A DNA stretch of 64,000 nucleotides, from assembly GCF_900108365.1 (NCBI RefSeq), contig NZ_FNWQ01000003.1, positions 186,001 through 250,000 of the forward strand. The letters run 5' to 3'. Source of the stretch: Chryseobacterium culicis. Lineage in GTDB: Bacteria > Bacteroidota > Bacteroidia > Flavobacteriales > Weeksellaceae. Both the position numbers and the translations under genes were made by a program. Numbering within the stretch: position 1 is the first letter of the stretch; each line of letters begins with the position of its first letter. Below, in pieces: positions 1 to 64,000 of this stretch. Below the pieces are notes generated by a model. That model was not told the DNA's origin, made no database searches, and saw only the letters and a list, made by a program, of their open reading frames with translations.

Positions 1-790
1 GCTGGCTCAGGTAGTATCTTCTGTAAGCAAACTGCGAGCTGGAAGAGGCTAAGCTAACCTGAGCGTTTTGTCTGTTGCTGTAGTTACTGTCTCCATTCAT
101 AAAGAGATTATCTTCAGTAATACCTCCACTTTCCTGGTTGTTTACATTCTGGTGAAGATAGTGGGCAAAAAGCTCATAGTTTCCACTTTTTGAGACATAA
201 TGTCCTGAGAAAATAGTATTATTATTTGCGGCTAACGAGTTTCTGTAAAGTCCCTGAGAACGAAGTCCCATATATTCCAGCGCAAAATTGAATCTCTTTC
301 CTATATTTTGAGTGTAGGTAGATCTCAGAGCAGCTCCGTTTCGCATAGCATTGTGATAAATAAATGTAGCGGTAGGAGTTTTTACATCATAGTATTTCAC
401 ATCGTTTGCTCCAATAATCATATACGATTTGTTGGAAGGTAATAGGGAAAGGTTTTCTTCCGGATTTACCTCGAATACAAGTGGATTAAATCCTGAACCA
501 ATATTGGCTGGCTGTATTCTTCCGAAGTTATCTTTATTATTTTGTTGTGAAAAGATATAGGTTTTATCAAAAGTCATTACAGTATCAAAAACTTTCTTTT
601 CAGAAAACTGAGTCTGATACAGGTAATCATTAATAGTAGGTTTGAAAATTTTCAGGGAATCTTTCTTCCCGGAGTCTATCACGAGTGTGTCTTCTGCTTT
701 TTTGGTTTGAGGCTTGGTACCGGCTTTATTAACGACCTGAGCCCTTGCAGCAAAACTTAAAGACAAGAGTATGAAAAGGATGTACTTCAT
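1..790 (-). CDS. Putative porin (Porin_10-like), 3' end beyond window
   Basis: An open frame begins at ATG 790 on the minus strand and runs off the left edge without a stop, giving 263 codons of the N-terminal part. The protein starts with a signal peptide (MKYILFILLSLSFAARAQ), followed by a polar Lys/Thr/Asp-rich linker and then beta-rich, aromatic sequence with alternating polar and hydrophobic residues, as in outer-membrane barrels. The order of parts resembles the Bacteroidota putative porin family Porin_10; this rests on recall of the family, not on a search. A TATTTTTG promoter element lies just upstream, and the terminator of the neighbouring Sus operon separates the two units, so it is probably transcribed alone. 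The substrate is unknown. Confidence 0.6.
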   Translation of the reverse strand, partial: MKYILFILLSLSFAARAQVVNKAGTKPQTKKAEDTLVIDSGKKDSLKIFKPTINDYLYQTQFSEKKVFDTVMTFDKTYIFSQQNNKDNFGRIQPANIGSGFNPLVFEVNPEENLSLLPSNKSYMIIGANDVKYYDVKTPTATFIYHNAMRNGAALRSTYTQNIGKRFNFALEYMGLRSQGLYRNSLAANNNTIFSGHYVSKSGNYELFAHYLHQNVNNQESGGITEDNLFMNGDSNYSNRQNAQVSLASSSSQFAYRRYYLSQ

Positions 791-807
791 TATTCATTAT
801 TGTACAG

Positions 808-815
808 CAAAAATA
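808..815 (-). promoter_or_regulatory. -7 promoter element (TATTTTTG) of porin gene
   Basis: On the minus strand TATTTTTG matches the Bacteroidota -7 consensus TAnnTTTG and lies 17 bases before the porin ATG at 790. No TTG was found at the expected -33 distance. Confidence 0.4.
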
Positions 816-831
816 AGAAATAAAAGGACAT

Positions 832-855
832 AAAAAACCCCACAAAAATGTGGGG
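832..855 (-). terminator. Intrinsic terminator of the susC-susD-lipoprotein operon
   Basis: A perfect 7-bp stem (CCCCACA/TGTGGGG, 838-844 and 849-855) with an AAAA loop is followed on the minus strand by six T. It lies 25 bases past the lipoprotein stop. Confidence 0.85.
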
Positions 856-879
856 CTTGAGATATTTGTTAGAAAAATT

Positions 880-1686
880 TTAGTTTTTCACTAGGACAAA
901 TTTATTACCGCTGGAAGTACCTGCAGCACCTGAGAAAGTAAGCGCAGAGATGTTAATACCATTAGTACAGAAATTAACTGTCCCTGTACCAGTTACTGAC
1001 ATACTACCAGTTGGCGCATCATAAAGAAAGTTTTGATTAGAAGCTACTGTAATATTACCATTGGTTTGAACAGTAACAAGCATATATGATGTACTTGTGT
1101 TGCTAATATAAGGATTGTTAGTTGACAATATCTTAAACTGGTTAGCAGCAGGACCTGGCTGTATAGTAATTAGCGCTCCTGGTAAGTAATCTTCCCAAGT
1201 ATCCGTTACTACCTTATACGTTCCAGTGAAACCAGACATGTTAAATGGACATTCTAATGAATATTTCAACGTGTGAGTCTGATTGAATGTAGCATTAGCA
1301 ACTGAAGGAGAAGAAATTTTAAAAGTAATTGTTTTTTGAGTTTCCTTAGCTCCACTTTCTAATAACTGTATTTTAAAGTTACCCACCTTTTGCCCTGCAG
1401 CAAGATTATCGGTTTTATTTACAATCTTAAAGTCTACACCTTCTACTGCTGTAGAATTAGCTGCATCAACAGCAATTGTTACATCTGTATTTTGTTTTGC
1501 TTCACTTAAAGTAGTATATGTTATTGCAACCTCTTTAGAAGTTGAGCCTTTTACTACTGTTGCTTCTGAGCTTGTAGCACCAAAACTCAAATAATTATCT
1601 CCATCATATACTGCATCATCTGGCTCTGAACAGGCAGAGATCATTAATGCAAAAATCGGAATACTTAAATATTTTAAAATTTTCAT
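880..1686 (-). CDS. SusD-associated surface lipoprotein, Calx-beta-like
   Basis: 268 residues. A lipoprotein signal peptide ends in the lipobox ISAC (Cys19), followed by SEPDD, an acidic stretch of the kind that sends Bacteroidota lipoproteins to the cell surface. Residues about 30-145 contain a beta-rich part with VEGVDFK and ITFKIS motifs, typical of Calx-beta-like domains. The C-terminal half is also beta-rich and unrecognised. It is the last gene of the SusC-SusD operon, 25 bases after susD, and is followed by a terminator. The position suggests a third surface component of the uptake complex, perhaps helping to bind the ligand; that role is inferred from context only. Confidence 0.7.
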   Translation of the reverse strand: MKILKYLSIPIFALMISACSEPDDAVYDGDNYLSFGATSSEATVVKGSTSKEVAITYTTLSEAKQNTDVTIAVDAANSTAVEGVDFKIVNKTDNLAAGQKVGNFKIQLLESGAKETQKTITFKISSPSVANATFNQTHTLKYSLECPFNMSGFTGTYKVVTDTWEDYLPGALITIQPGPAANQFKILSTNNPYISNTSTSYMLVTVQTNGNITVASNQNFLYDAPTGSMSVTGTGTVNFCTNGINISALTFSGAAGTSSGNKFVLVKN

Positions 1687-1711
1687 AGCTAAAATTCGCT
1701 TTTAATTAATA

Positions 1712-3196
1712 TTAATAACCAGGGTTTTGTTGCACTTGAGAGTTTAGGTTAATCTCCTGAGCTGGAATTGGTAATGTATACTTATAGCTATTGTTAGGAA
1801 GGTTTGTAACCGTAACAACATCATCCGTCTGGTTTCTATCCATAGTAACACCAGCTGCAGTAGCCAATCTTTTTAAATCGATGTATCTGTGTCCTTCCAA
1901 TGCAAGGTCAACTCTTCTCTCTTTTAAGATATCTGCATAAGCTGCTGCTGACGAAGCATATACTGGAAGTGGAGCAGTTCCACTGTTGTATCTTTTCGCT
2001 CTTACTTGCTGAATTAGTGTAGCTGCACCAGTAAAATTGTTAGCTGCTGTTTCACACTCTGCCAAGATGAAATACATTTCTGATAATCTGAATACCTTTA
2101 AATCATTTCTTGTAGCAGCACTTGTTTTACCAGGATATTTGTCTATTACCAGCTGATCAGTATCCCTAGGAGAAGTACTTGTTAAATAATTAGGATCAAT
2201 TAGAGACGAAGAATCAATATATACGGTTCTTCTAACGTCCCCTGGAGTTGTATTGATGATATTAAACAGGTTTCTTCCTAAAGCCCACATTGGGTTTCCT
2301 GTAATACTAGAACTGTTCGTATTCCATCTTGTTCCAATGGAGCTTCCGTTCCCTGTAGCTAATCTGTTTAATGCGAAAATAATTTCTCCTCTTGCTGTAT
2401 CATTCCACATTGTTGGGTATGCTGACGCAGCGGTTAATGTCAATCCAGCATTAGATATCACATCCTGTGCATATTGCTTAGCTAAAGTTGTATTACCTCT
2501 GTAAAGGTTAAATCTTGCAGAAACTGCATTTACAAATCCTTTATCTACATAATATCTTCCTGCAGCAGCATTATAAGGTAAAATACTTCTAGCATAATCT
2601 AAATCTGCATTAATAAAATCATAAACATCTTGATTCTTACTTCTAGGAAGTTTTACATCAACTGCTGGTACATCTTTTAAAAGTAAAACGCCTAAACCGT
2701 TTGCATCTTTCATATCCGGAGCAAAAAAAGTCTCCAGCTGAAGATAGCAGAAAGCTCTTATAGCTCTTGCCTGTGCAATAATCGAGTTGTATTGAGCTAC
2801 TTCACTGGCAGCAGGAGTAACTTGTGCAGCACCAGCAAGTAATCTGTTTACACGGTTAATTACCAAGTAATGCTGAGCCCAAATTCCTGTTGTTAGAACC
2901 GTAGTTGGATCTATAAAATAACGGTGTATTTCATATTCCTGACCACCACTACCTGCTCCTGGCTTTACTTCGTCAGTAAATACCGCAGAGAAATAAATAT
3001 CATTATTAGTATCCATGTTGGCATACACAGATCCAACTAAATAATCATTAAGATTTGATACACTTGTAAATAAAGTAGCATCATCCAGTAACCCAGGTTG
3101 CTCTATATCAATAGCATCCTTACAACTGTTTAAAGTAAAACCAACTGACGATAGACATACTGCTATCACTAATGCTTTTTTATATATTTTATTCAT
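1712..3196 (-). CDS. SusD/RagB family nutrient-binding lipoprotein
   Basis: 494 residues, the usual length of the family. Lipobox LNSC puts the lipidated Cys at position 25. The mature N-terminus, the region NRVNRLL with the following QARAIRAFCYLQLE helix, and the C-terminal part with KVFRLSEMYFILAE and LPIPAQEINLN are hallmarks of SusD/RagB proteins. SusD caps the SusC barrel on the cell surface and binds the substrate before TonB-driven import. It starts 11 bases after the susC stop and is certainly co-transcribed. No glycoside hydrolase, sulfatase or peptidase lies beside the pair, so the ligand cannot be guessed from this window. Confidence 0.92.
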   Translation of the reverse strand: MNKIYKKALVIAVCLSSVGFTLNSCKDAIDIEQPGLLDDATLFTSVSNLNDYLVGSVYANMDTNNDIYFSAVFTDEVKPGAGSGGQEYEIHRYFIDPTTVLTTGIWAQHYLVINRVNRLLAGAAQVTPAASEVAQYNSIIAQARAIRAFCYLQLETFFAPDMKDANGLGVLLLKDVPAVDVKLPRSKNQDVYDFINADLDYARSILPYNAAAGRYYVDKGFVNAVSARFNLYRGNTTLAKQYAQDVISNAGLTLTAASAYPTMWNDTARGEIIFALNRLATGNGSSIGTRWNTNSSSITGNPMWALGRNLFNIINTTPGDVRRTVYIDSSSLIDPNYLTSTSPRDTDQLVIDKYPGKTSAATRNDLKVFRLSEMYFILAECETAANNFTGAATLIQQVRAKRYNSGTAPLPVYASSAAAYADILKERRVDLALEGHRYIDLKRLATAAGVTMDRNQTDDVVTVTNLPNNSYKYTLPIPAQEINLNSQVQQNPGY

Positions 3197-3207
3197 TTTT
3201 TCTTTTT

Positions 3208-6081
3208 TTAAAAATCTACATTAACCCCTAAAGAATATGTTTTCGGGTTTGGATATACGTTAAGTGAATACGTTGTAATAGGCTCCACATCAAAACCTTT
3301 CCATCCTGTGAAAGTATAGATGTTTTCAGCTTGTGCAAAAACCTTAATAGAATTAATTGGCAAGTTGCCTAATATTTTTTTGCTGAAAGTATATCCAACA
3401 CTTACATTCTTTAATCTAACAAAATCAGATTTGAAAAGGAATCTATCAGAAGAACCTTCTAATGTTGCATTAACTGCTGATAAGCTTGGTACCGTAGCGT
3501 TCGGATTGCTTGGAGTCCATGCATTCAACAAATCAGCAGAAACGTTAAGCCCGGAAGCTGCATAAGAAGGATTCATTACCCAAGAATATAGGTTATCATA
3601 GATATATCCTCCTTTCTGATAAGAAAATAATGCATCAACAAAGAACCCGTCATGCTGGAAGTTAAATCCAAATCCACCCGTATATTTAGGCATAGGGCTT
3701 TTTCCTGTAAGTCTTCTATCAGCAGCAGTTGGTGTTTGAGTTACATTTCCGTTCTTATCTAAGAATAACTGCTCTCCATTAGCTGGATTAACTCCTAAGT
3801 AAGGATAAAGCTGCCATTGATCTGCAGGTCCTCCAACTCCGTCAACAAAATCTCCTGTAAGGTCATTTGCTTCCATGCTGACAATCTTATTGGAGTTATA
3901 CCCAACGTTTCCATATACAGATAATTTTGTATTGGCTTTTCTCAGAATATGAACTCTTAAAGATCCTTCAACTCCTTTATTATCCATTGTACCATTATTA
4001 CCTCTTAGGGCACCTTGACCTGTAACGTAAGTTACCGGAATGGAATTAAATAATCTTGTTGTTCTTTTCTGATAATAATCAAATGTACCTTCTACCAGTC
4101 CTTTGTAGTTGAAATCAACTCCTAAATCAAGCTGTTTTACTTCTTCCCATTTTAGGTTCTTGTTTCCAAGGTTTGCCAGATAATATCCAGGTAAACTCTG
4201 GTAAGCAGGAGCTGTAGTAGGATTCGGTCCGTTATAATCCAAATACGAAGAAGGACCTACTGTTAGTACGTTGGTATTATTAGCAACCGTAAATAAGTTT
4301 TGGTTACCTGTTGTTCCAAGGGAAGCTCTAAGTTTTAATAAATTGAACCCAGATCCTTCCATGAAGCTTTCTTTATCAATATTCCATCTTGCCGCTACTG
4401 ACCAGAAAGTTTCCCATCTGTTATCTTTAGGGAATCTGTATGATCCATCTCTTCTTATTACTCCAGATACACCATATTTTCCTTGGTAATCATAATCTAA
4501 TGTTCCGAAATACGCCAGTGTTCCTGCAGTAACCTTCAATGCACTTGCAGAAGGACGATAGATATTTGGAGTAGCCGGGTTGAAAGGAACATAACCCGTT
4601 CCTGCACCGAACTCCCAAACTAAAGGATCAAGACCGTTCTGCTGCTGAGTATAACTCTGCCAGTTTACTTTAATATAATCTAAATAAGCAGCAGCTGTAA
4701 TAGTATGATCACCAAATGAATGGTTATAAGTAATGTTTGTAGTCGTGTTAAACGTTAAATCGTTTATCGTATTAAACTGTTCAAATCCACCATATTTTGC
4801 AGCTTGTCCTGCAGCTACCACTAAAGATAGATAACCGTTTGCAGCTCTGGCAAATTGTCTTTGATAATTTTTATAATCAACACCCGTTCTGTTTCCGATG
4901 CTTAAATCTGATGTAAGCTTGTAATTAGCACTTACGTTAGCCGTTAAGCTGGTTTCAGTAAACTGGTTTCTGATACCACCCATGATGTTATCATAAAGAA
5001 TATAAGCTCCATTCCCATTACCACTCGCTGTTCCTATCTGATTGAATAATCCCAATCCATTGGTAAATGTAGGTGCTGGTAAATAAGGTGCGGAAAGCAC
5101 AGTTCCAAATAGCGGGTTCTGTACTGTGTTCGCATTAATAGCAGTGTTGGTTTCGTCATCCAACTGATTTCTTTTGGAGAACCCTAACCCTAAAATAGCA
5201 CCAAATGTTAATCTTCCATCGTTGCTTTTTCCATTAAGGTTATTTCTTAAAGTAAATCTTTTGAAATCTGTTCCACGGATGTTACCTTCACTGTCCACAT
5301 AACCTAATGAAACGAAGTTACTTATGTTTTCTCCACCTGCACTCACTGACAGCGTATGCTGCTGGCTCATACCTACTCTGGAAAAAAGATCTCTCCAGTC
5401 TGTATTGGTAGTGAAATTATTGATATCATTTTGAGACATGGTAGAACCTTTTCCTGCTCCGGCATTCTTCTGAACCTGTAACAGCTCTCTTCCAGAAGAC
5501 ATATTGTAATCTGTTTTTGGCAATACGGAGAAAGAAGTTAATGCATCATAAGAGATTCTAAGCTTAGAATTGAACTTACCGCCTTTAGTTGTAATTACTA
5601 CAACCCCATTTGCAGCTCTGTTTCCATAAATTGCTGTAGCCTGTGCATCTTTTAGAATACTGAACGTGTCAATATCATTAGGGTTTAAGTTTCTAAACTG
5701 TGACCCTGATGTAATAATTCCGTCTATAACATATAAAGGATCCGTAGAACCATTTAGGGAACTAAGTCCTCTGATGATAATATTAAACTTACCAGATCCC
5801 GGAGATCCAGACGCTGAGTTCGCTACTATACCAGGAGCTGTACCCTGTATAGAGTTAAGAACAGAAATATTTGGTCTGTTCTCTAATGTTTCAGAACCGA
5901 TGGTTACTGAAGAAGCATTAGATTTAGCTTTAGTAGATGTCTTGCTATAACCTAACACAACAATCTCATCAATTTTCTGTTCTTTGTCTTTTTTAGAACT
6001 TGTTGTGTCTTTTTGAGCAAATACTACCTGCCCTGTGAAAAATAACACACCGGCTGTCAGTACACGTAATTTAACATTCAT
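3208..6081 (-). CDS. SusC/RagA family TonB-dependent outer-membrane transporter
   Basis: 957 residues. After a signal peptide ending VVFAQ come a charged linker and the TonB-box-like segment IDEIVVLGY, then the plug domain (IQGTAPGIVA, IRGLSSLNGS, PLYVIDGI, LKDAQATAIYG, ANGVVVITTKGG) and a long barrel ending in an aromatic residue (LGVNVDF). These are the standard SusC signatures. The family usually begins with a carboxypeptidase-regulatory-like domain of about 80-90 residues; here it is absent and the TonB box follows the signal peptide almost at once, so this is the short form. It is the first gene of the operon with susD and the lipoprotein, and a likely promoter lies about 30 bases upstream. 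Confidence 0.93.
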   Translation of the reverse strand: MNVKLRVLTAGVLFFTGQVVFAQKDTTSSKKDKEQKIDEIVVLGYSKTSTKAKSNASSVTIGSETLENRPNISVLNSIQGTAPGIVANSASGSPGSGKFNIIIRGLSSLNGSTDPLYVIDGIITSGSQFRNLNPNDIDTFSILKDAQATAIYGNRAANGVVVITTKGGKFNSKLRISYDALTSFSVLPKTDYNMSSGRELLQVQKNAGAGKGSTMSQNDINNFTTNTDWRDLFSRVGMSQQHTLSVSAGGENISNFVSLGYVDSEGNIRGTDFKRFTLRNNLNGKSNDGRLTFGAILGLGFSKRNQLDDETNTAINANTVQNPLFGTVLSAPYLPAPTFTNGLGLFNQIGTASGNGNGAYILYDNIMGGIRNQFTETSLTANVSANYKLTSDLSIGNRTGVDYKNYQRQFARAANGYLSLVVAAGQAAKYGGFEQFNTINDLTFNTTTNITYNHSFGDHTITAAAYLDYIKVNWQSYTQQQNGLDPLVWEFGAGTGYVPFNPATPNIYRPSASALKVTAGTLAYFGTLDYDYQGKYGVSGVIRRDGSYRFPKDNRWETFWSVAARWNIDKESFMEGSGFNLLKLRASLGTTGNQNLFTVANNTNVLTVGPSSYLDYNGPNPTTAPAYQSLPGYYLANLGNKNLKWEEVKQLDLGVDFNYKGLVEGTFDYYQKRTTRLFNSIPVTYVTGQGALRGNNGTMDNKGVEGSLRVHILRKANTKLSVYGNVGYNSNKIVSMEANDLTGDFVDGVGGPADQWQLYPYLGVNPANGEQLFLDKNGNVTQTPTAADRRLTGKSPMPKYTGGFGFNFQHDGFFVDALFSYQKGGYIYDNLYSWVMNPSYAASGLNVSADLLNAWTPSNPNATVPSLSAVNATLEGSSDRFLFKSDFVRLKNVSVGYTFSKKILGNLPINSIKVFAQAENIYTFTGWKGFDVEPITTYSLNVYPNPKTYSLGVNVDF

Positions 6082-6109
6082 ATTAACAAATTTTAATATA
6101 TTTAATGGG

Positions 6110-6141
6110 CAAATATGTTAATAAATATTAACACCCACAAA
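6110..6141 (-). promoter_or_regulatory. Likely promoter of the susC operon
   Basis: On the minus strand TTTG (6141-6138) is followed after 20 bases by CATATTTG (6117-6110), one mismatch from TAnnTTTG. Spacing fits the Bacteroidota -33/-7 layout and predicts a leader of about 20-25 bases before ATG 6081. Confidence 0.4.
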
Positions 6142-7008
6142 TTAAACCAATGTTTAAACTACGCTTTTTTTTAATATTTCATTTAAATTTTACGCAAATC
6201 AAATAAGATTCCATAATAATAGATAGTTTTTATTATGTGAAAATTATTTTTTTCGCGCTTTAAATTCATTTTAACAAATTATTAATAACATAAAAAATAT
6301 TATTTAGAATCTTTATAAATTAAACAGGTTTACAAAATAAAAATACACCTATATAAAAAAGTGGTTTTCACCTATTTAGGATATAATTATTTGAGTTTGC
6401 GTAGAACAGTTCTTTCTCTGTAAACTTACAGAATATTTCTAATTTACCCTTAATGGAAAGATGCAGATTTTGATTGCATTTAGGCCATTAAGCGAATATT
6501 TTAACAATACATTTCAAAAATTTCAGATATTGATAATGTATGCTAAACTCAATCATATCGCTTATCAGAACTCTTACTTTAAAGCATACCATTACTTTTT
6601 CAGAAACAGTATGTACCTGCATTTTTCTTAAAGCTTCAGGGATTGGGGTTCTTTGTATAACTCAACTTATTTAAGTTTTACTATTTATATACAGTAATCA
6701 ATAGTAAATTCTGAAGAGAAAATTTGAAATATTAAGTAAATACTAAAAAGTTAAAATTAGCTAAAAAACTGGTTAAAGTTCACATTCACAATTAACGCTT
6801 ATGAAGGCAATCATCTTAAAACAAATTTTTATAATCTATCTTTTCGAAAAAAATCTCTAAAATCTAATTTTTAGAGATGATCTTTATTTATTATGAAAGA
6901 AATTAAATTAACAAATCTGATCGGAACATTATAGTATTCATCATTTTTTACTAACTTTACCCATAATAACCGATTAAATAGATAAGATAATCAAAAAATA
7001 ATTTAAAA
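6142..7008. other. Long AT-rich intergenic region with one structured patch
   Basis: Between the divergently transcribed susC operon and the secreted-protein gene at 7009 lie about 870 bases with no convincing gene. Most is simple AT-rich sequence. The part 6361-6665 is less AT-rich and contains a perfect inverted repeat TCTGTAA/TTACAGA (6417-6432), a nested stem-loop (6449-6492: outer CTTAATGG/CCATTAAG, inner ATGCA/TGCAT) and a minus-strand open frame with one internal stop, listed separately. A TAACTTTA near-match to a -7 element at 6952-6959 could serve the gene at 7009. Confidence 0.5.
6371..6661 (-). pseudogene. Possible degraded coding remnant (one internal stop)
   Basis: On the minus strand one reading frame is open for 57 codons (6661-6491), has a single TAA at 6490-6488, and is open again for 39 codons to a TGA at 6370-6368. 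The first part has protein-like composition (it reads VIQRTPIPEALRKMQVHTVS near its start; the first ATG is at 6622), and the second contains NQNLHLSIKGKLEIF. Such a run is unusual for sequence this rich in AT, but chance cannot be excluded and no family was recognised. It could be the remnant of a mobile-element gene or a small expressed ORF of 44 codons (6488-6622). Confidence 0.22.
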
Positions 7009-7680
7009 ATGAGAAAATTATTATTCATCGCTTTATTTTTACCATTTGTATTTATAGAGGCGCAACAGTCTTTAAATATCAATAATGTAACAGGCTCTCA
7101 GTCTGTATTTGAAAGTGTAGTTGCTTCAGGAACCGGAGCTCCTATAAAATATGAAGACATACAAGGTTCTCCTTATCAGTCACCACTTTTTCAAAAAGCT
7201 TCCGTGGGAGAAAAGTATGGAAATATCGACGTGAGGTATAATGCTTACACGGATGATATAGAGTTTTTAAACAATGGAAAAACTGAAGTTCTCCCTAAGC
7301 AGGATGATTTTGCCAGAATTGAAGTTCTTTCATCAAAACAAGCTTTTGTGTATTTTAAAAACACAACGGAACCGAAAGGTTATCTGATCGAGATAGCAAA
7401 GGGCAAAAACCCTGTGTATAAAAAGGAAAAAACTATTTTTAAAGACGCAGCTGCAGCAGCTAATACTTATCAGACAGGCAAACCAGCCATGTTTGTAAAA
7501 CAAGATCCCGTTTATTATATAAAAACAACTTCAGGAAACATGAATAAAGTATCTTCACTAAAAAAGATAACAGAACTTTTCCCTGAAAAAGAGAAAGAGT
7601 ACAATACGTATATTAAATCAAATAACTTAAAATTTAATGATGGCGATATAGCTAAGCTAATGGCTTTTATCAATCAATAA
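7009..7680 (+). CDS. Secreted protein of unknown function
   Basis: 223 residues beginning with a signal peptide (cleavage likely after FIEAQ, about residue 19). The mature part has no motif I recognise. It is of mixed charge, with an extended beta-rich first half (DVRYNAYTDDIEFLNNGK, YFKNTTEPKGYLIEIAKGKN) and a lysine-rich C-terminal third that looks helical (SSLKKITELFPEKEKEYNTY, then DGDIAKLMAFINQ). It is monocistronic, flanked by the long gap and by a terminator. A periplasmic or secreted location is supported by the signal peptide; the function is unknown. Confidence 0.75.
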   Translation: MRKLLFIALFLPFVFIEAQQSLNINNVTGSQSVFESVVASGTGAPIKYEDIQGSPYQSPLFQKASVGEKYGNIDVRYNAYTDDIEFLNNGKTEVLPKQDDFARIEVLSSKQAFVYFKNTTEPKGYLIEIAKGKNPVYKKEKTIFKDAAAAANTYQTGKPAMFVKQDPVYYIKTTSGNMNKVSSLKKITELFPEKEKEYNTYIKSNNLKFNDGDIAKLMAFINQ

Positions 7681-7710
7681 TTATTAGAATTTTAATAGTA
7701 AAAATTCAAA

Positions 7711-7743
7711 AAACCTTGTATAAGTTATTATACAGGTTTTTTT
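7711..7743 (+). terminator. Intrinsic terminator after the secreted-protein gene
   Basis: ACC(T)TGTATAA and TTATACAGGT form a stem with one bulged T and a GTTA-centred loop, followed by a run of T. It lies 30 bases past the stop at 7680. Confidence 0.8.
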
Positions 7744-7828
7744 ATACCCATAATTGAGATTACCACTATTCTATTATTTGTTATTCATCGTCAGTTTTTT
7801 TTGAATACCACAAAACAATATATAATAA

Positions 7829-7859
7829 TAAGGCCATCTCACAAGTGAGACGGCCTATT
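7829..7859 (-). terminator. Terminator-like hairpin of the rimP-nusA-infB operon
   Basis: AGGCCaTCTCAC (7831-7842) pairs with GTGAGAcGGCCT (7845-7856), a 12-position stem with one mismatch and a tight loop. It lies 41 bases after the infB stop; the minus-strand tail is T/A-mixed rather than a pure T run. Confidence 0.7.
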
Positions 7860-7899
7860 AATATTGAGATATTGAGTCTTATGAACTCATAAACTTATA

Positions 7900-10881
7900 C
7901 TATTTCAGTTTTTTCTTAACAGCTACTTCTTCGTAAACTTCAAGAATATCTCCGGTTTCGATATCGTTGTAACCTTTTAGATTCAGACCACATTCGTAAC
8001 CTTTTGTAACTTCTTTAACATCGTCTTTGAAACGCTTCAAGCTTTCAAGCTCTCCGTCGAATTTCACAATACCGTCTCTTAGCAAACGTACTTTGGACTG
8101 TCTTGTTACTTTTCCGGTAAGAACCATACAACCTGCAATTGTTCCAACTTTAGAAATCTTGAATACTTCACGAATCTCAACATTACCGATTACCTGCTCC
8201 TGAATTTCCGGAGAAAGCATTCCCTCCATCGCTTCTTTCACTTCATCAATTGCTTTATAGATTACGGAATATGTTCTGATTTCAATTTCTTCACGATCCG
8301 CAAGTTCTTTTGCATTAGCACCAGCCCTAACATTGAATCCGATGATAATTGCATCTGATGCAGCCGCTAAATTAATATCAGACTCTGTGATCTGCCCAAC
8401 ACCTGAGTGAAGAATCTTCACACTGATCTCTTCTGTTGACAATCTCTGTAACTGATCAGAAAGCGCTTCTACAGAACCATCCACGTCACCTTTAAGGATA
8501 ATATTCAATTCTTTGAACTCTCCTAAGGCAATACGTCTGCCTAATTCTTCAAGCGTTGTATGTTTTTTCGTTCTGATTGATAGCTCTCTCTGTAACTGCT
8601 CTCTCTTATTGGCAATAGCTTTACCTTCACTTTCATCAGCATATACTCGGAATTTATCACCAGCAGTAGGCGCTCCGTCCAACCCTAAGATGGTTGCAGG
8701 GATTGATGGACCTGCTTCTTTAAGGTTTTTACCTCTTTCATCAAGCAGCGCTTTTATTTTACCGTGGTTTTTACCTGCTACTACATAGTCTCCAACTCTT
8801 AAAGTTCCGGTTTGCACCAACATGGTTGCTACATAACCTCTACCTTTATCTAAAGATGCTTCAATAACAACCCCGTTTGCTGAACGCTCAGGATTTGCTT
8901 TTAACTCAAGCATTTCAGCCTGTAATAGAACTTTCTCCAGCAATACATCTACATTATTACCAAATTTAGCTGAAATCTCCTGCGCCTGAACATTTCCACC
9001 CCACTCTTCTACTAAAACCGGAGGGTTCAAGCCAGAAAGCTGCTGACGGATGTTATCAGGGTTCGCATTCGGCTTATCAACTTTATTGATAGCAATAATC
9101 ATTGGTACCTGTGCAGCCTGAGCATGGGCAATAGCTTCTTTGGTCTGTGGCATTACATCATCATCGGCAGCAATTACAATAATGGCAATATCTGTGATCT
9201 GAGCACCTCTGGCTCTCATCGCTGTAAAGGCCTCGTGACCTGGCGTATCTAAGAATGTAATTCTTTGTCCGTTTTCAAGCTTTACATTATAAGCACCAAT
9301 GTGCTGAGTAATTCCTCCGGATTCACCAGCAATTACGTTTGTTTTTCTGATGTAATCCAATAATGAAGTTTTACCATGGTCTACGTGTCCCATTACAGTA
9401 ACTACAGGAGCTCTTTGCAATAAGCTGTCTTCTGTATCAACTTCTTCTTCGGAATCTGTATCTTCAAGATCTGCATCTGAGAATTCGATTTTATAACCAA
9501 ATTCGTCTGCTACTAATAATAAGGTATCCGCTTCGAGTCTTTGGTTCATGGTAACCATTACACCTAGCGAGAAACAGGCAGAGATTACTTCAGTTGGAGA
9601 AACATTCATCAAGCTTGCCAATTCACCTACAGTGATGAATTCTGTTACCTTAAGAGTTCTGTCTTGTGCCTCAAGCTCCTGCTGACGCTCATCCTGTTCT
9701 CTACGGAAAGTTCTTTTGTCTTTTCTGTGTTTAGCAGATTTAGATTTCCCTCCTTTATTGGTAAGTTTTTCAAGGGTTTCCTTGATCTGGTTTTTAACCT
9801 GCTCGTCAGTTAATTCAACCGGCATCACTCTTTGTCCAGGTCTGTTGTTCTGGCCTCCTTTCTTGAAGCCGCCACCACCTTGACCTTGCGGACGGTTTCC
9901 ACCACCCTGGTTATTTCCAAATCGGTTTCCGCCCTGGCCACCCTGACCTTGCGGACGGTTTCCCTGACCACCTTGACCTTGACGGTTTCCTCCTTGTCCT
10001 CCATTGTTATTATGCGGACGGTTTCCTCCTTGGCCTTGACCACCTTGGTTATTGTTATTATTTCCTGAGTTTTGATTATTTCCCTGACCTTGCTGGTTAT
10101 TCTGGCCGCCAGGTTTTTCAATTCTCTTTCTTTTCTTTTTTGCACCAGCACCTGGTTTTGGAGCAAACTGAGTAAGGTCTATCTTTTCACCAACGATTTT
10201 AGGACCGTCTAATTTCTGATATACCGTCTCAATCTTCTGAGGTTCCTGAGATTCAGGTTCAGCTTCAACTTTTGGAGTTTCTACTTTTTTCTCCTCAACA
10301 ACAGCTGGTTTCGGAGTTTCTTTTACTGTTTCCACAGGCTTCACTTCTTCTTTTTTCTCCTCCATTTTTGGTTTGTCTTTTTTCACAGGTCTGTTTCTAG
10401 ATTCTATTTGAGACAAATCAATTTTATCCAAAACTTTGAATTCCTGCTTTTCAGGAGCTGCTTTTACTTCCGGCTGTTCTTCTTTCACGATTTCTTCTTT
10501 CTTTTCTTCAACCGGTGTTGCAACAGGAGCTGAAGGAGCTGCAGGAGCCTCCTCCACTTCAGGCGTCTTAGGTTCTAGATCAATTTTACCTAAAATTCTA
10601 GTTTCTGGTTTATTTGCTTTAGCTCTTATCACTTCAGGGGTTTTCTTTTCTTCAATTTCCAGCTTTTCTTCCGGAACTTTAGTGATCACCACCTCATGGG
10701 AAGCTTTTCTTTGTTCGCCGTCTTTAGCAAACTCAGCCTCCAATGCAGAATATGCCGATTCTTCCAATTGAGCGTTAGGATTGCCTTCAACCTCGAAACC
10801 CTTTGATTGTAAAAACTCTACTAATCTGGACATCGAAATATTGAATTCCTTAACCGCTTTATTTAATCTAATTTTTGGCAT
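7900..10881 (-). CDS. infB: Translation initiation factor IF-2
   Basis: 993 residues. IF-2 is a GTPase that brings initiator tRNA to the 30S subunit and promotes 50S joining. The G-domain motifs are intact: GHVDHGKTS (about residues 495-503), DTPGHEAF (about 550) and NKVD (about 600), followed by the IF-2 beta-barrel and C-terminal domains. The N-terminus starts with the helix-forming IF2_N-like segment ([21 protein letters not shown]), then a long Lys/Glu/Pro/Val-rich stretch (about 70-235) and a basic patch ([12 protein letters not shown]). A Gly/Gln/Asn/Arg-rich low-complexity tract (about 254-350) precedes the conserved core. It is the last gene of the rimP-nusA-infB operon, 76 bases after nusA, and is followed by a terminator-like hairpin. 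Confidence 0.98.
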
Positions 10882-10957
10882 CTATATTATTTACTGTTTT
10901 TAATTTTTAAAATTAAAGTATTTCTTTTTTACTGTTTATTAAAATTTATTTAAAATC

Positions 10958-12193
10958 TTAATCTTCAAATTCTTCTCTTAGAATACGTTTAACCTCCTCG
11001 ATTGTTTCTTCTTCAAGGTCTACCATATTTAAAAGACTTTCAGTTTCTTTATCTAATACTGATTTTGCAGTTGTAAGTCCTACTTTCTTAAACTCATCCA
11101 AAATCCACTGCTCGATATCATCGTTAAATTCTCTTAATTCAACATCGTCATCCTCGCTGGACTCTCTGTATACATCAATTTCATATCCTGACAACCAAGA
11201 AGCCAGTCTGATATTCTGTCCTTGTTTTCCAATCACTTTAGAAATCTCTTCAACAGGAGTATATACTAATGCATAGTTTTGATCCTCATTGATGTCAATT
11301 TTATTGACCGTCACATTTCCTAATGCTCTTTTCACCAAAATCTCAGGGTTTTTAGACCACTGAATAACATCGATGTTTTCATTTCTCAACTCTCTTACAA
11401 CGCCATGAATTCTGGATCCTTTCACTCCAACACATGCTCCTACCGGATCAATTCTGTCATCATAAGCATCAACTGCAATCTTCGCCTTCTCACCAGGAAT
11501 TCTCACTACTTTTTTCAGCATAATTGTTCCGTCCTGGATCTCAGGAATTTCCAGCTCTAATAACTTCTCTAGGAATTTAGGTGCAGTTCTGGAAATAATA
11601 ATCTGTGGTTTAGAACCTTTGAAATCTACTGTCTCAACAATAGCTCTGATATTCTCACCCTTTTTAAAGAAATCGGATGGGATCTGGTTTTCTTTTGGTA
11701 AAATAAATTCATTTCCTTCATCATCCAGCAAAATCACATGTTTGTGACGGATATGGTGGATTTCACCAACAACTATTTCTCCAATTTTATCTCTAAACTG
11801 CTCGTACAGCATTGCATTATTGTGCTCCTGAAGCTTTGTAGCCAGGATTTGCTTAAGGGTAAGAATATTTCTTCTTCCCAATTGTGCAACAGGAATTTCC
11901 ATTGTAAAGTCCTCACCTACTTCGAAGGTAGGGTCAATCTTTTTTGCTTCAGAAATTTCAATTTCCAAATCATCATCTTCAGACATTTCGTCCTCTACAA
12001 TTGTTTTATTTAAAAATATCTGAAAATCTCCTTTATCCGGGTTTACAATCACATCAAAATGATCATCTGAATCAAATCTTTTTCTTAAAAGAGTCTTCAG
12101 TGAATCTTCAATAATTGCCATAAGATCAATTTTACTGATCCCCTTTTCGTCTTTAAAATCACCAAAGGATTCAATCAACGCTATATTATCCAT
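10958..12193 (-). CDS. nusA: Transcription termination/antitermination factor NusA
   Basis: 411 residues, the shorter form common in Bacteroidota that lacks the C-terminal acidic repeats of the Escherichia coli protein. The order is an N-terminal RNA-polymerase-binding domain (about 1-125, with SLKTLLRKRFD), an S1 domain (about 130-200, GEIVVGEIHHI), then KH domains (GACVGVKGSRIHGVVREL near 250-270 and VIGKQGQNIRLASWL near 320). NusA binds elongating RNA polymerase and modulates pausing and hairpin-dependent termination. The gene starts 16 bases after the rimP stop and belongs to the same operon. A terminator-like hairpin in that operon's leader could be a NusA target. Confidence 0.97.
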   Translation of the reverse strand: MDNIALIESFGDFKDEKGISKIDLMAIIEDSLKTLLRKRFDSDDHFDVIVNPDKGDFQIFLNKTIVEDEMSEDDDLEIEISEAKKIDPTFEVGEDFTMEIPVAQLGRRNILTLKQILATKLQEHNNAMLYEQFRDKIGEIVVGEIHHIRHKHVILLDDEGNEFILPKENQIPSDFFKKGENIRAIVETVDFKGSKPQIIISRTAPKFLEKLLELEIPEIQDGTIMLKKVVRIPGEKAKIAVDAYDDRIDPVGACVGVKGSRIHGVVRELRNENIDVIQWSKNPEILVKRALGNVTVNKIDINEDQNYALVYTPVEEISKVIGKQGQNIRLASWLSGYEIDVYRESSEDDDVELREFNDDIEQWILDEFKKVGLTTAKSVLDKETESLLNMVDLEEETIEEVKRILREEFED

Positions 12194-12209
12194 CTATTTT
12201 TTTTTCTTT

Positions 12210-12677
12210 TTAAAATTTAATTACTACTAATGCTTTTTTGATCTCGGAGTAAGCAATCTCTTTCTCCTCTTCTACATCTACTTTTCCTTTTCCGATATCT
12301 TTCGGTTTGCGGTAACGTAAAGTAAGTGTGATCTTCTCTTCATCTACTTTTGACAGTTCTCCTTCAATTTTGGAAGAATCCTCCAGCATCACCTCAATTT
12401 CTCTCCCAATATTTTTTCCGAACTGTCTTGGTGTGGATAATGGTTCGCTTAATCCGGCAGACATCACCTGCAGGCTGAAGTCGTGCTCTTCACGATCCAT
12501 ATTGAATTCTATTGCACGGCTTGCATCCAGGCAGTCTTGCAGAGAAACTCCGTTATCACCATCTAAAATCACTGTAATATCATCCCCTGCAGAAATTTTA
12601 AGATCAATAAGAAACAGATCTTTTCTGGTCTCAAGGAATTCATTTAATAATTCTTCAATTCTTTTTCTAAACTCCAT
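12210..12677 (-). CDS. rimP: Ribosome maturation factor RimP
   Basis: 155 residues, typical length. RimP helps assemble the 30S subunit. The family hallmarks are an N-terminal alpha/beta domain (ETRKDLFLIDLKIS, then ITVILDGDNGVSLQDC with the conserved D-G-D and S-L-x-D-C pattern, then REEHDFSLQVMSAGLSEPL) and a C-terminal small barrel (ALVVIKF at the end). It is the first gene of the rimP-nusA-infB operon, an order conserved widely in bacteria. A strong promoter lies about 75-105 bases upstream, and a terminator-like hairpin sits between the promoter and the start codon. Confidence 0.95.
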   Translation of the reverse strand: MEFRKRIEELLNEFLETRKDLFLIDLKISAGDDITVILDGDNGVSLQDCLDASRAIEFNMDREEHDFSLQVMSAGLSEPLSTPRQFGKNIGREIEVMLEDSSKIEGELSKVDEEKITLTLRYRKPKDIGKGKVDVEEEKEIAYSEIKKALVVIKF

Positions 12678-12703
12678 ATATATTTATCTTGATTTACAGT
12701 ACG

Positions 12704-12728
12704 AAAAAAGGCTTTCTTCCGAAGCCTT
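12704..12728 (-). terminator. Terminator-like hairpin in the rimP operon leader (attenuator candidate)
   Basis: Read on the minus strand, AAGGCTT (12728-12722), a 7-base loop and AAGCCTT (12714-12708) form a stem that runs into a tract of six T (12709-12704), two of them in the stem. It lies inside the leader, about 27 bases before the rimP ATG and downstream of the promoter, so it can only affect this operon when read on this strand. Confidence 0.65.
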
Positions 12729-12752
12729 CCCATTTTTTCCGTAAATCCAATG

Positions 12753-12783
12753 CAAATATACGATATTTTTCTAAAAATGCAAA
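12753..12783 (-). promoter_or_regulatory. Promoter of rimP-nusA-infB
   Basis: On the minus strand TTTG (12783-12780), 19 bases, then TATATTTG (12760-12753): an exact match to the Bacteroidota TTTG-N19-TAnnTTTG layout. The predicted transcript starts near 12747, giving a leader of about 70 bases. Confidence 0.75.
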
Positions 12784-12857
12784 ATTATCTTAAGTATCAG
12801 GTAAATAGCGCCCCACTCATTTACAACAAATTAAAAGAATATGTCACAGTATTTTTA

Positions 12858-12865
12858 TATTTTTG
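12858..12865 (+). promoter_or_regulatory. -7 promoter element (TATTTTTG) of ugd
   Basis: TATTTTTG matches TAnnTTTG and lies 25 bases before the ugd start. It probably starts the ugd-rfbB-rfbA transcript; no clear -33 element is present. Confidence 0.45.
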
Positions 12866-12890
12866 CCATTAGAATTTAAAAACAGACATT

Positions 12891-14204
12891 TTGAATATAA
12901 CGATTGTAGGAACAGGTTATGTAGGGCTGGTTACAGGAACCACCCTTGCAGAACTTGGCAATTCAGTATACTGTGTTGATATTGATGAAAAAAAAGTAGA
13001 AGGTATGAAAAACGGCGTAGTTCCCATCTATGAGCCGAACCTTGAAGAAATGTTTTTAAGAAACATTCAGTCTGAGAGATTATTTTTCACTACCAACCTT
13101 AAAGAAGCTCTGGACAAGAGCGAAGTAATTTATCTGGCACTGCCTACCCCTCCCGGTGAAGACGGCTCTGCAGATTTGTCTTATGTACTTCATGTAGCCA
13201 ATAATATAGGCGAGCTGATGACAGAATATAAAGTGATTGTTAATAAGAGCACCGTTCCTGTAGGAACGGCAGACAGGGTAAGAGAAACAATCTCTGCCAA
13301 AACACAGATCCCTTTTGATGTCGTTTCAAATCCTGAATTTTTAAGGGAAGGCTTTGCCGTTGAAGACTCTATGAATCCCTCAAGAGTAGTTGTAGGCGCC
13401 AGCTCAGAAAAGGCTAAAGACATCATGTCTAAAATTTACCAGCCTTTTACCAATACAGGAATTCCCATTATATTTATGGATGAGAAATCATCTGAACTTA
13501 CAAAATATGCCGCGAACTCATTTTTAGCCGTAAAAATTACGTTTATGAATGAGATTGCCAACTATTGTGAAAAAGTAGGTGCGGATGTAGATAAAGTGAG
13601 GCTTGGAATGGGCAGTGATGACAGAATAGGCCACAGATTCTTATTCCCGGGAATCGGATATGGAGGGAGCTGTTTTCCGAAAGATGTAAAAGCCCTTATA
13701 AAATCCGGAAAACAGGAAGATTTTAACTTCCAGATTCTTGAAGCTACTGAAAATGTAAATACCTCCCAGAAAGTTATTTTGGTATCTGAAATTGAAAAAT
13801 ATTTCGGTGGAAATATCCAAGGAAAAAAAATTGCCATGTGGGGACTTGCCTTCAAAGCCAATACCGATGACATCAGAGAAGCTTCATCTTTAGACAATAT
13901 AGCCCTTTTACTGGAAAAGGGTGCCGAAATTGTAGCATATGATGCCGTTGCAGAAAGCAATGTTCAGAAACTTCTTGGTAACAAAATACAGTACGCCAAA
14001 GGAATGTATGACGCGCTGGAGGAAGTGGATGCATTATTTATTGCTACAGAATGGCCTGAATTTAAAAACCCTAATTTCGAACTGATGGCCAGAAAAATGA
14101 AAAATAAGGTTATTTTTGACGGGAGAAATATGTACCCACTGGAAATCCCCGAGCAAAACGGGTTTTATTATAAAAGTATAGGAAGAAAAACCATTTCAAA
14201 ATAA
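12891..14204 (+). CDS. ugd: UDP-glucose 6-dehydrogenase
   Basis: 437 residues, usual length. The enzyme oxidises UDP-glucose to UDP-glucuronate with two NAD+. The Rossmann motif GTGYVGL (residues 7-13) begins the protein; the catalytic cysteine is in GGSCFPKDV (Cys261), with the conserved NPEFLREG and AFKANTDDIREA segments. No ATG is available: the best start is TTG 12891, with ATT just before it as an alternative, and both give the same Rossmann start. It is the first gene of the polysaccharide locus, four bases before rfbB. Other members of the family act on UDP-ManNAc or GDP-mannose; the sequence pattern favours UDP-glucose but does not exclude a related substrate. Confidence 0.92.
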   Translation: MNITIVGTGYVGLVTGTTLAELGNSVYCVDIDEKKVEGMKNGVVPIYEPNLEEMFLRNIQSERLFFTTNLKEALDKSEVIYLALPTPPGEDGSADLSYVLHVANNIGELMTEYKVIVNKSTVPVGTADRVRETISAKTQIPFDVVSNPEFLREGFAVEDSMNPSRVVVGASSEKAKDIMSKIYQPFTNTGIPIIFMDEKSSELTKYAANSFLAVKITFMNEIANYCEKVGADVDKVRLGMGSDDRIGHRFLFPGIGYGGSCFPKDVKALIKSGKQEDFNFQILEATENVNTSQKVILVSEIEKYFGGNIQGKKIAMWGLAFKANTDDIREASSLDNIALLLEKGAEIVAYDAVAESNVQKLLGNKIQYAKGMYDALEEVDALFIATEWPEFKNPNFELMARKMKNKVIFDGRNMYPLEIPEQNGFYYKSIGRKTISK

Positions 14205-14208
14205 ACAA

Positions 14209-15288
14209 ATGAAAAACATTATAATTACAGGAGGCGCGGGCTTTATAGGCTCTCATGTTGTAAGAGAATTTGTAAAAAATAATCCGGACACTACCATCAT
14301 CAACCTTGATGCTCTTACGTATGCCGGAAATTTAGAAAACTTAAAGGATATCGAAAATGAGCCTAATTATGTTTTCGAAAAAGCAGATATCACGAAACCT
14401 GAAGAATTGAGAAAGGTTTTTGAAAAATACAATCCGGATGCTGTTGTACATCTTGCGGCAGAAAGCCATGTTGACAGAAGTATCACAGATCCAATGGCAT
14501 TCATCAATACGAACGTAAACGGAACGGCTAATCTACTCAACCTCTGTAAAGAGTTCTGGACCTTAAACCCTGACCATACGCACGGAAGATTTCCGGATGA
14601 AAAACGAAACAATCTTTTCTATCATATTTCCACTGATGAAGTCTATGGAAGCCTGGGAGAAACAGGATTCTTTTTAGAAACTACTTCATATGATCCTCAA
14701 TCTCCTTATTCTGCTTCCAAAGCCGCTTCTGATCATCTGGTAAGAGCTTACGGAAACACGTACGGAATGCCGTTCATTGTATCCAACTGTTCTAATAACT
14801 ACGGCCCGAATCATTTCCCTGAAAAACTGATCCCTCTTTGTATATCCAATATCATCAACGAAAGACCTCTTCCAATTTATGGAGACGGAAAATATACGAG
14901 AGACTGGTTATTTGTAATTGATCACGCCAAGGCAATTCATCAGATCTTTAATGAAGCTAAAACCGGAGAAACCTATAACATCGGAGGATTTAATGAGTGG
15001 CAGAATATTGATCTCGTAAAAGAGCTGATCAAACAAATGGATGCAAAGCTGGGAAGACCGGAAGGCTATTCTGAAAAACTGATCACCTTCGTAAAAGACA
15101 GACCAGGCCATGATAAACGCTACGCCATTGATGCGACAAAACTAAATAAAGATCTTGGCTGGAAGCCTTCAGTAACTTTTGAACAAGGTTTGGGAAAAAC
15201 CATAGATTGGTATCTTGAGAATAAAGAATGGCTGGAGAACGTAACTTCAGGGAACTACCAGGATTATTATAGCAAGCAGTACAACTAG
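14209..15288 (+). CDS. rfbB: dTDP-glucose 4,6-dehydratase
   Basis: 359 residues. The enzyme converts dTDP-glucose to dTDP-4-keto-6-deoxyglucose. It is an extended short-chain dehydrogenase with GGAGFIGSH at residues 8-16, the family-specific catalytic trio Thr142-Asp143-Glu144 in STDEVYG, and the Tyr167-xxx-Lys171 pair in YSASKAASDH. RPGHDKRYAID near the C-terminus is also typical of RfbB. It follows ugd by four bases and precedes rfbA. Because no RmlC or RmlD gene was recognised in the window, its product is probably used for the 3-amino-3,6-dideoxyhexose pathway encoded downstream rather than for rhamnose. Confidence 0.96.
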   Translation: MKNIIITGGAGFIGSHVVREFVKNNPDTTIINLDALTYAGNLENLKDIENEPNYVFEKADITKPEELRKVFEKYNPDAVVHLAAESHVDRSITDPMAFINTNVNGTANLLNLCKEFWTLNPDHTHGRFPDEKRNNLFYHISTDEVYGSLGETGFFLETTSYDPQSPYSASKAASDHLVRAYGNTYGMPFIVSNCSNNYGPNHFPEKLIPLCISNIINERPLPIYGDGKYTRDWLFVIDHAKAIHQIFNEAKTGETYNIGGFNEWQNIDLVKELIKQMDAKLGRPEGYSEKLITFVKDRPGHDKRYAIDATKLNKDLGWKPSVTFEQGLGKTIDWYLENKEWLENVTSGNYQDYYSKQYN

Positions 15289-15317
15289 AAATCTTCTGTT
15301 GACGTAATAAAGGAGAA

Positions 15318-15349
15318 GTAGAATTTCCTTATATACAAAGAAATTCTAC
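15318..15349. repeat. Perfect 10-bp inverted repeat between rfbB and rfbA
   Basis: GTAGAATTTC (15318-15327) and GAAATTCTAC (15340-15349) flank a 12-base loop. There is no T tract, so it is not a standard terminator. Short ACCAATAC direct repeats follow, the last one directly before the rfbA ATG. Confidence 0.6.
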
Positions 15350-15385
15350 CAATACCAATACAATAAGAATAATACGCACCAATAC

Positions 15386-16249
15386 ATGAAAGGAATAATA
15401 TTAGCCGGAGGATCCGGAACCAGACTTTACCCTCTAACCATTGCCGTAAGCAAGCAGCTGATGCCTGTTTACGACAAACCTATGATTTATTATCCGCTTT
15501 CCACGCTTCTTTTAGCAGGAATTAAAGACATTCTGATTATCACTACACCACACGACCAGGAAGGTTTTATCAAGCTTCTGGGTGACGGTTCTCAAATCGG
15601 ATGTAATATAGAATACGTGGTACAGCCCAGCCCGGATGGTTTAGCGCAGGCTTTTATTCTGGGTGAACAATTTATTGGCCATGATCCCGCTGCACTGGTA
15701 CTGGGAGATAATATTTTCTATGGTTCCGAAATGGGAACTTTATTAAAAAATAAAACTAATCCCGAGGGAGGAGTTGTTTTTGCCTACCACGTTGCAGATC
15801 CCGAAAGATATGGGGTTGTAGAATTTGACGAGAATCTGAAAGCCGTTTCTATTGAAGAGAAACCTTTACAACCTAAGTCAAATTATGCCGTTCCCGGACT
15901 GTATTTCTACGATAATAATGTAGTGGACATCGCGAAAAACATTAAACCTTCTCCAAGAGGTGAGCTGGAAATCACTGATGTCAACAATGTTTATTTAAAC
16001 AGTGGAAAGCTTGAAGTAGCTGTTCTGGACAGAGGTACGGCATGGCTGGATACAGGAACTTTTGATTCTCTTCATGATGCTTCAGAATTTGTAAGCGTTA
16101 TTGAAAAGAGACAGGGGTTTAAAATTGGCTGTATTGAAGAGATTGCATTCCGGAACAAATTCATCAATGAAGAAAAACTTCTAGAAACCGCTGCCAAATA
16201 CGGTAAAAGTGGCTATGGAGAGTACTTGAAGCAACTTATCGTAAAATAA
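15386..16249 (+). CDS. rfbA: Glucose-1-phosphate thymidylyltransferase
   Basis: 287 residues, the usual length. The enzyme makes dTDP-glucose from dTTP and glucose-1-phosphate, the first step toward all dTDP-6-deoxysugars. The nucleotide-binding signature [11 protein letters not shown] is at residues 8-18, followed by the conserved [17 protein letters not shown], and LGDNIFYG holds a metal-binding Asp. [13 protein letters not shown] is another RfbA hallmark. It follows rfbB by 97 bases containing an inverted repeat and is closed by a strong intrinsic terminator, so ugd-rfbB-rfbA form a unit. Confidence 0.97.
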
Positions 16250-16272
16250 TAAATACAATTTATAAAATTCTC

Positions 16273-16303
16273 AAACTATTGGCTTTAAAGCCAGTAGTTT
16301 TTG
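16273..16303 (+). terminator. Intrinsic terminator after rfbA
   Basis: A near-perfect stem centred on GGCTTTAAAGCC, extended by AAACTATT and AGTAGTTT with one G-T wobble, runs into a T-rich tail. Confidence 0.85.
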
Positions 16304-16399
16304 TTTATACCAGCAAATATCAATATATTAGTTGTTAATTTTTAATTTTATTAAAATGAAAAATTTAAAATTAAATAACAGGGTAATAAATAATTATTA

Positions 16400-16407
16400 T
16401 AAATTTG
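16400..16407 (+). promoter_or_regulatory. -7 promoter element (TAAATTTG) of the wzm-wzt unit
   Basis: TAAATTTG matches TAnnTTTG, 15 bases before ATG 16423. It overlaps the TTG at 16405 that begins the longest frame, which argues that the ATG is the real start and that the leader is very short. Confidence 0.45.
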
Positions 16408-16422
16408 CAAAAAATTACACAA

Positions 16423-17271
16423 ATGAATGAACCACAACAGACGTGGACAGAAACGATTGATGCAGATCATTCGTTATTTGACTTGAAGCTAAAGGAAGTC
16501 TGGAGATACAAAGATCTTGTTTATATGTTTGTAAAAAGAGATTTTGTATCCAGTTTTAAGCAGACTGTTCTAGGCCCTATCTGGTTTTTTATCAATCCCA
16601 TTCTTACAACCATCGTTTATCTGGTTATTTTCGGAAAAATTGCCCAACTATCTACAGATGGGGCGCCACCTCTTTTATTTTATTTAGGGGGCGTTACCCT
16701 TTGGAATTATTTTTCGTCCTCATTGTTAGCTACCTCTTCTACTTTTACGGGGAATGCAGGAATATTTGGAAAAGTATACTTCCCTAGACTGGTGACTCCA
16801 ATATCAATAGTAATATCCAATCTTATGAGATTTGGAGTACAGCTCATTCTGTTCATTATTGTATGGGCCTATTATTTGAGTAAAGGACAGGTGCATCCCA
16901 ATATCTGGGTTCTTGCAACACCGTTTCTGGTAATACTGATGGCACTTTTTGCTTTAGGAGTCGGAATGATTTTCTCATCACTTACCACAAAATATAAAGA
17001 TCTGAGTATGCTGCTTGGCTTTGGAATAAGCCTCTATATGTATGCAACTCCGGTTATCTATCCAACTTCCGCTCTTAGAGGTATCTTTAAAAAGATTGCT
17101 TTGTACAATCCTTTGACTGGTATTTTTGAATGTTTTAAATATGCATGGATCGGCGTAGGAGATTTCTCCCCTGCCATGCTTGCAATCAGCACCGGTATTA
17201 TACTTATCCTATTAATGATAGGGATTGTTGTATTCAACAAAGTTGAAAAAACGTTTATGGATACCGTGTAA
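16423..17271 (+). CDS. wzm: Polysaccharide ABC exporter, permease subunit (Wzm-like)
   Basis: 282 residues from ATG 16423; the frame extends six codons upstream to a TTG that lies in the promoter element and is less likely. ABC-2 type permease with about six membrane segments. The motif VKRDFVSSFKQTVLGPIWFFINP near the N-terminus is the typical cytoplasmic lead-in of O-antigen and teichoic-acid exporters (Wzm/TagG), and SMLLGFGISLYMYATPVIYP is a conserved late segment. With the ATPase encoded next it should export a lipid-linked polysaccharide across the inner membrane. Its presence, with no Wzx flippase or Wzy polymerase recognised here, points to ABC-dependent export. Confidence 0.9.
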   Translation: MNEPQQTWTETIDADHSLFDLKLKEVWRYKDLVYMFVKRDFVSSFKQTVLGPIWFFINPILTTIVYLVIFGKIAQLSTDGAPPLLFYLGGVTLWNYFSSSLLATSSTFTGNAGIFGKVYFPRLVTPISIVISNLMRFGVQLILFIIVWAYYLSKGQVHPNIWVLATPFLVILMALFALGVGMIFSSLTTKYKDLSMLLGFGISLYMYATPVIYPTSALRGIFKKIALYNPLTGIFECFKYAWIGVGDFSPAMLAISTGIILILLMIGIVVFNKVEKTFMDTV

Positions 17272-17303
17272 TTATTTTCTTGTAATAATTTAAATTTAAA
17301 ATC

Positions 17304-18563
17304 ATGCTCGCTTTAAAAGCAGAAAATATATCTAAGCAATACCGACTGGGACAAGTCGGTACCGGAACACTGTCTCACGATCTTAACAGATTCTGGTATA
17401 AAATAAGAGGAAAAGAAGACCCATATCTTAAGATAGGGGAAGCTAATGATAGAACAACTAAAGGTTCTTCGGATTATGTGTGGTCGCTCCGTGACATCAA
17501 CTTTGAAATTGAACAGGGAGACGCCGTAGGAATAATCGGCAGAAACGGAGCAGGAAAATCTACTTTGCTGAAAGTATTAAGTAAAGTAACTAAACCCACT
17601 ACCGGAAATATTTACACTAACGGAAGAATTGCTTCTCTGCTTGAGGTAGGCACAGGATTCCACCCTGAAATGACCGGGCGCGAAAATGTTTTTCTTAATG
17701 GCGCCATTTTGGGAATGACAAGAAAAGAGATCAAAAGAAAATTTGATGAGATTGTAGACTTTTCAGGGGTGGAAAGATATATTGACACTCCCGTTAAAAG
17801 ATATTCTTCCGGAATGTATGTACGACTGGCTTTTGCTGTAGCAGCCCACTTAGAATCTGAGATTCTAATCGTTGATGAAGTTTTAGCTGTGGGAGATGCA
17901 GAGTTTCAGAAAAAATGCCTTGGAAAAATGAATGATGTGACGAGAGGAGAAGGCCGTACTATTCTTTTTGTCAGCCATAACATGACAGCCGTTAAAGAAT
18001 TATGCACCAAAGGAATTCTTTTAAACCAGGGGCAAATTGATTACCAGGGCGACATTCTCAGCACCATTATAGAATATCAAAAAAGCAGTGCCCGAGAAAG
18101 CTCCTATCATTACAACGGTAATCTGAATGAAGCTATAGGGAATGAAAATATAAGAATAAAAGAGTTTTCAGCAACTCCTATCAAGGGAAATTTAATAGAT
18201 ATTGATTCCGGAGTCCGGATCAAATTGGTTTTTCACAATTACTGTCCGGATATTACACTGGATACGACATTCGAATTGAAAAATTATGAAGAACTGGTCA
18301 TTTTCCATGTTGGAAAACTCATTACTGAAAATAATGATTCTAAAGTTGGAGAATATACTGTAGAATTTGATATCCCTCCAGGACTTCTCAATGCAGGAAA
18401 CTATTATTTCAAGCTCTATTTTGGAAAAGATCAGAGAATTCTTCTCTTTGGTATAGACGAATTTATAGGATTTGAAGTAGAGAATGTAAAGGTAGGAACA
18501 GTAATGTATGTTTACCCAGGAGTAACCCGACCACTTTTTGAATATAAAGTACAGACCCCATGA
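17304..18563 (+). CDS. wzt: Polysaccharide ABC exporter, ATP-binding subunit (Wzt-like)
   Basis: 419 residues. The N-terminal ATPase has Walker A GRNGAGKST (79-87), the signature region YSSGMYVRLAF and Walker B ILIVDEVLAVGD. After about residue 275 comes an additional domain of about 145 residues, beta-rich (RIKLVFHNY, YTVEFDIPPGLLNAGNYYFKL), in the position of the Wzt C-terminal carbohydrate-binding domain that, in studied O-antigen systems, recognises the modified non-reducing end of the finished chain. It follows wzm by 32 bases and overlaps the next gene by ATGA, so translation is coupled to the sugar-modifying enzymes. The carbohydrate partner here is not known. Confidence 0.92.
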   Translation: MLALKAENISKQYRLGQVGTGTLSHDLNRFWYKIRGKEDPYLKIGEANDRTTKGSSDYVWSLRDINFEIEQGDAVGIIGRNGAGKSTLLKVLSKVTKPTTGNIYTNGRIASLLEVGTGFHPEMTGRENVFLNGAILGMTRKEIKRKFDEIVDFSGVERYIDTPVKRYSSGMYVRLAFAVAAHLESEILIVDEVLAVGDAEFQKKCLGKMNDVTRGEGRTILFVSHNMTAVKELCTKGILLNQGQIDYQGDILSTIIEYQKSSARESSYHYNGNLNEAIGNENIRIKEFSATPIKGNLIDIDSGVRIKLVFHNYCPDITLDTTFELKNYEELVIFHVGKLITENNDSKVGEYTVEFDIPPGLLNAGNYYFKLYFGKDQRILLFGIDEFIGFEVENVKVGTVMYVYPGVTRPLFEYKVQTP

Positions 18564-18961
18564 TTCCAAAAATAATAGAACTTCCTAAAATATACGACAA
18601 AAGAGGAAATTTATCTTTTTTTGAAAACCCCAATCAATTGCCTTTCCCAATAGAAAGAACCTATTGGATATACGATGTGCCCGGAGGTGAAGTAAGAGGC
18701 AGCCACGCATTCAAGGAACAGCAGGAGTTCATCATTGCTCTTTCCGGAAGCTTTGATGTGGTGATACATAATGGAAAGGAAGAACAGAGATTTTCTTTAA
18801 ACAGATCTTATTACGGATTATACATTCCTAAAATGTTCTGGAGAAGATTGGAAAACTTTTCTACTAATTCATTAGCATTGATTGTTTCCGACAAACCCTA
18901 CAATGAAGACGACTATATAAGAAACTTTGAAGAATTTAAAACATTGACCGATGAAAAATAG
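18560..18961 (+). CDS. WxcM/FdtA-like cupin, sugar 3,4-ketoisomerase family, divergent copy
   Basis: 133 residues, a single-domain cupin of the FdtA/QdtA/WxcM family. FdtA converts dTDP-4-keto-6-deoxyglucose to the 3-keto isomer before amination. The family pattern RG-x-HAHK is present as RGSHAFK: His49 is kept, but the position of the second histidine (51) is Phe, and the nearby Q is Glu. The paralogue encoded next keeps both histidines. This copy may therefore have another specificity, be a non-catalytic partner, or be inactive. It overlaps wzt by four bases and the next gene by 11, so the three are translated together. Confidence 0.8.
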   Translation: MIPKIIELPKIYDKRGNLSFFENPNQLPFPIERTYWIYDVPGGEVRGSHAFKEQQEFIIALSGSFDVVIHNGKEEQRFSLNRSYYGLYIPKMFWRRLENFSTNSLALIVSDKPYNEDDYIRNFEEFKTLTDEK

Positions 18962-19373
18962 TGTTTCAGTATTTGATTGTAATGTTATTGATTTAGGTAA
19001 AATCAGTTTTGATGAAGGAAACCTTACGGTGGTTGAAAACAACTCTGCATTTCCTTTTAATGTAAAAAGAGTTTTCTATTTATATGATATTGCAGGAGGA
19101 GAAAGCAGAGGTGCCCATTCTCATAAGGAATGTCATCAGTTTCTGATTGCAGCCAGCGGTAGTTTTGAAGTTTCATTAGATGACGGAAAGTTCAAAAGAC
19201 AGGTTTTCCTGAACCGCCCCAATATAGGCCTTCATATTCCTCCGGGAATCTGGGCTTCGGAGATCAACTTTTCTTCGGGTGCTATTTGCCTGGTATTGGC
19301 TTCGCATACTTATAACGAAAATGACTACATAAGAAATTATGCTACTTATTTAACAATACAAAATGAAAAATAA
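18951..19373 (+). CDS. dTDP-4-keto-6-deoxyglucose 3,4-ketoisomerase-like protein
   Basis: 140 residues, the second FdtA/QdtA-family cupin in a row. It carries the complete pattern [12 protein letters not shown] with His56 and His58, which matches the active-site histidine pair of characterised ketoisomerases. It is therefore the better candidate for making dTDP-3-keto-6-deoxyhexose for the aminotransferase at 22439. Whether the product has the galacto (FdtA) or gluco (QdtA) configuration cannot be told from sequence alone. It overlaps both neighbours by 11 bases (the upstream paralogue and the acyltransferase). Confidence 0.85.
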
Positions 19374-19914
19374 TATTCATCCCTTATCTGATGTTCAAAC
19401 CGAAAACATAGGTGAAAATACTATGGTTTGGCAATTCTGCGTTATTTTAAAGAATGCCGAAATTGGAAATAACTGCAACATCAACTGTAATGTATTTATC
19501 GAGAACGATGTAAAAATCGGAGATAATGTAACCATTAAACCGGGCGTACAGATTTGGGATGGAGTAACGCTTGAGGACAATGTATTTATTGGCCCGAATG
19601 TTACTTTCACCAATGATCTTATTCCCCGCTCGAAGCAATATCCGTTGGAGTTCAGTAAAACGTTAATCAAAAAAGGAGCTTCCATAGGTGCCAACTCTAC
19701 CATTATTGCAGGTAACGTTATTGGTGAAAATGCTTTAATCGGAGCCGGAAGCGTTATTACAAAAGATGTACCCGCCCACACGGTATGGTATGGCAATCCT
19801 GCTCAACATAAGGGGTATATTACGACAGCAGGTTTAATCATAAACCTTGAAATGAAAGATGAGTCAGGCAATGAGTATTTTTTTGAAAATGCACAGTTAA
19901 TCAAACGCCCATAA
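19363..19914 (+). CDS. Left-handed beta-helix acyltransferase (FdtC/QdtC-like)
   Basis: 183 residues made largely of hexapeptide repeats ([25 protein letters not shown] and IGANSTII split over coils), ending in the typical [21 protein letters not shown] cap. The N-terminal [20 protein letters not shown] is shared with WbbJ/FdtC-type sugar N-acyltransferases. With the ketoisomerase upstream and the aminotransferase at 22439 it completes the set needed to make a dTDP-3-acylamino-3,6-dideoxyhexose, probably with acetyl-CoA. It overlaps the ketoisomerase gene by 11 bases. The acyl group is inferred; formyl and other groups use other folds. Confidence 0.85.
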
Positions 19915-19941
19915 TCTTCTTACTTAAAAAAACACCTTACG

Positions 19942-20895
19942 ATGACTAAAAAACTATCTCTGATTCTTCTTTCTTACTATAGCGAAAAACGCATTGTAAG
20001 CGTGTACGAAAATGTTAAAGAATTATTAGATCAAAATAATATTCCCTTTGAGTTTATCATCATGGATGATGGATCTCTGGACAATTCTTACAAGGTAGCA
20101 TTAGAGCTGGAAAAAAAAGAGAGCAACGTAAGAGCTTATCAACTTAGCAGAAACTACACCAGCCATTATTCTATTTTTGCAGGACTTTCTCTGGCTGAAG
20201 GAGCCTGTGCATTGCCCATCGTAGATGATGAACAGCAACCATATGATACGATTGTAGAAATGTACAACATCTGGCTGCAGGGAGAAAAAATCATCATTCC
20301 TCATAGAATAACGCGTGATGACAATTGGAAAAGCAAAGTCTTTTCAGAAACGTACTACAAAATCATGAACAATCTTACGGAAGTAAAATTTCCTAAAGGC
20401 GGTGCCGATCTTTTCCTCATTGATCGGGAAATAATTGACATCCTTAACAAAAGAATACACCCCAGAAATACATCAACTGTTGCGGAAATCTTGAGATTGG
20501 GATTTAACCCTTATCATTTTGGATATAAAAGACCCCTCGGTATTAATCAAAAATCCAGATGGACGCTAAAAAAGAAGCTAACGCTGGCAAAGGATACCTT
20601 TTTTTCTTCCTCTTCATTTCCTATAAAATTCATATTTAATCTTGGCCTTTGGGTTTCCTTAATTTCGTTCCTGCTTATTCTGTTCTATATTTATATTAAA
20701 ATTTTCGGCAGTCCTTTTTTTAATGATATACAGCCTAAAGGATGGACGAGTATCATATTGTTTATCTCTTTTTTTGGAGGACTTATCCTGTTTTCTCTTG
20801 GTATCATAGCAGAATATATCTGGCGAATTTTCGAAGAAGTTAAAGATCGTCCCGGCTATATTATTAAAGAAAAAAATGATATTGAGAAACAATAA
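19942..20895 (+). CDS. Family 2 glycosyltransferase with two C-terminal membrane helices (GtrB/ArnC-like)
   Basis: 317 residues. The GT-A domain has MDDGSLDNS (about 36-44) and VDDEQQ in place of the usual DxD, as in polyprenyl-phosphate glycosyltransferases such as DPM1, GtrB and ArnC. Two hydrophobic segments follow (about 228-250 and 268-292) with a cytoplasmic tail. Such enzymes move a sugar from a nucleotide donor to undecaprenyl phosphate. The next gene encodes a multi-spanning membrane protein that fits the partner role of a periplasmic transferase. The sugar may be the 3-acylamino-3,6-dideoxyhexose made by the genes on either side; this is inference from position. Confidence 0.85.
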   Translation: MTKKLSLILLSYYSEKRIVSVYENVKELLDQNNIPFEFIIMDDGSLDNSYKVALELEKKESNVRAYQLSRNYTSHYSIFAGLSLAEGACALPIVDDEQQPYDTIVEMYNIWLQGEKIIIPHRITRDDNWKSKVFSETYYKIMNNLTEVKFPKGGADLFLIDREIIDILNKRIHPRNTSTVAEILRLGFNPYHFGYKRPLGINQKSRWTLKKKLTLAKDTFFSSSSFPIKFIFNLGLWVSLISFLLILFYIYIKIFGSPFFNDIQPKGWTSIILFISFFGGLILFSLGIIAEYIWRIFEEVKDRPGYIIKEKNDIEKQ

Positions 20896-20904
20896 CGATC
20901 TATT

Positions 20905-22401
20905 ATGCTGACAACATTAAAAAAAATACCTTCTGCATATTACATAATAGGTGTATTTCTATTGTGCCTGTTCTATGCTTTTCTCTCAAATGATAGATTA
21001 CCGTTCAAATACGTAGATATTTTTGATGAAAAAAGCTATATCGGGATCGTTAAAAATTTTTCGAAAAGTTTTTCCGAACAAAGTTTTAATCCCTATTATG
21101 TTTCCAGGTTACTAATGCCTGGAATAGCTCATTTTATCCATAGGCTGTTTGGGATAACTTTTACACTGCAAACTATTCAGGGGCTTTTTATACTGCTGAA
21201 TGGTCTTGCGATTTTCATTGCGTTATACTTTTATTACAAAATTGTACAGATAAAAGGATATAGCAAAAATATTACGATTCTTGGCTTTTGCTTTCTTTTC
21301 GTCAATTTCTTTGTACTTAAGCTGTCAAACTATTATCCTATTCTGATGGATCTGTTTGGTTTTACATCCGGGATTATTTTATACTATTATTATATCATCA
21401 AAAACAGAATTGCTTTTTTAGCCATACTGATGGTATCTATGTTTGTTTTTCCCACCACTTTTTTAATTGCGGTATCACTTATTACCTCCAGCCTTATTTC
21501 CTTTGATGAAAAAGGACTTGCTATTGAAAAAAACTTCAACAAGTATTTATATCCAGCTTTTGCGTTGTGTCTTTTATTTGAGGGCTTTTATTTATATTCA
21601 AATTACGAATTGTTTGTCGCCATATCTCATAAGGATTATACTGTACAGTCTGCCCTGTTTTTGATTCCAGTAACGTTTATATTACTCAATTCTTTTATAT
21701 TTTTTTCCATCCGGTATATTCTAAAACTACTCAATGGTTTTAATATAAACCGAAAAGGATTCGTCTCGCCATATTTTATTTTTTCTTTAATTACTTTACT
21801 TGCATTCTTTGCTGCAAGTAAATTTCTTACCGTGAATTTTAGAGATATGAAGACTCTTTCCTCGGGTGAATTTTTGTTTAATCTAATGTTTCAGGCATTT
21901 TCATTTCCTTTAAAGTTTCTTATTACGCATTTTATATACTACGGATTATTTGTGGTTCTGATCATATACTATCGTAATACATTCTTTTCTTATGTCGCAA
22001 AAAATGCAGATTCATTTCTGAAAATTATAATAATACTTTTCTCCATCTTCTTTATTTTAGGGACAGAAACAAGACAGTTTTTACAATTTTTCCCTTTTGT
22101 TGTATTTGTGTTTCTAGATTCCATAAAGAAAGTAGATTTTAGCAAGTATCAATTAATTGGTATTTTTACATTCCAGTTGATATGGTCAAGATTCTGGTAC
22201 ACTATCAATGTATCTGAAGGATTTCTGGATAAAGCCTTACCGGCAAAAAACTTTTTTGGATTTCCCGCTCAAAGGTACTTCCAATTTCAGGGTCCATGGC
22301 TGTCAACAAACAACTCATTGATATATGGTGTTATATTTATCATTACTTTTATAACAGTTTCACTGATCCTGAAAAAGAATTCTTTTAATCATAAAGTATA
22401 A
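20905..22401 (+). CDS. Multi-spanning membrane protein, possible GT-C glycosyltransferase
   Basis: 498 residues with about ten to twelve hydrophobic segments spread through its length. The first is followed by a loop containing FDEKSY (about residue 40), an acidic pair in the place where GT-C glycosyltransferases carry their catalytic D/E motif. It starts nine bases after the GtrB-like gene, and together they resemble the GtrB plus Gtr(type) pairs that add side-chain sugars to O-antigen in the periplasm. No GtrA-like flippase is next to them. It could instead be a polymerase or another membrane transferase; I do not recognise a specific family. Confidence 0.65.
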   Translation: MLTTLKKIPSAYYIIGVFLLCLFYAFLSNDRLPFKYVDIFDEKSYIGIVKNFSKSFSEQSFNPYYVSRLLMPGIAHFIHRLFGITFTLQTIQGLFILLNGLAIFIALYFYYKIVQIKGYSKNITILGFCFLFVNFFVLKLSNYYPILMDLFGFTSGIILYYYYIIKNRIAFLAILMVSMFVFPTTFLIAVSLITSSLISFDEKGLAIEKNFNKYLYPAFALCLLFEGFYLYSNYELFVAISHKDYTVQSALFLIPVTFILLNSFIFFSIRYILKLLNGFNINRKGFVSPYFIFSLITLLAFFAASKFLTVNFRDMKTLSSGEFLFNLMFQAFSFPLKFLITHFIYYGLFVVLIIYYRNTFFSYVAKNADSFLKIIIILFSIFFILGTETRQFLQFFPFVVFVFLDSIKKVDFSKYQLIGIFTFQLIWSRFWYTINVSEGFLDKALPAKNFFGFPAQRYFQFQGPWLSTNNSLIYGVIFIITFITVSLILKKNSFNHKV

Positions 22402-22438
22402 CCTATAGAACATTATAGCACTTAATAATAATTAACAA

Positions 22439-23539
22439 ATGATAAAATTCTTAGACCTTCAAAAAATAAATCTGCTACACCAGGAAGAAATTGAAGCAAA
22501 ACTTTCCCAGGTTTTCCGTTCCGGATGGTATCTTATGGGACAGGAGCTTTCAACCTTTCAAGAAAACCTTTCTCAATATATAGGAGCCCAATATGCTATC
22601 GGAGTAGCAAATGGCCTGGATGCATTACGTCTTATATTACGGGCCTATATAGAATTAGGCATCATGAGCCCTGGTGATGAAATCATTGTTCCATCCAATA
22701 CCTATATTGCTTCTATTCTTGCCGTTTCGGATAACGGATTGGTTCCTGTACTTGTAGAACCCGATATTAATAATTACAACATTGATATCTCAAAAATTAA
22801 AGAAAAAATATCTTCAAAAACAAAAGGAATTCTCATTGTTCACCTGTACGGAAGAATTGTCTTTTCTGAAGAATTACAACAGTTAGCTCAAGCCCACAAC
22901 CTGAAGATCGTTGAAGATAATGCCCAAACCATTGGTGCAGAATGGAATGGTAAAAAATCAGGAAATTTGGCTGATGCTGCAGGATTCAGCTTTTATCCCG
23001 GGAAAAACCTTGGTGCTCTTGGAGATGCAGGAGCTGTTACCACCAACGACGAAAAACTTGCTGCTACGATAAAAGCTTTGGCCAATTATGGTTCAAATCA
23101 AAAATATGTCAATATATACCAGGGACTCAACTCAAGGTTGGATGAAATTCAGGCAGCCGTTTTAGATGTAAAACTAAAATATATAGATTCTGAAAACGAA
23201 ACCAGAAGACAAATTGCAAAGCGTTACATTTCTGAGATTAAAAACCCTGCTATCACACTTCCGGAATATCCTGAAAATGAAAAAGAGCACGTTTGGCATG
23301 TTTTTGTGATCAGAACAGCACAAAGAGATGCTTTACAGAAATATCTGACGGAAAACGAAATTCAGACGCTGATACATTACCCAATTCCACCTCACAAACA
23401 GCAAGCTTACAAAGAGTGGAGTGAGCAATCTTTCCCGATTAGTGAAAAAATTCATGAAGAAATATTAAGTTTACCTATTTCACCTGTAATGACAGCAGAA
23501 GAAATTGAAAAAGTAATAGAAATTCTAAACAAATTTTAA
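22439..23539 (+). CDS. Sugar aminotransferase, DegT/DnrJ/EryC1 family (FdtB/QdtB-like)
   Basis: 366 residues, usual length. PLP-dependent aminotransferase with the cofactor lysine in [16 protein letters not shown] (Lys189), the EDNAQTIGA segment containing the PLP-contacting Asp/Gln, and the N-terminal GWYLMGQEL and GVANGLDAL motifs. In this locus it most likely transfers an amino group from glutamate to C3 of a dTDP-3-keto-6-deoxyhexose, completing the route from RfbA, RfbB and the ketoisomerase to the acyltransferase at 19363. The membrane transferase pair lies between it and the other pathway genes. C4 amination cannot be excluded by sequence alone, but the ketoisomerase genes favour C3. 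Confidence 0.88.
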
Positions 23540-23585
23540 GGTTTTCAACGCTAAAAAAAGTTTGAATTCAACAAAGTAAAGTATC

Positions 23586-24506
23586 ATGACAGAACTCCCT
23601 CTGGTTTCGATTTTATGCCTCAGCTACAACCAGCAACAGTTTGTTGTAGAATCTTTAGAAAGTTTCAAATCTCAGAACTATCGCAATATAGAGATCCTGA
23701 TTTGTGACGACTGTTCTAAAGATAATTCTGTGGAAGTTATTAATAATTGGATCAAAGATAATTCCCAGCTGAATATCCAGTTTATTACCCATTCTCAAAA
23801 TCAAGGGATCTGCAAGTCTTTGAATGACTTATTGAATATTTCAAAAGGTAAATATCTCATTACAATAGCTCTGGACGACCTTATAGAGCCCGATAAAATA
23901 GAAAGGCATGTAGCATTACTTGAAAACTCATCTCCTCATGAAGCGATGGTGTTTTCAAATGCTTATATCATTGATGAGAATTCGGTACGTTTCCAAAATA
24001 CGTTCATCCCCTATTTCCATCAGTATCTTAGTCTTGAATCAGGAAATTTTTACAAGAGATTACTGGATTATAATTTTCTTCCCGCAATGTCCTGTGTTAC
24101 AAAATCTTCTGTGATAAAGGGGATAGGAGGCTGGGATGAAAACTTAACCTTTGAAGATTATGATATGTGGCTGAGATTAAGTCAGAAATATGATTTCATC
24201 TATGATAACACCCAATCATGCAGTTATAGAATACATAACACCAACACTCATAAAAAGAGTGATTTTCTATCCAGCTCATTCTTTGATATTTATATCAAGC
24301 ACAAGGAGCAGCCTGAAATGAAAAAGAAAATTTTAAAAATTATTCATGATGCTTATAAGGCAAATAAACTGACTGAAGACCATAAAAAATTCCTCAGAGA
24401 ACTCGAAAATAGAACGCTTTCTGAAAAGTTAATTTTGAAAAACGTAGGAAAATTTACTTATAATACGTTGCTCTATCTTCAAAAAGTTTATCATAAAAGC
24501 TGGTAA
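23586..24506 (+). CDS. Family 2 glycosyltransferase
   Basis: 306 residues. A typical GT-A start (PLVSILCLSYNQQQFVVESLES) is followed by ILICDDCSKDNS and the metal-binding region ITIALDDLIEPDKI. GGWDENLTFEDYDMWLRLSQKYDF is the conserved acceptor-side motif with the catalytic ED. No membrane segments are seen, so it is a cytoplasmic or membrane-associated transferase that adds one sugar to the growing chain. Donor and linkage are unknown. It lies 46 bases after the aminotransferase gene, and 130 bases without a gene follow it. Confidence 0.9.
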   Translation: MTELPLVSILCLSYNQQQFVVESLESFKSQNYRNIEILICDDCSKDNSVEVINNWIKDNSQLNIQFITHSQNQGICKSLNDLLNISKGKYLITIALDDLIEPDKIERHVALLENSSPHEAMVFSNAYIIDENSVRFQNTFIPYFHQYLSLESGNFYKRLLDYNFLPAMSCVTKSSVIKGIGGWDENLTFEDYDMWLRLSQKYDFIYDNTQSCSYRIHNTNTHKKSDFLSSSFFDIYIKHKEQPEMKKKILKIIHDAYKANKLTEDHKKFLRELENRTLSEKLILKNVGKFTYNTLLYLQKVYHKSW

Positions 24507-24636
24507 GAATATTTTTACCTCAATGATGATGTATTTAAAAAATTATAGCATGATCTTTTAATCTTTAATGGCTAAAATTTTGCTTCGAAAACAAACGATC
24601 AGATATTTATTAAACAGATAATTTAAGCACATAAAT

Positions 24637-25749
24637 ATGAAAATAAGACCAATCGCCATACATTTACCACAATATCACCCGTTCCCGGAAAACGATGAAT
24701 GGTGGGGAAAAGGGTTTACTGAATGGACGAACGTCGCAAAAGCAAAACCTCTATTTGATAACCATTACCAACCACATCTTCCATCAGATCTCGGTTTTTA
24801 TGACTTGAGACTGGAAGAAGCAAGAATGGCACAGGAGCAACTTGCCAAACATTATGGAATCTACGGGTTTTGTTATTATCATTATTGGTTTAATGGGAAG
24901 CGCTTAATGCATGAACCTATTGACAGAAAATTAAAAAACCCAAAAGAAGATTTACCTTTCATGCTTTGCTGGGCCAACGAAAACTGGACACGACGTTGGG
25001 ATGGCAACGAGCATGAAGTACTGATTGAACAAAAGTATTCTGTACAGGACGATGAAGATCATATTGATTTTCTTCTGCCTATCTTCAAGGATACAAGATA
25101 TATCAAAGTAAATAACAAACCCGTTATTGTTATTTATAAACCCAATGTTTTCCCTAACATACAGGAAACCCTCAAATGCTGGAGAGAAAAAGCGAAAGAA
25201 GCCGGATTGGAATTATATATATGTCATATGGTTTTCTCCTATCAAAAAGACTGGGATCAGCTAGTTGATGGCTTTGATGCAGCCGTTGATTTTGAACCTT
25301 TTGGGATCCGCAGAAAAAGTGTATTTAAAGAAATGTGGGAAAGACGCGTACCCCCAAAAAGAACAATTATAGACAAGATAAAGGGGCGCATTATAAAACA
25401 ACCGGTAAAAAAGAGATTCAACTCAGTTCCCTATAAGTGGATGGGAGAAAATTTAATCCTTCAAAAAGATTTTCAATGCAAGCTCTACCCTTCTCTGGTA
25501 CCAGGATGGGATAACACTTCCAGAAGGGGAGAAAATCCTACTCTGATCTTAGAAGACTCTACACCGGAATATTTTGAACATTGGCTTTCTAATGTGAAGA
25601 CAGATTTTACACCATATTCCGAAGATGAAAACTTTATTTTCATCAATGCATGGAATGAATGGGCTGAAGGCAATCACCTGGAACCCGACATGAAATTTGG
25701 AACGCAATATCTGGAATCCGTTAAGAAAATATTTTCCGATCAATTATGA
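24637..25749 (+). CDS. WbsX-family glycan enzyme, copy 1
   Basis: 370 residues. Family hallmarks are IHLPQYHPFPENDEWWGKGF near the N-terminus, then EWTNV, FCYYHYWFNGKRL, LCWANENWTRRWDG and the C-terminal FINAWNEWAEGNHLEPD. WbsX proteins occur in O-antigen and capsule loci and are annotated as glycosyltransferases, although the fold is a TIM barrel related to GH99-type glycosidases; the reaction is not established. The gene overlaps its paralogue by four bases (ATGA). Residues about 230-260 are rich in Arg/Lys. No signal peptide is visible, so a cytoplasmic place is likely. Confidence 0.85.
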   Translation: MKIRPIAIHLPQYHPFPENDEWWGKGFTEWTNVAKAKPLFDNHYQPHLPSDLGFYDLRLEEARMAQEQLAKHYGIYGFCYYHYWFNGKRLMHEPIDRKLKNPKEDLPFMLCWANENWTRRWDGNEHEVLIEQKYSVQDDEDHIDFLLPIFKDTRYIKVNNKPVIVIYKPNVFPNIQETLKCWREKAKEAGLELYICHMVFSYQKDWDQLVDGFDAAVDFEPFGIRRKSVFKEMWERRVPPKRTIIDKIKGRIIKQPVKKRFNSVPYKWMGENLILQKDFQCKLYPSLVPGWDNTSRRGENPTLILEDSTPEYFEHWLSNVKTDFTPYSEDENFIFINAWNEWAEGNHLEPDMKFGTQYLESVKKIFSDQL

Positions 25750-26870
25750 AAAAAATAAAACCACTTGCCTTTTACCTTCCCCAATATCACCCTGTTCCAG
25801 AAAATAACGAATGGTGGGGAAAAGGATTTACTGAATGGACGAACGTAAGCAAGGCCAAACCTTTGTTTGAAGGGCACGACCAACCTATATATCCTGCAGA
25901 TCTAGGATATTATGACCTTCGTCTTCCGGAAGTAAGAGAACAGCAGGCTCAAATGGCGAAAGAATATGGTGTGCATGGGTTCATCTATTATCACTATTGG
26001 TTTGGAAGCGGCAAGCAATTATTAGAACGTGTAGCCAACGATGTCTTACAATCAGGAAAGCCTGATTTTCCTTTCTGTTTCTGTTGGGCGAATGAAACCT
26101 GGTCGGGAATCTGGCATGGCCTTTCGGAAAAAATATTGGTAAAACAAACCTATCCGGATGAGCAGGATCTGATTGCTCATTTCGAATATCTTCTTCCTTT
26201 TTTCAAAGACAGCCGATATATAAAAGTAGATAATAAACCCGTCTTCATTGTATATGATGCCAATCATCTGAATGAAGGTGATCCTTACTATATTACAAAA
26301 TTCAGAGAACTGGCCAAGAAAAACGGATTTGACGATCTATATTTCATGGCATCCAATAAACTTCCTGATGATATCGATTTCCAATCCTTGGGGTATGATG
26401 GTAAAATATCCAATGCCTTTCACAAAGCATGGAATCCTCATATCCGAAAAAAAGAATATATTTCTCATTCTCAATATTATAAGAACAGAATAAAAGGGTT
26501 AATAGGAATTAAGAAGAAGGAACAGCCAAAAGTCAGAATGCAGGATGCTAATGCAGTAGTCAACGATTTACAGTTTGAAGACAGCAATGTAACAACCTAT
26601 CCATGCATTTTACCGAACTGGGATAATACTCCCCGAAGTGGTTATAATGGTATCATACTGACTAACAATTCTCCGGAATTATTTGAACAGCAAATAGAAA
26701 AAGCTATTGCTTATCTTGACGATAAAAAAGATTATCCTGAACAATTCTTAATCGTAAAATCATGGAATGAATGGGCAGAAGGGAACATCCTGGAACCAGA
26801 TAGAAGATATGGTTTCGCCTATTTGAACGCACTAAAAAAAATATTGAACAAATACAGTCAAGATGAGTAA
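25746..26870 (+). CDS. WbsX-family glycan enzyme, copy 2
   Basis: 374 residues, clearly paralogous to the protein encoded just upstream: it repeats LPQYHPVPENNEWWGKGFTE, FIYYHYWFGSGKQL, FCWANETWSGIW and KSWNEWAEGNILEPD. The two overlap by ATGA and were probably produced by tandem duplication, then diverged; the middle parts (about 215-290) differ most. The substitution of NWTRRWDG by TWSGIWHG near residue 110 lies in a conserved loop and may mark a different substrate. The reaction of the family is unproven. The next gene overlaps by eight bases. Confidence 0.85.
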   Translation: MKKIKPLAFYLPQYHPVPENNEWWGKGFTEWTNVSKAKPLFEGHDQPIYPADLGYYDLRLPEVREQQAQMAKEYGVHGFIYYHYWFGSGKQLLERVANDVLQSGKPDFPFCFCWANETWSGIWHGLSEKILVKQTYPDEQDLIAHFEYLLPFFKDSRYIKVDNKPVFIVYDANHLNEGDPYYITKFRELAKKNGFDDLYFMASNKLPDDIDFQSLGYDGKISNAFHKAWNPHIRKKEYISHSQYYKNRIKGLIGIKKKEQPKVRMQDANAVVNDLQFEDSNVTTYPCILPNWDNTPRSGYNGIILTNNSPELFEQQIEKAIAYLDDKKDYPEQFLIVKSWNEWAEGNILEPDRRYGFAYLNALKKILNKYSQDE

Positions 26871-27708
26871 ATTCAGCGTACTTATTGCTAATTATAATAA
26901 TGGACATTTTTTCGAGGAATGTTACCAAAGCTTAATTGCTCAGACTGAAACAGACTGGGAAACTATCATTTTAGATGATGGATCCACTGATAAATCTCTT
27001 GAGATTATAAAAAAAATCGTAGAAAACGATCCTCGTTTTAAAATTCATCAAAACGGAGAAAATAAGGGAATTGGATACACAAAGAAGAAACTGATCTCTC
27101 TCGCAGAATCTGAAATATGCGGATTCCTTGATCCTGATGATGCATTGGTTCCTCATGCCCTGGAAATTGTTTTAAAAACCCACTCAGAAAATAAAGAAGC
27201 CGGCTTGGTATATTCTAATCTTGTATTTTGTGATGAGAATCTTAAGCCTCAATCGGTTCATAAAGCAAAACAAATTACTGAATTAGACCAATCCTACTAC
27301 AATTTTAAAGGAGAAATATCAAGTTTCGCGGCTCTAAAAAAGAGTATATATGAAAAAACTGCAGGGATAGATCCCTTTTTGAAAATTGCAGAAGATAAAG
27401 ACTGGTACATGAAAATGTGTGAAGTTGCTCCAGTAAAATACATTGATGAAGACCTGTATCTGTACAGAGTTCACCAAAATGGTATTTCTACTACGACCAA
27501 TCAGGAGAAAGCTGTATTCTGGCACTGGGTAGCCATGATTAAAATGTCCGAAAGAAGAAACATCAGTATTGAAGACCTTTTCCTTGAAAGATATGTTCCA
27601 AAAAGTAAATATGAACAGGTGCTTTATAAGCTGGATCGTGTAAAGAAATCGAGATGGGCTAAATTGGGTGATAAACTTGGATTGTTTAAACTCTTTAAGC
27701 ATTTATAA
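26863..27708 (+). CDS. Family 2 glycosyltransferase
   Basis: 281 residues. GT-A fold start FSVLIANYNNGHFFEECYQS, then ILDDGSTDKSLEI and the DxD region CGFLDPDDALVPHAL. EDKDWYMKMCEVAPV corresponds to the catalytic ED segment, and YRVHQNGIST is conserved in this subgroup. It is closely similar in layout and wording to the transferase at 34068, so the two are probably paralogues. It overlaps the second WbsX gene by eight bases, suggesting translational coupling. The sugar donor is unknown. Confidence 0.9.
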   Translation: MSKFSVLIANYNNGHFFEECYQSLIAQTETDWETIILDDGSTDKSLEIIKKIVENDPRFKIHQNGENKGIGYTKKKLISLAESEICGFLDPDDALVPHALEIVLKTHSENKEAGLVYSNLVFCDENLKPQSVHKAKQITELDQSYYNFKGEISSFAALKKSIYEKTAGIDPFLKIAEDKDWYMKMCEVAPVKYIDEDLYLYRVHQNGISTTTNQEKAVFWHWVAMIKMSERRNISIEDLFLERYVPKSKYEQVLYKLDRVKKSRWAKLGDKLGLFKLFKHL

Positions 27709-27754
27709 AAGTGCTGTAAACAAGATAACACCTGCTTAATTAGAAAAAGAAAAT

Positions 27755-28423
27755 ATGATTATTGGTAACGGAATTTTGGCTAATGCTGTAAGACCTTATG
27801 ATAAAGAGGATGTCATTTATTTTGCATCCGGAGTTTCCAATTCACTGGAAACCAACCCTTCTGAATTCGAAAGAGAAATCACTCTTTTGGAATCTACTAT
27901 TGAAAAATTTCCGGAGAAAAAGCTGGTCTATTTTTCCACATGCAGTATTTATGATCCTACCAAAACAGACAGCCTTTATGTAGCACACAAGCTCAATGCA
28001 GAGAAAATCATTACTCAACATTGCAAAAACTACGTCATTTTTCGGGTAGGAAACGCTGTAGGCCGCGGAGGAAATCCCAATACTCTCATCAATTTCCTGA
28101 AGAACTCTATTCTTTCAGAAAAGACAATCACCATTCACAGCAACGCACGGCGAATACTGATTGGTATAGATGACATTGGCTTATTCACAAAACATCATAT
28201 AAAAGACCTCAACAAAGAAACCGTTAACCTTACTTTTCCTTACCAATATTCTCTCTCTGAGATTTTGTCTCAACTGGAGATTCATCTTGGTAAAAAAGCG
28301 GTTTACGAGAATATAAACGAAGGCTCCAATTATAATATTGAGTTTAATCCTCTTACAGAATCTTTTTTTGCAGGAATTTCTTCTGAAGACTACTTAAAAA
28401 AAATATTCTCAGCCTATTTATAA
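27755..28423 (+). CDS. Short NAD(P)-dependent sugar epimerase-like protein (SDR)
   Basis: 222 residues, short for an extended SDR (usually about 300). It begins directly with MIIGNGILANAV, so the glycine motif is GNGxLA rather than GxxGxxG. YFSTCSIYDP corresponds to the catalytic Ser/Thr segment, and YVAHKLNAEKII keeps the Tyr-xxx-Lys pair, followed by FRVGNAVGRGGNP. The first beta strand and part of the cofactor region look trimmed, and the substrate domain is small. It sits between glycosyltransferase genes. It may reduce or epimerise a nucleotide sugar; the specific reaction is unknown. Confidence 0.7.
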   Translation: MIIGNGILANAVRPYDKEDVIYFASGVSNSLETNPSEFEREITLLESTIEKFPEKKLVYFSTCSIYDPTKTDSLYVAHKLNAEKIITQHCKNYVIFRVGNAVGRGGNPNTLINFLKNSILSEKTITIHSNARRILIGIDDIGLFTKHHIKDLNKETVNLTFPYQYSLSEILSQLEIHLGKKAVYENINEGSNYNIEFNPLTESFFAGISSEDYLKKIFSAYL

Positions 28424-28439
28424 TATAAAAACATATTGA

Positions 28440-29261
28440 ATGACAAACAAAGTTTCCATTATTGTTCCTAGTTTCAACCATGCAAAACATTTGGAAGAAT
28501 GCATACAATCTGTTAAAAATCAATCCTACACCAACTGGGAATGTATTATTATAGATGACGGTTCTACAGATGACACCCAAAGTGTGGCCACAAAGCTGAC
28601 GGATGATAAAATACAATATATTCGTCAGGAAAACAGCGGAGTATCCAGTGCAAGGAATAAAGGAATAAAAGCCGCTACAGGGGATTATATTCTACCGTTA
28701 GATGCTGACGACACTCTCAATCCTTTGGCGTTAGAAAAAATGCTGGAAGTATTTGAAAAAAATAAAGACACATTAATTGTCTTTTCTGATACCGTGTATT
28801 TTGGCCATATTAATAAAACCTCCAATTTACAGGAAAAGTTCAGTATGAAAGAGCTGTTACTCCAAAATAGACTCTTTTGTACCTCTATGTTTCCTAAAAA
28901 ATATTTTGATCAGGGAATCGTTTTTGATGAAGAACTTATACACGGTTTCGAAGACTGGGAATTTTGGATTCAACTGATTTCTTCTCACCGTGAGCTTCCT
29001 ATTACTAAAATAGATTACCCGGTATTTAATTATAGAATGCATCCTGTAAACTCCAGAAACAATGATATCATCAAAAATGATAACAAAAAGGAGATTATAT
29101 ACCATACCGTTTACGAAAAACACAAAGCGCTGTTCCATGAGTTTTTTCCAAGCTACATTGCGTTGCTCAATAGAAAAACCTTCTATGAGCAAAAACTGGA
29201 GAAAATATACAACAGCAAACCTTACAGAATATACAACTTTTTAATAAATTTATTTAGATGA
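28440..29261 (+). CDS. Family 2 glycosyltransferase
   Basis: 273 residues. Classic GT-A features: KVSIIVPSFNHAKHLEECI, IIDDGSTDDTQ, NKGIKAATGDYILPLDADDTLNPLAL with the DxD-type motif, and HGFEDWEFWIQLI as the catalytic segment. FNYRMHPVNSRN follows. No membrane segments. It starts 16 bases after the SDR gene and overlaps the next transferase by four bases (ATGA), so these act in one operon. Donor and acceptor are not predictable. Confidence 0.92.
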   Translation: MTNKVSIIVPSFNHAKHLEECIQSVKNQSYTNWECIIIDDGSTDDTQSVATKLTDDKIQYIRQENSGVSSARNKGIKAATGDYILPLDADDTLNPLALEKMLEVFEKNKDTLIVFSDTVYFGHINKTSNLQEKFSMKELLLQNRLFCTSMFPKKYFDQGIVFDEELIHGFEDWEFWIQLISSHRELPITKIDYPVFNYRMHPVNSRNNDIIKNDNKKEIIYHTVYEKHKALFHEFFPSYIALLNRKTFYEQKLEKIYNSKPYRIYNFLINLFR

Positions 29262-30082
29262 GTCAGTTTGTACACGTAATAATGACAAGATTCAATGTTC
29301 CTACAAAAGGCTGGGACGAAACCCGTTCAGGCTTTAAACCCCTTACAGAAGAATGGTTAGAGGACCGCTTCAGGTTATTTCGAAAGTACGTTCTTCCTTC
29401 CTATAAAAACCAAACAAACCAGAATTATATCTGGCTTACTTTTTTTGATATTAATACCTCTGAGAAATTCAGAAATATCATTAAAGAAATAGAAACAGAA
29501 TATCCTGTGTTCAAAGCTGTTTTTGTGGAAGATTTTGATGTAATGAAAACCAAAGCTGTAGAAATTATCCCACAATTCTTACAGGCAGATACAAAATTTG
29601 TAATCACTAGTGAACTGGATAATGATGACATGCTTCACAAAGATTATGTAAAAACGGTACAGGAACACTTCAAACCGATCCATGACCTCGTAATTGATTT
29701 AAGAAGAGGATTCCAGCTTACAATGCTTCCGGACCGTAAAGCCGTTGTAACTGTATACAATGCTGTAGCCAACCCGTTTGTAAGTCTGGCAGAAAGCGTA
29801 GACAGCTTTAAGACGGTACTCAAAGAAAGAGCACACAACAGTTATCGTCATTATGAACATTTTTCTATAGAAGACAGTAAAGAAATGTACATACAGATCA
29901 TCCATCAGTTTAATATGATGAATGCAACATTTAAACATAAGGCAGTTCCTGAAGTGAATTTTTCAGAATTTGGAATGACAAAAGACACAGACTTTACAAT
30001 AGACAGCTTCAAAACTATGAAGCATAATATTTCCAGAATTCCATTTGTGATACAACATATGATGAAAAAATTTAAAAAGTAA
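29258..30082 (+). CDS. Putative rhamnosyltransferase-family glycosyltransferase
   Basis: 274 residues. The N-terminal HVIMTRFNVPTKGWDETR, the LEDRFRLFRKYVLPSYKNQT segment and SELDNDDMLHKDYV (with the DxD-like site) match the family described as putative rhamnosyl transferases (Rhamno_transf). The family name does not prove the donor, and no dTDP-rhamnose genes were recognised in this window. It overlaps the preceding GT2 gene by ATGA and is the last gene before a 464-base gap with a strong hairpin. Confidence 0.8.
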   Translation: MSQFVHVIMTRFNVPTKGWDETRSGFKPLTEEWLEDRFRLFRKYVLPSYKNQTNQNYIWLTFFDINTSEKFRNIIKEIETEYPVFKAVFVEDFDVMKTKAVEIIPQFLQADTKFVITSELDNDDMLHKDYVKTVQEHFKPIHDLVIDLRRGFQLTMLPDRKAVVTVYNAVANPFVSLAESVDSFKTVLKERAHNSYRHYEHFSIEDSKEMYIQIIHQFNMMNATFKHKAVPEVNFSEFGMTKDTDFTIDSFKTMKHNISRIPFVIQHMMKKFKK

Positions 30083-30546
30083 TTGTTTCATCACTATCCA
30101 ATCAAATAATTCCAGACAATAAAAGATCTTCAGTAAATTACTAATCTGTTTTATCTTCATTTTACCATAAGCTTCTCAAATTCAAAATGATCATTTTTTG
30201 AATTTGAGAAGTATCATTATTATGCCTCTCGATGATGTACTTCGGAGGACTCTGACAGATATTTTTTTCTTCACTTTAAATTTTCATCTCTTGTATTTTA
30301 TTAACAGTCCATTAAAGAGCGCTAGTACACGGTACGGATTATCTTTCTTACTACCCGGCTATTTTCGCATGCAGCCAAAATATAAATTATTACAATTCAG
30401 ATAAATAATTACCACTTTAGCGAATTATATTTCTCACTGTAAAAAGAATTAAAAAAAATATATGAATTATTATTTAATTTGATTTAACCTTTACACATCT
30501 GGGAAATCAAACACATGCAAAAAACACAATTGAGACCCTATTCAAG
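30083..30546. other. Intergenic gap inside the polysaccharide locus
   Basis: 464 bases without a convincing gene. It holds one strong hairpin (listed separately). The rest is AT-rich. The frame 30198-30404 has no protein-like character and overlaps the hairpin. No clear TAnnTTTG element was found before the gene at 30547. Confidence 0.5.
30172..30211 (+). terminator. Strong hairpin after the glycosyltransferase operon
   Basis: A perfect 16-bp stem, CTTCTCAAATTCAAAA (30172-30187) with TTTTGAATTTGAGAAG (30196-30211), encloses an 8-base loop. There is no long T run, so it may end transcription weakly or protect the mRNA 3' end. Confidence 0.55.
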
Positions 30547-31269
30547 ATGAAAATACCTTTATTTTACATCCCTTCAACCAGGTATAAATATTTCCTGGAG
30601 GTTAAAAAAAAATACAAATCAGAAAAGTACATTATTCCTATCGGCAAAGACTGTCATGCAGCTCATTCTTTAGAAATTCTCAACATCAGAACGCAGAGCC
30701 TGCCCTATGACTGGATACGTTTACAATCTATTTCAGGACTTAGAATAGTAAGTCAGAATATTAAAGAGCATTTTAAATTCTTTCTGTCTGATCTTAAAAG
30801 AAATGAAAAGGGAAATACCTACGCCGGAAAATATCCGGAAGCAGAATTTACCCACGCAAAAGCCGTTATTGATGACCCAAAGCTTAGAAATACCTTTGAA
30901 AAGAGGTGTGCAAGAATGCTTGAGATCATAAGACATCATCCTGTAGCCTTTCTTCATATCATAGAAATTACAGCGTTTGATCTCACAGATGCCCAATTAT
31001 TCTGCAGTATGGCCAACGATTTTACAAAAATTCTAAAACAGGAAGACTCTCTTCATATTTACATCCGATTTGATGAAGAAATAGAAAATAAGGAAGTATA
31101 CAATTTTCTTCTTAGCGAAATTCCAAAAATTCCCCAGGTAAATATCGCAACCTATATTCGGGGGAAAGCCAGACATGGAATTTGGGGAAATGAAAAAGAA
31201 TATCCGAAGTTATACAAAAAGCTTAATTTAAAGATCAAAAAGGCTTTCCCCATCATTGCTATAAAATAA
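30547..31269 (+). CDS. DUF1796 family protein, putative cysteine peptidase-like
   Basis: 240 residues. The segment IIPIGKDCHAAHSLEILNIR, followed by QSLPYDWI, is the DUF1796 signature (S/P-x-G-x-x-C near the start, then a P-[FY]-D-W block); Cys36 is the candidate nucleophile and His37 or His40 lie beside it. Papain-like fold is proposed for the family; no reaction is established. HPVAFLHIIEITA and LHIYIRFDEE are later beta strands. It has no signal peptide, so it acts in the cytoplasm. It sits alone between two glycosyltransferases of the locus, 39 bases before the next one, suggesting a part in making or regulating the polysaccharide. Confidence 0.7.
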   Translation: MKIPLFYIPSTRYKYFLEVKKKYKSEKYIIPIGKDCHAAHSLEILNIRTQSLPYDWIRLQSISGLRIVSQNIKEHFKFFLSDLKRNEKGNTYAGKYPEAEFTHAKAVIDDPKLRNTFEKRCARMLEIIRHHPVAFLHIIEITAFDLTDAQLFCSMANDFTKILKQEDSLHIYIRFDEEIENKEVYNFLLSEIPKIPQVNIATYIRGKARHGIWGNEKEYPKLYKKLNLKIKKAFPIIAIK

Positions 31270-31308
31270 AAAGCTTAGTTTTACACCCGCAAAACATAAT
31301 TTGATATA

Positions 31309-32247
31309 ATGAAAATTTCTGTAATTATTCCCGTATACAATGCTGAGAAGTATGTTTCCCAGGCTGTTGAATCTGCTCTTCAGTTCAATGAGGTATATGA
31401 AGTGGTATTAATAGAAGACAAATCTCCGGACAACGCATTGGAGGTATGCCGGGAGCTTGCTGAAAAACATGACAGAGTAAAGCTCTATCAACATCCGGAT
31501 AAAAGAAATCACGGAGCCGGTGCCAGCAGAAATCTTGGAATAGAAAAATCGGAAGGAGACTTTATTGCTTTCCTTGATGCAGATGATTATTACTTGCCTA
31601 ATCGTTTTGATGCTGAAAGGGAACTATTCTCCAGTCAGGATGTAGATGGCGTGTATGGTGCTATAGGAGTACATTACTATTCTGAAAAAGCAAAAGAGCA
31701 ATATTATAGGGTGTTTGGCGACCGTCTTACAACTGTTTATAAAAAGCATAATCCAAAAGAGGTATTTCCGGGGCAGCTTAATATGAGAGGAACTTTCGGA
31801 CTTTTCAGCATTGATGCTTTAACCATCCGAAAAAGCTCTTTGAAAAACATGGAATATTTCTTTAAAACCCATTTAAGGCTTCATCAGGACACAGAGTTCC
31901 TATTCAGACTCTCCTATTATCTGAATTTATACCCGGGAATTCTGGACAAAGCGGTAGCCGTACGAGGAGTACATGAGAATAACAGAATCACCAAAATAGA
32001 TGCAAGAGAAGTGAAACCTGCTTCAACAAGAGTAGTACTGTGGAAAGAAGTCAATCATTGGGCAGAAAATGAAAAAACCATTCCCGATGATATTAAGCTT
32101 CATATCAGGAGAGTGTACCGAAGCTTTCAGATCGCCAATGCGCCACTCCTGAAAAAATGGGGAATGATTACTAAATATCTGTTTACAGATTATAAAAGTA
32201 TACGTTCCGGACTGTACAATATCAATTTCAGAAAAGATTTATTCTGA
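31309..32247 (+). CDS. Family 2 glycosyltransferase
   Basis: 312 residues. KISVIIPVYNAEKYVSQAVES, LIEDKSPDNALEV and GDFIAFLDADDYYLPNRFD give the GT-A nucleotide-binding part and metal site; LHQDTEFLFRLSYYL is the acceptor-side acidic segment. RGVHENNRITK follows as in related chain-building transferases. It follows the DUF1796 gene by 39 bases and ends at a perfect palindromic terminator shared with the acyltransferase gene on the other strand. Confidence 0.9.
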   Translation: MKISVIIPVYNAEKYVSQAVESALQFNEVYEVVLIEDKSPDNALEVCRELAEKHDRVKLYQHPDKRNHGAGASRNLGIEKSEGDFIAFLDADDYYLPNRFDAERELFSSQDVDGVYGAIGVHYYSEKAKEQYYRVFGDRLTTVYKKHNPKEVFPGQLNMRGTFGLFSIDALTIRKSSLKNMEYFFKTHLRLHQDTEFLFRLSYYLNLYPGILDKAVAVRGVHENNRITKIDAREVKPASTRVVLWKEVNHWAENEKTIPDDIKLHIRRVYRSFQIANAPLLKKWGMITKYLFTDYKSIRSGLYNINFRKDLF

Positions 32248-32274
32248 TCCTGAAATTGTAGGGATCAATATACC

Positions 32275-32314
32275 GCCCGGCTTCAAAACTAAATATTTAG
32301 TTTTGAAGCCGGGC
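32275..32314. terminator. Bidirectional terminator, 40-base perfect palindrome
   Basis: The stretch 32275-32314 is a perfect palindrome starting GCCCGGCTTC and ending GAAGCCGGGC, lying between the convergent genes ending at 32247 and 32323. It would form a 20-bp (18 to allow a loop) stem on either strand. Confidence 0.8.
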
Positions 32315-32322
32315 ACTTATTT

Positions 32323-33357
32323 TCAACGCTTTACAAAATGAATCCTCCTCAAAAGATCTCTCATCGGTTTTTCAATAAACTGATAAAAAACCGCCGAACT
32401 GAGCAGCATCACAATAATATAAATCAGAAATACAATATCAATATTAAAAGTATACTGCTGCCATTTTAAAAACTCCCTTACCAGATAAAGAACAGGAATA
32501 TGAGTAATGTAAATGCCGTAACTTATTTCTCCCAGATACTCCAGCGGTTTTAGCGAAAAGAATTTACTTACTCTCCCATTATTAGCTGAGATCATCATAA
32601 TGGCAGGAACAAAAAGCAGTGCCATTAAACCGTTATGATAAAAAAGAGGAACAAACATCAGAGATACAATGATCAGAAAAAACAGAAAAACAACCTGACG
32701 ATCATAATTCTTTTGTCTGTAATTCCTGACAAAAAATATCCCTGCCAGATTACCGATCACAAATTCATTCAGGTGCCAGAAAGGAAAATAATACAAAAAC
32801 TCATGGCTTTTCGTGTGAGGTCCCTCATAAGCACCATACACAGGGTATAAATTAGAAAACACCTGTGTTACCAGCCAAAGTCCGGCAGCAAAAACCCAGA
32901 TCGTTTTATTTTTCTTAGCGTAAAAATAATTGTATAAAAAAGGAAAGAGCAGATAAAAGAAAAATTCTACAGAAATAGACCATCCGGGGAAATTCAGGAT
33001 CATGGCTTCTCCCGGTATCCAGCTTTGAATTCCCAACGCGTATAAAACCAGCTTATACCAGTCGAACATCTCATATCTCGTTATGAAATACAGTACCAGG
33101 CCCAGCATATAAAGCGGATAAATCCTTGCAAACCTGTTTTTATAGAATTCCAGGTAGTCAATTTTATCTTTTTTATGATACGCGATGATCATTATAAACC
33201 CCGAAAGAATGAAGAAATAGCTTACCCCTACATTTGCCCTCAGAAAAAGATTGGAAATATAATCTATCTTATACAAAAACAGATCTTTGTTGAAATGCGA
33301 AATGACGATAGCCATTGCAGCAACAAACCGGGTAAATGTAATCTGACTTATCTTCAC
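32323..33357 (-). CDS. Membrane acyltransferase, acyltransferase-3 (OafA/YrhL) family
   Basis: 344 residues with about ten membrane segments. Such enzymes put acetyl or other acyl groups on surface sugars. The N-terminus has ITFTRFVAAMAIVISHFNKDL with the conserved Arg10 and catalytic His21, then FILSGFIM and WSISVEFFFYLLFPF, both family hallmarks; FIEKPMRDLL is the typical end. The start is GTG 33357; no in-frame ATG is available. It is the only reverse-strand gene within this part of the locus and has its own promoter, back to back with that of the gene at 33526. Confidence 0.9.
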   Translation of the reverse strand: MKISQITFTRFVAAMAIVISHFNKDLFLYKIDYISNLFLRANVGVSYFFILSGFIMIIAYHKKDKIDYLEFYKNRFARIYPLYMLGLVLYFITRYEMFDWYKLVLYALGIQSWIPGEAMILNFPGWSISVEFFFYLLFPFLYNYFYAKKNKTIWVFAAGLWLVTQVFSNLYPVYGAYEGPHTKSHEFLYYFPFWHLNEFVIGNLAGIFFVRNYRQKNYDRQVVFLFFLIIVSLMFVPLFYHNGLMALLFVPAIMMISANNGRVSKFFSLKPLEYLGEISYGIYITHIPVLYLVREFLKWQQYTFNIDIVFLIYIIVMLLSSAVFYQFIEKPMRDLLRRIHFVKR

Positions 33358-33447
33358 AGAATTGCAACATGCATTACTTTATTAAAACAGAGCCATATCA
33401 ACGCTGAAGGCCTTTTTTATTTCGTATAAAGTGTTAATTTTAAGGCA

Positions 33448-33480
33448 CAAAAATAAGATTTATTATTATAATTATGCAAA
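33448..33480 (-). promoter_or_regulatory. Promoter of the acyltransferase gene
   Basis: On the minus strand TTTG (33480-33477), 21 bases, then TATTTTTG (33455-33448), an exact -7 match. It predicts a leader of about 80 bases before GTG 33357. Confidence 0.5.
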
Positions 33481-33486
33481 ACAAAG

Positions 33487-33494
33487 TATCTTTG
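33487..33494 (+). promoter_or_regulatory. -7 promoter element (TATCTTTG) of the 33526-36061 unit
   Basis: Exact TAnnTTTG match 31 bases before ATG 33526; it lies seven bases from the outer element of the divergent acyltransferase promoter. Confidence 0.5.
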
Positions 33495-33525
33495 TACCCT
33501 ACAAATGTGAAAAATAAATTTAGCT

Positions 33526-34068
33526 ATGCTTGATGAAATTTTAGCAAAAATTCAACGGAGGAGCCAGATTTCTCGTCTCAAAAAACACCCTCATGTTTCT
33601 TTTAAGGGGATAAAGCTTGGGATTAGTAATCATTTTGTTCTGCATGAAAATCTTAAGAAGGTTACCATTGGAAGTTCTGTCAGCTTCAGAAACTATGTAC
33701 ACATTCTCGTGGAGAAAAATGCCACCTTAGAAATCGGGAATAACTTTTTTATGAATAACTTCTGCTCCATCAACTGCCTGGACAGTATTTCAATAGGTGA
33801 CAATACCTTATTCGGGGAAAACGTAAAGCTGTATGACCACAATCACGCTTATCAGTCTCAACCGGAATTTAAACTATTCTCATCCGAGTTTACCACCGCT
33901 CCTATTAAAATTGGAAGCAACTGCTGGCTTGCAAGCAATGTAACCGTTTTAAAAGGAGTTACCATAGGAGACAACTGCATTATTGGTGCAGGATGTACCA
34001 TTCACAAAGATATTCCGTCTAATACCACTGTAATCAATCGCCAAGATTTAATATTCAAGGACCATTAA
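33526..34068 (+). CDS. Hexapeptide-repeat acyltransferase
   Basis: 180 residues. Left-handed beta-helix repeats run from about residue 45 to the end (VTIGSSVSF, LEIGNNFFM, ISIGDNTLFGENV, IKIGSNCWLASNVTVLKGVTIGDNCIIGAG in successive coils), with YDHNHAY carrying the likely catalytic His, as in WcaF/NodL-type O-acetyltransferases. It probably acetylates a sugar of the polysaccharide or its precursor. The stop and the start of the following glycosyltransferase overlap (TAATG), as does the next junction, so three genes form a translationally coupled unit. Confidence 0.88.
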   Translation: MLDEILAKIQRRSQISRLKKHPHVSFKGIKLGISNHFVLHENLKKVTIGSSVSFRNYVHILVEKNATLEIGNNFFMNNFCSINCLDSISIGDNTLFGENVKLYDHNHAYQSQPEFKLFSSEFTTAPIKIGSNCWLASNVTVLKGVTIGDNCIIGAGCTIHKDIPSNTTVINRQDLIFKDH

Positions 34069-34907
34069 TGAAGTTTTCTATTCTTATTGCCCATTATAAC
34101 AACGCCCTTTTTTTCAAAGATTGTTTTGAAAGTATCCTTCAGCAAACCTATACAAACTGGGAAGCCATTATTTTAGACGATGCCTCCTCTGAGAACGAAA
34201 AAAAAATGGTTCAGGAAATCATCTCCAATGATAAAAGGTTTAAATTTTTTGAAAATGAAAAAAATTCCGGCGTGGGGGTGACCAAAAGTAAGCTGATTGA
34301 ACTGGCAGAAGGAGACATCTGCGGATTTCTTGATCCTGATGATGCAATACATCCTACGGCCATTCAAAAATGCATGGAAATCTTTCAGGCTAAAAAAGAC
34401 ACGGTTCTTACCTATTCAAGATTTATGACATGTGATCAGGATCTGAAACCTATCGCCCCGTTCAGATCTGCCATGCAGGTACCGAACGGCGATCCTTACT
34501 TTTTTAATTTCCCCATTCAGATCGCTCATTTTGTCAGCTTCCGAAAAGCAGTTTATGAACAGACGGAAAAAATGAATCCGAATTTAAAGATAGGAGAAGA
34601 TCAGGATCTGTATCTTAAAATGTACGAGAAAGGGAAAGTTCAGTTCATTAATGATACCAATTACCTTTACAGAACACATCAGGGAGGTATTTCCCAGCAT
34701 GATAATAAAAAGAAATCTCACGAGTATTTTGCTCAGGTGATTTTCAACACGATGAAGCGGAGAGGCCTTACCACCATCAATGGTCGAAAAGTTCCTGAAA
34801 ATTATACAGGAGCAGAGGAAATCTTTGAGCTGCTGCAATACCAGCATAGGATGCCTTTCCGTATTATGAAAAAAATAAAAATTACTTTACAATCAATCTT
34901 CGGATAA
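34068..34907 (+). CDS. Family 2 glycosyltransferase (paralogue of 26863)
   Basis: 279 residues. FSILIAHYNNALFFKDCFES, ILDDASSENEK and CGFLDPDDAIHPTAI give the GT-A and metal-binding motifs; GEDQDLYLKMYEKGK is the catalytic acidic segment and YRTHQGGISQ the tail motif. The order and wording match the transferase at 26863, so these are likely duplicates within the locus that now act at different steps. It overlaps both neighbours at TAATG junctions. Confidence 0.92.
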   Translation: MKFSILIAHYNNALFFKDCFESILQQTYTNWEAIILDDASSENEKKMVQEIISNDKRFKFFENEKNSGVGVTKSKLIELAEGDICGFLDPDDAIHPTAIQKCMEIFQAKKDTVLTYSRFMTCDQDLKPIAPFRSAMQVPNGDPYFFNFPIQIAHFVSFRKAVYEQTEKMNPNLKIGEDQDLYLKMYEKGKVQFINDTNYLYRTHQGGISQHDNKKKSHEYFAQVIFNTMKRRGLTTINGRKVPENYTGAEEIFELLQYQHRMPFRIMKKIKITLQSIFG

Positions 34908-36061
34908 TGTCAGAAAAAAAAATAAAAATCTTGTTCAGACACCGTTCCATGGAAATGGGAGGTGTAGAAAAAGTATTGTTGAGCCTTCTCAACAACCTCA
35001 ACCCGGACAAATTTGAAATAACGGTGTGCCTTACCCTCAACCAAGGAAAATTACGGGATGAACTTCCAAAACATGTCAGAAAAATATGTCTTACGGATGG
35101 AAAAGAAGATTTTTCCACCAATTCTCTTTTACAGAAACTTCAGCTTGTTAAAAGAAGACTGAAGCTGAGAAAACTGAAAAATAATCCTGCTATTGCAGAC
35201 CGGCTCATCAATGATACTTTTGATATCGAAATTGGAATGGATTACAGAGATTACGATGCCATCCTGAATTCAACGCATACCAATTCGAAAAAAATCGGGT
35301 GGTTTCATTCTGAAATAAATGTACCTCAGTTCCAGCCCTTGGTACCCAACATTTTAAAGAGCTTTCCTCAGTTTGATCATATGGTGTATTGCTCGCATAA
35401 AATTAAGGATATGATGCATGATTATTATCCGGATCTGAATTATCCGGCTGAGAGTGTCATCATCAACCCGATTCCGATTGAAGAAATCAAACGTAAGGCA
35501 GAAGAAAACCTTGATCATTTTCCTGAAGGACCAGTTTTTGTTTCCATTGGCAGGCTTCACTCAAGAAAAGGATATCACAAACTGATAGAGGCTCATACAA
35601 GGCTTATCAAAGACGGTTTTCATCACACGATTATTGTGATAGGCGATGGTGGCGAAATGAAAAACCTGAAAGAGCAGGCTGCTGCAAATAATGTAGATAA
35701 GACGTTTATTCTGGCAGGCAATCAGATGAATCCTTATCCTTATATCAAAAAAGCGGATTATTTTGTTCTTCCGTCAGAATCTGAAGCATGGCCACTGGTG
35801 ATTGCAGAAGCACTGATTCTCCAGAAGCCTATTGTGGCCACCAATGTGGGAGATGTGGGGCTGATGATCAAAGACAAAGAAACAGGATACCTCATCACTT
35901 ATGATGTTGATGAGATGTATAAGGGAATAAAAGCATTTCTTACAGATCCTGCTCTTGTTCTCCATATCAGAGAAAATCTCAGAAATATTGAAAGTCAGTT
36001 TGACAATAAGAAAATATTTGACAGTGTGGAAAACATCATAGAAACACTGCATCAACAATAG
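34907..36061 (+). CDS. Family 4 glycosyltransferase
   Basis: 384 residues. A GT-B enzyme: the N-terminal domain starts KILFRHRSMEMGGVEKVLLSLL with the glycine-rich acceptor loop; the C-terminal domain has FVSIGRLHSRKGYHKLIEAH, the donor-binding region and the family E-x7-E pair in SESEAWPLVIAEAL. It probably transfers a sugar with retention of configuration. It is the last of three coupled genes, and its stop codon directly abuts the stop of the dehydrogenase remnant on the other strand, with no terminator between them. It resembles the transferase at 38171. Confidence 0.93.
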   Translation: MSEKKIKILFRHRSMEMGGVEKVLLSLLNNLNPDKFEITVCLTLNQGKLRDELPKHVRKICLTDGKEDFSTNSLLQKLQLVKRRLKLRKLKNNPAIADRLINDTFDIEIGMDYRDYDAILNSTHTNSKKIGWFHSEINVPQFQPLVPNILKSFPQFDHMVYCSHKIKDMMHDYYPDLNYPAESVIINPIPIEEIKRKAEENLDHFPEGPVFVSIGRLHSRKGYHKLIEAHTRLIKDGFHHTIIVIGDGGEMKNLKEQAAANNVDKTFILAGNQMNPYPYIKKADYFVLPSESEAWPLVIAEALILQKPIVATNVGDVGLMIKDKETGYLITYDVDEMYKGIKAFLTDPALVLHIRENLRNIESQFDNKKIFDSVENIIETLHQQ

Positions 36062-36205
36062 TTACTGTGCGGAATATCCTCCGTCAATTACGAGATTGGT
36101 TCCCGTAATCCATTTCAGACATGAGATAACATGAAAATACAGGCATTCGCTATATCTCCAGGCTGTCCTATTTCAGCGGATGCTTTTTTACTGCTTCCGA
36201 TAAAA
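36062..36205 (-). pseudogene. C-terminal remnant of a short-chain dehydrogenase, frameshifted
   Basis: On the minus strand, just beyond the acyl carrier protein gene, one frame reads GSSKKASAEIGQPGDIANAC then IFMLSHV and a stop near 36113; the next frame continues KWITGTNLVIDGGYSAQ to a TAA at 36064-36062. The combination GQPxDIANA plus WITGTNLxxDGGYSA is the unmistakable end of a classical SDR of the 3-oxoacyl-ACP reductase type. About the first three quarters are missing and a single-base frameshift splits the rest, so it is dead. It lies where a reductase would complete the KAS III-ACP operon. Confidence 0.8.
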
Positions 36206-36232
36206 AAAGCTTCTCCCAATTCCGGAAGAAGC
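36202..36232 (-). terminator. Intrinsic terminator of the KAS III-ACP operon
   Basis: On the minus strand GCTTCTTCC (36232-36224) pairs with GGGAGAAGC (36217-36209), with one G-T wobble and a 6-base loop, followed by seven T. It lies 44 bases after the acyl carrier protein stop and before the dehydrogenase remnant. Confidence 0.85.
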
Positions 36233-36275
36233 GTATGTGATGAGAATAATTTTATTGTTTAATGAGATGCATCCA

Positions 36276-36509
36276 TTAATCTTCAAAATTTTCTTTTCCA
36301 ATAACATCCATCAGATCTGAAACAGTTTCGATATCTTTAAAATGTTTTGTATCAACTTTTTTGTTAAAATTTTCATCTACAAATGCTATAACGGAAAGCA
36401 GACTGATAGAGTCATAGCTTTCCAAAGCTTTTAAATTCGTTTCAGTAGTTAATGCATTATCCTCTTCCAATTCCTCTTGTAGTTTTTCTAAAAAAACGGA
36501 TGTCTTCAT
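36276..36509 (-). CDS. Acyl carrier protein
   Basis: 77 residues, four-helix ACP size, strongly acidic. The phosphopantetheine attachment serine is in SYDSISLLSV (Ser34), a variant of the usual DSL motif, at the start of helix 2. It is not the housekeeping ACP, which normally is linked to fabF. It starts 28 bases after the KAS III-like gene on the same strand and shares its promoter, so the pair probably builds or transfers a special acyl group, perhaps used to decorate the polysaccharide. The true substrate is unknown. Confidence 0.85.
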   Translation of the reverse strand: MKTSVFLEKLQEELEEDNALTTETNLKALESYDSISLLSVIAFVDENFNKKVDTKHFKDIETVSDLMDVIGKENFED

Positions 36510-36537
36510 ATTGTATAATTTTATATTGTTTGTTGTT

Positions 36538-37509
36538 TTAAATTTCCATAATAGTAGCTCCCCATGAATACCCTACCCCGAATCCTGCCATCAGAACTTT
36601 GTCTCCGGCTTTCAGCATTCCTTTATCCATCATATTCTTAAGGGCAATAGGAATAGTGGCAGATACGGTATTCCCTGTATTTTCCATATCAATATAGAAC
36701 TTTTCAGCCGGAATTTTTGTTTTCTTTCTTAAATAATTCAGCATAAAAGAATTGGCCTGGTGAAATACAAAATGATCAATATCATCCATGGTCATTCCGT
36801 TTACTTCCAGCGTTTCTTTTACCAATCCAGGGATATTTTCAATGGTAAAATTAAAAATCTCAGGACCATTCATATAAATATTTTCGGGACTGAATTCATG
36901 CTCAGGATTCAGCTCAAAATCTTTTTTAAAGGCACCTTGCTTTACAATAAGGTTTTCAGCACCGCTTCCGTCTGTTCCCAGACAGAACTGATAATTGTTA
37001 CCTTCTGCTTTTTCAATAATTGCTGAAGCAGAGGCGTCCCCGAATATGCTTCGGTTTCCCTTATCGTCAGGATGAATATGTTTGGTATAAGTCTCTGAAG
37101 TCACCAAAAGAATACTCTTTGCAATTCCAGCAGAAATCAAGCCTTTCGCGAAGGCCAGTCCATATACAAACCCTGAACAGCCAAGATTAAAGTCTATAGC
37201 TCCTATATTTTTTCTAAGCCCCAATCTGTCCTGCAAAATACAGGCCGTTGTTGGCAGAAAATATTCGGGACTTTGGGTACAGAACAAAATAAAATCAATT
37301 GTGTTCCGGTCATAGCTTTCAAAAACTTTTTCCGATGATTGTACAGCCATATCCAGCACAGTTTCATTTTCTGAGGAGATATGGCGTTGGGAAATGCCTA
37401 CTTTTTCTTTAATACGTTCAGAACTCCATTCGGGAAACAATTTTTCAAGATCTTCGTTAGTTAGCACTTGTTGAGGGAGATAATATTCTATTTTTGAAAT
37501 TTTCATCAT
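36538..37509 (-). CDS. 3-oxoacyl-ACP synthase III-like protein (FabH family)
   Basis: 323 residues. Thiolase-fold enzyme with the catalytic Cys111 in FNLGCSGFVYGL, the His in FVFHQANSFML (about 247) and the Asn in ENTGNTVSATIP (about 277), so the Cys-His-Asn triad of KAS III is complete. FabH condenses a CoA-bound starter with malonyl-ACP. Here it is paired with a dedicated acyl carrier protein inside a polysaccharide locus and opposite in direction to its neighbours, which argues for a specialised product rather than general fatty-acid synthesis. Two ATG codons in a row open the gene; a TATCTTTG element lies about 40 bases upstream. Confidence 0.88.
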   Translation of the reverse strand: MMKISKIEYYLPQQVLTNEDLEKLFPEWSSERIKEKVGISQRHISSENETVLDMAVQSSEKVFESYDRNTIDFILFCTQSPEYFLPTTACILQDRLGLRKNIGAIDFNLGCSGFVYGLAFAKGLISAGIAKSILLVTSETYTKHIHPDDKGNRSIFGDASASAIIEKAEGNNYQFCLGTDGSGAENLIVKQGAFKKDFELNPEHEFSPENIYMNGPEIFNFTIENIPGLVKETLEVNGMTMDDIDHFVFHQANSFMLNYLRKKTKIPAEKFYIDMENTGNTVSATIPIALKNMMDKGMLKAGDKVLMAGFGVGYSWGATIMEI

Positions 37510-37547
37510 ATCAATTAAATTCTCTTTCTTTGCAAAAGTAACAAAAA

Positions 37548-37555
37548 CAAAGATA
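37548..37555 (-). promoter_or_regulatory. -7 promoter element (TATCTTTG) of the KAS III-ACP operon
   Basis: Exact TAnnTTTG match on the minus strand, 38 bases before ATG 37509. It lies directly before the divergent acyltransferase gene. Confidence 0.5.
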
Positions 37556-37563
37556 CACGTGTG

Positions 37564-38133
37564 ATGATTTTTATATTCAGAGTTTTATTAAAAATACACT
37601 CACTCTATCATTCTTTTTTGAATAGAGCCAGTCTTGAAGCCGCAAAATACAGAGGTATGAAAGTGGGTAAGAATTTCAATATGCCTGATAAAGTATATTT
37701 TGGTACAGAGCCCTATCTTATAGAAATTGGCGACAATGTAAATATTGCCGGAGATGTAAGATTTGTCAACCATGGTGGAACGACTACGTTATTGAGAAGG
37801 CTTCCGGGATATGAAGATGCAAGAATACTGGGAAGAATAAAAATCGGGAACAACTGCACTATCGGTCTCAACGCTGTTATTATGCAGGATGTACAAATTG
37901 GAGACAACTGTATTTTAGGAGCCAACTCTGTATTATCACAATCTATGCCGCCCAATACGGTTTTTATAGGAAATCCGGCACAATTTCTGTGTACGATTGA
38001 GGATTATGGAGATATTGTCTTAAAAAACAATCCGGAATATCCTCGCGAACTGGAGAAAGACAGAAAGAAGCTAGATGCTTACATCAAAGAAAATCTACCT
38101 CATAAATACAAAAAAGCGAGAAAAATTAAATAA
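37564..38133 (+). CDS. Hexapeptide-repeat acyltransferase
   Basis: 189 residues from ATG 37564 (a GTG lies one codon before). After an N-terminal helix (about 1-25) come beta-helix coils: LIEIGDNVNIAGDVRFVNHGG with a likely catalytic His, then RIKIGNNCTIGLNAVIMQDVQIGDNCILGANSVLS in successive repeats and the cap PPNTVFIGNPAQF. This is the sugar O- or N-acyltransferase family seen in capsule loci. It is divergent from the KAS III-ACP operon, and one could imagine it using an acyl group made there; that is speculation. Confidence 0.87.
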   Translation: MIFIFRVLLKIHSLYHSFLNRASLEAAKYRGMKVGKNFNMPDKVYFGTEPYLIEIGDNVNIAGDVRFVNHGGTTTLLRRLPGYEDARILGRIKIGNNCTIGLNAVIMQDVQIGDNCILGANSVLSQSMPPNTVFIGNPAQFLCTIEDYGDIVLKNNPEYPRELEKDRKKLDAYIKENLPHKYKKARKIK

Positions 38134-38138
38134 ATTTG
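38131..38138 (+). promoter_or_regulatory. -7 promoter element (TAAATTTG) before the second GT4 gene
   Basis: TAAATTTG matches TAnnTTTG at the very end of the acyltransferase gene, 33 bases before TTG 38171. It supports TTG 38171 as start, but readthrough is also possible. Confidence 0.35.
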
Positions 38139-38170
38139 CCTTTGTAATTATAACGCACAAAAAAACAAAT

Positions 38171-39319
38171 TTGAAAAAGAAAAAGCTCCTCATTCGTATA
38201 GGCTCATTGCGTCACGGTGGTGCCGAAAAGGTATTGATCAATTTTCTGAAAAATCTTCCTTCTGACAAGTATGACGTTGATCTTCTGGTCAATCTCTATT
38301 CCGGACTCTATATAAAAGAGGTACCTTCATGGGTAACCCTGTACTACCTGACAAAGGGAGAGATGATCACCACCAACAGACCTCAGGATATCCCTTTGAA
38401 AGCCTATAGGGTTCTATATCAGAAAATGTTTCTTTGGTTCCCTTTCCTGCTTTATAAATTTGTTTTAAAAAATAAAAAATATGATGTTGAGATTGCAGCT
38501 ATTCATGCAATGCACAGGGAAATACTGTCCAGCCCCCAAAAAGACTCCAAAAAGATCATCTGGGTACAGAATGATATTTTCAACCTGAAAGAATATACTC
38601 CAGAAGTAATTAGACAATTCTTTAAATTTGATAAAATTCTTGTAATATCTAATAAATTACAGGAAGGAATGCACAAACTGGCTAAAAATGAAGCGGAGAA
38701 AGCATCGGTTATAAAGATTTTCAATCCGATTGATAAGAATGATACGTTAAGAAAGGCAGATATTGAAATCAATGATTATCCATTCCAAAGTGATCTTCCC
38801 ACTTTTGTAACTGTAGGAACGGTATATCCCCAGAAAGGCTATGACAGATTGCTAAATGTTCACAAAAGGCTTATTGATGAAGGCTTAAAACACCAGCTTC
38901 TGATTATTGGTGACGGATATGACTTTGATACTATTCAAAACCAGCTCAATGGGCTGGGTCTTCAGGATACGGCAAAAATGATGGGGTTCAGCAGCAATCC
39001 GTATCCATACATGAAAAAAGCAGATTTCTACATTATGTCTTCAAGGCATGAGGGATTCCCGACTATTATTGCCGAAGCACTTATTTTGAACAAACCTATT
39101 TCTGCAACGGATATTTCCGGCATCAAAGATCTTCTGCAAGATGGAAAGCTAGGAAATATCACAGAAAACTCCGAAGAAGGAATATATGAAGGAATGAAAA
39201 AATTTCTTACGGATAAAAATGTCACTGAAGAATATAAAAAACAGATTTCGCAAACAGAACTTCCGTTTGTTTTGGAAAAGTCTGTAGAGCACCTTCAGAA
39301 AATAATTGATGAAGCATAA
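38171..39319 (+). CDS. Family 4 glycosyltransferase (paralogue of 34907)
   Basis: 382 residues from TTG 38171. The open frame reaches back to 38075, but that part overlaps the acyltransferase gene by 59 bases and is Lys-rich without family character; no ATG exists before the conserved KKKLLIRIGSLRHGGAEKVL start. The C-terminal GT-B domain has VGTVYPQKGYDRLLNVHKRL, LIIGDGYDFDTI and the E-x7-E motif in RHEGFPTIIAEAL. It resembles the transferase at 34907 and may be a duplicate. It overlaps the next gene by 11 bases. Confidence 0.88.
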   Translation: MKKKKLLIRIGSLRHGGAEKVLINFLKNLPSDKYDVDLLVNLYSGLYIKEVPSWVTLYYLTKGEMITTNRPQDIPLKAYRVLYQKMFLWFPFLLYKFVLKNKKYDVEIAAIHAMHREILSSPQKDSKKIIWVQNDIFNLKEYTPEVIRQFFKFDKILVISNKLQEGMHKLAKNEAEKASVIKIFNPIDKNDTLRKADIEINDYPFQSDLPTFVTVGTVYPQKGYDRLLNVHKRLIDEGLKHQLLIIGDGYDFDTIQNQLNGLGLQDTAKMMGFSSNPYPYMKKADFYIMSSRHEGFPTIIAEALILNKPISATDISGIKDLLQDGKLGNITENSEEGIYEGMKKFLTDKNVTEEYKKQISQTELPFVLEKSVEHLQKIIDEA

Positions 39320-39884
39320 AAATATGATCATGGCAGATTATTCCATCATTCAGAAAGACTTTTACAGAGAAAGCGGAAAATGGCTTTCAACAATTCAGAT
39401 TTGGAAAAAATGCATTAATCCTAATCTTCATTTCGTCTACCTCTTTAGAATGGCTCAGAAATATCAGAAAACACCTGTTCTGCGTACTTTCTGGAGAATT
39501 GTTTTAAGACATTATCAGATCAAATACGGATTTCAGATCTATCCCGAAACCCAGATTGGGGAAGGGTTTTATCTTGGGCATTGGGGAAGCCTAGTCATCA
39601 ACCCTCAAACGATTATTGGAAAAAACTGCAATATTGCGCAAGGTGTTACCATAGGCCAGCAAAACCGTGGAAAAAATGAAGGATCGCCCGTAATTGGTGA
39701 TGAAGTGTGGATAGGCACCAATGCCGTTATTGTAGGCTCTGTCACAATCGGAAATAATGTACTGATTGTTCCAAATTCTTATGTCAACTTTGACGTTCCC
39801 TCCAATTCTGTTGTCATTGGAAATCCCGCAAAAATTATTCCTGCAGACAACGCAACAACGGATTATATCAACCGTAAAGTATAG
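39309..39884 (+). CDS. Serine-acetyltransferase-like (CysE-type) beta-helix acyltransferase
   Basis: 191 residues from ATG 39309 (TTG one codon earlier; other ATGs at 39324 and 39330). A short helical N-terminal part (HFVYLFRMAQKYQKTPVLRTFW) precedes beta-helix coils with EGFYLGHWGSLVINPQ, CNIAQGVTIGQQNRGKNEG and IGDEVWIGTNAVIVGSVTIG. The GHWGS and GQQN segments resemble the active-site region of serine acetyltransferases, and similar proteins in capsule loci (WcaB/EpsC type) acetylate sugars. It is the last recognised gene of the polysaccharide locus and overlaps the GT4 gene by 11 bases. Confidence 0.85.
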   Translation: MKHKNMIMADYSIIQKDFYRESGKWLSTIQIWKKCINPNLHFVYLFRMAQKYQKTPVLRTFWRIVLRHYQIKYGFQIYPETQIGEGFYLGHWGSLVINPQTIIGKNCNIAQGVTIGQQNRGKNEGSPVIGDEVWIGTNAVIVGSVTIGNNVLIVPNSYVNFDVPSNSVVIGNPAKIIPADNATTDYINRKV

Positions 39885-40399
39885 TAAACCCAGTACTTAT
39901 AGTAAAAATTCTACTTGCACGTATCGGTTTTTTCGTGTACATTTGTAAACAATGCGTTGTTTGATTGTGAAATAGTGAAACAATCATCCTCTTTTGTGAT
40001 AATATACTTTTACAATACGGATCGCTTCAATCTCTCAATGCAGCTTGTTCTGAAAAAAACCGCTTAATCTTAAAAAACACAACCCGGGCTTATTATTAAC
40101 TAAAAATAATTTCTGATGAAAAATGCACTTTCTTATTACTCCCACACATCATCTGTTTTATCAATTCTATAGTTAGATTTTCTTTCATAACCGAAATCTA
40201 AGCGGAAAGACATGTCTCTCCGTCATAAAATTGTAACAATTTTATCTTTCAAAAACTTCTTTTGAGTTTCTGATCTCCTAGAATTATTATCTGATATTAA
40301 TTCTTTCTCCGTAACAGATGATTTGACACTCAGAAGATTACCTGAAAAGAAAGGCTAATTTTTAAATTCATTCTGAACGCCCAGCAATAAAATACAAAT
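39885..40399 (+). other. Long structured leader or intergenic region before the eptA-like gene
   Basis: 515 bases with no clear gene. A promoter-like pair lies at 39915-39945. Downstream are a 7-bp inverted repeat TGATTGT/ACAATCA near 39962-39986 next to a tiny frame (MRCLIVK), a 20-base near-palindrome CGGAaAGACATGTCTcTCCG (40203-40222), a perfect 21-base palindrome ATAAAATTGT-A-ACAATTTTAT (40225-40245), and AGAATTA/TAATTCT around 40280-40304. No T tract follows any of them. If the upstream promoter is real, the transcript leader is about 450 bases and rich in hairpins. Confidence 0.5.
39915..39945 (+). promoter_or_regulatory. Promoter candidate far upstream of the eptA-like gene
   Basis: TTG (39915-39917), 20 bases, then TACATTTG (39938-39945), an exact match to the two-part Bacteroidota layout. 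No gene starts soon after it. Confidence 0.5.
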
Positions 40400-41893
40400 A
40401 TGATCAAAAAAATAATTCTAATTTTCCTCATCATCTTATACCTTACAGGTTTTCTTCTTTCTTTTCCCTATATCTTTGATAATCTTTTTGGGGCTGAAAA
40501 ACTGGACAGTATCAGAAACTTTTTTGAGTATGGAACTATGTTTTGTTCTTTCCTTGTATTTAATGCGCTTCTTTTTAAAAATAAATACACCTCTGTAATT
40601 GCTGTTATTCTATGTTTTTTATTGAGCATTAACTTTCTGATTTCAGCATCCTGCTATCTTATTTATCATTCCGGGTTTAATGTGGGAATGGCCATCAGCA
40701 TTCTTGAATCTAATCCTGATGAAGCCATAAGCATGTCTTATATGTTTATTCTGCCTGGTATCTTATTTTTCGTTTTTCTTGGAATGTTACTTTACTCTGT
40801 AAAGTACCTGAAAAAAGATATAGTACAATTTAATACAAAATTTATCACTATTGCATTGTTATGGCTTATCCTTCCCTTTGGTTATCATCTGAAACACACC
40901 TACATAAGCAACAAAGGAGGAGGTAAGATGATCAAGAATGTGTATTACCATTTATCCGATTTCAATACAGCGTTAAATATCCAGAGGGACATTAATGAAA
41001 TTAAAAAAAATATCCCGGTTTTTAACATCAAAAAAATACAGCCAGGCATAGAAAATGTCATTCTTATTATTGGAGAATCTGAAAGAAAGCAGAACATGTC
41101 TTTATATGGCTACCGTAAAAAAACAACTCCTTATACAGATGCCCAGGTCGGGAATATGATGATTTTTGACAATGCAGTTTCTCCTGCAGGGATTACCAAT
41201 CTGAGTGTCCCCTTGATTCTTTCAAGCATTCATCCTGATGAATTTGCATACCACTATGATAAATTATCTTATAATATCATCAATCTTGCCAATCAAAGTG
41301 GATACAATTCTTTCTGGTTAAGCACACAGGCAAGTGCCAAAGGAATAACCGCTATTGCTTCCATGGCTAAAAATAAAAAATGGATTAACGGTTTTGATGA
41401 AGTTATTGTTCCTGAGCTGAAAAATGTGATTCAGAAGAAAGAAGATAAGTTTATTGTTCTTCATATTATGGGAAGCCACCCGAATCCGTGTAACAGAATT
41501 CCTCCAAACTGGAACTCTGAAGGCCTGGACTGCTATGACAGCTCTATAAGATACACCGATTCTGTTTTCAAAAATATTTTCAGCACGCTGAAAAACACGA
41601 ATTCTGTTGTGATCTACGCATCCGATCACGGACTTAAAATACAAGGAGACAAGCTGCTTCACGTGGACTCTAAAGAATCTACACAAGTACCGTTTTTCAT
41701 CTGGTACGGGGATAAAGTACCTGCCAGTTACAGAATTACCGGACATGAGCCTAAGCAGACTCAAACAACCTATATCTACCCGCTCATTATGAAATATATG
41801 GGTCTGGAAACTCCTCAACACTATAAAAATGAAGAAAATAAATACCTGAATTTAGAAATGAAGAGTATGGAGTATGACAAACTTCCAGAATAA
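40400..41893 (+). CDS. Phosphoethanolamine transferase, EptA/sulfatase family
   Basis: 497 residues. Four to five N-terminal membrane helices (to about residue 165) are followed by a periplasmic alkaline-phosphatase-fold domain. Metal-site elements are IIGESERKQNMSLYGY (Glu), SPAGITNLSVPLIL with the nucleophile Thr near 266, and VIYASDHGLKIQGD (Asp-His near 413). HIMGSHPNPCNRIPP and HEPKQTQTTYIYPL are conserved. Such enzymes add phosphoethanolamine to lipid A or glycans, which lowers negative surface charge and may reduce sensitivity to cationic peptides. The acceptor is unknown here. It is monocistronic, with a long hairpin-rich leader and its own terminator. Confidence 0.87.
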   Translation: MIKKIILIFLIILYLTGFLLSFPYIFDNLFGAEKLDSIRNFFEYGTMFCSFLVFNALLFKNKYTSVIAVILCFLLSINFLISASCYLIYHSGFNVGMAISILESNPDEAISMSYMFILPGILFFVFLGMLLYSVKYLKKDIVQFNTKFITIALLWLILPFGYHLKHTYISNKGGGKMIKNVYYHLSDFNTALNIQRDINEIKKNIPVFNIKKIQPGIENVILIIGESERKQNMSLYGYRKKTTPYTDAQVGNMMIFDNAVSPAGITNLSVPLILSSIHPDEFAYHYDKLSYNIINLANQSGYNSFWLSTQASAKGITAIASMAKNKKWINGFDEVIVPELKNVIQKKEDKFIVLHIMGSHPNPCNRIPPNWNSEGLDCYDSSIRYTDSVFKNIFSTLKNTNSVVIYASDHGLKIQGDKLLHVDSKESTQVPFFIWYGDKVPASYRITGHEPKQTQTTYIYPLIMKYMGLETPQHYKNEENKYLNLEMKSMEYDKLPE

Positions 41894-41902
41894 TCAATTA
41901 TT

Positions 41903-41927
41903 AAAGATCCGTAAGGGTCTTTTTTTT
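41903..41927 (+). terminator. Intrinsic terminator after the eptA-like gene
   Basis: AAAGATCC and GGGTCTTT (one G-T wobble) with a GTAA loop, followed by a run of T, ten bases past the stop. Confidence 0.88.
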
Positions 41928-42110
41928 ATAACATTTAAAAATATTTTAATTCACAAATCTCAAATTTTAATTTTTTACTTCGTAATTTTATCGTAGTTTT
42001 TTTAAAACGTTTGGATTACCATAGATATATCAATAATTGCTATACAAAGAATACCGGAATATTACATATGATTTTAAGCATATTTTAATATTAAACTTTG
42101 TTAAAAGTGA

Positions 42111-42139
42111 TTGAGTTTTTGACAAAAAGTATATTTTTG
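42111..42139 (+). promoter_or_regulatory. Promoter of the carbonic anhydrase-SulP cluster
   Basis: TTG (42111-42113), 18 bases, then TATTTTTG (42132-42139). It predicts a start near 42145 and a leader of about 75 bases before ATG 42221. The stretch 41928-42110 is AT-rich with nothing else seen. Confidence 0.5.
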
Positions 42140-42220
42140 CATAATTATTGATTTGGTCTATTGATTTTGAAAATAATTTAAACGAAATAAATAATTATAA
42201 ACCTTAAAAAATTTAAAATT

Positions 42221-42889
42221 ATGTCACAATCGTACGAGGTTATTTTCGAAAACAACAAAAAATGGGTAGAATCTAAAGTAGCTGAAGATCCTAACTTCTT
42301 TCAGGAACTTGCAAAAACTCAGCATCCGGAATTTCTCTATATTGGCTGTTCGGATAGCAGGGCTACAGCAGAAGAACTGATGGGAGCCAAACCTGGAGAA
42401 GTCTTCGTTCACAGAAACATTGCTAATGTTGTTAATACGTTAGATATGAGTTCCACAGCGGTTATTCAATATGCTGTAGAACATCTGAAAGTAAACCACA
42501 TCATTGTCTGTGGACATTATAACTGCGGTGGTGTAAAAGCAGCGATGACGCCTCAGGATCTTGGATTATTAAATCCGTGGCTGAGAAACATCCGTGATGT
42601 TTACAGACTGCATCAGGTAGAGCTGGATTCTATTCAGGACGAAAACAAACGTTATGACAGACTTGTAGAACTTAATGTTCAGGAGCAGTGCATCAACGTA
42701 ATTAAAATGGCCTGCGTACAGGAAAGATACATCTTAGAAGAGCGTCCTATTGTACACGGCTGGGTATTTGATCTTAGAACGGGTAAAATCATTGATCTGG
42801 AGATTGACTTTGAAAAAATATTAAAAGACATCCAAAAGATCTACAATCTTACGGGTTCTGATTGGGTAATGAGCAGAAAGACGACATAG
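42221..42889 (+). CDS. Beta-carbonic anhydrase, copy 1
   Basis: 222 residues. It interconverts CO2 and bicarbonate at a zinc bound by Cys43 (GCSDSRATAEE, with the Asp45-Arg47 dyad), His99 and Cys102 (VCGHYNCGGV). The length and motifs fit the bacterial Can/CynT-type beta class. No signal peptide, so cytoplasmic. It is the first gene of a cluster: small exported protein, SulP transporter, second carbonic anhydrase. The order suggests that imported bicarbonate or CO2 is handled by the enzymes for carboxylation reactions or pH balance. Confidence 0.95.
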   Translation: MSQSYEVIFENNKKWVESKVAEDPNFFQELAKTQHPEFLYIGCSDSRATAEELMGAKPGEVFVHRNIANVVNTLDMSSTAVIQYAVEHLKVNHIIVCGHYNCGGVKAAMTPQDLGLLNPWLRNIRDVYRLHQVELDSIQDENKRYDRLVELNVQEQCINVIKMACVQERYILEERPIVHGWVFDLRTGKIIDLEIDFEKILKDIQKIYNLTGSDWVMSRKTT

Positions 42890-42910
42890 TTTTTCTAAAA
42901 AGAATGTAAC

Positions 42911-43210
42911 ATGAAATTCTGGAGTATTATTGTATTAACGTTTTTTCTGAATTTTACAGCGCTGCCAAGCATAGCTGCGGTAGCGGGCTGGGATATTGCA
43001 AGAACGAATATAATAATCAATGAAGAAGAGCCGCATTCTCACCCATCCTCATTTATTGTTTACGAAAAGACCATTCCGAAGCCTTTAGATGTATTTGATT
43101 ACCTGAAGTTTTCCGAACCTGACGTTCAGGGTGTATCTTTTGTACTCATAGATGATTCTTTTCATCTATCACCTTTACTTACCATATTTTCCCCTCCTCC
43201 GGAAGCGTAA
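42911..43210 (+). CDS. Small exported protein of unknown function
   Basis: 99 residues. A signal peptide or membrane anchor is clear (FWSIIVLTFFLNFTALPSIA, then AVAGWD). The mature part is acidic, with a His-containing patch (EEEPHSHPSS), and ends in Pro-rich FSPPPEA. No family recognised. It lies 21 bases after the first carbonic anhydrase and 143 bases before the SulP gene, on the same strand. Its good codon flow, start spacing and signal peptide make it a likely real gene. The histidines could bind a metal, but that is a guess. Confidence 0.6.
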   Translation: MKFWSIIVLTFFLNFTALPSIAAVAGWDIARTNIIINEEEPHSHPSSFIVYEKTIPKPLDVFDYLKFSEPDVQGVSFVLIDDSFHLSPLLTIFSPPPEA

Positions 43211-43353
43211 GCCCTATAATTAGATTTTTTGATACCATTTCCATATCATTTTGTGATATAGGATACGCACGTATTTAAAATTAATTTTTTCAACTTTTTA
43301 TAATTGACTTATTTAAAAGCAAATAAGCCGGTTATACCTTACAGCTTCACATT

Positions 43354-44946
43354 ATGAAAAAGACATCATTAATAGGAGGAATCAAGGAAAATTTTCCTTC
43401 AGGACTCGTGGTATTTTTAGTAGCACTTCCGTTGTGTTTAGGAATTGCTTTAGCATCAGGCGCTCCCCCACTTTCCGGTATTATTGCCGGTATTGTAGGC
43501 GGTCTGGTAGTAGGAACAATCAGTAATTCAAATATTTCAGTTTCCGGACCTGCAGCGGGTCTTACAGCAATCGTTTTAACAGCGATAACAGATCTGGGCG
43601 CATTTGAACTTTTCCTTTGTGCAGGGATTATTGCAGGACTGATTCAATTGGTTTTAGGATTTGTAAGAGCCGGAAGCATTTCCAATTATTTCCCGAATAA
43701 CGTGATCGAGGGAATGCTGGCTGCCATCGGAATTATTATTATTTTAAAACAAATTCCGCACGCATTAGGATTCGATAAAGATTATGAAGGTCATGAATCT
43801 ATTTTCGATAACGGTCTGAATTTCGGGTATTTTACAGAATTATTAGGAGCCATCCATCCGGGAGCAATCGTAATTACTTTGGTTTCTGTAGCCATTCTTA
43901 TTGCATGGGATAAAATCCACGTACTGAAAAGGATGAAAATGCTTCCCGGGGCATTGGTAGCAGTACTTATAAGCATCCTTTTGAACCAACTCTTTAAGAT
44001 GTCTGGAAGTTCCCTGGCTATTCAGACTCAGCACCTGGTTTCGCTGCCAGTTCCGCAGACTTTTGATGATTTTAAAAATCTGATTACAATGCCTGACTTC
44101 AATGGTTTTACCAATCCTAAAGTCTGGATCGTTGGAGCTACCATTGCCATCGTAGCATCTATTGAAACATTGCTTTGTATAGAAGCATCGGACAGATTGG
44201 ATGTCCAGAGAAGAATTACAGATACCAATCTTGAGCTTAAAGCCCAGGGAATAGGAAATCTTATCAGTTCTTTTATTGGTGGGCTTCCAATGACATCTGT
44301 AGTTGTAAGAAGTTCTGCGAATGCTAATGCAGGCGCAACCTCTAAATTGTCAACTATTATTCACGGTGTATTTTTGCTGATCTGTGTACTTTCCATTCCT
44401 GTTGTATTAAATTTGATTCCTTTGGCTACTTTGGCTGCGGTATTAATTCTGGTAGGATATAAACTGGCAAAGCCGGCTACATTTAAGCATTTCTGGCATT
44501 TAGGAAAATTCCAGTTTATTCCATTTGTAGCAACAGTGGCGGCAGTGGTAGCTACAGATTTATTAAAAGGAGTAGGAATTGGTCTTGCCATCTCTGTTTT
44601 CTACATTCTTCAGGGAAATATGAAGAGAGCCTATTACCTGAGCAGAGAAAGGCTGGATGATGCCGACGGAATCAATATAAAGCTGGCTGAAGAAGTCTCA
44701 TTTTTAAATAAAGCTGCCATCAAAAAAACACTTAAAAATATTAAGCCTAATTCTACCGTAATCATTGATGCAAGGAATACTTCCTACATTGCAACAGATG
44801 TACTGGAGATGATTCAGGACTTTGCCAATATCCGCGCAAAGGAACAGGATATCAACGTAGAGCTTTTAGGCTTTAAAACCTCATACAGAGATTACGAAAG
44901 AAGTGAAGATTCTCACATCTTGGTTACCCATAAAAGAGCCATGTAA
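43354..44946 (+). CDS. SulP-family inorganic anion transporter, probable bicarbonate transporter
   Basis: 530 residues. Family hallmarks: VVFLVALPLCLGIALASGAPPLSGIIAG and the following NISVSGPAAGLTAIVLT at the start, multiple membrane helices to about residue 420, QGIGNLISSFIGGLPMTSVVVRSSAN in the second half, and a C-terminal STAS domain (about 445-525, STVIIDARNTSYIATDVLEMI). SulP proteins carry sulfate, bicarbonate or dicarboxylates, usually with Na+ or H+. The two neighbouring carbonic anhydrases argue for bicarbonate. It starts 143 bases after the small exported-protein gene and 54 bases before the second anhydrase. Confidence 0.92.
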   Translation: MKKTSLIGGIKENFPSGLVVFLVALPLCLGIALASGAPPLSGIIAGIVGGLVVGTISNSNISVSGPAAGLTAIVLTAITDLGAFELFLCAGIIAGLIQLVLGFVRAGSISNYFPNNVIEGMLAAIGIIIILKQIPHALGFDKDYEGHESIFDNGLNFGYFTELLGAIHPGAIVITLVSVAILIAWDKIHVLKRMKMLPGALVAVLISILLNQLFKMSGSSLAIQTQHLVSLPVPQTFDDFKNLITMPDFNGFTNPKVWIVGATIAIVASIETLLCIEASDRLDVQRRITDTNLELKAQGIGNLISSFIGGLPMTSVVVRSSANANAGATSKLSTIIHGVFLLICVLSIPVVLNLIPLATLAAVLILVGYKLAKPATFKHFWHLGKFQFIPFVATVAAVVATDLLKGVGIGLAISVFYILQGNMKRAYYLSRERLDDADGINIKLAEEVSFLNKAAIKKTLKNIKPNSTVIIDARNTSYIATDVLEMIQDFANIRAKEQDINVELLGFKTSYRDYERSEDSHILVTHKRAM

Positions 44947-45000
44947 TCTCAAACATCAATTAATTTTTTTAACTTTAAATTCTAAAATAATAAATAAAAT

Positions 45001-45636
45001 ATGAAAGCACATACATACGAAACCCAATCAACAATTACTCCGGAGAAAGCGTTAGAATTCTTAAAAGAAGGAAACCAAAGGTTTGTCAACAATCTTAAAG
45101 CGAACAGAGACCTTCTTGAACAGGTGAATGCTACCCGTGAGGGGCAATGGCCGTTTGCAGTAGTTTTAAGCTGTATCGACAGCCGTACTTCTGCTGAGCT
45201 TATCTTTGACCAGGGATTAGGAGACGTTTTCAGTATCAGAATTGCAGGTAATTTTGTAAACCAGGATATTCTCGGATCTATGGAATTCGGATGTAACGTT
45301 GCAGGTTCTAAACTCATTGTAGTATTAGGACACACAAAATGCGGGGCATTGAAAGGAGGTCTTGACGCTGCACAGATTGAAGGAATGGGAATGGATAACC
45401 TGAACCACCTGATCAATCACTTCAACCCTATCATCAACGATATTATTGAAGAGAATGAAGAACGTTCATCAAAAAACAGCTCTCTTCTGGAAAGACTTAA
45501 CCACCAGAACGTTAGAAGTGCTATTGATGACATCCGTAAGCAAAGCTCAACCCTTAAAAACCTTGAAGCAGAAGGGAAAATTAAAATTGTAGGAGCCAAC
45601 TATGATGTTGAAACAGGGGTTGTAACCTGGTTATAA
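45001..45636 (+). CDS. Beta-carbonic anhydrase, copy 2
   Basis: 211 residues, only distantly similar to copy 1. Zinc ligands are Cys58 (LSCIDSRTSAE, with Asp60-Arg62), His111 and Cys114 (LGHTKCGALKGG). The N-terminus has EKALEFLKEGNQRFVNN, typical of the other bacterial beta subclass. No signal peptide was seen, so both anhydrases appear cytoplasmic. It ends the cluster and is followed by a terminator that also faces the pth gene. Different clades side by side suggest recruitment rather than recent duplication. Confidence 0.95.
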   Translation: MKAHTYETQSTITPEKALEFLKEGNQRFVNNLKANRDLLEQVNATREGQWPFAVVLSCIDSRTSAELIFDQGLGDVFSIRIAGNFVNQDILGSMEFGCNVAGSKLIVVLGHTKCGALKGGLDAAQIEGMGMDNLNHLINHFNPIINDIIEENEERSSKNSSLLERLNHQNVRSAIDDIRKQSSTLKNLEAEGKIKIVGANYDVETGVVTWL

Positions 45637-45673
45637 GCAATAAACTTATTAAATTTCAATTATATTTTACACA

Positions 45674-45706
45674 AAATGCCATCGAATTTCGGTGGCATTT
45701 ATTTTT
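45674..45706 (+). terminator. Intrinsic terminator after the carbonic anhydrase cluster
   Basis: AAATGCCATCGAA pairs with TTCGGTGGCATTT (one G-T wobble), followed by ATTTTT. Confidence 0.85.
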
Positions 45707-45781
45707 AACATGATTGAGATCCATACAAATAAAAGTTCGGGGTACCCTCATACCTTCCATGTGGAACCGACTATCTATCAT

Positions 45782-46345
45782 CTATTTCCCGTTAAAGGCA
45801 GACATCGTATTATTCAAACCTGCAAAGACGAAAGAAAGACTGGCCTTGGAAAACGTTTCAATTCTTTCGGTAAGCTTTTCTGCTTCTTCCTCATTCCAGG
45901 TTCCTAATACATAATCTACCTGTTTTCCGGCAGAAAAGTCAGCAGAAATCCCGAAACGAAGTCTTGCATAGTTTTGAGTCTGCAATACTTCATTGATATT
46001 TTTTAGCCCGTTATGTCCCGCATCTGAGCCTTTCCCTTTCAATCTTAAAGTCCCAAAAGGAAGCGCAAGATCATCCGTAACGATCAGGACATTTTCCAGA
46101 GGAATATTCTCTTTCTGCATCCAGTATTTCACGGCATTTCCGGAAAGATTCATATAGGTGTCCGGCTTAAGGACAAAAACTTTTCTTCCTTTGTGCTTTC
46201 CTTCTGCCAGCCAGCCAAAGTTGGAAGTATTAAATGATACTTCAAGAGTTTCTGCTATTTTTTCGGCTACTTTAAAGCCTATATTGTGTCGTGTATTTTC
46301 ATATTCTGAGCCTTTGTTACCCAGCCCTACGATTAAATATTTCAT
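45782..46345 (-). CDS. pth: Peptidyl-tRNA hydrolase
   Basis: 187 residues, usual length. It frees tRNA from peptidyl-tRNA that has dropped off the ribosome. [23 protein letters not shown] opens the protein with Asn10 and the catalytic His20; [10 protein letters not shown] holds the second conserved Asn, and [10 protein letters not shown] the Asp that orients His20; GHNGLKNI follows. It has its own -7 element 14 bases upstream and is probably monocistronic, convergent with the carbonic anhydrase cluster. Confidence 0.97.
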
Positions 46346-46358
46346 CGGAAATTTTTTG

Positions 46359-46366
46359 CAAAATTA
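46359..46366 (-). promoter_or_regulatory. -7 promoter element (TAATTTTG) of pth
   Basis: Exact TAnnTTTG match on the minus strand, 13 bases before ATG 46345, giving a very short leader. Confidence 0.4.
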
Positions 46367-46377
46367 AGAGATAAAAA

Positions 46378-46409
46378 ATAAAAAACTCAATCTTAGGAAA
46401 GATTGAGTT
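46378..46409 (-). terminator. Intrinsic terminator of the lipoprotein gene
   Basis: A perfect 11-bp stem, AACTCAATCTT (46384-46394) with AAGATTGAGTT (46399-46409), followed on the minus strand by T-rich sequence. Confidence 0.85.
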
Positions 46410-46431
46410 CAAATATTGTTAAGAAAGGATT

Positions 46432-47364
46432 TTATTGTGGTTTATAGATGTAATTAACACCGTATCCTTTCGTCATATAAGTTTGAGGGTCGTAAACGTA
46501 GTTCGTACTCTTTACAATCGGGGTTGGAATAGGTGGTGTAAGATCTGTCACCGACCATCTCTTAGGATTGTTTGGAGATAAAATAAGACTTTCTTTGTCA
46601 TTGATAACCGTTGATAAAAGTCTTGAAATTTTATATACATGTGGCAATAATGTGAATGGGCTCACCTGATCATCATATGCATAGTATTCGTAGCTGTATT
46701 TGTTTGTAACAGGCCCAGGTGCACCACCCGACATAGTTCCGTAAAATCTCACTACTTTAGAAACGTTATCTCCTACATAGGTATATGCTGTTCTTGAATA
46801 GTCTGTAAAAACAAGTGGAGCTCCCGGTACATCCGGACCATTTCTCATGATGATAGAATCCAGTTTTCCTGTTGAGTTGCTATACACTATTCTATAAGAG
46901 GTCTTCTCTTTTTTAAGAAGGGTCTGCGGCCCCGGAGTAGTTGCCGGTGGTACAGGCGGAGGTCTTCTGAAAGTGGAACGGTTTTCAGAAATTGTCTGAA
47001 GTCTGCTGTTATTAGCGTAAGTGAATAATTGAGTGTAAGATACACTATCCTTATCCAGTTTGCCGTTTCCGTCAAGATCCAGGAAGCCATTGAAGTTGAT
47101 CTGGCTGATTTTATCACCGCTGTACATAATATTGGTAACTGATGCACTGTCTGTGATTACTTTGGTCACAAGAAGTCCGCTGTACTGATATTCTGCGATC
47201 GTATCTTTATCTGTAATTTCTCTGTATAATGCTCTGGGACCGCTTAGTCCTCCTGTATTATTAAGATCCAAAAGAGGATTTCCATCCTCATCCTGTAAAT
47301 TCTTGCAGGAATGTATTGAGGAAAAACCTGCGATGAGTAAAATAAAATAGAAAATTTGTTTCAT
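46432..47364 (-). CDS. Lipoprotein of unknown function, copy 1
   Basis: 310 residues with a lipoprotein signal (FSSIHSCKN, Cys20). The mature part is beta-rich, with repeated short strands of Tyr/Ser/Asn (VSYTQLFTYAN, TAYTYVGDN, YSYEYYAYD) of the kind found in Bacteroidota surface lipoproteins, and a Pro-rich insert near residue 135 (RRPPPVPPATTPGPQ). The segment YDDQVSPFTLLPHVYKISRLL followed by SPNNPKRW matches the lipoprotein encoded upstream (47464-48339), so the two are paralogues. It has its own promoter and terminator. Role unknown. Confidence 0.75.
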   Translation of the reverse strand: MKQIFYFILLIAGFSSIHSCKNLQDEDGNPLLDLNNTGGLSGPRALYREITDKDTIAEYQYSGLLVTKVITDSASVTNIMYSGDKISQINFNGFLDLDGNGKLDKDSVSYTQLFTYANNSRLQTISENRSTFRRPPPVPPATTPGPQTLLKKEKTSYRIVYSNSTGKLDSIIMRNGPDVPGAPLVFTDYSRTAYTYVGDNVSKVVRFYGTMSGGAPGPVTNKYSYEYYAYDDQVSPFTLLPHVYKISRLLSTVINDKESLILSPNNPKRWSVTDLTPPIPTPIVKSTNYVYDPQTYMTKGYGVNYIYKPQ

Positions 47365-47390
47365 TTCCTTGTAATTGATTATTTTTTTGA

Positions 47391-47398
47391 CAAATATA
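47391..47398 (-). promoter_or_regulatory. -7 promoter element (TATATTTG) of lipoprotein copy 1
   Basis: Exact TAnnTTTG match on the minus strand, about 27 bases before the start codon. Confidence 0.45.
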
Positions 47399-47463
47399 AT
47401 TTTTTTTTGCCTAAAAATTGTATTATTATTTATATTCTGGTAAGATTAATGACTATATTTCTT

Positions 47464-48339
47464 CTATAAATTTTTATAGGTAAAAGTCATATTCTGGTTT
47501 TTCTCTAGAACCACATACCCCTGATTGTCATAAGAATAACTTTGGGAAGTATTTACAGGTGCAGCCGGTGATGGCAATTCTATAAACATAGAAGTAGGAT
47601 TGTTCGGAGATATTTTGTAGAAATTAACCGGACTGATCAGACCTCGTGTAATAAAATAAACGGGTGACAATGTAGAATACGGGCTTTTCTGAGCGTCATA
47701 GTTCTGAAAGCTGTATTTGCTGATTACCGCTGTAGACATATTCGGGTTTCCGTTGATATCCAATATTCCTTTGGAACAAACTACCTGGATAACATTGTTT
47801 CCGTTATACACAAAAGAATAATCTATAAACCTGTTATAGGCACTTATGCCTCCCTCTTTTCTTTTCTCAAGAATTTTGGTTAGCTTACTGGTTACCGAAT
47901 CATAGGTAAAAGCATAGTCACTCACAACAGATACAGACGGAGTAGCTCCTGTGGCTGTAGAAGTTGCATTATAAATCTTTTTCCCTGTGGCATCCGGAAC
48001 AATATTAAATTCATAGACTAGGCTGGATGAAGCTGAGCTTACGTACTTAATCTTTGTAATATTCTTGTTGGTGTACGTTACTGTACCTGTAAAATAAGCA
48101 TTTCCGGAAGCAAATTCATCTTTAGATACTGCAGCCTGCAAGTCTCCGGTTACGGCTAAAGTAGTGTATTCTTCCTGAGAAACATTATTTGAGCTTACTT
48201 TTGCTAAAACCTTTTTAGGAGGCGGTCCGTCATCCGGATTCGGAATAGATTCTGTAGGATCTGAAGTCGTATTGCATGCTGCCAGCAGCCCAAGAAAAGC
48301 AATACCGGCAAACATTTTAAGAAAATAGTTTTTTACCAT
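47464..48339 (-). CDS. Lipoprotein of unknown function, copy 2
   Basis: 291 residues from ATG 48339. The frame extends eight codons to a TTG at 48363 that lies within the promoter element, so the ATG is preferred. The signal peptide ends in the lipobox LAAC (Cys22), followed by a Ser/Asp/Pro-rich linker. The mature part is beta-rich, and near the end YDAQKSPYSTLSPVYFITRGL with SPNNPTSMF repeats the pattern of lipoprotein copy 1. It is not joined to its neighbours by overlaps. The function is unknown; the shared motif suggests a common ligand or structural role at the cell surface. Confidence 0.75.
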   Translation of the reverse strand: MVKNYFLKMFAGIAFLGLLAACNTTSDPTESIPNPDDGPPPKKVLAKVSSNNVSQEEYTTLAVTGDLQAAVSKDEFASGNAYFTGTVTYTNKNITKIKYVSSASSSLVYEFNIVPDATGKKIYNATSTATGATPSVSVVSDYAFTYDSVTSKLTKILEKRKEGGISAYNRFIDYSFVYNGNNVIQVVCSKGILDINGNPNMSTAVISKYSFQNYDAQKSPYSTLSPVYFITRGLISPVNFYKISPNNPTSMFIELPSPAAPVNTSQSYSYDNQGYVVLEKNQNMTFTYKNL

Positions 48340-48360
48340 ATAGAATATTTTTAGCTTGTC

Positions 48361-48368
48361 CAAATATA
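48361..48368 (-). promoter_or_regulatory. -7 promoter element (TATATTTG) of lipoprotein copy 2
   Basis: Exact TAnnTTTG match on the minus strand, 21 bases before ATG 48339, overlapping the TTG at 48363. Confidence 0.5.
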
Positions 48369-48433
48369 ATTCAATTTTCGATAATACACTTCAATTTATC
48401 TGAACAAATTCACAAGAAATAGAGTTAATAAAC

Positions 48434-48467
48434 AAAAAAAATCTAAAAACATAACGTTTTTAGATTT
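48434..48467 (-). terminator. Intrinsic terminator of the three-gene secreted-protein operon
   Basis: A perfect 12-bp stem, AAATCTAAAAAC (48439-48450) with GTTTTTAGATTT (48456-48467), followed by five T on the minus strand, 25 bases after the stop of the last gene. Confidence 0.85.
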
Positions 48468-48491
48468 ATTATTATTGCATTATGATCAAAA

Positions 48492-49238
48492 TTAATAAGG
48501 CTGTAATATGGATGTTGTCAACACAGACTGAGACATGTCACTATTGAGAAAGGTTGTATTTACCGCTGTTCCTACCCCAACCGTAGATCCTGAAATGGCT
48601 CTTTTGGTACATGCTACCTTTACTTTATAGTCATTTTTCGGCATAAGATTGGTAAGTGTCGCATTCAGATTAAAAATTTTATATGCGCCTGCATCTCCAA
48701 GCAGTACATCTGTTCTTACTGCTCTCAACTCATCATCAACAAACACTCCACAGGCAAAACTAGCAGAACTGGCACCTGTTTTCTGTATCGTAGTCTGAAA
48801 CGAAAAAGTAGCTTTATTCGTTTGGCTGGTTACGGAGAAACTATCTATTGTTCCGGTCAGTACAGACCAGTCGGAGGTCAGAGCTGCGCCATCACTGTAA
48901 GGATTCGTGGATCCGTTACTTCCGGTAAAAATAACCCCTGTTTTATCGGCAACCGTATTAATGGAAAATACAGACATACTTCCCATCCCGTCTGCAATTT
49001 TTATTGCTTTCCAGTCATTAACATTTAGATCTGTATTATTATGCAGGATATCCCCGGCAGATCCGGCAGATCCTTTCAGAACATCTGTACCTGCTGTCCT
49101 TAATTCTTTTCTGATGCTAATATCTCCGTTTACATCCAGCATATTGGTTGGTGTAGGAGTATTAATACCCACTTGTGCATTTACGATAACAGTTAGAAAA
49201 ATTGTTGCTGCAAATAGTATTTTTTTCATAATCTGCAT
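48492..49238 (-). CDS. Secreted protein, QVGI-LDVNG family, paralogue 3
   Basis: 248 residues from ATG 49238, which overlaps the stop of the upstream gene (TAATG); ATG 49229 (MKKILF) gives a cleaner signal peptide. After cleavage the protein begins QVGINTPTPTNMLDVNGDIS, an N-terminal motif common in secreted Flavobacteriia proteins and tail-fibre-like adhesins. The rest is beta-rich. It shares FACGVFVDDELRAVR and VKVACTKR with the two upstream paralogues, leaving two conserved Cys that could form a disulfide. It is the last of three tandem paralogues and is followed by a terminator. Function unknown; no T9SS sorting domain is visible. Confidence 0.75.
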   Translation of the reverse strand: MQIMKKILFAATIFLTVIVNAQVGINTPTPTNMLDVNGDISIRKELRTAGTDVLKGSAGSAGDILHNNTDLNVNDWKAIKIADGMGSMSVFSINTVADKTGVIFTGSNGSTNPYSDGAALTSDWSVLTGTIDSFSVTSQTNKATFSFQTTIQKTGASSASFACGVFVDDELRAVRTDVLLGDAGAYKIFNLNATLTNLMPKNDYKVKVACTKRAISGSTVGVGTAVNTTFLNSDMSQSVLTTSILQPY

Positions 49239-50056
49239 TAGTTTATAATAGAGTTAAAGACTTCAGGAACCTCATACACATCTACCTTTAGGGAAGACTG
49301 GGAAATAAAGCCATTAATGTTAGTATACACGTTAGTACCAATTGTAAGCTTATTGGTGGATGCGCCATAAGAGCCCAGCCTCGTGCAGGCAACATCTACA
49401 GAATGATTTCCGGTGCCAAGGTTATCTACAATCCCGATCTGGGTATGAGTAAGAAAAGGATATGAAGTAGTAATTGCCTTTAAATTTCTTTGTCTCAGGT
49501 TGACCAATTTTCCATCTACAAAAATACCACAGGCATAATCTATGGAAGTATCGGTAGTTCCTACAGCTCCAAAGTCTGCCTGAACAACTGTTTCAAACTG
49601 AAAGTAAGCTTTACTCTGACTACTGAATACACTGATCGTTTTAGAAAGACCATCTATTTTTTTAAAATTCGGAAGGGTGCTGAGTTCTTTTCCTTTCGTA
49701 AAAGTTGCACCTCTTGAGGAGAATGTTACTGTAGAATCATCAGAAGATGTAAATGAAGTTCCTACTTTATCGGAAAAAGAGTTATTATAAATCAGATAAA
49801 ATTTATTCGGTTCATATTCCGGAATACGAAGCGATTTCCAGATCGGCGGAAACCCTTCTCCTCTGGAAACCAGAAGCTGATCATTATTTCCTTGAAATAC
49901 AGTGTTGTCTGCGGCATTAAAAACGCCAATTTTATTTCTGAAATTCACATCTCCGTTTACGTCCAGTTTTGCATTCGGAGTGCTGGTTTTTATTCCCACT
50001 TGAGCTGCCACCAAAAATCCTGTGGTAAAAAGCAGTGTTGATAATAGTTTTTTCAT
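49238..50056 (-). CDS. Secreted protein, QVGI-LDVNG family, paralogue 2
   Basis: 272 residues with a signal peptide (LLFTTGFLVAAQ), then QVGIKTSTPNAKLDVNGDVN. A short segment GEGFPPIWKSLRIPE is shared almost word for word with paralogue 1. The second half has YACGIFVDGKLVNLRQ and VDVACTRLG with the two conserved Cys. It begins two bases after the stop of paralogue 1 and overlaps paralogue 3 by one base, so the three are one operon. The beta-rich composition suggests a small extracellular or periplasmic domain protein. Role unknown. Confidence 0.78.
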   Translation of the reverse strand: MKKLLSTLLFTTGFLVAAQVGIKTSTPNAKLDVNGDVNFRNKIGVFNAADNTVFQGNNDQLLVSRGEGFPPIWKSLRIPEYEPNKFYLIYNNSFSDKVGTSFTSSDDSTVTFSSRGATFTKGKELSTLPNFKKIDGLSKTISVFSSQSKAYFQFETVVQADFGAVGTTDTSIDYACGIFVDGKLVNLRQRNLKAITTSYPFLTHTQIGIVDNLGTGNHSVDVACTRLGSYGASTNKLTIGTNVYTNINGFISQSSLKVDVYEVPEVFNSIIN

Positions 50057-50058
50057 CC

Positions 50059-50880
50059 TTAGTTATTTTTATAGCTCACATATTCGATCACATCCACCTT
50101 CATGGTAGATTCCAGCGTAAAGGCACTGGATACACCGCTTGAGGTCTGCACATTACGCCCGATGGCAAATTCCGAAGCAGCATTTGAAGTATCAATTTTT
50201 CGGCATGCAATTTCAATATTGTGAACACCTATAGGAACGTTTTGTTCGGTATAATTAAGGGTAAAAATATAATCCTGAAGGCCATTCTTTCCGGAATTAT
50301 TGTTAGAAGAGATTCTATCCGGGCGCACAGCAACCAATAGGCCGTTTCTGAAAACACCGCAGGCAAATCTGATACTTTCTATCGTTGTAGAAGACTGTGC
50401 CTTTATCTCAATTCCTGTCTGGAACTGATAAGTGATTCTGTTTTTCCCGTTTTTGATAGTAAAGCTATTGATGAGGCCGTTAATCTTTTTCCAGTTTCCT
50501 TTTGTTGCATCCGTAACATTATCTCCCACCTTGTTTGTGTAGATATTATCACCGGCAACACCGTTGGAAAGAGAAGTTACTCCCAACTGATCTGACGACA
50601 GATAAGAATTGATTAACTTATACTGTCCCTCTTCCATGAAGGAAACGTTCAAAGATTTCCACACAGGAGGCAAGCCCTCGCCCTGAGAAACCAATACCTG
50701 GCCATTCAAACCGGCATTTCCAACATCTGTAGAAGCACCGCCCACTCTAAGCTCTTTTCTTAAGGTGGTTTTTCCGTTCACATCAAGAACAGATTTCGGT
50801 TTCGCAGTACCGATGCCCACCTGTGCGTTGGCGTAGAAAGAAAGAAATCCAGCCGCGCAGCAATATATAATTTTTTTCAT
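50059..50880 (-). CDS. Secreted protein, QVGI-LDVNG family, paralogue 1
   Basis: 273 residues from ATG 50880. The frame extends to a TTG at 50904, but a TACCTTTG promoter element lies between, so the ATG is preferred. Signal peptide IIYCCAAGFLSFYANAQ, then QVGIGTAKPKSVLDVNGKTT. GEGLPPVWKSLNVSF matches paralogue 2, and FACGVFRNGLLVAVRP with IEIACRKID holds the two conserved Cys. It is the first gene of the three-gene operon. The leader would be only a few bases long. No function recognised. Confidence 0.78.
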   Translation of the reverse strand: MKKIIYCCAAGFLSFYANAQVGIGTAKPKSVLDVNGKTTLRKELRVGGASTDVGNAGLNGQVLVSQGEGLPPVWKSLNVSFMEEGQYKLINSYLSSDQLGVTSLSNGVAGDNIYTNKVGDNVTDATKGNWKKINGLINSFTIKNGKNRITYQFQTGIEIKAQSSTTIESIRFACGVFRNGLLVAVRPDRISSNNNSGKNGLQDYIFTLNYTEQNVPIGVHNIEIACRKIDTSNAASEFAIGRNVQTSSGVSSAFTLESTMKVDVIEYVSYKNN

Positions 50881-50891
50881 AATAAGGACTG

Positions 50892-50899
50892 CAAAGGTA
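50892..50899 (-). promoter_or_regulatory. -7 promoter element (TACCTTTG) of the secreted-protein operon
   Basis: Exact TAnnTTTG match on the minus strand, 11 bases before ATG 50880, so the transcript is almost leaderless. Confidence 0.5.
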
Positions 50900-50904
50900 C
50901 GCAA

Positions 50905-51170
50905 TGAAGTCCTTAAAATTCCAGTTATAAATCCGTAAGCCTATAGAAATAAACATATTATGCCATAGAATTAATCACACATAAAAGTAGAATTATTACT
51001 ACATAACTCTACTTTTCATATAATAAAAAAGCAAATAAGGCACTCAAACCATTATTCCGTGGGGATTTACAGGACATTTTTAATCATTAAAAGGTGATTT
51101 CACCCCCCCTGAAAATGGAGTTAATTCTCCTGAACAGGAATATTACGCGATAAAAACATGATAATAATCA
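50905..51170. other. Intergenic region between mfd and the secreted-protein operon
   Basis: About 270 AT-rich bases with no gene and no clear signal other than a run of eight C near 51103-51110. The mfd terminator follows at its right end. Confidence 0.4.
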
Positions 51171-51171
51171 C

Positions 51172-51210
51172 AAAAAAACGTATAAAAAATTTAACCTTTT
51201 TATACGTTTT
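51172..51210 (-). terminator. Intrinsic terminator of mfd
   Basis: A perfect 14-bp stem, AAAACGTATAAAAA (51175-51188) with TTTTTATACGTTTT (51197-51210) and an 8-base loop, followed by T on the minus strand, 44 bases after the mfd stop. Confidence 0.88.
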
Positions 51211-51253
51211 AGCAATTTTTATAAATTCATTTTAAAAAAAATCAAAATAAAAT

Positions 51254-54200
51254 TTAATTGTGTTCAATGATCGCTTTTAATAATAAATTGACCTCATCTA
51301 CATTCTTAACCTTCTCTTTTCTCATCATCAGCTGATTACCTTCTTTTCCTGATTTTTCCTTGAGCTGAGCTTCAGCAGGATTTCGGGTCAAATAGTTAAT
51401 AATGTGTCTGAACCTGTCGGTCTGATAGAACTTATCCTGAGGATTTCCGGGAAAATATCCCAGAAACACACCGTTTTTCATAACAATTTTCTCAAAACCA
51501 ATATCTGCCGCCAGCCATTTCAGTGAGACACTCTTCAGCAGGTTCACTGCTTCTTTTGGCAGCGGCCCGAAACGGTCAATTAATTCAAGTTCAAACTGAT
51601 GAAGATCTGCTTCATTATTGATTTCTGCAATTTTCTGATATAACAACAGCCTTTCCTCGGTATTGGAAATATAGAAATCAGGAAGCATTAATTCAAGATC
51701 AGTATCAATATTGACATCTTTTACTGATTTGAAAAGCTTCTGTCTGTCTTCTTCATTGTCAAAAAGATTTTCAAAATCGGCATCATCCTTTAATTCTTCA
51801 AGAGCTTCCTGCATGAGTTTCTGGTAGGTCTCAAATCCCATTTCATTAATAAACCCGCTCTGTTCCGCTCCCAGAAGATCACCTGCTCCACGGATTTCAA
51901 GGTCTTTCATGGCAATCTGGAAACCGCTTCCCAAGTCAGAAAACTGTTCAATAGCTTCCAAACGCTTTCTTGCATCCGAAGTCATCATATCATAAGGCGG
52001 CGTAATCAGATAACAGAAAGCTTTTCTATTGCTTCGTCCTACCCTTCCTCTCATCTGGTGGAGATCTGCCATTCCAAATCTTTGGGCATCATTGATGAAA
52101 ATTGTATTGGCATTCGGAACATCTACCCCACTTTCTACAATGGTAGTAGATACAAGAACATCATATTTTCCTTCCATAAAATCCAGAACATTCTTTTCCA
52201 GTTGTTTTCCTTCCATCTGGCCATGTCCTGTGATCACTCTCGCATCCGGAACCAGTCTCTGGATAAGCCCGGCAATATCTTTTAAATTTTCAATTCTGTT
52301 ATTAATAAAATATACCTGCCCGTCTCTCTGAAGCTCGTAGGAAACGGCATCACGAAGCGTTTCTTCATTGAACCCGATAAGCTGTGTCTCTACAGGCTGC
52401 CTGTTTGGAGGTGGAGTTTTAATTACGGATAAATCTCTTGCGGCCATCAAAGAAAACTGCAGAGTTCTTGGAATAGGCGTAGCTGTAAGGGTAAGCGTAT
52501 CGACATTATTTTTAAGCGTCTTCAATTTATCCTTTACAGAAACACCAAACTTATGCTCTTCATCAATAATCAGTAAGCCCAGGTCTTTAAACTTCACCGA
52601 ACTGCTTACCAGCTGATGGGTTCCGATAATGATATCGACTTTTCCGTTTTTTAAAGCATCTAAAGTTTCTGATTTTTGTTTAGCTGTTCTGAATCTGTTG
52701 ACATATGCCACATTCACAGGAAAATCCTTCAGCCTTTCTTTAAAGCTTCTGTAGTGCTGAAACGCGAGAATGGTAGTAGGAACCAAAACCGCAACCTGCT
52801 TGCCGTCAGTAGCGGCTTTAAATGCAGCACGGATAGCCACCTCTGTTTTTCCGAAACCTACATCCCCACAAACAAGCCTGTCCATAACCGTATCAGCCTC
52901 CATATCCTTTTTCACATCTATGGTGGCTTTTTCCTGATCCGGAGTATCTTCATAGATAAAACTGGCTTCGAGCTCATTCTGCAGATAAGAATCCGGCGTA
53001 TAGGCAAAACCTTTCGCTGTTTTTCTCTGTGCATACAATTGAATAAGGTCAAAAGCAATCTGTTTTACCTTCGCCTTTGTTTTCTGCTTTAAGGATTTCC
53101 AGGTTGGAGAACCGAGTTTGCTCAATACAATCTCTTTTCCATCGGGGCCGTTATATTTTGATATCTTGTGTAATGAATGAATACTTACGTATAATAAGTC
53201 GCCGTTTTTATAAGTCAGTTTAAAGCATTCCTGAATTTTACCGTCATTATTTACTTTTACCAGTCCCATAAATTTCCCGATTCCATGGTCGATATGAGCA
53301 ATATAATCCCCTATTTTTAAAGACATCAGGTCTTTTAGGGTAAGCTGCTCAGATTTAGCAAAAGTATTTTTAGCTTTATATCTCTGGTAGCGGTCAAAAA
53401 TCTGGTGATCCGTATACACAAGTAGTTGGTGGCCATTATCTACAAAACCTTCATGCAGTTCAGATTTGAAACTTTTGAAAGGAAGCTCATGTTCAAGTTC
53501 TTCAAAAATAGATTCTAATCTTTCTTTCTGCTTTTCGGTTGAAAATGAGATCCAGGTATCAAATCCGTTCTTCTGTTTTTCTTCAATATCTTCAATCAGC
53601 AGTTCAAAGTTTTTATGAAAAGAAGGCTGCGGAACCTGCTCCATTCTAACTTCCCTGATTTCCTTTAACCCTTCAATGGCTGCCCCTCCGAAATCTATCG
53701 TCTTAAATTTTTTATAATCAAATAAAAACTCCTGATCTGAAATAAAAAGCTCCTGAGGAGTTCTGTGTGCAATGTCTTTACTTAAGGTATCATATTTCTC
53801 AAGAGACTTTTCATAGAATGTCCTGATCTTCTGCATTCCTATCATACCATTTTTAGACACCACTAAGCTTTCATCCGGTAATAGCTGCAGTAATGACACC
53901 CTGCTTCCAGTAACAGAGAAGTTCATATTAGATACCAGCTGAAAATCTTTTACTTTATCTACAGAAAGCTGGGTTTCGATATCAAAGGTTTTAATACTTT
54001 CCACTTCATTACCGAAGAACGTAATTCTGTAAGGTTTTTCGTAGGAATAGGAAAAAACATCCACAATTCCTCCTCTTACAGAAAACTCTCCCGGTTCTGA
54101 AACAAAATCAGCCTGCTGAAAATGGTAATGATTGAGCAATTCGTCTACAAAATCAAAATCAAGCTGGTCACCAACTTTAATATGATGAGAAATTGCTTTA

Positions 54201-54622
54201 AAGTCTTCTTTTTTCAACACCTTTTCAGACAGGGCTCCTGCGTAAGCCACAATCACTTTCGGAGATCTTCCGGAGTTTATTTTATGGAGAACTTCAGTTC
54301 TCAAAACCAGATTGGCATTTTGTGTTTTTTCTACCTGATAGGGTTCCAGATGGGTGGCCGGAAAATAAAGCACTTTATCTTTACCCAGGAGATCTTCCAT
54401 CTCTGTGTTGGCATACAAAGCATCCTCTTTATCATCTATCAGATAAAGAATATTTTTCTTCTGAACTAAAAAAAGCTCTGCCACAAAAATGGAAACTGAA
54501 GATCCCGCACTCCCTCTTACAGAAATATGCCGGTTACTTTCTAGCTGAGTAAAAATTTCTTTCCCAAACTCTTTCTGCAAAAGATCTGGAAGAAACTTTT
54601 CATTGATGGATTTTAACTGCAT
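51254..54622 (-). CDS. mfd: Transcription-repair coupling factor Mfd
   Basis: 1122 residues from ATG 54622; the frame reaches a TTG at 54646, but MQLKSINEKFLPDLL is the natural start. Mfd removes RNA polymerase stalled at DNA damage and recruits UvrA. Order: UvrB-like N-terminal domain (with GEFSVRGGIVDVFSY), the RNA-polymerase-interacting domain (DYIAHIDHGIGKFMGL), then the RecG-like translocase with Walker A GDVGFGKTEVA (about 585-595), DEEHKFGV, LTLTATPIPRTLQFSL and GRVGRSNRKAFCY, and a C-terminal TRCF domain. All motifs are intact. It is monocistronic, with a -7 element upstream and a terminator downstream. Confidence 0.98.
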   Translation of the reverse strand: MQLKSINEKFLPDLLQKEFGKEIFTQLESNRHISVRGSAGSSVSIFVAELFLVQKKNILYLIDDKEDALYANTEMEDLLGKDKVLYFPATHLEPYQVEKTQNANLVLRTEVLHKINSGRSPKVIVAYAGALSEKVLKKEDFKAISHHIKVGDQLDFDFVDELLNHYHFQQADFVSEPGEFSVRGGIVDVFSYSYEKPYRITFFGNEVESIKTFDIETQLSVDKVKDFQLVSNMNFSVTGSRVSLLQLLPDESLVVSKNGMIGMQKIRTFYEKSLEKYDTLSKDIAHRTPQELFISDQEFLFDYKKFKTIDFGGAAIEGLKEIREVRMEQVPQPSFHKNFELLIEDIEEKQKNGFDTWISFSTEKQKERLESIFEELEHELPFKSFKSELHEGFVDNGHQLLVYTDHQIFDRYQRYKAKNTFAKSEQLTLKDLMSLKIGDYIAHIDHGIGKFMGLVKVNNDGKIQECFKLTYKNGDLLYVSIHSLHKISKYNGPDGKEIVLSKLGSPTWKSLKQKTKAKVKQIAFDLIQLYAQRKTAKGFAYTPDSYLQNELEASFIYEDTPDQEKATIDVKKDMEADTVMDRLVCGDVGFGKTEVAIRAAFKAATDGKQVAVLVPTTILAFQHYRSFKERLKDFPVNVAYVNRFRTAKQKSETLDALKNGKVDIIIGTHQLVSSSVKFKDLGLLIIDEEHKFGVSVKDKLKTLKNNVDTLTLTATPIPRTLQFSLMAARDLSVIKTPPPNRQPVETQLIGFNEETLRDAVSYELQRDGQVYFINNRIENLKDIAGLIQRLVPDARVITGHGQMEGKQLEKNVLDFMEGKYDVLVSTTIVESGVDVPNANTIFINDAQRFGMADLHQMRGRVGRSNRKAFCYLITPPYDMMTSDARKRLEAIEQFSDLGSGFQIAMKDLEIRGAGDLLGAEQSGFINEMGFETYQKLMQEALEELKDDADFENLFDNEEDRQKLFKSVKDVNIDTDLELMLPDFYISNTEERLLLYQKIAEINNEADLHQFELELIDRFGPLPKEAVNLLKSVSLKWLAADIGFEKIVMKNGVFLGYFPGNPQDKFYQTDRFRHIINYLTRNPAEAQLKEKSGKEGNQLMMRKEKVKNVDEVNLLLKAIIEHN

Positions 54623-54686
54623 AAATAGTGTTAGTGTAAACGACAAAAGCGATTTCGGGAGTTTTCCGAAACCGTTTATTGCCCTA

Positions 54687-54694
54687 CAAAGATA
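54687..54694 (-). promoter_or_regulatory. -7 promoter element (TATCTTTG) of mfd
   Basis: Exact TAnnTTTG match on the minus strand, 64 bases before ATG 54622. Confidence 0.5.
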
Positions 54695-54831
54695 CGTATA
54701 TTTTTTTCTTCCCCCGGAAAACGGAAAAACTTCTAAATTGATATGAATGAATTAACAGCATAAATCTTAATTTTTTACAATTTTATTTAATAACCTGTTA
54801 AAAAAATTCACGTAAGACCCCCGTGGCATAG

Positions 54832-54859
54832 TGTTTGGGACGTATAGTCTAACCAAACA
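54832..54859. promoter_or_regulatory. Inverted repeat upstream of a surface lipoprotein gene
   Basis: TGTTTGG (54832-54838) and CCAAACA (54853-54859) form a perfect 7-bp inverted repeat with 14 bases between, ending 14 bases before ATG 54874. It could be an operator or an mRNA hairpin; no TAnnTTTG element was found nearby. Confidence 0.4.
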
Positions 54860-54873
54860 TTAAGAATAATATT

Positions 54874-55269
54874 ATGAAAAAAGCAATTAAAATTTTAGGA
54901 GTGATGATGCTGTTGGTATTTACAGCGGTATCTTTTTCGTCGTGCAGCAAGGATGATGATCCGGTAAACAACGAGTTCTTTGCAGGAACGTATAAAGGAA
55001 GCGTTTCTTATAAGGACGGCGGCTCTACCAACATCAGCACAGACAACGGAAGTGTATTTGTAACGAAGATCGCCAGCGGTACCAAGTACAATTTTGCTTT
55101 CTCGAACAGTATTCCGGATCTTAACGGAATTGAATTTAATCAGGAAGGAGATCATACCCTTGTGATGATTGGTTCTACAGCAACTTCTTATATCAGAATT
55201 GACAATAATGTTCTGAAAATCCTGTACGTTAAGGATGGCAAAACGTGGACAGCCAACTGTACGCGCTAG
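54874..55269 (+). CDS. Small surface lipoprotein of unknown function
   Basis: 131 residues. The signal peptide ends in the lipobox FSSC (Cys24), followed by SKDDDP, a strong match to the acidic export signal that places Bacteroidota lipoproteins on the cell surface. The mature part of about 105 residues is beta-rich (FFAGTYKGSVSYKDGG, TKYNFAFSNS, SYIRIDNNVLKILYVKDGK) and ends with NCTR; it may be a small lipocalin-like or immunoglobulin-like barrel, though no family is recognised. It is monocistronic, with an inverted repeat upstream and a terminator downstream. Confidence 0.75.
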   Translation: MKKAIKILGVMMLLVFTAVSFSSCSKDDDPVNNEFFAGTYKGSVSYKDGGSTNISTDNGSVFVTKIASGTKYNFAFSNSIPDLNGIEFNQEGDHTLVMIGSTATSYIRIDNNVLKILYVKDGKTWTANCTR

Positions 55270-55292
55270 CCATGTCTATTTATATATTATGC

Positions 55293-55326
55293 AAGCCTGT
55301 TTCTATTTTCAGAAACAGGCTTTTCC
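55293..55326 (+). terminator. Intrinsic terminator after the small lipoprotein gene
   Basis: A 12-bp perfect stem, AAGCCTGTTTCT with AGAAACAGGCTT, a six-base loop and a T tail. Confidence 0.9.
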
Positions 55327-55451
55327 ATTGTAAATGAAGGGTTTTAATTTTTTTTTAAGCTGTAATAAACTTTAGTTAAGTTTGAAAATCCCGTTTTTCC
55401 AGCCTGCTTTTTGCATATCTTTATTCAATAAAAAAACAAACAATAATTCTT

Positions 55452-55745
55452 ATGAAAAAATTCTTATCAGCAATGTCACTGATCCTTGGATTAGGACTTG
55501 CAACTGCTCAGCAGACTGCTCCCGCTACAGGCGCTCAGCCTCATCAACCTGCAAAAACTACGGTGAAGGCGGCTAAGCCTGCAGAAGTAAAAGCTGCAAA
55601 ACCGGCAATGGATGCAAAAGCAGCAAAGCCTGCACAACCCGCTGCCAAAATGAAAAAAGATGGTACTCCTGATAAGAGATATAAAGAGAACAAACATCTG
55701 AAAAAAGACGGTACTCCGGATAAGAGATACAAAGCAAACAAATAG
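55452..55745 (+). CDS. Small secreted Ala/Lys/Pro-rich protein with tandem repeat
   Basis: 97 residues. Signal peptide (FLSAMSLILGLGLATAQ), then a low-complexity part of AKPA-type units (about 35-65), then two copies of KKDGTPDKRYK-xNK (about 68-97, separated by HL). The mature protein is strongly basic and probably disordered. Similar DGTPDxRYK units occur in small secreted proteins of other Flavobacteriia, as far as I recall; no function is established. It has its own terminator and no neighbours in an operon. The repeat could bind a polyanion such as DNA, lipopolysaccharide or peptidoglycan, but that is a guess from charge alone. Confidence 0.7.
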   Translation: MKKFLSAMSLILGLGLATAQQTAPATGAQPHQPAKTTVKAAKPAEVKAAKPAMDAKAAKPAQPAAKMKKDGTPDKRYKENKHLKKDGTPDKRYKANK

Positions 55746-55794
55746 TACAACATTAACATATAGTTGTTATTTTCATAATCAAATTTCGAAAAAG

Positions 55795-55823
55795 CCGGTG
55801 GAACGTGTTCTATCGGTTTTTTT
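55795..55823 (+). terminator. Intrinsic terminator after the repeat-protein gene
   Basis: CCGGTGGAAC (55795-55804) pairs with GTTCTATCGG (55807-55816) using G-T wobbles, followed by seven T. Confidence 0.75.
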
Positions 55824-55867
55824 ATGTGATGCTTCTAAAAAATGACTCCAGATTCTCGACTTATTTA

Positions 55868-55875
55868 TAAATTTG
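55868..55875 (+). promoter_or_regulatory. -7 promoter element (TAAATTTG) before the GH3 gene
   Basis: Exact TAnnTTTG match ending five bases before ATG 55880; transcription would begin at or near the start codon, so the mRNA may be leaderless. Confidence 0.4.
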
Positions 55876-55879
55876 ACCC

Positions 55880-57379
55880 ATGTTAAACTTCTTCAAGAAA
55901 AATGCAGCGCTTATCTGGGCAAAAAAACATGTTCAAAAAGCGGAAGATTTCAAAAAAAACGCTGAGAAAAATCAGGAAGACTTATTAATTTCTCTGGTGA
56001 ATACGGCTCAAAAAACACTTTTTGGCCGTGAACATGATTTTGAAAACATTCATTCTGTCAAAGAATTTCAGGAACGGGTTCCTGTAGCTGATTACGAAGA
56101 TCTGAAACCGTATATTGAAAGAGTAAAAAGAGGTCAGGCCAATATTCTGTGGACAGACATCCCGGAATATTTTGCAAAAACTTCCGGAACTACTTCCGGA
56201 TCTAAATATATTCCTATTTCTAAGGAAGGAATGCCATTTCAGATTGCAGGAGCCCAAAGCGCCTTATTTCATTACATCAGCCAGAAGAATAATGCTGATT
56301 TTGTAAACGGAAAAATGATTTTTCTGCAGGGCAGTCCGGAAATGGAAGAAGTCTTTGGCATCAAGACAGGAAGATTATCAGGCATTGTAGCTCACCACAT
56401 TCCGAATTATCTGCAAAAGAACCGTCTGCCAAGCTGGGAAACCAATATTATGGAAGACTGGGAAGCGAAAGTAGATCAAATTATTGAGGAAACAGAGCAT
56501 CAGAACATGACCTTGATTTCGGGAATTCCGCCGTGGCTGATCATGTATTTTGAGAAACTTACTGAAAAGCATCATAAAAAGATCAAGCAGCTTTTTCCTA
56601 ATCTACAGCTTATCGTTACAGGAGGGGTTAATTACGAACCTTACCGTGATAAAATGGAAGATTTACTGGGCGGAAAAGTGGATATTATTCAGACATTTCC
56701 AGCTTCGGAAGGCTTTTTTGCATTTCAGGATGACTACACAAAGGAGGGATTACTGCTTTTAACCAACCATGGAATTTTCTATGAATTTATTCCTTTGGAA
56801 GAGTATGGTAAACCCAACGCACGGAGACTGACTTTAAAAGATATAGAACTTAATAGAGACTACGCACTTATTCTCACTACCAATTCCGGCTTATGGGCTT
56901 ATTCCATAGGAGATGTAGTAAGATTCATCAGCAAATCTCCATACAGAGTGCTGGTGAGTGGCAGAACAAAACATTTTACTTCAGCTTTCGGAGAACACGT
57001 GATTGCTTTTGAAGTGGAAGAAGCGATGAAAGCCACTCTTGAAAAATATCCGGCACAGATCACAGAATTCCATCTTGCCCCGCAGGTAAATCCGGCAGAA
57101 GGCCTTCCCTATCACGAATGGCTGATTGAATTCGAAAAAGAGCCTGAAAACCTTGAATTGTTCAGAAATGCCCTGGATCAGCAGCTCAGAGCGAGAAATA
57201 CTTACTATAATGATTTGATTTCAGGAAATATTTTACAGGAACTGCAAATCACCAGGCTTAAAAAAAATGCCTTTCAGGAATATGCTAAATCACAGGGAAA
57301 ACTGGGAGGCCAAAACAAAACACCAAGATTAGCCAATGACAGAAACATTGCAGATCTCTTAGAAATTTACAAACTTTAA
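55880..57379 (+). CDS. GH3 auxin-responsive promoter family protein
   Basis: 499 residues. GH3 enzymes are ATP-dependent acyl-adenylate-forming ligases; plant members join amino acids to hormones. The adenylation motifs are FAKTSGTTSGSKYIPIS (about 95-111), LIVTGGVNYEPYR and FPASEGFFAFQDD (near 270-285), then SIGDVVRFISKSPYRVLVSGRTKHFTSAFGEHV across the hinge. No CoA-carrying domain. Bacteroidota members are common but their substrates are unknown. It is flanked by terminators on both sides and is probably monocistronic. A cytoplasmic place is likely, since no signal peptide is seen. Confidence 0.92.
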   Translation: MLNFFKKNAALIWAKKHVQKAEDFKKNAEKNQEDLLISLVNTAQKTLFGREHDFENIHSVKEFQERVPVADYEDLKPYIERVKRGQANILWTDIPEYFAKTSGTTSGSKYIPISKEGMPFQIAGAQSALFHYISQKNNADFVNGKMIFLQGSPEMEEVFGIKTGRLSGIVAHHIPNYLQKNRLPSWETNIMEDWEAKVDQIIEETEHQNMTLISGIPPWLIMYFEKLTEKHHKKIKQLFPNLQLIVTGGVNYEPYRDKMEDLLGGKVDIIQTFPASEGFFAFQDDYTKEGLLLLTNHGIFYEFIPLEEYGKPNARRLTLKDIELNRDYALILTTNSGLWAYSIGDVVRFISKSPYRVLVSGRTKHFTSAFGEHVIAFEVEEAMKATLEKYPAQITEFHLAPQVNPAEGLPYHEWLIEFEKEPENLELFRNALDQQLRARNTYYNDLISGNILQELQITRLKKNAFQEYAKSQGKLGGQNKTPRLANDRNIADLLEIYKL

Positions 57380-57422
57380 TCATATTTTTTCAATTCCAAA
57401 AACGTATATTCGAAAAAAATTA

Positions 57423-57430
57423 TAAATTTG
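57423..57430 (+). promoter_or_regulatory. -7 promoter element (TAAATTTG) of a small lipoprotein gene
   Basis: Exact TAnnTTTG match, 18 bases before ATG 57449. Confidence 0.5.
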
Positions 57431-57448
57431 AAAAACTAAAAGAAAATA

Positions 57449-57811
57449 ATGAAAGCATCTGTACTGTTGAAATCGTCTTTACTAACCTCTTTATTTGTTA
57501 TTACATCTTGTGCTACTACAAAATACAGCGAAGATATTTCAAAAAACAACTACTCCAATCTTGAAGCCGGAAAAATATACAAAGTAACGATGAGAGATGG
57601 CTCTCCAAAGAAAACGATTCTGTTCAGAAACGTGGTGGGCGACAATCTTGTAGGTACCGCAGGTAAGAAAGACAGTACTGAAGTAATTATTCCTAAATCC
57701 AATGTAGCTGCCGTAAAAGACAGAAGAAAAGCAAGAATTGCAGCAGGCGCTACGATTATTGGAGCGGCGGGGGTTGCAGCCATCGTACTGAGCTCTTCAA
57801 GAGCTGACTAA
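57449..57811 (+). CDS. Small lipoprotein of unknown function
   Basis: 120 residues. The signal peptide ends in the lipobox VITSC (Cys21). The next residues (ATTKYSED) lack the acidic surface-export pattern, so it may face the periplasm. Residues about 40-95 form a small beta-rich unit (IYKVTMRDGSPKKTILFRNVVGDNLVG, then TEVIIPKSNV), and the C-terminal end has a Gly/Ala-rich hydrophobic segment (ARIAAGATIIGAAGVAAIVLSS) that could enter or span the membrane. No family is recognised. It has its own promoter and terminator. Confidence 0.75.
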   Translation: MKASVLLKSSLLTSLFVITSCATTKYSEDISKNNYSNLEAGKIYKVTMRDGSPKKTILFRNVVGDNLVGTAGKKDSTEVIIPKSNVAAVKDRRKARIAAGATIIGAAGVAAIVLSSSRAD

Positions 57812-57869
57812 AATAGATTTTATCTTTTGGGATATATTTAATATATCTTTCAAAAATTGTCATATGGAT

Positions 57870-57900
57870 AGTCCTAAATAAATTTTTAGGGCTATTTTTG
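57870..57900 (+). terminator. Intrinsic terminator after the small lipoprotein gene
   Basis: AGTCCTAAA (57870-57878) pairs with TTTAGGGCT (57885-57893), one G-T wobble, followed by ATTTTTG. The TATTTTTG here resembles a -7 element but is best explained as the terminator tail. Confidence 0.75.
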
Positions 57901-57903
57901 TTC

Positions 57904-59139
57904 ATGATTTCCTTTACCCCGTTACAGACATTACAAAATGTTGAGTTCAGAAATCTTCTCACCGGAAGATTTTTTATTGTTTTAGCTTTCAGAATGCTTG
58001 CCACTTTATTAGGATGGTGGGTGTATCAATTAACAAAAGATCCTTTTTCCATAGGTCTTATCGGACTTTCTGAAGTAATACCTGCAGTGAGCTGTGCTTT
58101 GTATGCAGGACACGTTATTGATATGAATGAGAAAAAGCGGCTGCTGCTTATCTGCAACTATGCTTATATTTTCCTCATCGGACTTTTGCTGGTTCCTGCA
58201 TTCCTTAATGTGGAAATGCACTTCACAGGACATCAGATTACTTATTATATTTATGGCGTTATCTTTTTTACGGGAATAGCAAGAGCTTTTATCGGTCCTA
58301 TTGTCCCTTCGATGATTCCTAAAATTGTAAAGAAGGAAAATCTTCCGAATGCTGTTACACTTAACCAGGCAACTTTCCTGATTTCTTCTGTCTGCGGACA
58401 TGCCGTAGGCGGCGTTCTTATAGGGTTTATCGGTGTAAAATGGACTTTGGTTGCTATTTTATCCTTAATATTTGTTGCTTCCTTATTTTTCTGGCAGCTT
58501 AAAAAACAGCATTCAGAATACAAAAAAGAAACAGTAAACGTTGTGGAAAGCATGCGCGAAGGAATCTCTTATATTTTTAAAACCAAAGAAATCCTGGGAG
58601 CATTATGCCTGGATATGTTTGCAGTGCTTTTCGGAGGTGCGGTAGCCATGATTCCGGTATTTGCCACCGATATTTTGAATTCCGGAGCAGAAGGATTCGG
58701 CTTGCTGAATGCGGCCTCGGATATCGGTTCAATGTGTATAATTACTATTTTATCCATTGTCCCTCTTCGAAAAAATCAGGGAAAAATACTTCTTGCCGTT
58801 GTTACGGGATTTGGACTTTGCATCGTTGGATTCGGTTTGTCCAAATTGTACTGGCTGTCTTTTATGTTCCTTGTGATGAGCGGAATGCTTGATGGAATTT
58901 CGGTAGTTATCAGAGGGACAATTGTACAATTGAAAACACCTGATCACATCAGAGGCCGTGTTTTGAGTGTGAACTCAATTTTCATTATGTCCAGCAATGA
59001 AATGGGTCAGTTTGAAAGCGGTGTTATGGCCAAATTATTAGGGGTGGTCCGCTCTGTGGTATTTGGAGGCTGTATGACTGTTTTAGTAGCTTTAATTGTA
59101 GGAAGCACCAATCCAAAACTAAGAAAAATGCAATATTAA
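57904..59139 (+). CDS. Major facilitator superfamily transporter
   Basis: 411 residues from ATG 57904 (a TTG two codons earlier lies in the terminator tail). About twelve membrane helices. The region YAGHVIDMNEKKRLLLICNY after helix 2 matches the G-x-x-x-D-[RK]-x-G-[RK]-[RK] MFS loop in relaxed form, and similar features occur in the MFS_3/EntS-like exporters. PFSIGLIGLSEVIPAV and FIGPIVPSMIPKIVKKENLPNA are characteristic of that subgroup. Substrate unknown; siderophore, drug or metabolite export are all possible. Its start codon is four bases after a terminator, so its own promoter is not obvious. Confidence 0.85.
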   Translation: MISFTPLQTLQNVEFRNLLTGRFFIVLAFRMLATLLGWWVYQLTKDPFSIGLIGLSEVIPAVSCALYAGHVIDMNEKKRLLLICNYAYIFLIGLLLVPAFLNVEMHFTGHQITYYIYGVIFFTGIARAFIGPIVPSMIPKIVKKENLPNAVTLNQATFLISSVCGHAVGGVLIGFIGVKWTLVAILSLIFVASLFFWQLKKQHSEYKKETVNVVESMREGISYIFKTKEILGALCLDMFAVLFGGAVAMIPVFATDILNSGAEGFGLLNAASDIGSMCIITILSIVPLRKNQGKILLAVVTGFGLCIVGFGLSKLYWLSFMFLVMSGMLDGISVVIRGTIVQLKTPDHIRGRVLSVNSIFIMSSNEMGQFESGVMAKLLGVVRSVVFGGCMTVLVALIVGSTNPKLRKMQY

Positions 59140-59199
59140 CTTATTATTTATCAATTCCTTTAAAATTCCTTACGGAAGAAACCGTAATTCGAAATACTT

Positions 59200-59237
59200 A
59201 AAATCAGAGTAGATCATTTTCTATTCTGATTTTTCTT
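59200..59237 (+). terminator. Intrinsic terminator of the MFS gene
   Basis: AAAATCAGAGTAG (59200-59212) pairs with CTATTCTGATTTT (59221-59233), one mismatch, followed by T-rich sequence on the plus strand. A smaller hairpin TTACGG/CCGTAA lies before it at 59169-59186. Confidence 0.75.
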
Positions 59238-59373
59238 TTATAGCTGTTTTTCTCTGGTTAATCAGAGATTTATACCACATTTTTTTAGCCAAACTGCCAA
59301 TATCTTTACGATCTCCATATAATTGAAGCGGAAAAACAAAATACAATATTAAAAACCAATATCTTACTTTCAT
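59221..59373 (-). CDS. Possible small membrane or secreted protein, 50 residues
   Basis: A minus-strand frame of 50 codons runs from ATG 59373 to a TAG at 59223-59221. The protein begins with a hydrophobic segment (VRYWFLILYFVFPLQLYG) like a signal peptide or anchor, followed by a basic, probably helical tail (DRKDIGSLAKKMWYKSLI). The composition is convincingly protein-like, but its stop lies in the terminator of the opposite gene and no promoter element was seen. It could be a small real gene or a chance frame; no family is known to me. Confidence 0.4.
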   Translation of the reverse strand: MKVRYWFLILYFVFPLQLYGDRKDIGSLAKKMWYKSLINQRKTAIKEKSE

Positions 59374-59415
59374 TAAATATATCTCAAAATCTTTAATTTA
59401 ACGTTAATAATTTTT

Positions 59416-59423
59416 TATATTTG
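59416..59423 (+). promoter_or_regulatory. -7 promoter element (TATATTTG) of the 59443 gene
   Basis: Exact TAnnTTTG match, 19 bases before ATG 59443. It overlaps the codon region just before the TTG at 59425, so the ATG is preferred as start. Confidence 0.55.
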
Positions 59424-59442
59424 CTTGATAAAATATCCCCCT

Positions 59443-60054
59443 ATGACTAAACTTTTACTAACTTTAAGCTTTATCATTGTAAGCTGCTGGGCTGAAGCCC
59501 AGGCTGTCACTGACAAAGCGCTATCACAAAGTGTCTTGCAGCTCAACAGCTCCAGGACAGCCAATGATTACGACAGTCTTTTCAATAAATTTTCAGCAGC
59601 AAAAACTACTGAAACATGGCAGGCTAACTATTATGCTGCTGTTGCTTTATACCTTAAAAATGAAACCCTGCTAAATAAAGCTTCAGGAGCAAGCCTTATA
59701 GACGATAACGCTTTAGCAAGAAAAATAGCAACCGGAATATGGACGATACAAAAAGAGAATGCAGAGGTGAACCTTTTATTAGGTTTATTGCATTTTCAGA
59801 AAATGCAGATTGAAGGATCTCAAAGCAATCAGCTGGATCAGAACGTTATTACCCAAAGTGTAGCGAAGGCTGAAGCCAACTCTGCCAATAATCCGAGACT
59901 GGCTGTTCTTCAGGCAAAAATTAAAGAAAAATCAGGAGATAAATCCAATGCTGACATTTTATACCGTAAAGCTTTACGTGAGTTTTCTAACCAAAATTCT
60001 TCAGACAGTAAGTCTCCTTCATGGGGAAAACAATTGGTACCCAATATCCAATAA
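59443..60054 (+). CDS. Secreted helical-repeat (TPR-like) protein
   Basis: 203 residues from ATG 59443; the frame extends to a TTG at 59425 that lies beside the promoter element. Signal peptide LLLTLSFIIVSCWAEAQA. The mature part is helical, with alternating Ala/Leu patterns such as WQANYYAAVALYLKNETLL, AEVNLLLGLLHFQKMQ and PRLAVLQAKIKEKSGDKSNA that resemble tetratricopeptide-type repeats, although the exact consensus is weak. It lies 20 bases before a secreted protein with a T9SS sorting domain, so it may act with it as a periplasmic partner. Confidence 0.75.
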   Translation: MTKLLLTLSFIIVSCWAEAQAVTDKALSQSVLQLNSSRTANDYDSLFNKFSAAKTTETWQANYYAAVALYLKNETLLNKASGASLIDDNALARKIATGIWTIQKENAEVNLLLGLLHFQKMQIEGSQSNQLDQNVITQSVAKAEANSANNPRLAVLQAKIKEKSGDKSNADILYRKALREFSNQNSSDSKSPSWGKQLVPNIQ

Positions 60055-60074
60055 TCTGGAAATAAAAAATTAAA

Positions 60075-62180
60075 ATGATCAACATGAAAAAATATCTACT
60101 CGTTTTTCTATTTTTCTTAGCTCAAGTGGCTTTTGGACAGCAAGACTGTACTTCTGCCATCCCGATATGCAGCGATGCAGCTATTTCTCTTACGCCTAAC
60201 GGATGGGGAAATGTGAAAGAAGGCCAGGTAGGATGTCTGGGTCCTAATGGTGAGAGTAACTCGATATGGCTTACTTTCAGTATAGAAACTGCAGGAACAC
60301 TTACTTTTTTAGTGACTCCTACAGGTCCTACCGCAGTAGGAATTGACTATGATTTTGCGTTATATGGCCCTAACTTTAACTGCGCCAATACGACAGCGAC
60401 TCCGTTAAGATGTTCTTATGCCGGCGTAAATGCAAGTATCATCAACCCTACCGGTCTTAATATGACCTCTACCGATACCACAGAAGGCGGTGGTGGAGAT
60501 GGCTATGTAAAATACATTGATGTATTACCGGGACAGGTATATCACCTGCTTTTAAATAACTATTCGCCGCTGGTTGCCCCATTTACTTTAACTTTTGGAG
60601 GAACAGCTAAGCTTCTTACTCCATTTGACAATAATTCAGCGCAGATTTATCAGCCACACCCCTTTTTACAGCCTGGCCCTACCCAAAACGGGGAAGTGCC
60701 TGTTTGCGGTAAAATTGTAAACTATGATTTTTCTACATTTTCTGCACAGATTTTAAATGCCAATCCTAATTTCATCGTAAAATATTACGCTTCGGCAACG
60801 GATGCATTAGATGATAACAATCCTATTACTGCACCTACCAATATTAATGTAGCTAATACTTATACATATGCAATAAGCTACGTTGATCCCAACAGCCCAA
60901 CGAGCTTTTTAAATCAGTGTAGAGATTTTGGACAGATCAAATTCCTTGATAAGTCTTTTACCTTAAATCCTGCCACCCTTACTTCCTGTAGTAACAACGG
61001 CTCTGGAACAGCAACGTACGATCTGTCTACTGCAACTGTAGGAGCTGCTCCTAATCATATATTAAAGTATTATCCTTCTATGTATGATCTTACCAATGGA
61101 ACCAATGAGATTACCAATCCTTACGTATTTGTTTCTGCAGAAGGTTCAGTTTTTGTAAAGGCAATCAACGAATTCGGATGTACAGCATCTGCTGAAATTA
61201 CCCTTAAGTTCTATCCTTTGGTGACCGCAACAGATGCGTCTATCAGATCTTGTTTCATAGAATCAAACCCATCTACAGCTTTGTTTAATCTTGCCAACGC
61301 TCCTGTTACAAGTCCTACGGGAACTACAACCAAAAGATATTTCCCATCACTTACAGATGCAATAGATGCCACAAACGAGATATTAACAGTTAATAATTAT
61401 ATTGCTCCCAATGGATTTGTATATGTTAGAGTATCAGATACCCGCGGATGCTATACGGTGGCAAAAATTACCCTAACGGTAATTGCCCCTGTAACCTCAA
61501 GTGTTCTGAAAGATAAGATCATTTGTATGGAAGATACCACAACTCTTGATGCAGGTCCCGGATTCAGCAGTTATGAGTGGAGCACGGGAGCAACTACGCA
61601 ATCCATTAAAAATGTGGGAGTAGGTAATTATTGGGTGAAATTAAAAACGGGAGAATGTATCACGACTCAAAAAGTAACAGTGTATCCTTCTGAACAGCCC
61701 GTGGTAACAGGCGTTGATGTTTCCAACACCACTTTAACGATCAATGTAATAGGAGGAACACCAGATTACCAGTATTCTATGGATAAAATTCTGTGGCAGA
61801 CCTCTAATACATTCTCGAATATCGCAAGAGGAACTTACAAAGTATATGTAAAAGATGCTTATGATTGTGATCCTATTGAAGTAACGGTAGTGGTTCCTAA
61901 CCTTATCAATATGATTACTCCAAATGGTGATGGTGTGAATGATGTGGTGGATTATTCTGCCATAGCAGACAAACAGAACCTTGTATTGAGTATCTTTGAC
62001 AGATACGGAACAAAAATCCACCAGGGAGATAAATCCAACGGATACAAATGGGACGGAACTATTGCAGGAAAAAAAATACCAACTGGTACCTACTGGTATT
62101 CTGTAACATGGAATGAGAATGACAAGAAAAATACTCCTTTCAAGTTTTCAGGATGGATTGTTGTAAAAAACAGAGAATAA
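60075..62180 (+). CDS. Large secreted protein with T9SS type B (gliding-type) sorting domain
   Basis: 701 residues (ATG 60084 is a possible start three codons later). Signal peptide YLLVFLFFLAQVAFGQ, then a Cys-containing start (QDCTSAIPICSD) and a long beta-rich region with repeated units (SCSNNGSGTATYDLS, KYYPSMYDLTNGTNEI and similar). The C-terminal about 85 residues (NMITPNGDGVNDV, FDRYGTKIHQGDKSNGYKWDGT, IPTGTYWYSVTW, GWIVVKNRE) are a textbook gliding-motility-associated CHU_C/T9SS type B sorting domain, which takes proteins across the outer membrane. It may be an adhesin. A paralogue follows after a terminator. Confidence 0.9.
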   Translation: MINMKKYLLVFLFFLAQVAFGQQDCTSAIPICSDAAISLTPNGWGNVKEGQVGCLGPNGESNSIWLTFSIETAGTLTFLVTPTGPTAVGIDYDFALYGPNFNCANTTATPLRCSYAGVNASIINPTGLNMTSTDTTEGGGGDGYVKYIDVLPGQVYHLLLNNYSPLVAPFTLTFGGTAKLLTPFDNNSAQIYQPHPFLQPGPTQNGEVPVCGKIVNYDFSTFSAQILNANPNFIVKYYASATDALDDNNPITAPTNINVANTYTYAISYVDPNSPTSFLNQCRDFGQIKFLDKSFTLNPATLTSCSNNGSGTATYDLSTATVGAAPNHILKYYPSMYDLTNGTNEITNPYVFVSAEGSVFVKAINEFGCTASAEITLKFYPLVTATDASIRSCFIESNPSTALFNLANAPVTSPTGTTTKRYFPSLTDAIDATNEILTVNNYIAPNGFVYVRVSDTRGCYTVAKITLTVIAPVTSSVLKDKIICMEDTTTLDAGPGFSSYEWSTGATTQSIKNVGVGNYWVKLKTGECITTQKVTVYPSEQPVVTGVDVSNTTLTINVIGGTPDYQYSMDKILWQTSNTFSNIARGTYKVYVKDAYDCDPIEVTVVVPNLINMITPNGDGVNDVVDYSAIADKQNLVLSIFDRYGTKIHQGDKSNGYKWDGTIAGKKIPTGTYWYSVTWNENDKKNTPFKFSGWIVVKNRE

Positions 62181-62192
62181 TCATCATATGAT

Positions 62193-62224
62193 AAGAGAAA
62201 GCCGCTTTGGCGGCTTTCTCTTTT
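62193..62224 (+). terminator. Intrinsic terminator between the two secreted-protein genes
   Basis: AGAGAAAGCCGC pairs with GCGGCTTTCTCT around a TTTG loop, followed by T, 13 bases after the stop. Confidence 0.9.
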
Positions 62225-62282
62225 ACAAATTACAGAAAAAAAAATTATTGATTTCAGTTTGGTTTAACAAAAACTTTTAACA

Positions 62283-64000
62283 ATGAAAAAAATACTACTT
62301 CTTTTTATTTTACTGATAACACAATTGGCTTACGCACAGTCAGACTGTGTCACAGCCATTCCTATTTGTGGTAACTCTGACATTTCTTACACCCCTTCAG
62401 GCCCAGGGAATATCATAGAAATCCTCAACCAGAACGGCGGATGTCTTAGTACCAATGAGAGATATACTGTTTGGTATACTTTCACCGTATCTACACCAGG
62501 TACGCTTGCCTTCAAAATAAAACCTAACGATCAAAGTGATGATTATGATTTTGCGGTGTATGGACCTACCTTAAACGGCTGTACATCTTTACAGAATGCG
62601 GATCATGTTTTCGTACAACCGATAAGATGTAACTACAGCGGAACTCCTGGAGACACAGGTCTGGATCTTACTCTTGCTCCGCCTGCGGTATTTCCTACCA
62701 ATCCTCCCGGCGTTACAGCCAGTATGAACAACGGTAAATGGAGCCCATATATGAATGTATTGGTAGGCCAGACTTATTATCTGGTTATTGACAACTTCAG
62801 TAGATCTACCAACGGATTTTCTTTGGAATGGTCAGGTACTGCAAGCTTAAGTTCTGCATTTAACGATCCTGTTCTTTCTCCTTATCCTTTTATTCCTCCG
62901 GGAATTCCAGGTGTTAATCCTAATGATCCAAGTCAGGTAATGGTTTGTGCACTTCCAACACAATTTGATTTTACAACACTTACCGCAGCAATCATTAATG
63001 GTAACAGCACCAACTTCAAGGTTACTTATCACAAAACAACCAACGATGCTCTTACCGGAGAAAACCCTCTTACAATTGCCACTGTAGACGGAACAACCAC
63101 CTACTATTACAGAATTGTCTATAAAGATCCCACCAACCCGAACAATCCGATCAACGGATGCTTTATAACCGGGAAATTCAAGTTTGTAAATGCAGGCATT
63201 ACAGCCAATACAGCCACTCTATATTCTTGTAATAATAATGGAGCCGGCACTGCAAAATATGATTTAACAACAGCTAATATCTTTGGCGGAACAGGCGCAA
63301 CAATCAAATATTATGCGACTACTGCCGATATGAACGCGGGCATTAACGAAATTACAGACCCTGTTAACTACATTTCTCCGGAAGCAACGATCTATGCAAA
63401 AGTAATTTCCACTTTCGGATGTATTGCAACAACAACCATCAGACTATTATTCTACCCAACGGTAGTATTAAAAGATGCAGTACTTCAAAACTGCTATATT
63501 GATAATGATGTTACCCGTTCAACATTTGATCTATCCAAAGCTGATATTGGCGTACCTGTTCCAACCCCTACGGGAACTATAATTAAATATTACACTTCCG
63601 TAGCTGATGCAAAAGCACAGACGAACCCTATTACAGCTGCATTTAACTATCTTTCAGAAAGTAAGACAGTATATGTAAGAGTGGATAATGACAAACAGTG
63701 TTATTCTATTGCCAAGATTGAGCTGGTAGTATTGCCTCCTGTGAAATCTGCGGTATTAAAAGATAAAACAATTTGCGCTGAAGGCAAAACAAGCCTGGAT
63801 GCAGGCCCGGGGTTTGTAAGCTATGAATGGAGCACCGGAGAAACAACCCAGTCTATCAACAATGTTCCAGTAGGAGTTTACTGGGTAAAACTCCAGACCG
63901 GAAAATGTTTTACGCTTCAGGAAGTACGGGTACATGCAAGCCTTCAACCTGTAGTTTCAGGAATAGAAATATCAAACAACAACATTACTGTAACGGCTAC
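62283..64000 (+). CDS. Large secreted protein, paralogue of 60075, cut by window end
   Basis: An open frame from ATG 62283 runs past the window end with no stop (572 codons seen). Signal peptide ILLLFILLITQLAYAQ, then SDCVTAIPICGNSDISY, which matches the Cys-containing start of the upstream paralogue, and the same sequence of units: LYSCNNNGAGTAKYDLTTAN, IKYYATTADMNAGINEI and SYEWSTGETTQSINNVPVG. A C-terminal T9SS type B sorting domain is expected beyond 64000 but cannot be confirmed. It begins 102 bases after the previous stop, with a terminator between them, so it may have its own promoter. Confidence 0.85.
   Translation, partial: MKKILLLFILLITQLAYAQSDCVTAIPICGNSDISYTPSGPGNIIEILNQNGGCLSTNERYTVWYTFTVSTPGTLAFKIKPNDQSDDYDFAVYGPTLNGCTSLQNADHVFVQPIRCNYSGTPGDTGLDLTLAPPAVFPTNPPGVTASMNNGKWSPYMNVLVGQTYYLVIDNFSRSTNGFSLEWSGTASLSSAFNDPVLSPYPFIPPGIPGVNPNDPSQVMVCALPTQFDFTTLTAAIINGNSTNFKVTYHKTTNDALTGENPLTIATVDGTTTYYYRIVYKDPTNPNNPINGCFITGKFKFVNAGITANTATLYSCNNNGAGTAKYDLTTANIFGGTGATIKYYATTADMNAGINEITDPVNYISPEATIYAKVISTFGCIATTTIRLLFYPTVVLKDAVLQNCYIDNDVTRSTFDLSKADIGVPVPTPTGTIIKYYTSVADAKAQTNPITAAFNYLSESKTVYVRVDNDKQCYSIAKIELVVLPPVKSAVLKDKTICAEGKTSLDAGPGFVSYEWSTGETTQSINNVPVGVYWVKLQTGKCFTLQEVRVHASLQPVVSGIEISNNNITVTA

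Follow-up and report, generated by a model that had tools for sequence, protein, structure and literature searches.

What function could a short hairpin running into a T tract serve between the promoter and the first gene of the rimP-nusA-infB operon in Chryseobacterium culicis? The window, i.e. the whole stretch of 64,000 nucleotides analysed here, carries the three genes, an essential set serving the ribosome and RNA polymerase, in this order on the minus strand (Table 1), the third being the one we take, from its translated sequence, to be infB. The upstream neighbour of rimP (12891-14204) lies on the plus strand, so that no gene of the same strand ends at the hairpin, as had been argued in a preliminary description of this DNA. 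The same description had also claimed a full TTTG-N19-TATATTTG promoter ahead of rimP and an operon suited to feedback by NusA, and both claims hold: the promoter pattern is matched exactly at 12753-12783 on the minus strand (G000:C9:198753-198783), with 75 nt between the -7 box and the rimP ATG, and nusA is the second gene of the operon, with a match to PF08529. Transcription would be expected to start a few bases past the -7 box. Based on the comparison of leaders given below, we consider it probable, at roughly two chances in three (0.68), that the element is a premature intrinsic terminator attenuating the rimP-nusA-infB operon.

Table 1 Features of the rimP-nusA-infB locus and its leader (positions in the window)
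Feature	Position	Strand	Basis or remark
-33 element TTTG of the rimP promoter	12780..12783	-	exact promoter pattern match
-7 box TATATTTG	12753..12760	-	exact promoter pattern match
Outer stem, 5' arm GATTTAC	12741..12747	-	leader fold
ATG at the hairpin foot, behind the A tract	12731..12733	-	might start a leader reading frame or belong to a binding motif
Terminator-like hairpin, 5' arm AAGGCTT	12722..12728	-	fold; invariant in 39 distinct genus sequences
Terminator-like hairpin, 3' arm AAGCCTT	12708..12714	-	fold and genus alignment
T6 tract	12704..12709	-	its first two bases are also the end of the 3' arm; no variation in the 39 distinct genus sequences
CGTAC directly 3' of the T tract	12699..12703	-	invariant in the genus
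Outer stem, 3' arm GTAAATC	12691..12697	-	leader fold
rimP	12210..12677	-	open frame; first gene of the operon
nusA	10958..12193	-	Pfam PF08529 match; gene of the proposed effector
infB (IF2)	7900..10881	-	open frame

Behind the promoter the leader consists, in this order, of GATTTAC, GG, A6, TGGG, AAGGCTT, CGGAAGA, AAGCCTT, TTTT, CGTAC, T and GTAAATC, followed by 13 nt and the rimP ATG. The hairpin with six T claimed to lie shortly before rimP is thus present, the distance from the T run to the ATG being 26 nt. The hairpin itself is weak (-8.8 kcal/mol by the energy rule defined below), and the energy of the segment from the outer arm through the T run is ordinary (z -1.4; 19 of 200 shuffles fold equally well); hairpin fold energy, being unremarkable against shuffles, was dropped as evidence, and the element is rated above chance because it is conserved. 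The whole leader, at -20 kcal/mol, is more stable than all 200 shuffles (z -4.4), this unusual energy being due to an outer stem, GAUUUAC/GUAAAUC, which is absent from the preliminary description and encloses both the hairpin and the T run. All predicted structures of the leader contain or enclose the hairpin, and no conserved antiterminator is seen in the predicted leader folds.

Concerning the genus, 118 genomes were drawn, the same RimP protein being found in 117 of them, and 70 leaders were read, including that of the window; 47 of the 117 genomes with rimP, as well as 20 loci of the genus (L072-L091), stand outside this comparison. In two of the 117 genomes (G063:C1:1980318-1980776 and G038:C1:4468025-4468490) stops break the rimP frame, possibly by sequencing error. 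The rimP-leader element is present in all 70 leaders, and over their 39 distinct sequences 41 of the 63 positions of the window row are invariant—including T6, CGTAC and the ATG upstream of the hairpin—some sequences having one extra C inserted in the 5' arm. The element has a mean pairwise identity of 93.8% (600 random pairs of the 70 leaders), compared with 90.4% in the initial 60 bases of rimP, 74.1% in the promoter spacer and 74.0% in the stretch leading to the ATG. Nine of the 11 inner-stem pairs never vary in the 39 distinct sequences, and the RNAalifold consensus of the genus retains the inner stem only, without any compensatory pair; with so little change, covariation is uninformative at this level. 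The outer stem has 95.6% of its cells paired over the same 39 sequences and a single pair with a two-sided change; since there is just that one change, and since the family does not, by eye, retain the stem, we regard it as a feature of the genus. It should be noted that in the family the TACG upstream and the CGTA downstream of the hairpin could, as judged by eye, pair in place of the outer stem.

A covariance model built for the genus finds its best match at the rimP leader in 24 of 24 genomes of the genus (73-92 bits); places other than rimP score at most 37.3 bits, the best being G017:C7:213932-213997. No match was obtained at E 0.1 in any of 15 genomes from other families of the order, the genomes searched including no other genus of the Weeksellaceae.

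Beyond the genus, the comparison covered 27 further leaders from Weeksellaceae, 20 from more divergent genera of that family, 33 from other families of Flavobacteriales, 19 from other orders of the class Bacteroidia and 21 from the rest of the phylum, the class and phylum samples being drawn as one genome per genus (40 genera). All leaders read from the genus (70/70), the family (27/27), the order (33/33) and the class (19/19) have a -7 box of the form TAnnTTTG, as do 6/21 phylum leaders. Under the energy rule, i.e. a closed hairpin of -6 kcal/mol or below adjoining at least five T in eight, a hairpin with a T tract is found in all 70 genus leaders, in all 47 other Weeksellaceae (27/27 and 20/20), in 33/33 order and 18/19 class leaders and in 20/21 leaders from the rest of the phylum. 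The miss in the class (L275) results from the choice of the box, its hairpin being visible otherwise, and that in the phylum is L302; in one divergent leader (L388) the structure given by the rule differs from the hairpin seen by eye. As controls, promoter-like places of the own genome satisfied the rule in 6 cases of 32 (three at -8 or below), the places being derived from the first 30 of 209 listed, and dinucleotide shuffles did so in 77 cases of 357 (34 at -8). Since 15 of the 21 outermost phylum leaders lack a match to the -7 box, the hairpins in these leaders might end an upstream gene.

The energy rule demands a T tract, and therefore the best hairpin was also chosen regardless of its tail. 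It is then followed by at least five T in eight in all 70 genus leaders, in 23 of 27 from the family and in every order (33/33) and class (18/18) leader, as opposed to 10 of 27 promoter-like places of the own genome; this tail-blind count replaces an earlier T-tract count on the order and class stems, which was circular as its rule demanded T. A strict stem rule, used before the energy rule and replaced by it because it misses bulged stems, gave a hairpin in 54 of 79 rimP-type leaders of the named loci, in 55 of the 60 loci from the order, class and phylum, and in 65 of 85 leaders with a box versus 2.9% of shuffles. Among the 11 places of the window with a promoter plus an open reading frame, the one at rimP is the only one with a terminator-like hairpin by that rule, and the named loci have such a hairpin at one of 26 other places.

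The sequence of the stem changes from clade to clade. The near relatives share the form AAGGC(C)TTC...GAA.GCC-T6-CGTA, most of the 27 family leaders having CGTA after the T tract and some TGTA, and the stem of the Weeksellaceae differs from that of the other Flavobacteriales. In the order and class, GAGGGGAC...GTCCCCTC-TTTT occurs in 23 of 51 leaders, variant stems being GAGGCACGC/GCGTGCCTC, GAGGGGGC/GCCCCCTC and AGAAGGGAACG/CGTTCCCTTCT, and the divergent Weeksellaceae have stems such as GAGGAGGGCT/AGCTCTCTTT and AAAGAGAGC/GCTCTCTTT. With the arms compared from the loop outward, the 51 order and class leaders present 23 distinct 8-bp stems (the eight pairs next to the loop), and of their 408 pairs 397 are Watson-Crick, five G-U and six mismatched. 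The differences between clades look like compensatory changes, with the caveat that pairing is favoured by the rule used to pick the stems. A MAFFT alignment of the order and class hairpins left the loops out of register and was not used for counting pairs. The alignment of related leaders proposed in the preliminary description has borne out the conservation of the stem and the T run, with compensation between clades, but not a covariation inside the genus.

The T tract being kept, an event on the RNA polymerase is favoured, either premature termination or pausing. In the mechanism proposed, the polymerase would start at the TTTG/TATATTTG promoter and make a leader of roughly 40-50 nt before reaching the hairpin and the U tract, where a share of the polymerases would stop while the rest would read on into rimP; NusA, the likeliest controller, would when abundant stimulate termination at this hairpin and so limit its own operon. 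The individual steps do not carry the same weight. Termination is likely to happen at the T tract, and the conservation of the element makes it likely that termination is regulated; as for NusA being the effector, we would give about even odds, drawing on the content of the operon and on the precedent of Bacillus subtilis. Counting against the terminator reading, CGTAC, the outer stem downstream and the ATG upstream are superfluous for plain termination.

The ATG at the hairpin foot is present in 96 of 97 Weeksellaceae leaders, in 94 of these 96 starting 6 nt before the AGGC core, and has an A at -3 in 85/96 and at -6 in 31/96. It could, although this is unlikely, belong to an attenuator sensitive to the ribosome: the foot AUG would open a short leader reading frame extending through the hairpin, and a ribosome initiating there would keep the hairpin from forming, so that the polymerase could pass and the operon would read translation initiation directly. 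The near-constant presence, the fixed spacing and the A at -3 speak for such a device, an A at -3 and -6 favouring initiation in Flavobacterium johnsoniae according to the accessible text of PMC6847099, as does an ATG near the stem foot in 14 of 33 leaders of other Flavobacteriales. The low share of A at -6 speaks against it, as do the facts that the ATG stands in all three frames relative to rimP, that one leader has ATG-stop, and that the peptides are of several types with stops before or after the rimP start; a conserved leader peptide, as in a leader-peptide attenuator, was accordingly rejected, with no conserved frame, peptide or stop in the 97 Weeksellaceae leaders. Moreover, as seen by eye, the ATG stands next to the stem in roughly half of the 20 divergent Weeksellaceae leaders and is missing there from the other half, and only 2 of 18 class leaders have it near the stem foot. 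It may be a start codon needing initiation only, or part of a protein-binding motif. We regard it as unlikely that in the Chryseobacterium-like Weeksellaceae the foot AUG and the conserved flanks make termination depend on translation initiation, together with or instead of NusA; if true, a single leader would tie together RNA polymerase (NusA), ribosome assembly (RimP) and initiation (IF2).

The position of the element bears on a second explanation, namely that RimP or a ribosomal protein binds the element as a translational operator at the rimP start. In 78 leaders with estimated start codons, the loop centre lies 33-38 nt from the -7 box in the family, 21-40.5 nt in the order and 25.5-39.5 nt in the class, never beyond 40.5 nt, and the rimP start follows the loop at 34-120, 18.5-119.5 and 16-55.5 nt, respectively. 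An operator at the start would fit the short and rather constant distance to the estimated start in most order leaders, the interquartile range of which (21.5-25 nt) is narrower than that of the box-to-loop distance (30.5-37.5 nt), and the element is for this reason not claimed to be locked to the promoter alone. Against an operator stand the far outliers, which occur on the start side only (119.5-120 nt in the order and family), and the group medians for family, order and class, which drift more on the start side (41, 23.5 and 31.5 nt) than on the promoter side (36, 35.5 and 31 nt); the pooled standard deviations are 4.9 nt from box to loop and 19.7 nt from loop to start. An earlier comparison (standard deviations of 5.4 nt from box to loop and 26.6 nt from loop to rimP) was set aside, its marks not being start codons and differing between groups. 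All in all, the position leans towards a role at transcription start, a role at translation being compatible as well, and the operator, which does not need the kept T tract, appears improbable.

Returning to the proposed regulated terminator, its motif proves to be specific to a single site in Flavobacteriales. In 34 of 119 Flavobacteriales genomes GAGGGGAC-N3-6-GTCCCCTCTTTT occurs at one place each, all 34 places lying upstream of rimP, on its strand and within about 120 nt (coordinates compared by eye); in one of the 34 genomes this place is matched on either strand. With the pattern reversed as a control, none of the 119 genomes gave a match. Among the 85 genomes lacking the motif are Weeksellaceae, genomes in which rimP was not matched and those with variant stems. 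The Weeksellaceae pattern is found in the named genomes in at least 119 stretches, 115 of the 119 being situated 14-96 nt upstream of rimP on its strand; among the matches listed, 78 of 80 are upstream of rimP, with hosts including Chryseobacterium, Kaistella, Elizabethkingia, Epilithonimonas, Cloacibacterium, Soonwooa and Halpernia. The single-site motif, together with the conservation beyond pairing, suggests a specific recognising factor.

The remaining four of the 119 stretches lie in loci without a rimP match (L195, L211, L230 and L234). The first (L195, 2739-2770) is a terminator-like site after a tRNA-Ser gene, and the others (L211, 1629-1659, and one site each in L230 and L234) resemble, by eye, terminators after gene ends; the GCCTTTTTTCGTA tail of the Weeksellaceae rimP leader is found in all four.

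The specificity weighs against the hairpin being a weak terminator that acts constitutively and without regulation, or an insulator that shields from antisense transcription, as it suggests, with the conservation beyond pairing, recognition by a factor. It is true that an inverted repeat with a T run is present on the plus strand, too—a simple scan lists the inverted repeat on that strand only, not on the minus strand—but the A run before the stem is by eye not constant outside the Weeksellaceae, and we hold both variants to be improbable. A 5'-end structure protecting the mRNA, or a processing site, with the T run incidental, would agree with the closeness of the hairpin to the RNA 5' end (in the family, order and class the -7 box precedes the loop by 21-40.5 nt), but protection does not need the T tract that is kept, which makes this explanation very unlikely.

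The putative premature terminator is of a kind already known, an early terminator ahead of rimP-nusA-infB having been described in other bacteria. According to the accessible text of Naville and Gautheret 2010 (PMC2965389), no attenuator in their survey is more widespread than the rimP-leader; its terminator carries the conserved motif GGGc(...)gCCC, and NusA is the best effector candidate, Firmicutes and Gammaproteobacteria being named among 'the majority of species'; the main text, as far as accessible, mentions neither Bacteroidetes nor Flavobacteri. The window leader resembles that attenuator, as described there, in the operon, the hairpin ahead of rimP, the T stretch directly after it, the G-rich 5' and C-rich 3' arms, and in that the predicted folds show no antiterminator. 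It differs in its stem, AAGGC/GCCTT, where the motif test found GGC/GCC only and not GGGc/gCCC, and in the extra conserved flanks, including the outer stem in the genus, whereas most of the order and class leaders compared have GGGGAC/GTCCCC or a near form. The window stem being without the rimP-leader motif, we class the element as a variant of the Weeksellaceae, not as a member, that would work like the rimP-leader attenuator.

In B. subtilis, NusA controls its own synthesis by stimulating termination within the 5' leader (Mondal et al. 2016, cited in the accessible part of PMC12288461). The operon is the same and the logic proposed here, NusA-stimulated intrinsic termination, would be the same as well; that result is experimental, the Chryseobacterium element being predicted from sequence, and its 75 nt from the -7 box to the ATG contrast with the 180 nt given for the B. 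subtilis nusA leader in the available text of PMC2965389. Closer in taxonomy, a structured 5' element at rimP of Flavobacterium psychrophilum, found in other Flavobacteriaceae and without an Rfam hit, was listed in 2021 (PMC9723704); it is likewise a structured 5' transcribed region at rimP, for which the accessible text gives no structure, mechanism or link to the rimP-leader. The literature search found no experiment on the rimP-leader element in Bacteroidota. The statement in the preliminary description that no case of this form was described in Bacteroidota must therefore be narrowed: the kind is described (PMC2965389, PMC12288461, in the parts available) and a rimP element of Flavobacteriaceae is listed, whereas the extent in Bacteroidota is new as far as the literature found shows, and so are the single-site specificity and the divergent Weeksellaceae form with its near-invariant foot AUG.

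An early terminator before rimP-nusA-infB is indicated as widely kept in Bacteroidota, as in the phyla of its description, and autoregulation by NusA becomes testable in a phylum with a promoter code of its own and without Shine-Dalgarno use. The Weeksellaceae form offers a natural comparison, the stem sequence having changed while the device stayed.

As to Rfam, the family RF01770 (rimP) shares its name and operon with the window leader. It gave no match in positions 12100-13200 of the window up to E 10, and none at the rimP leader of the window genome among the matches listed; above its gathering cut-off of 47 bits stood none of nine Bacteroidota genomes versus one of 14 control genomes. A match to RF04319 (FopS) stayed below the cut-off of 56 bits with a score of 21.4 (E 1.4) and was taken as chance. 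In Escherichia coli K-12, the region between metY and rimP contains terminator-like hairpins, one being GGGCTTTAGGCCC followed by seven T and another likewise having a T run.
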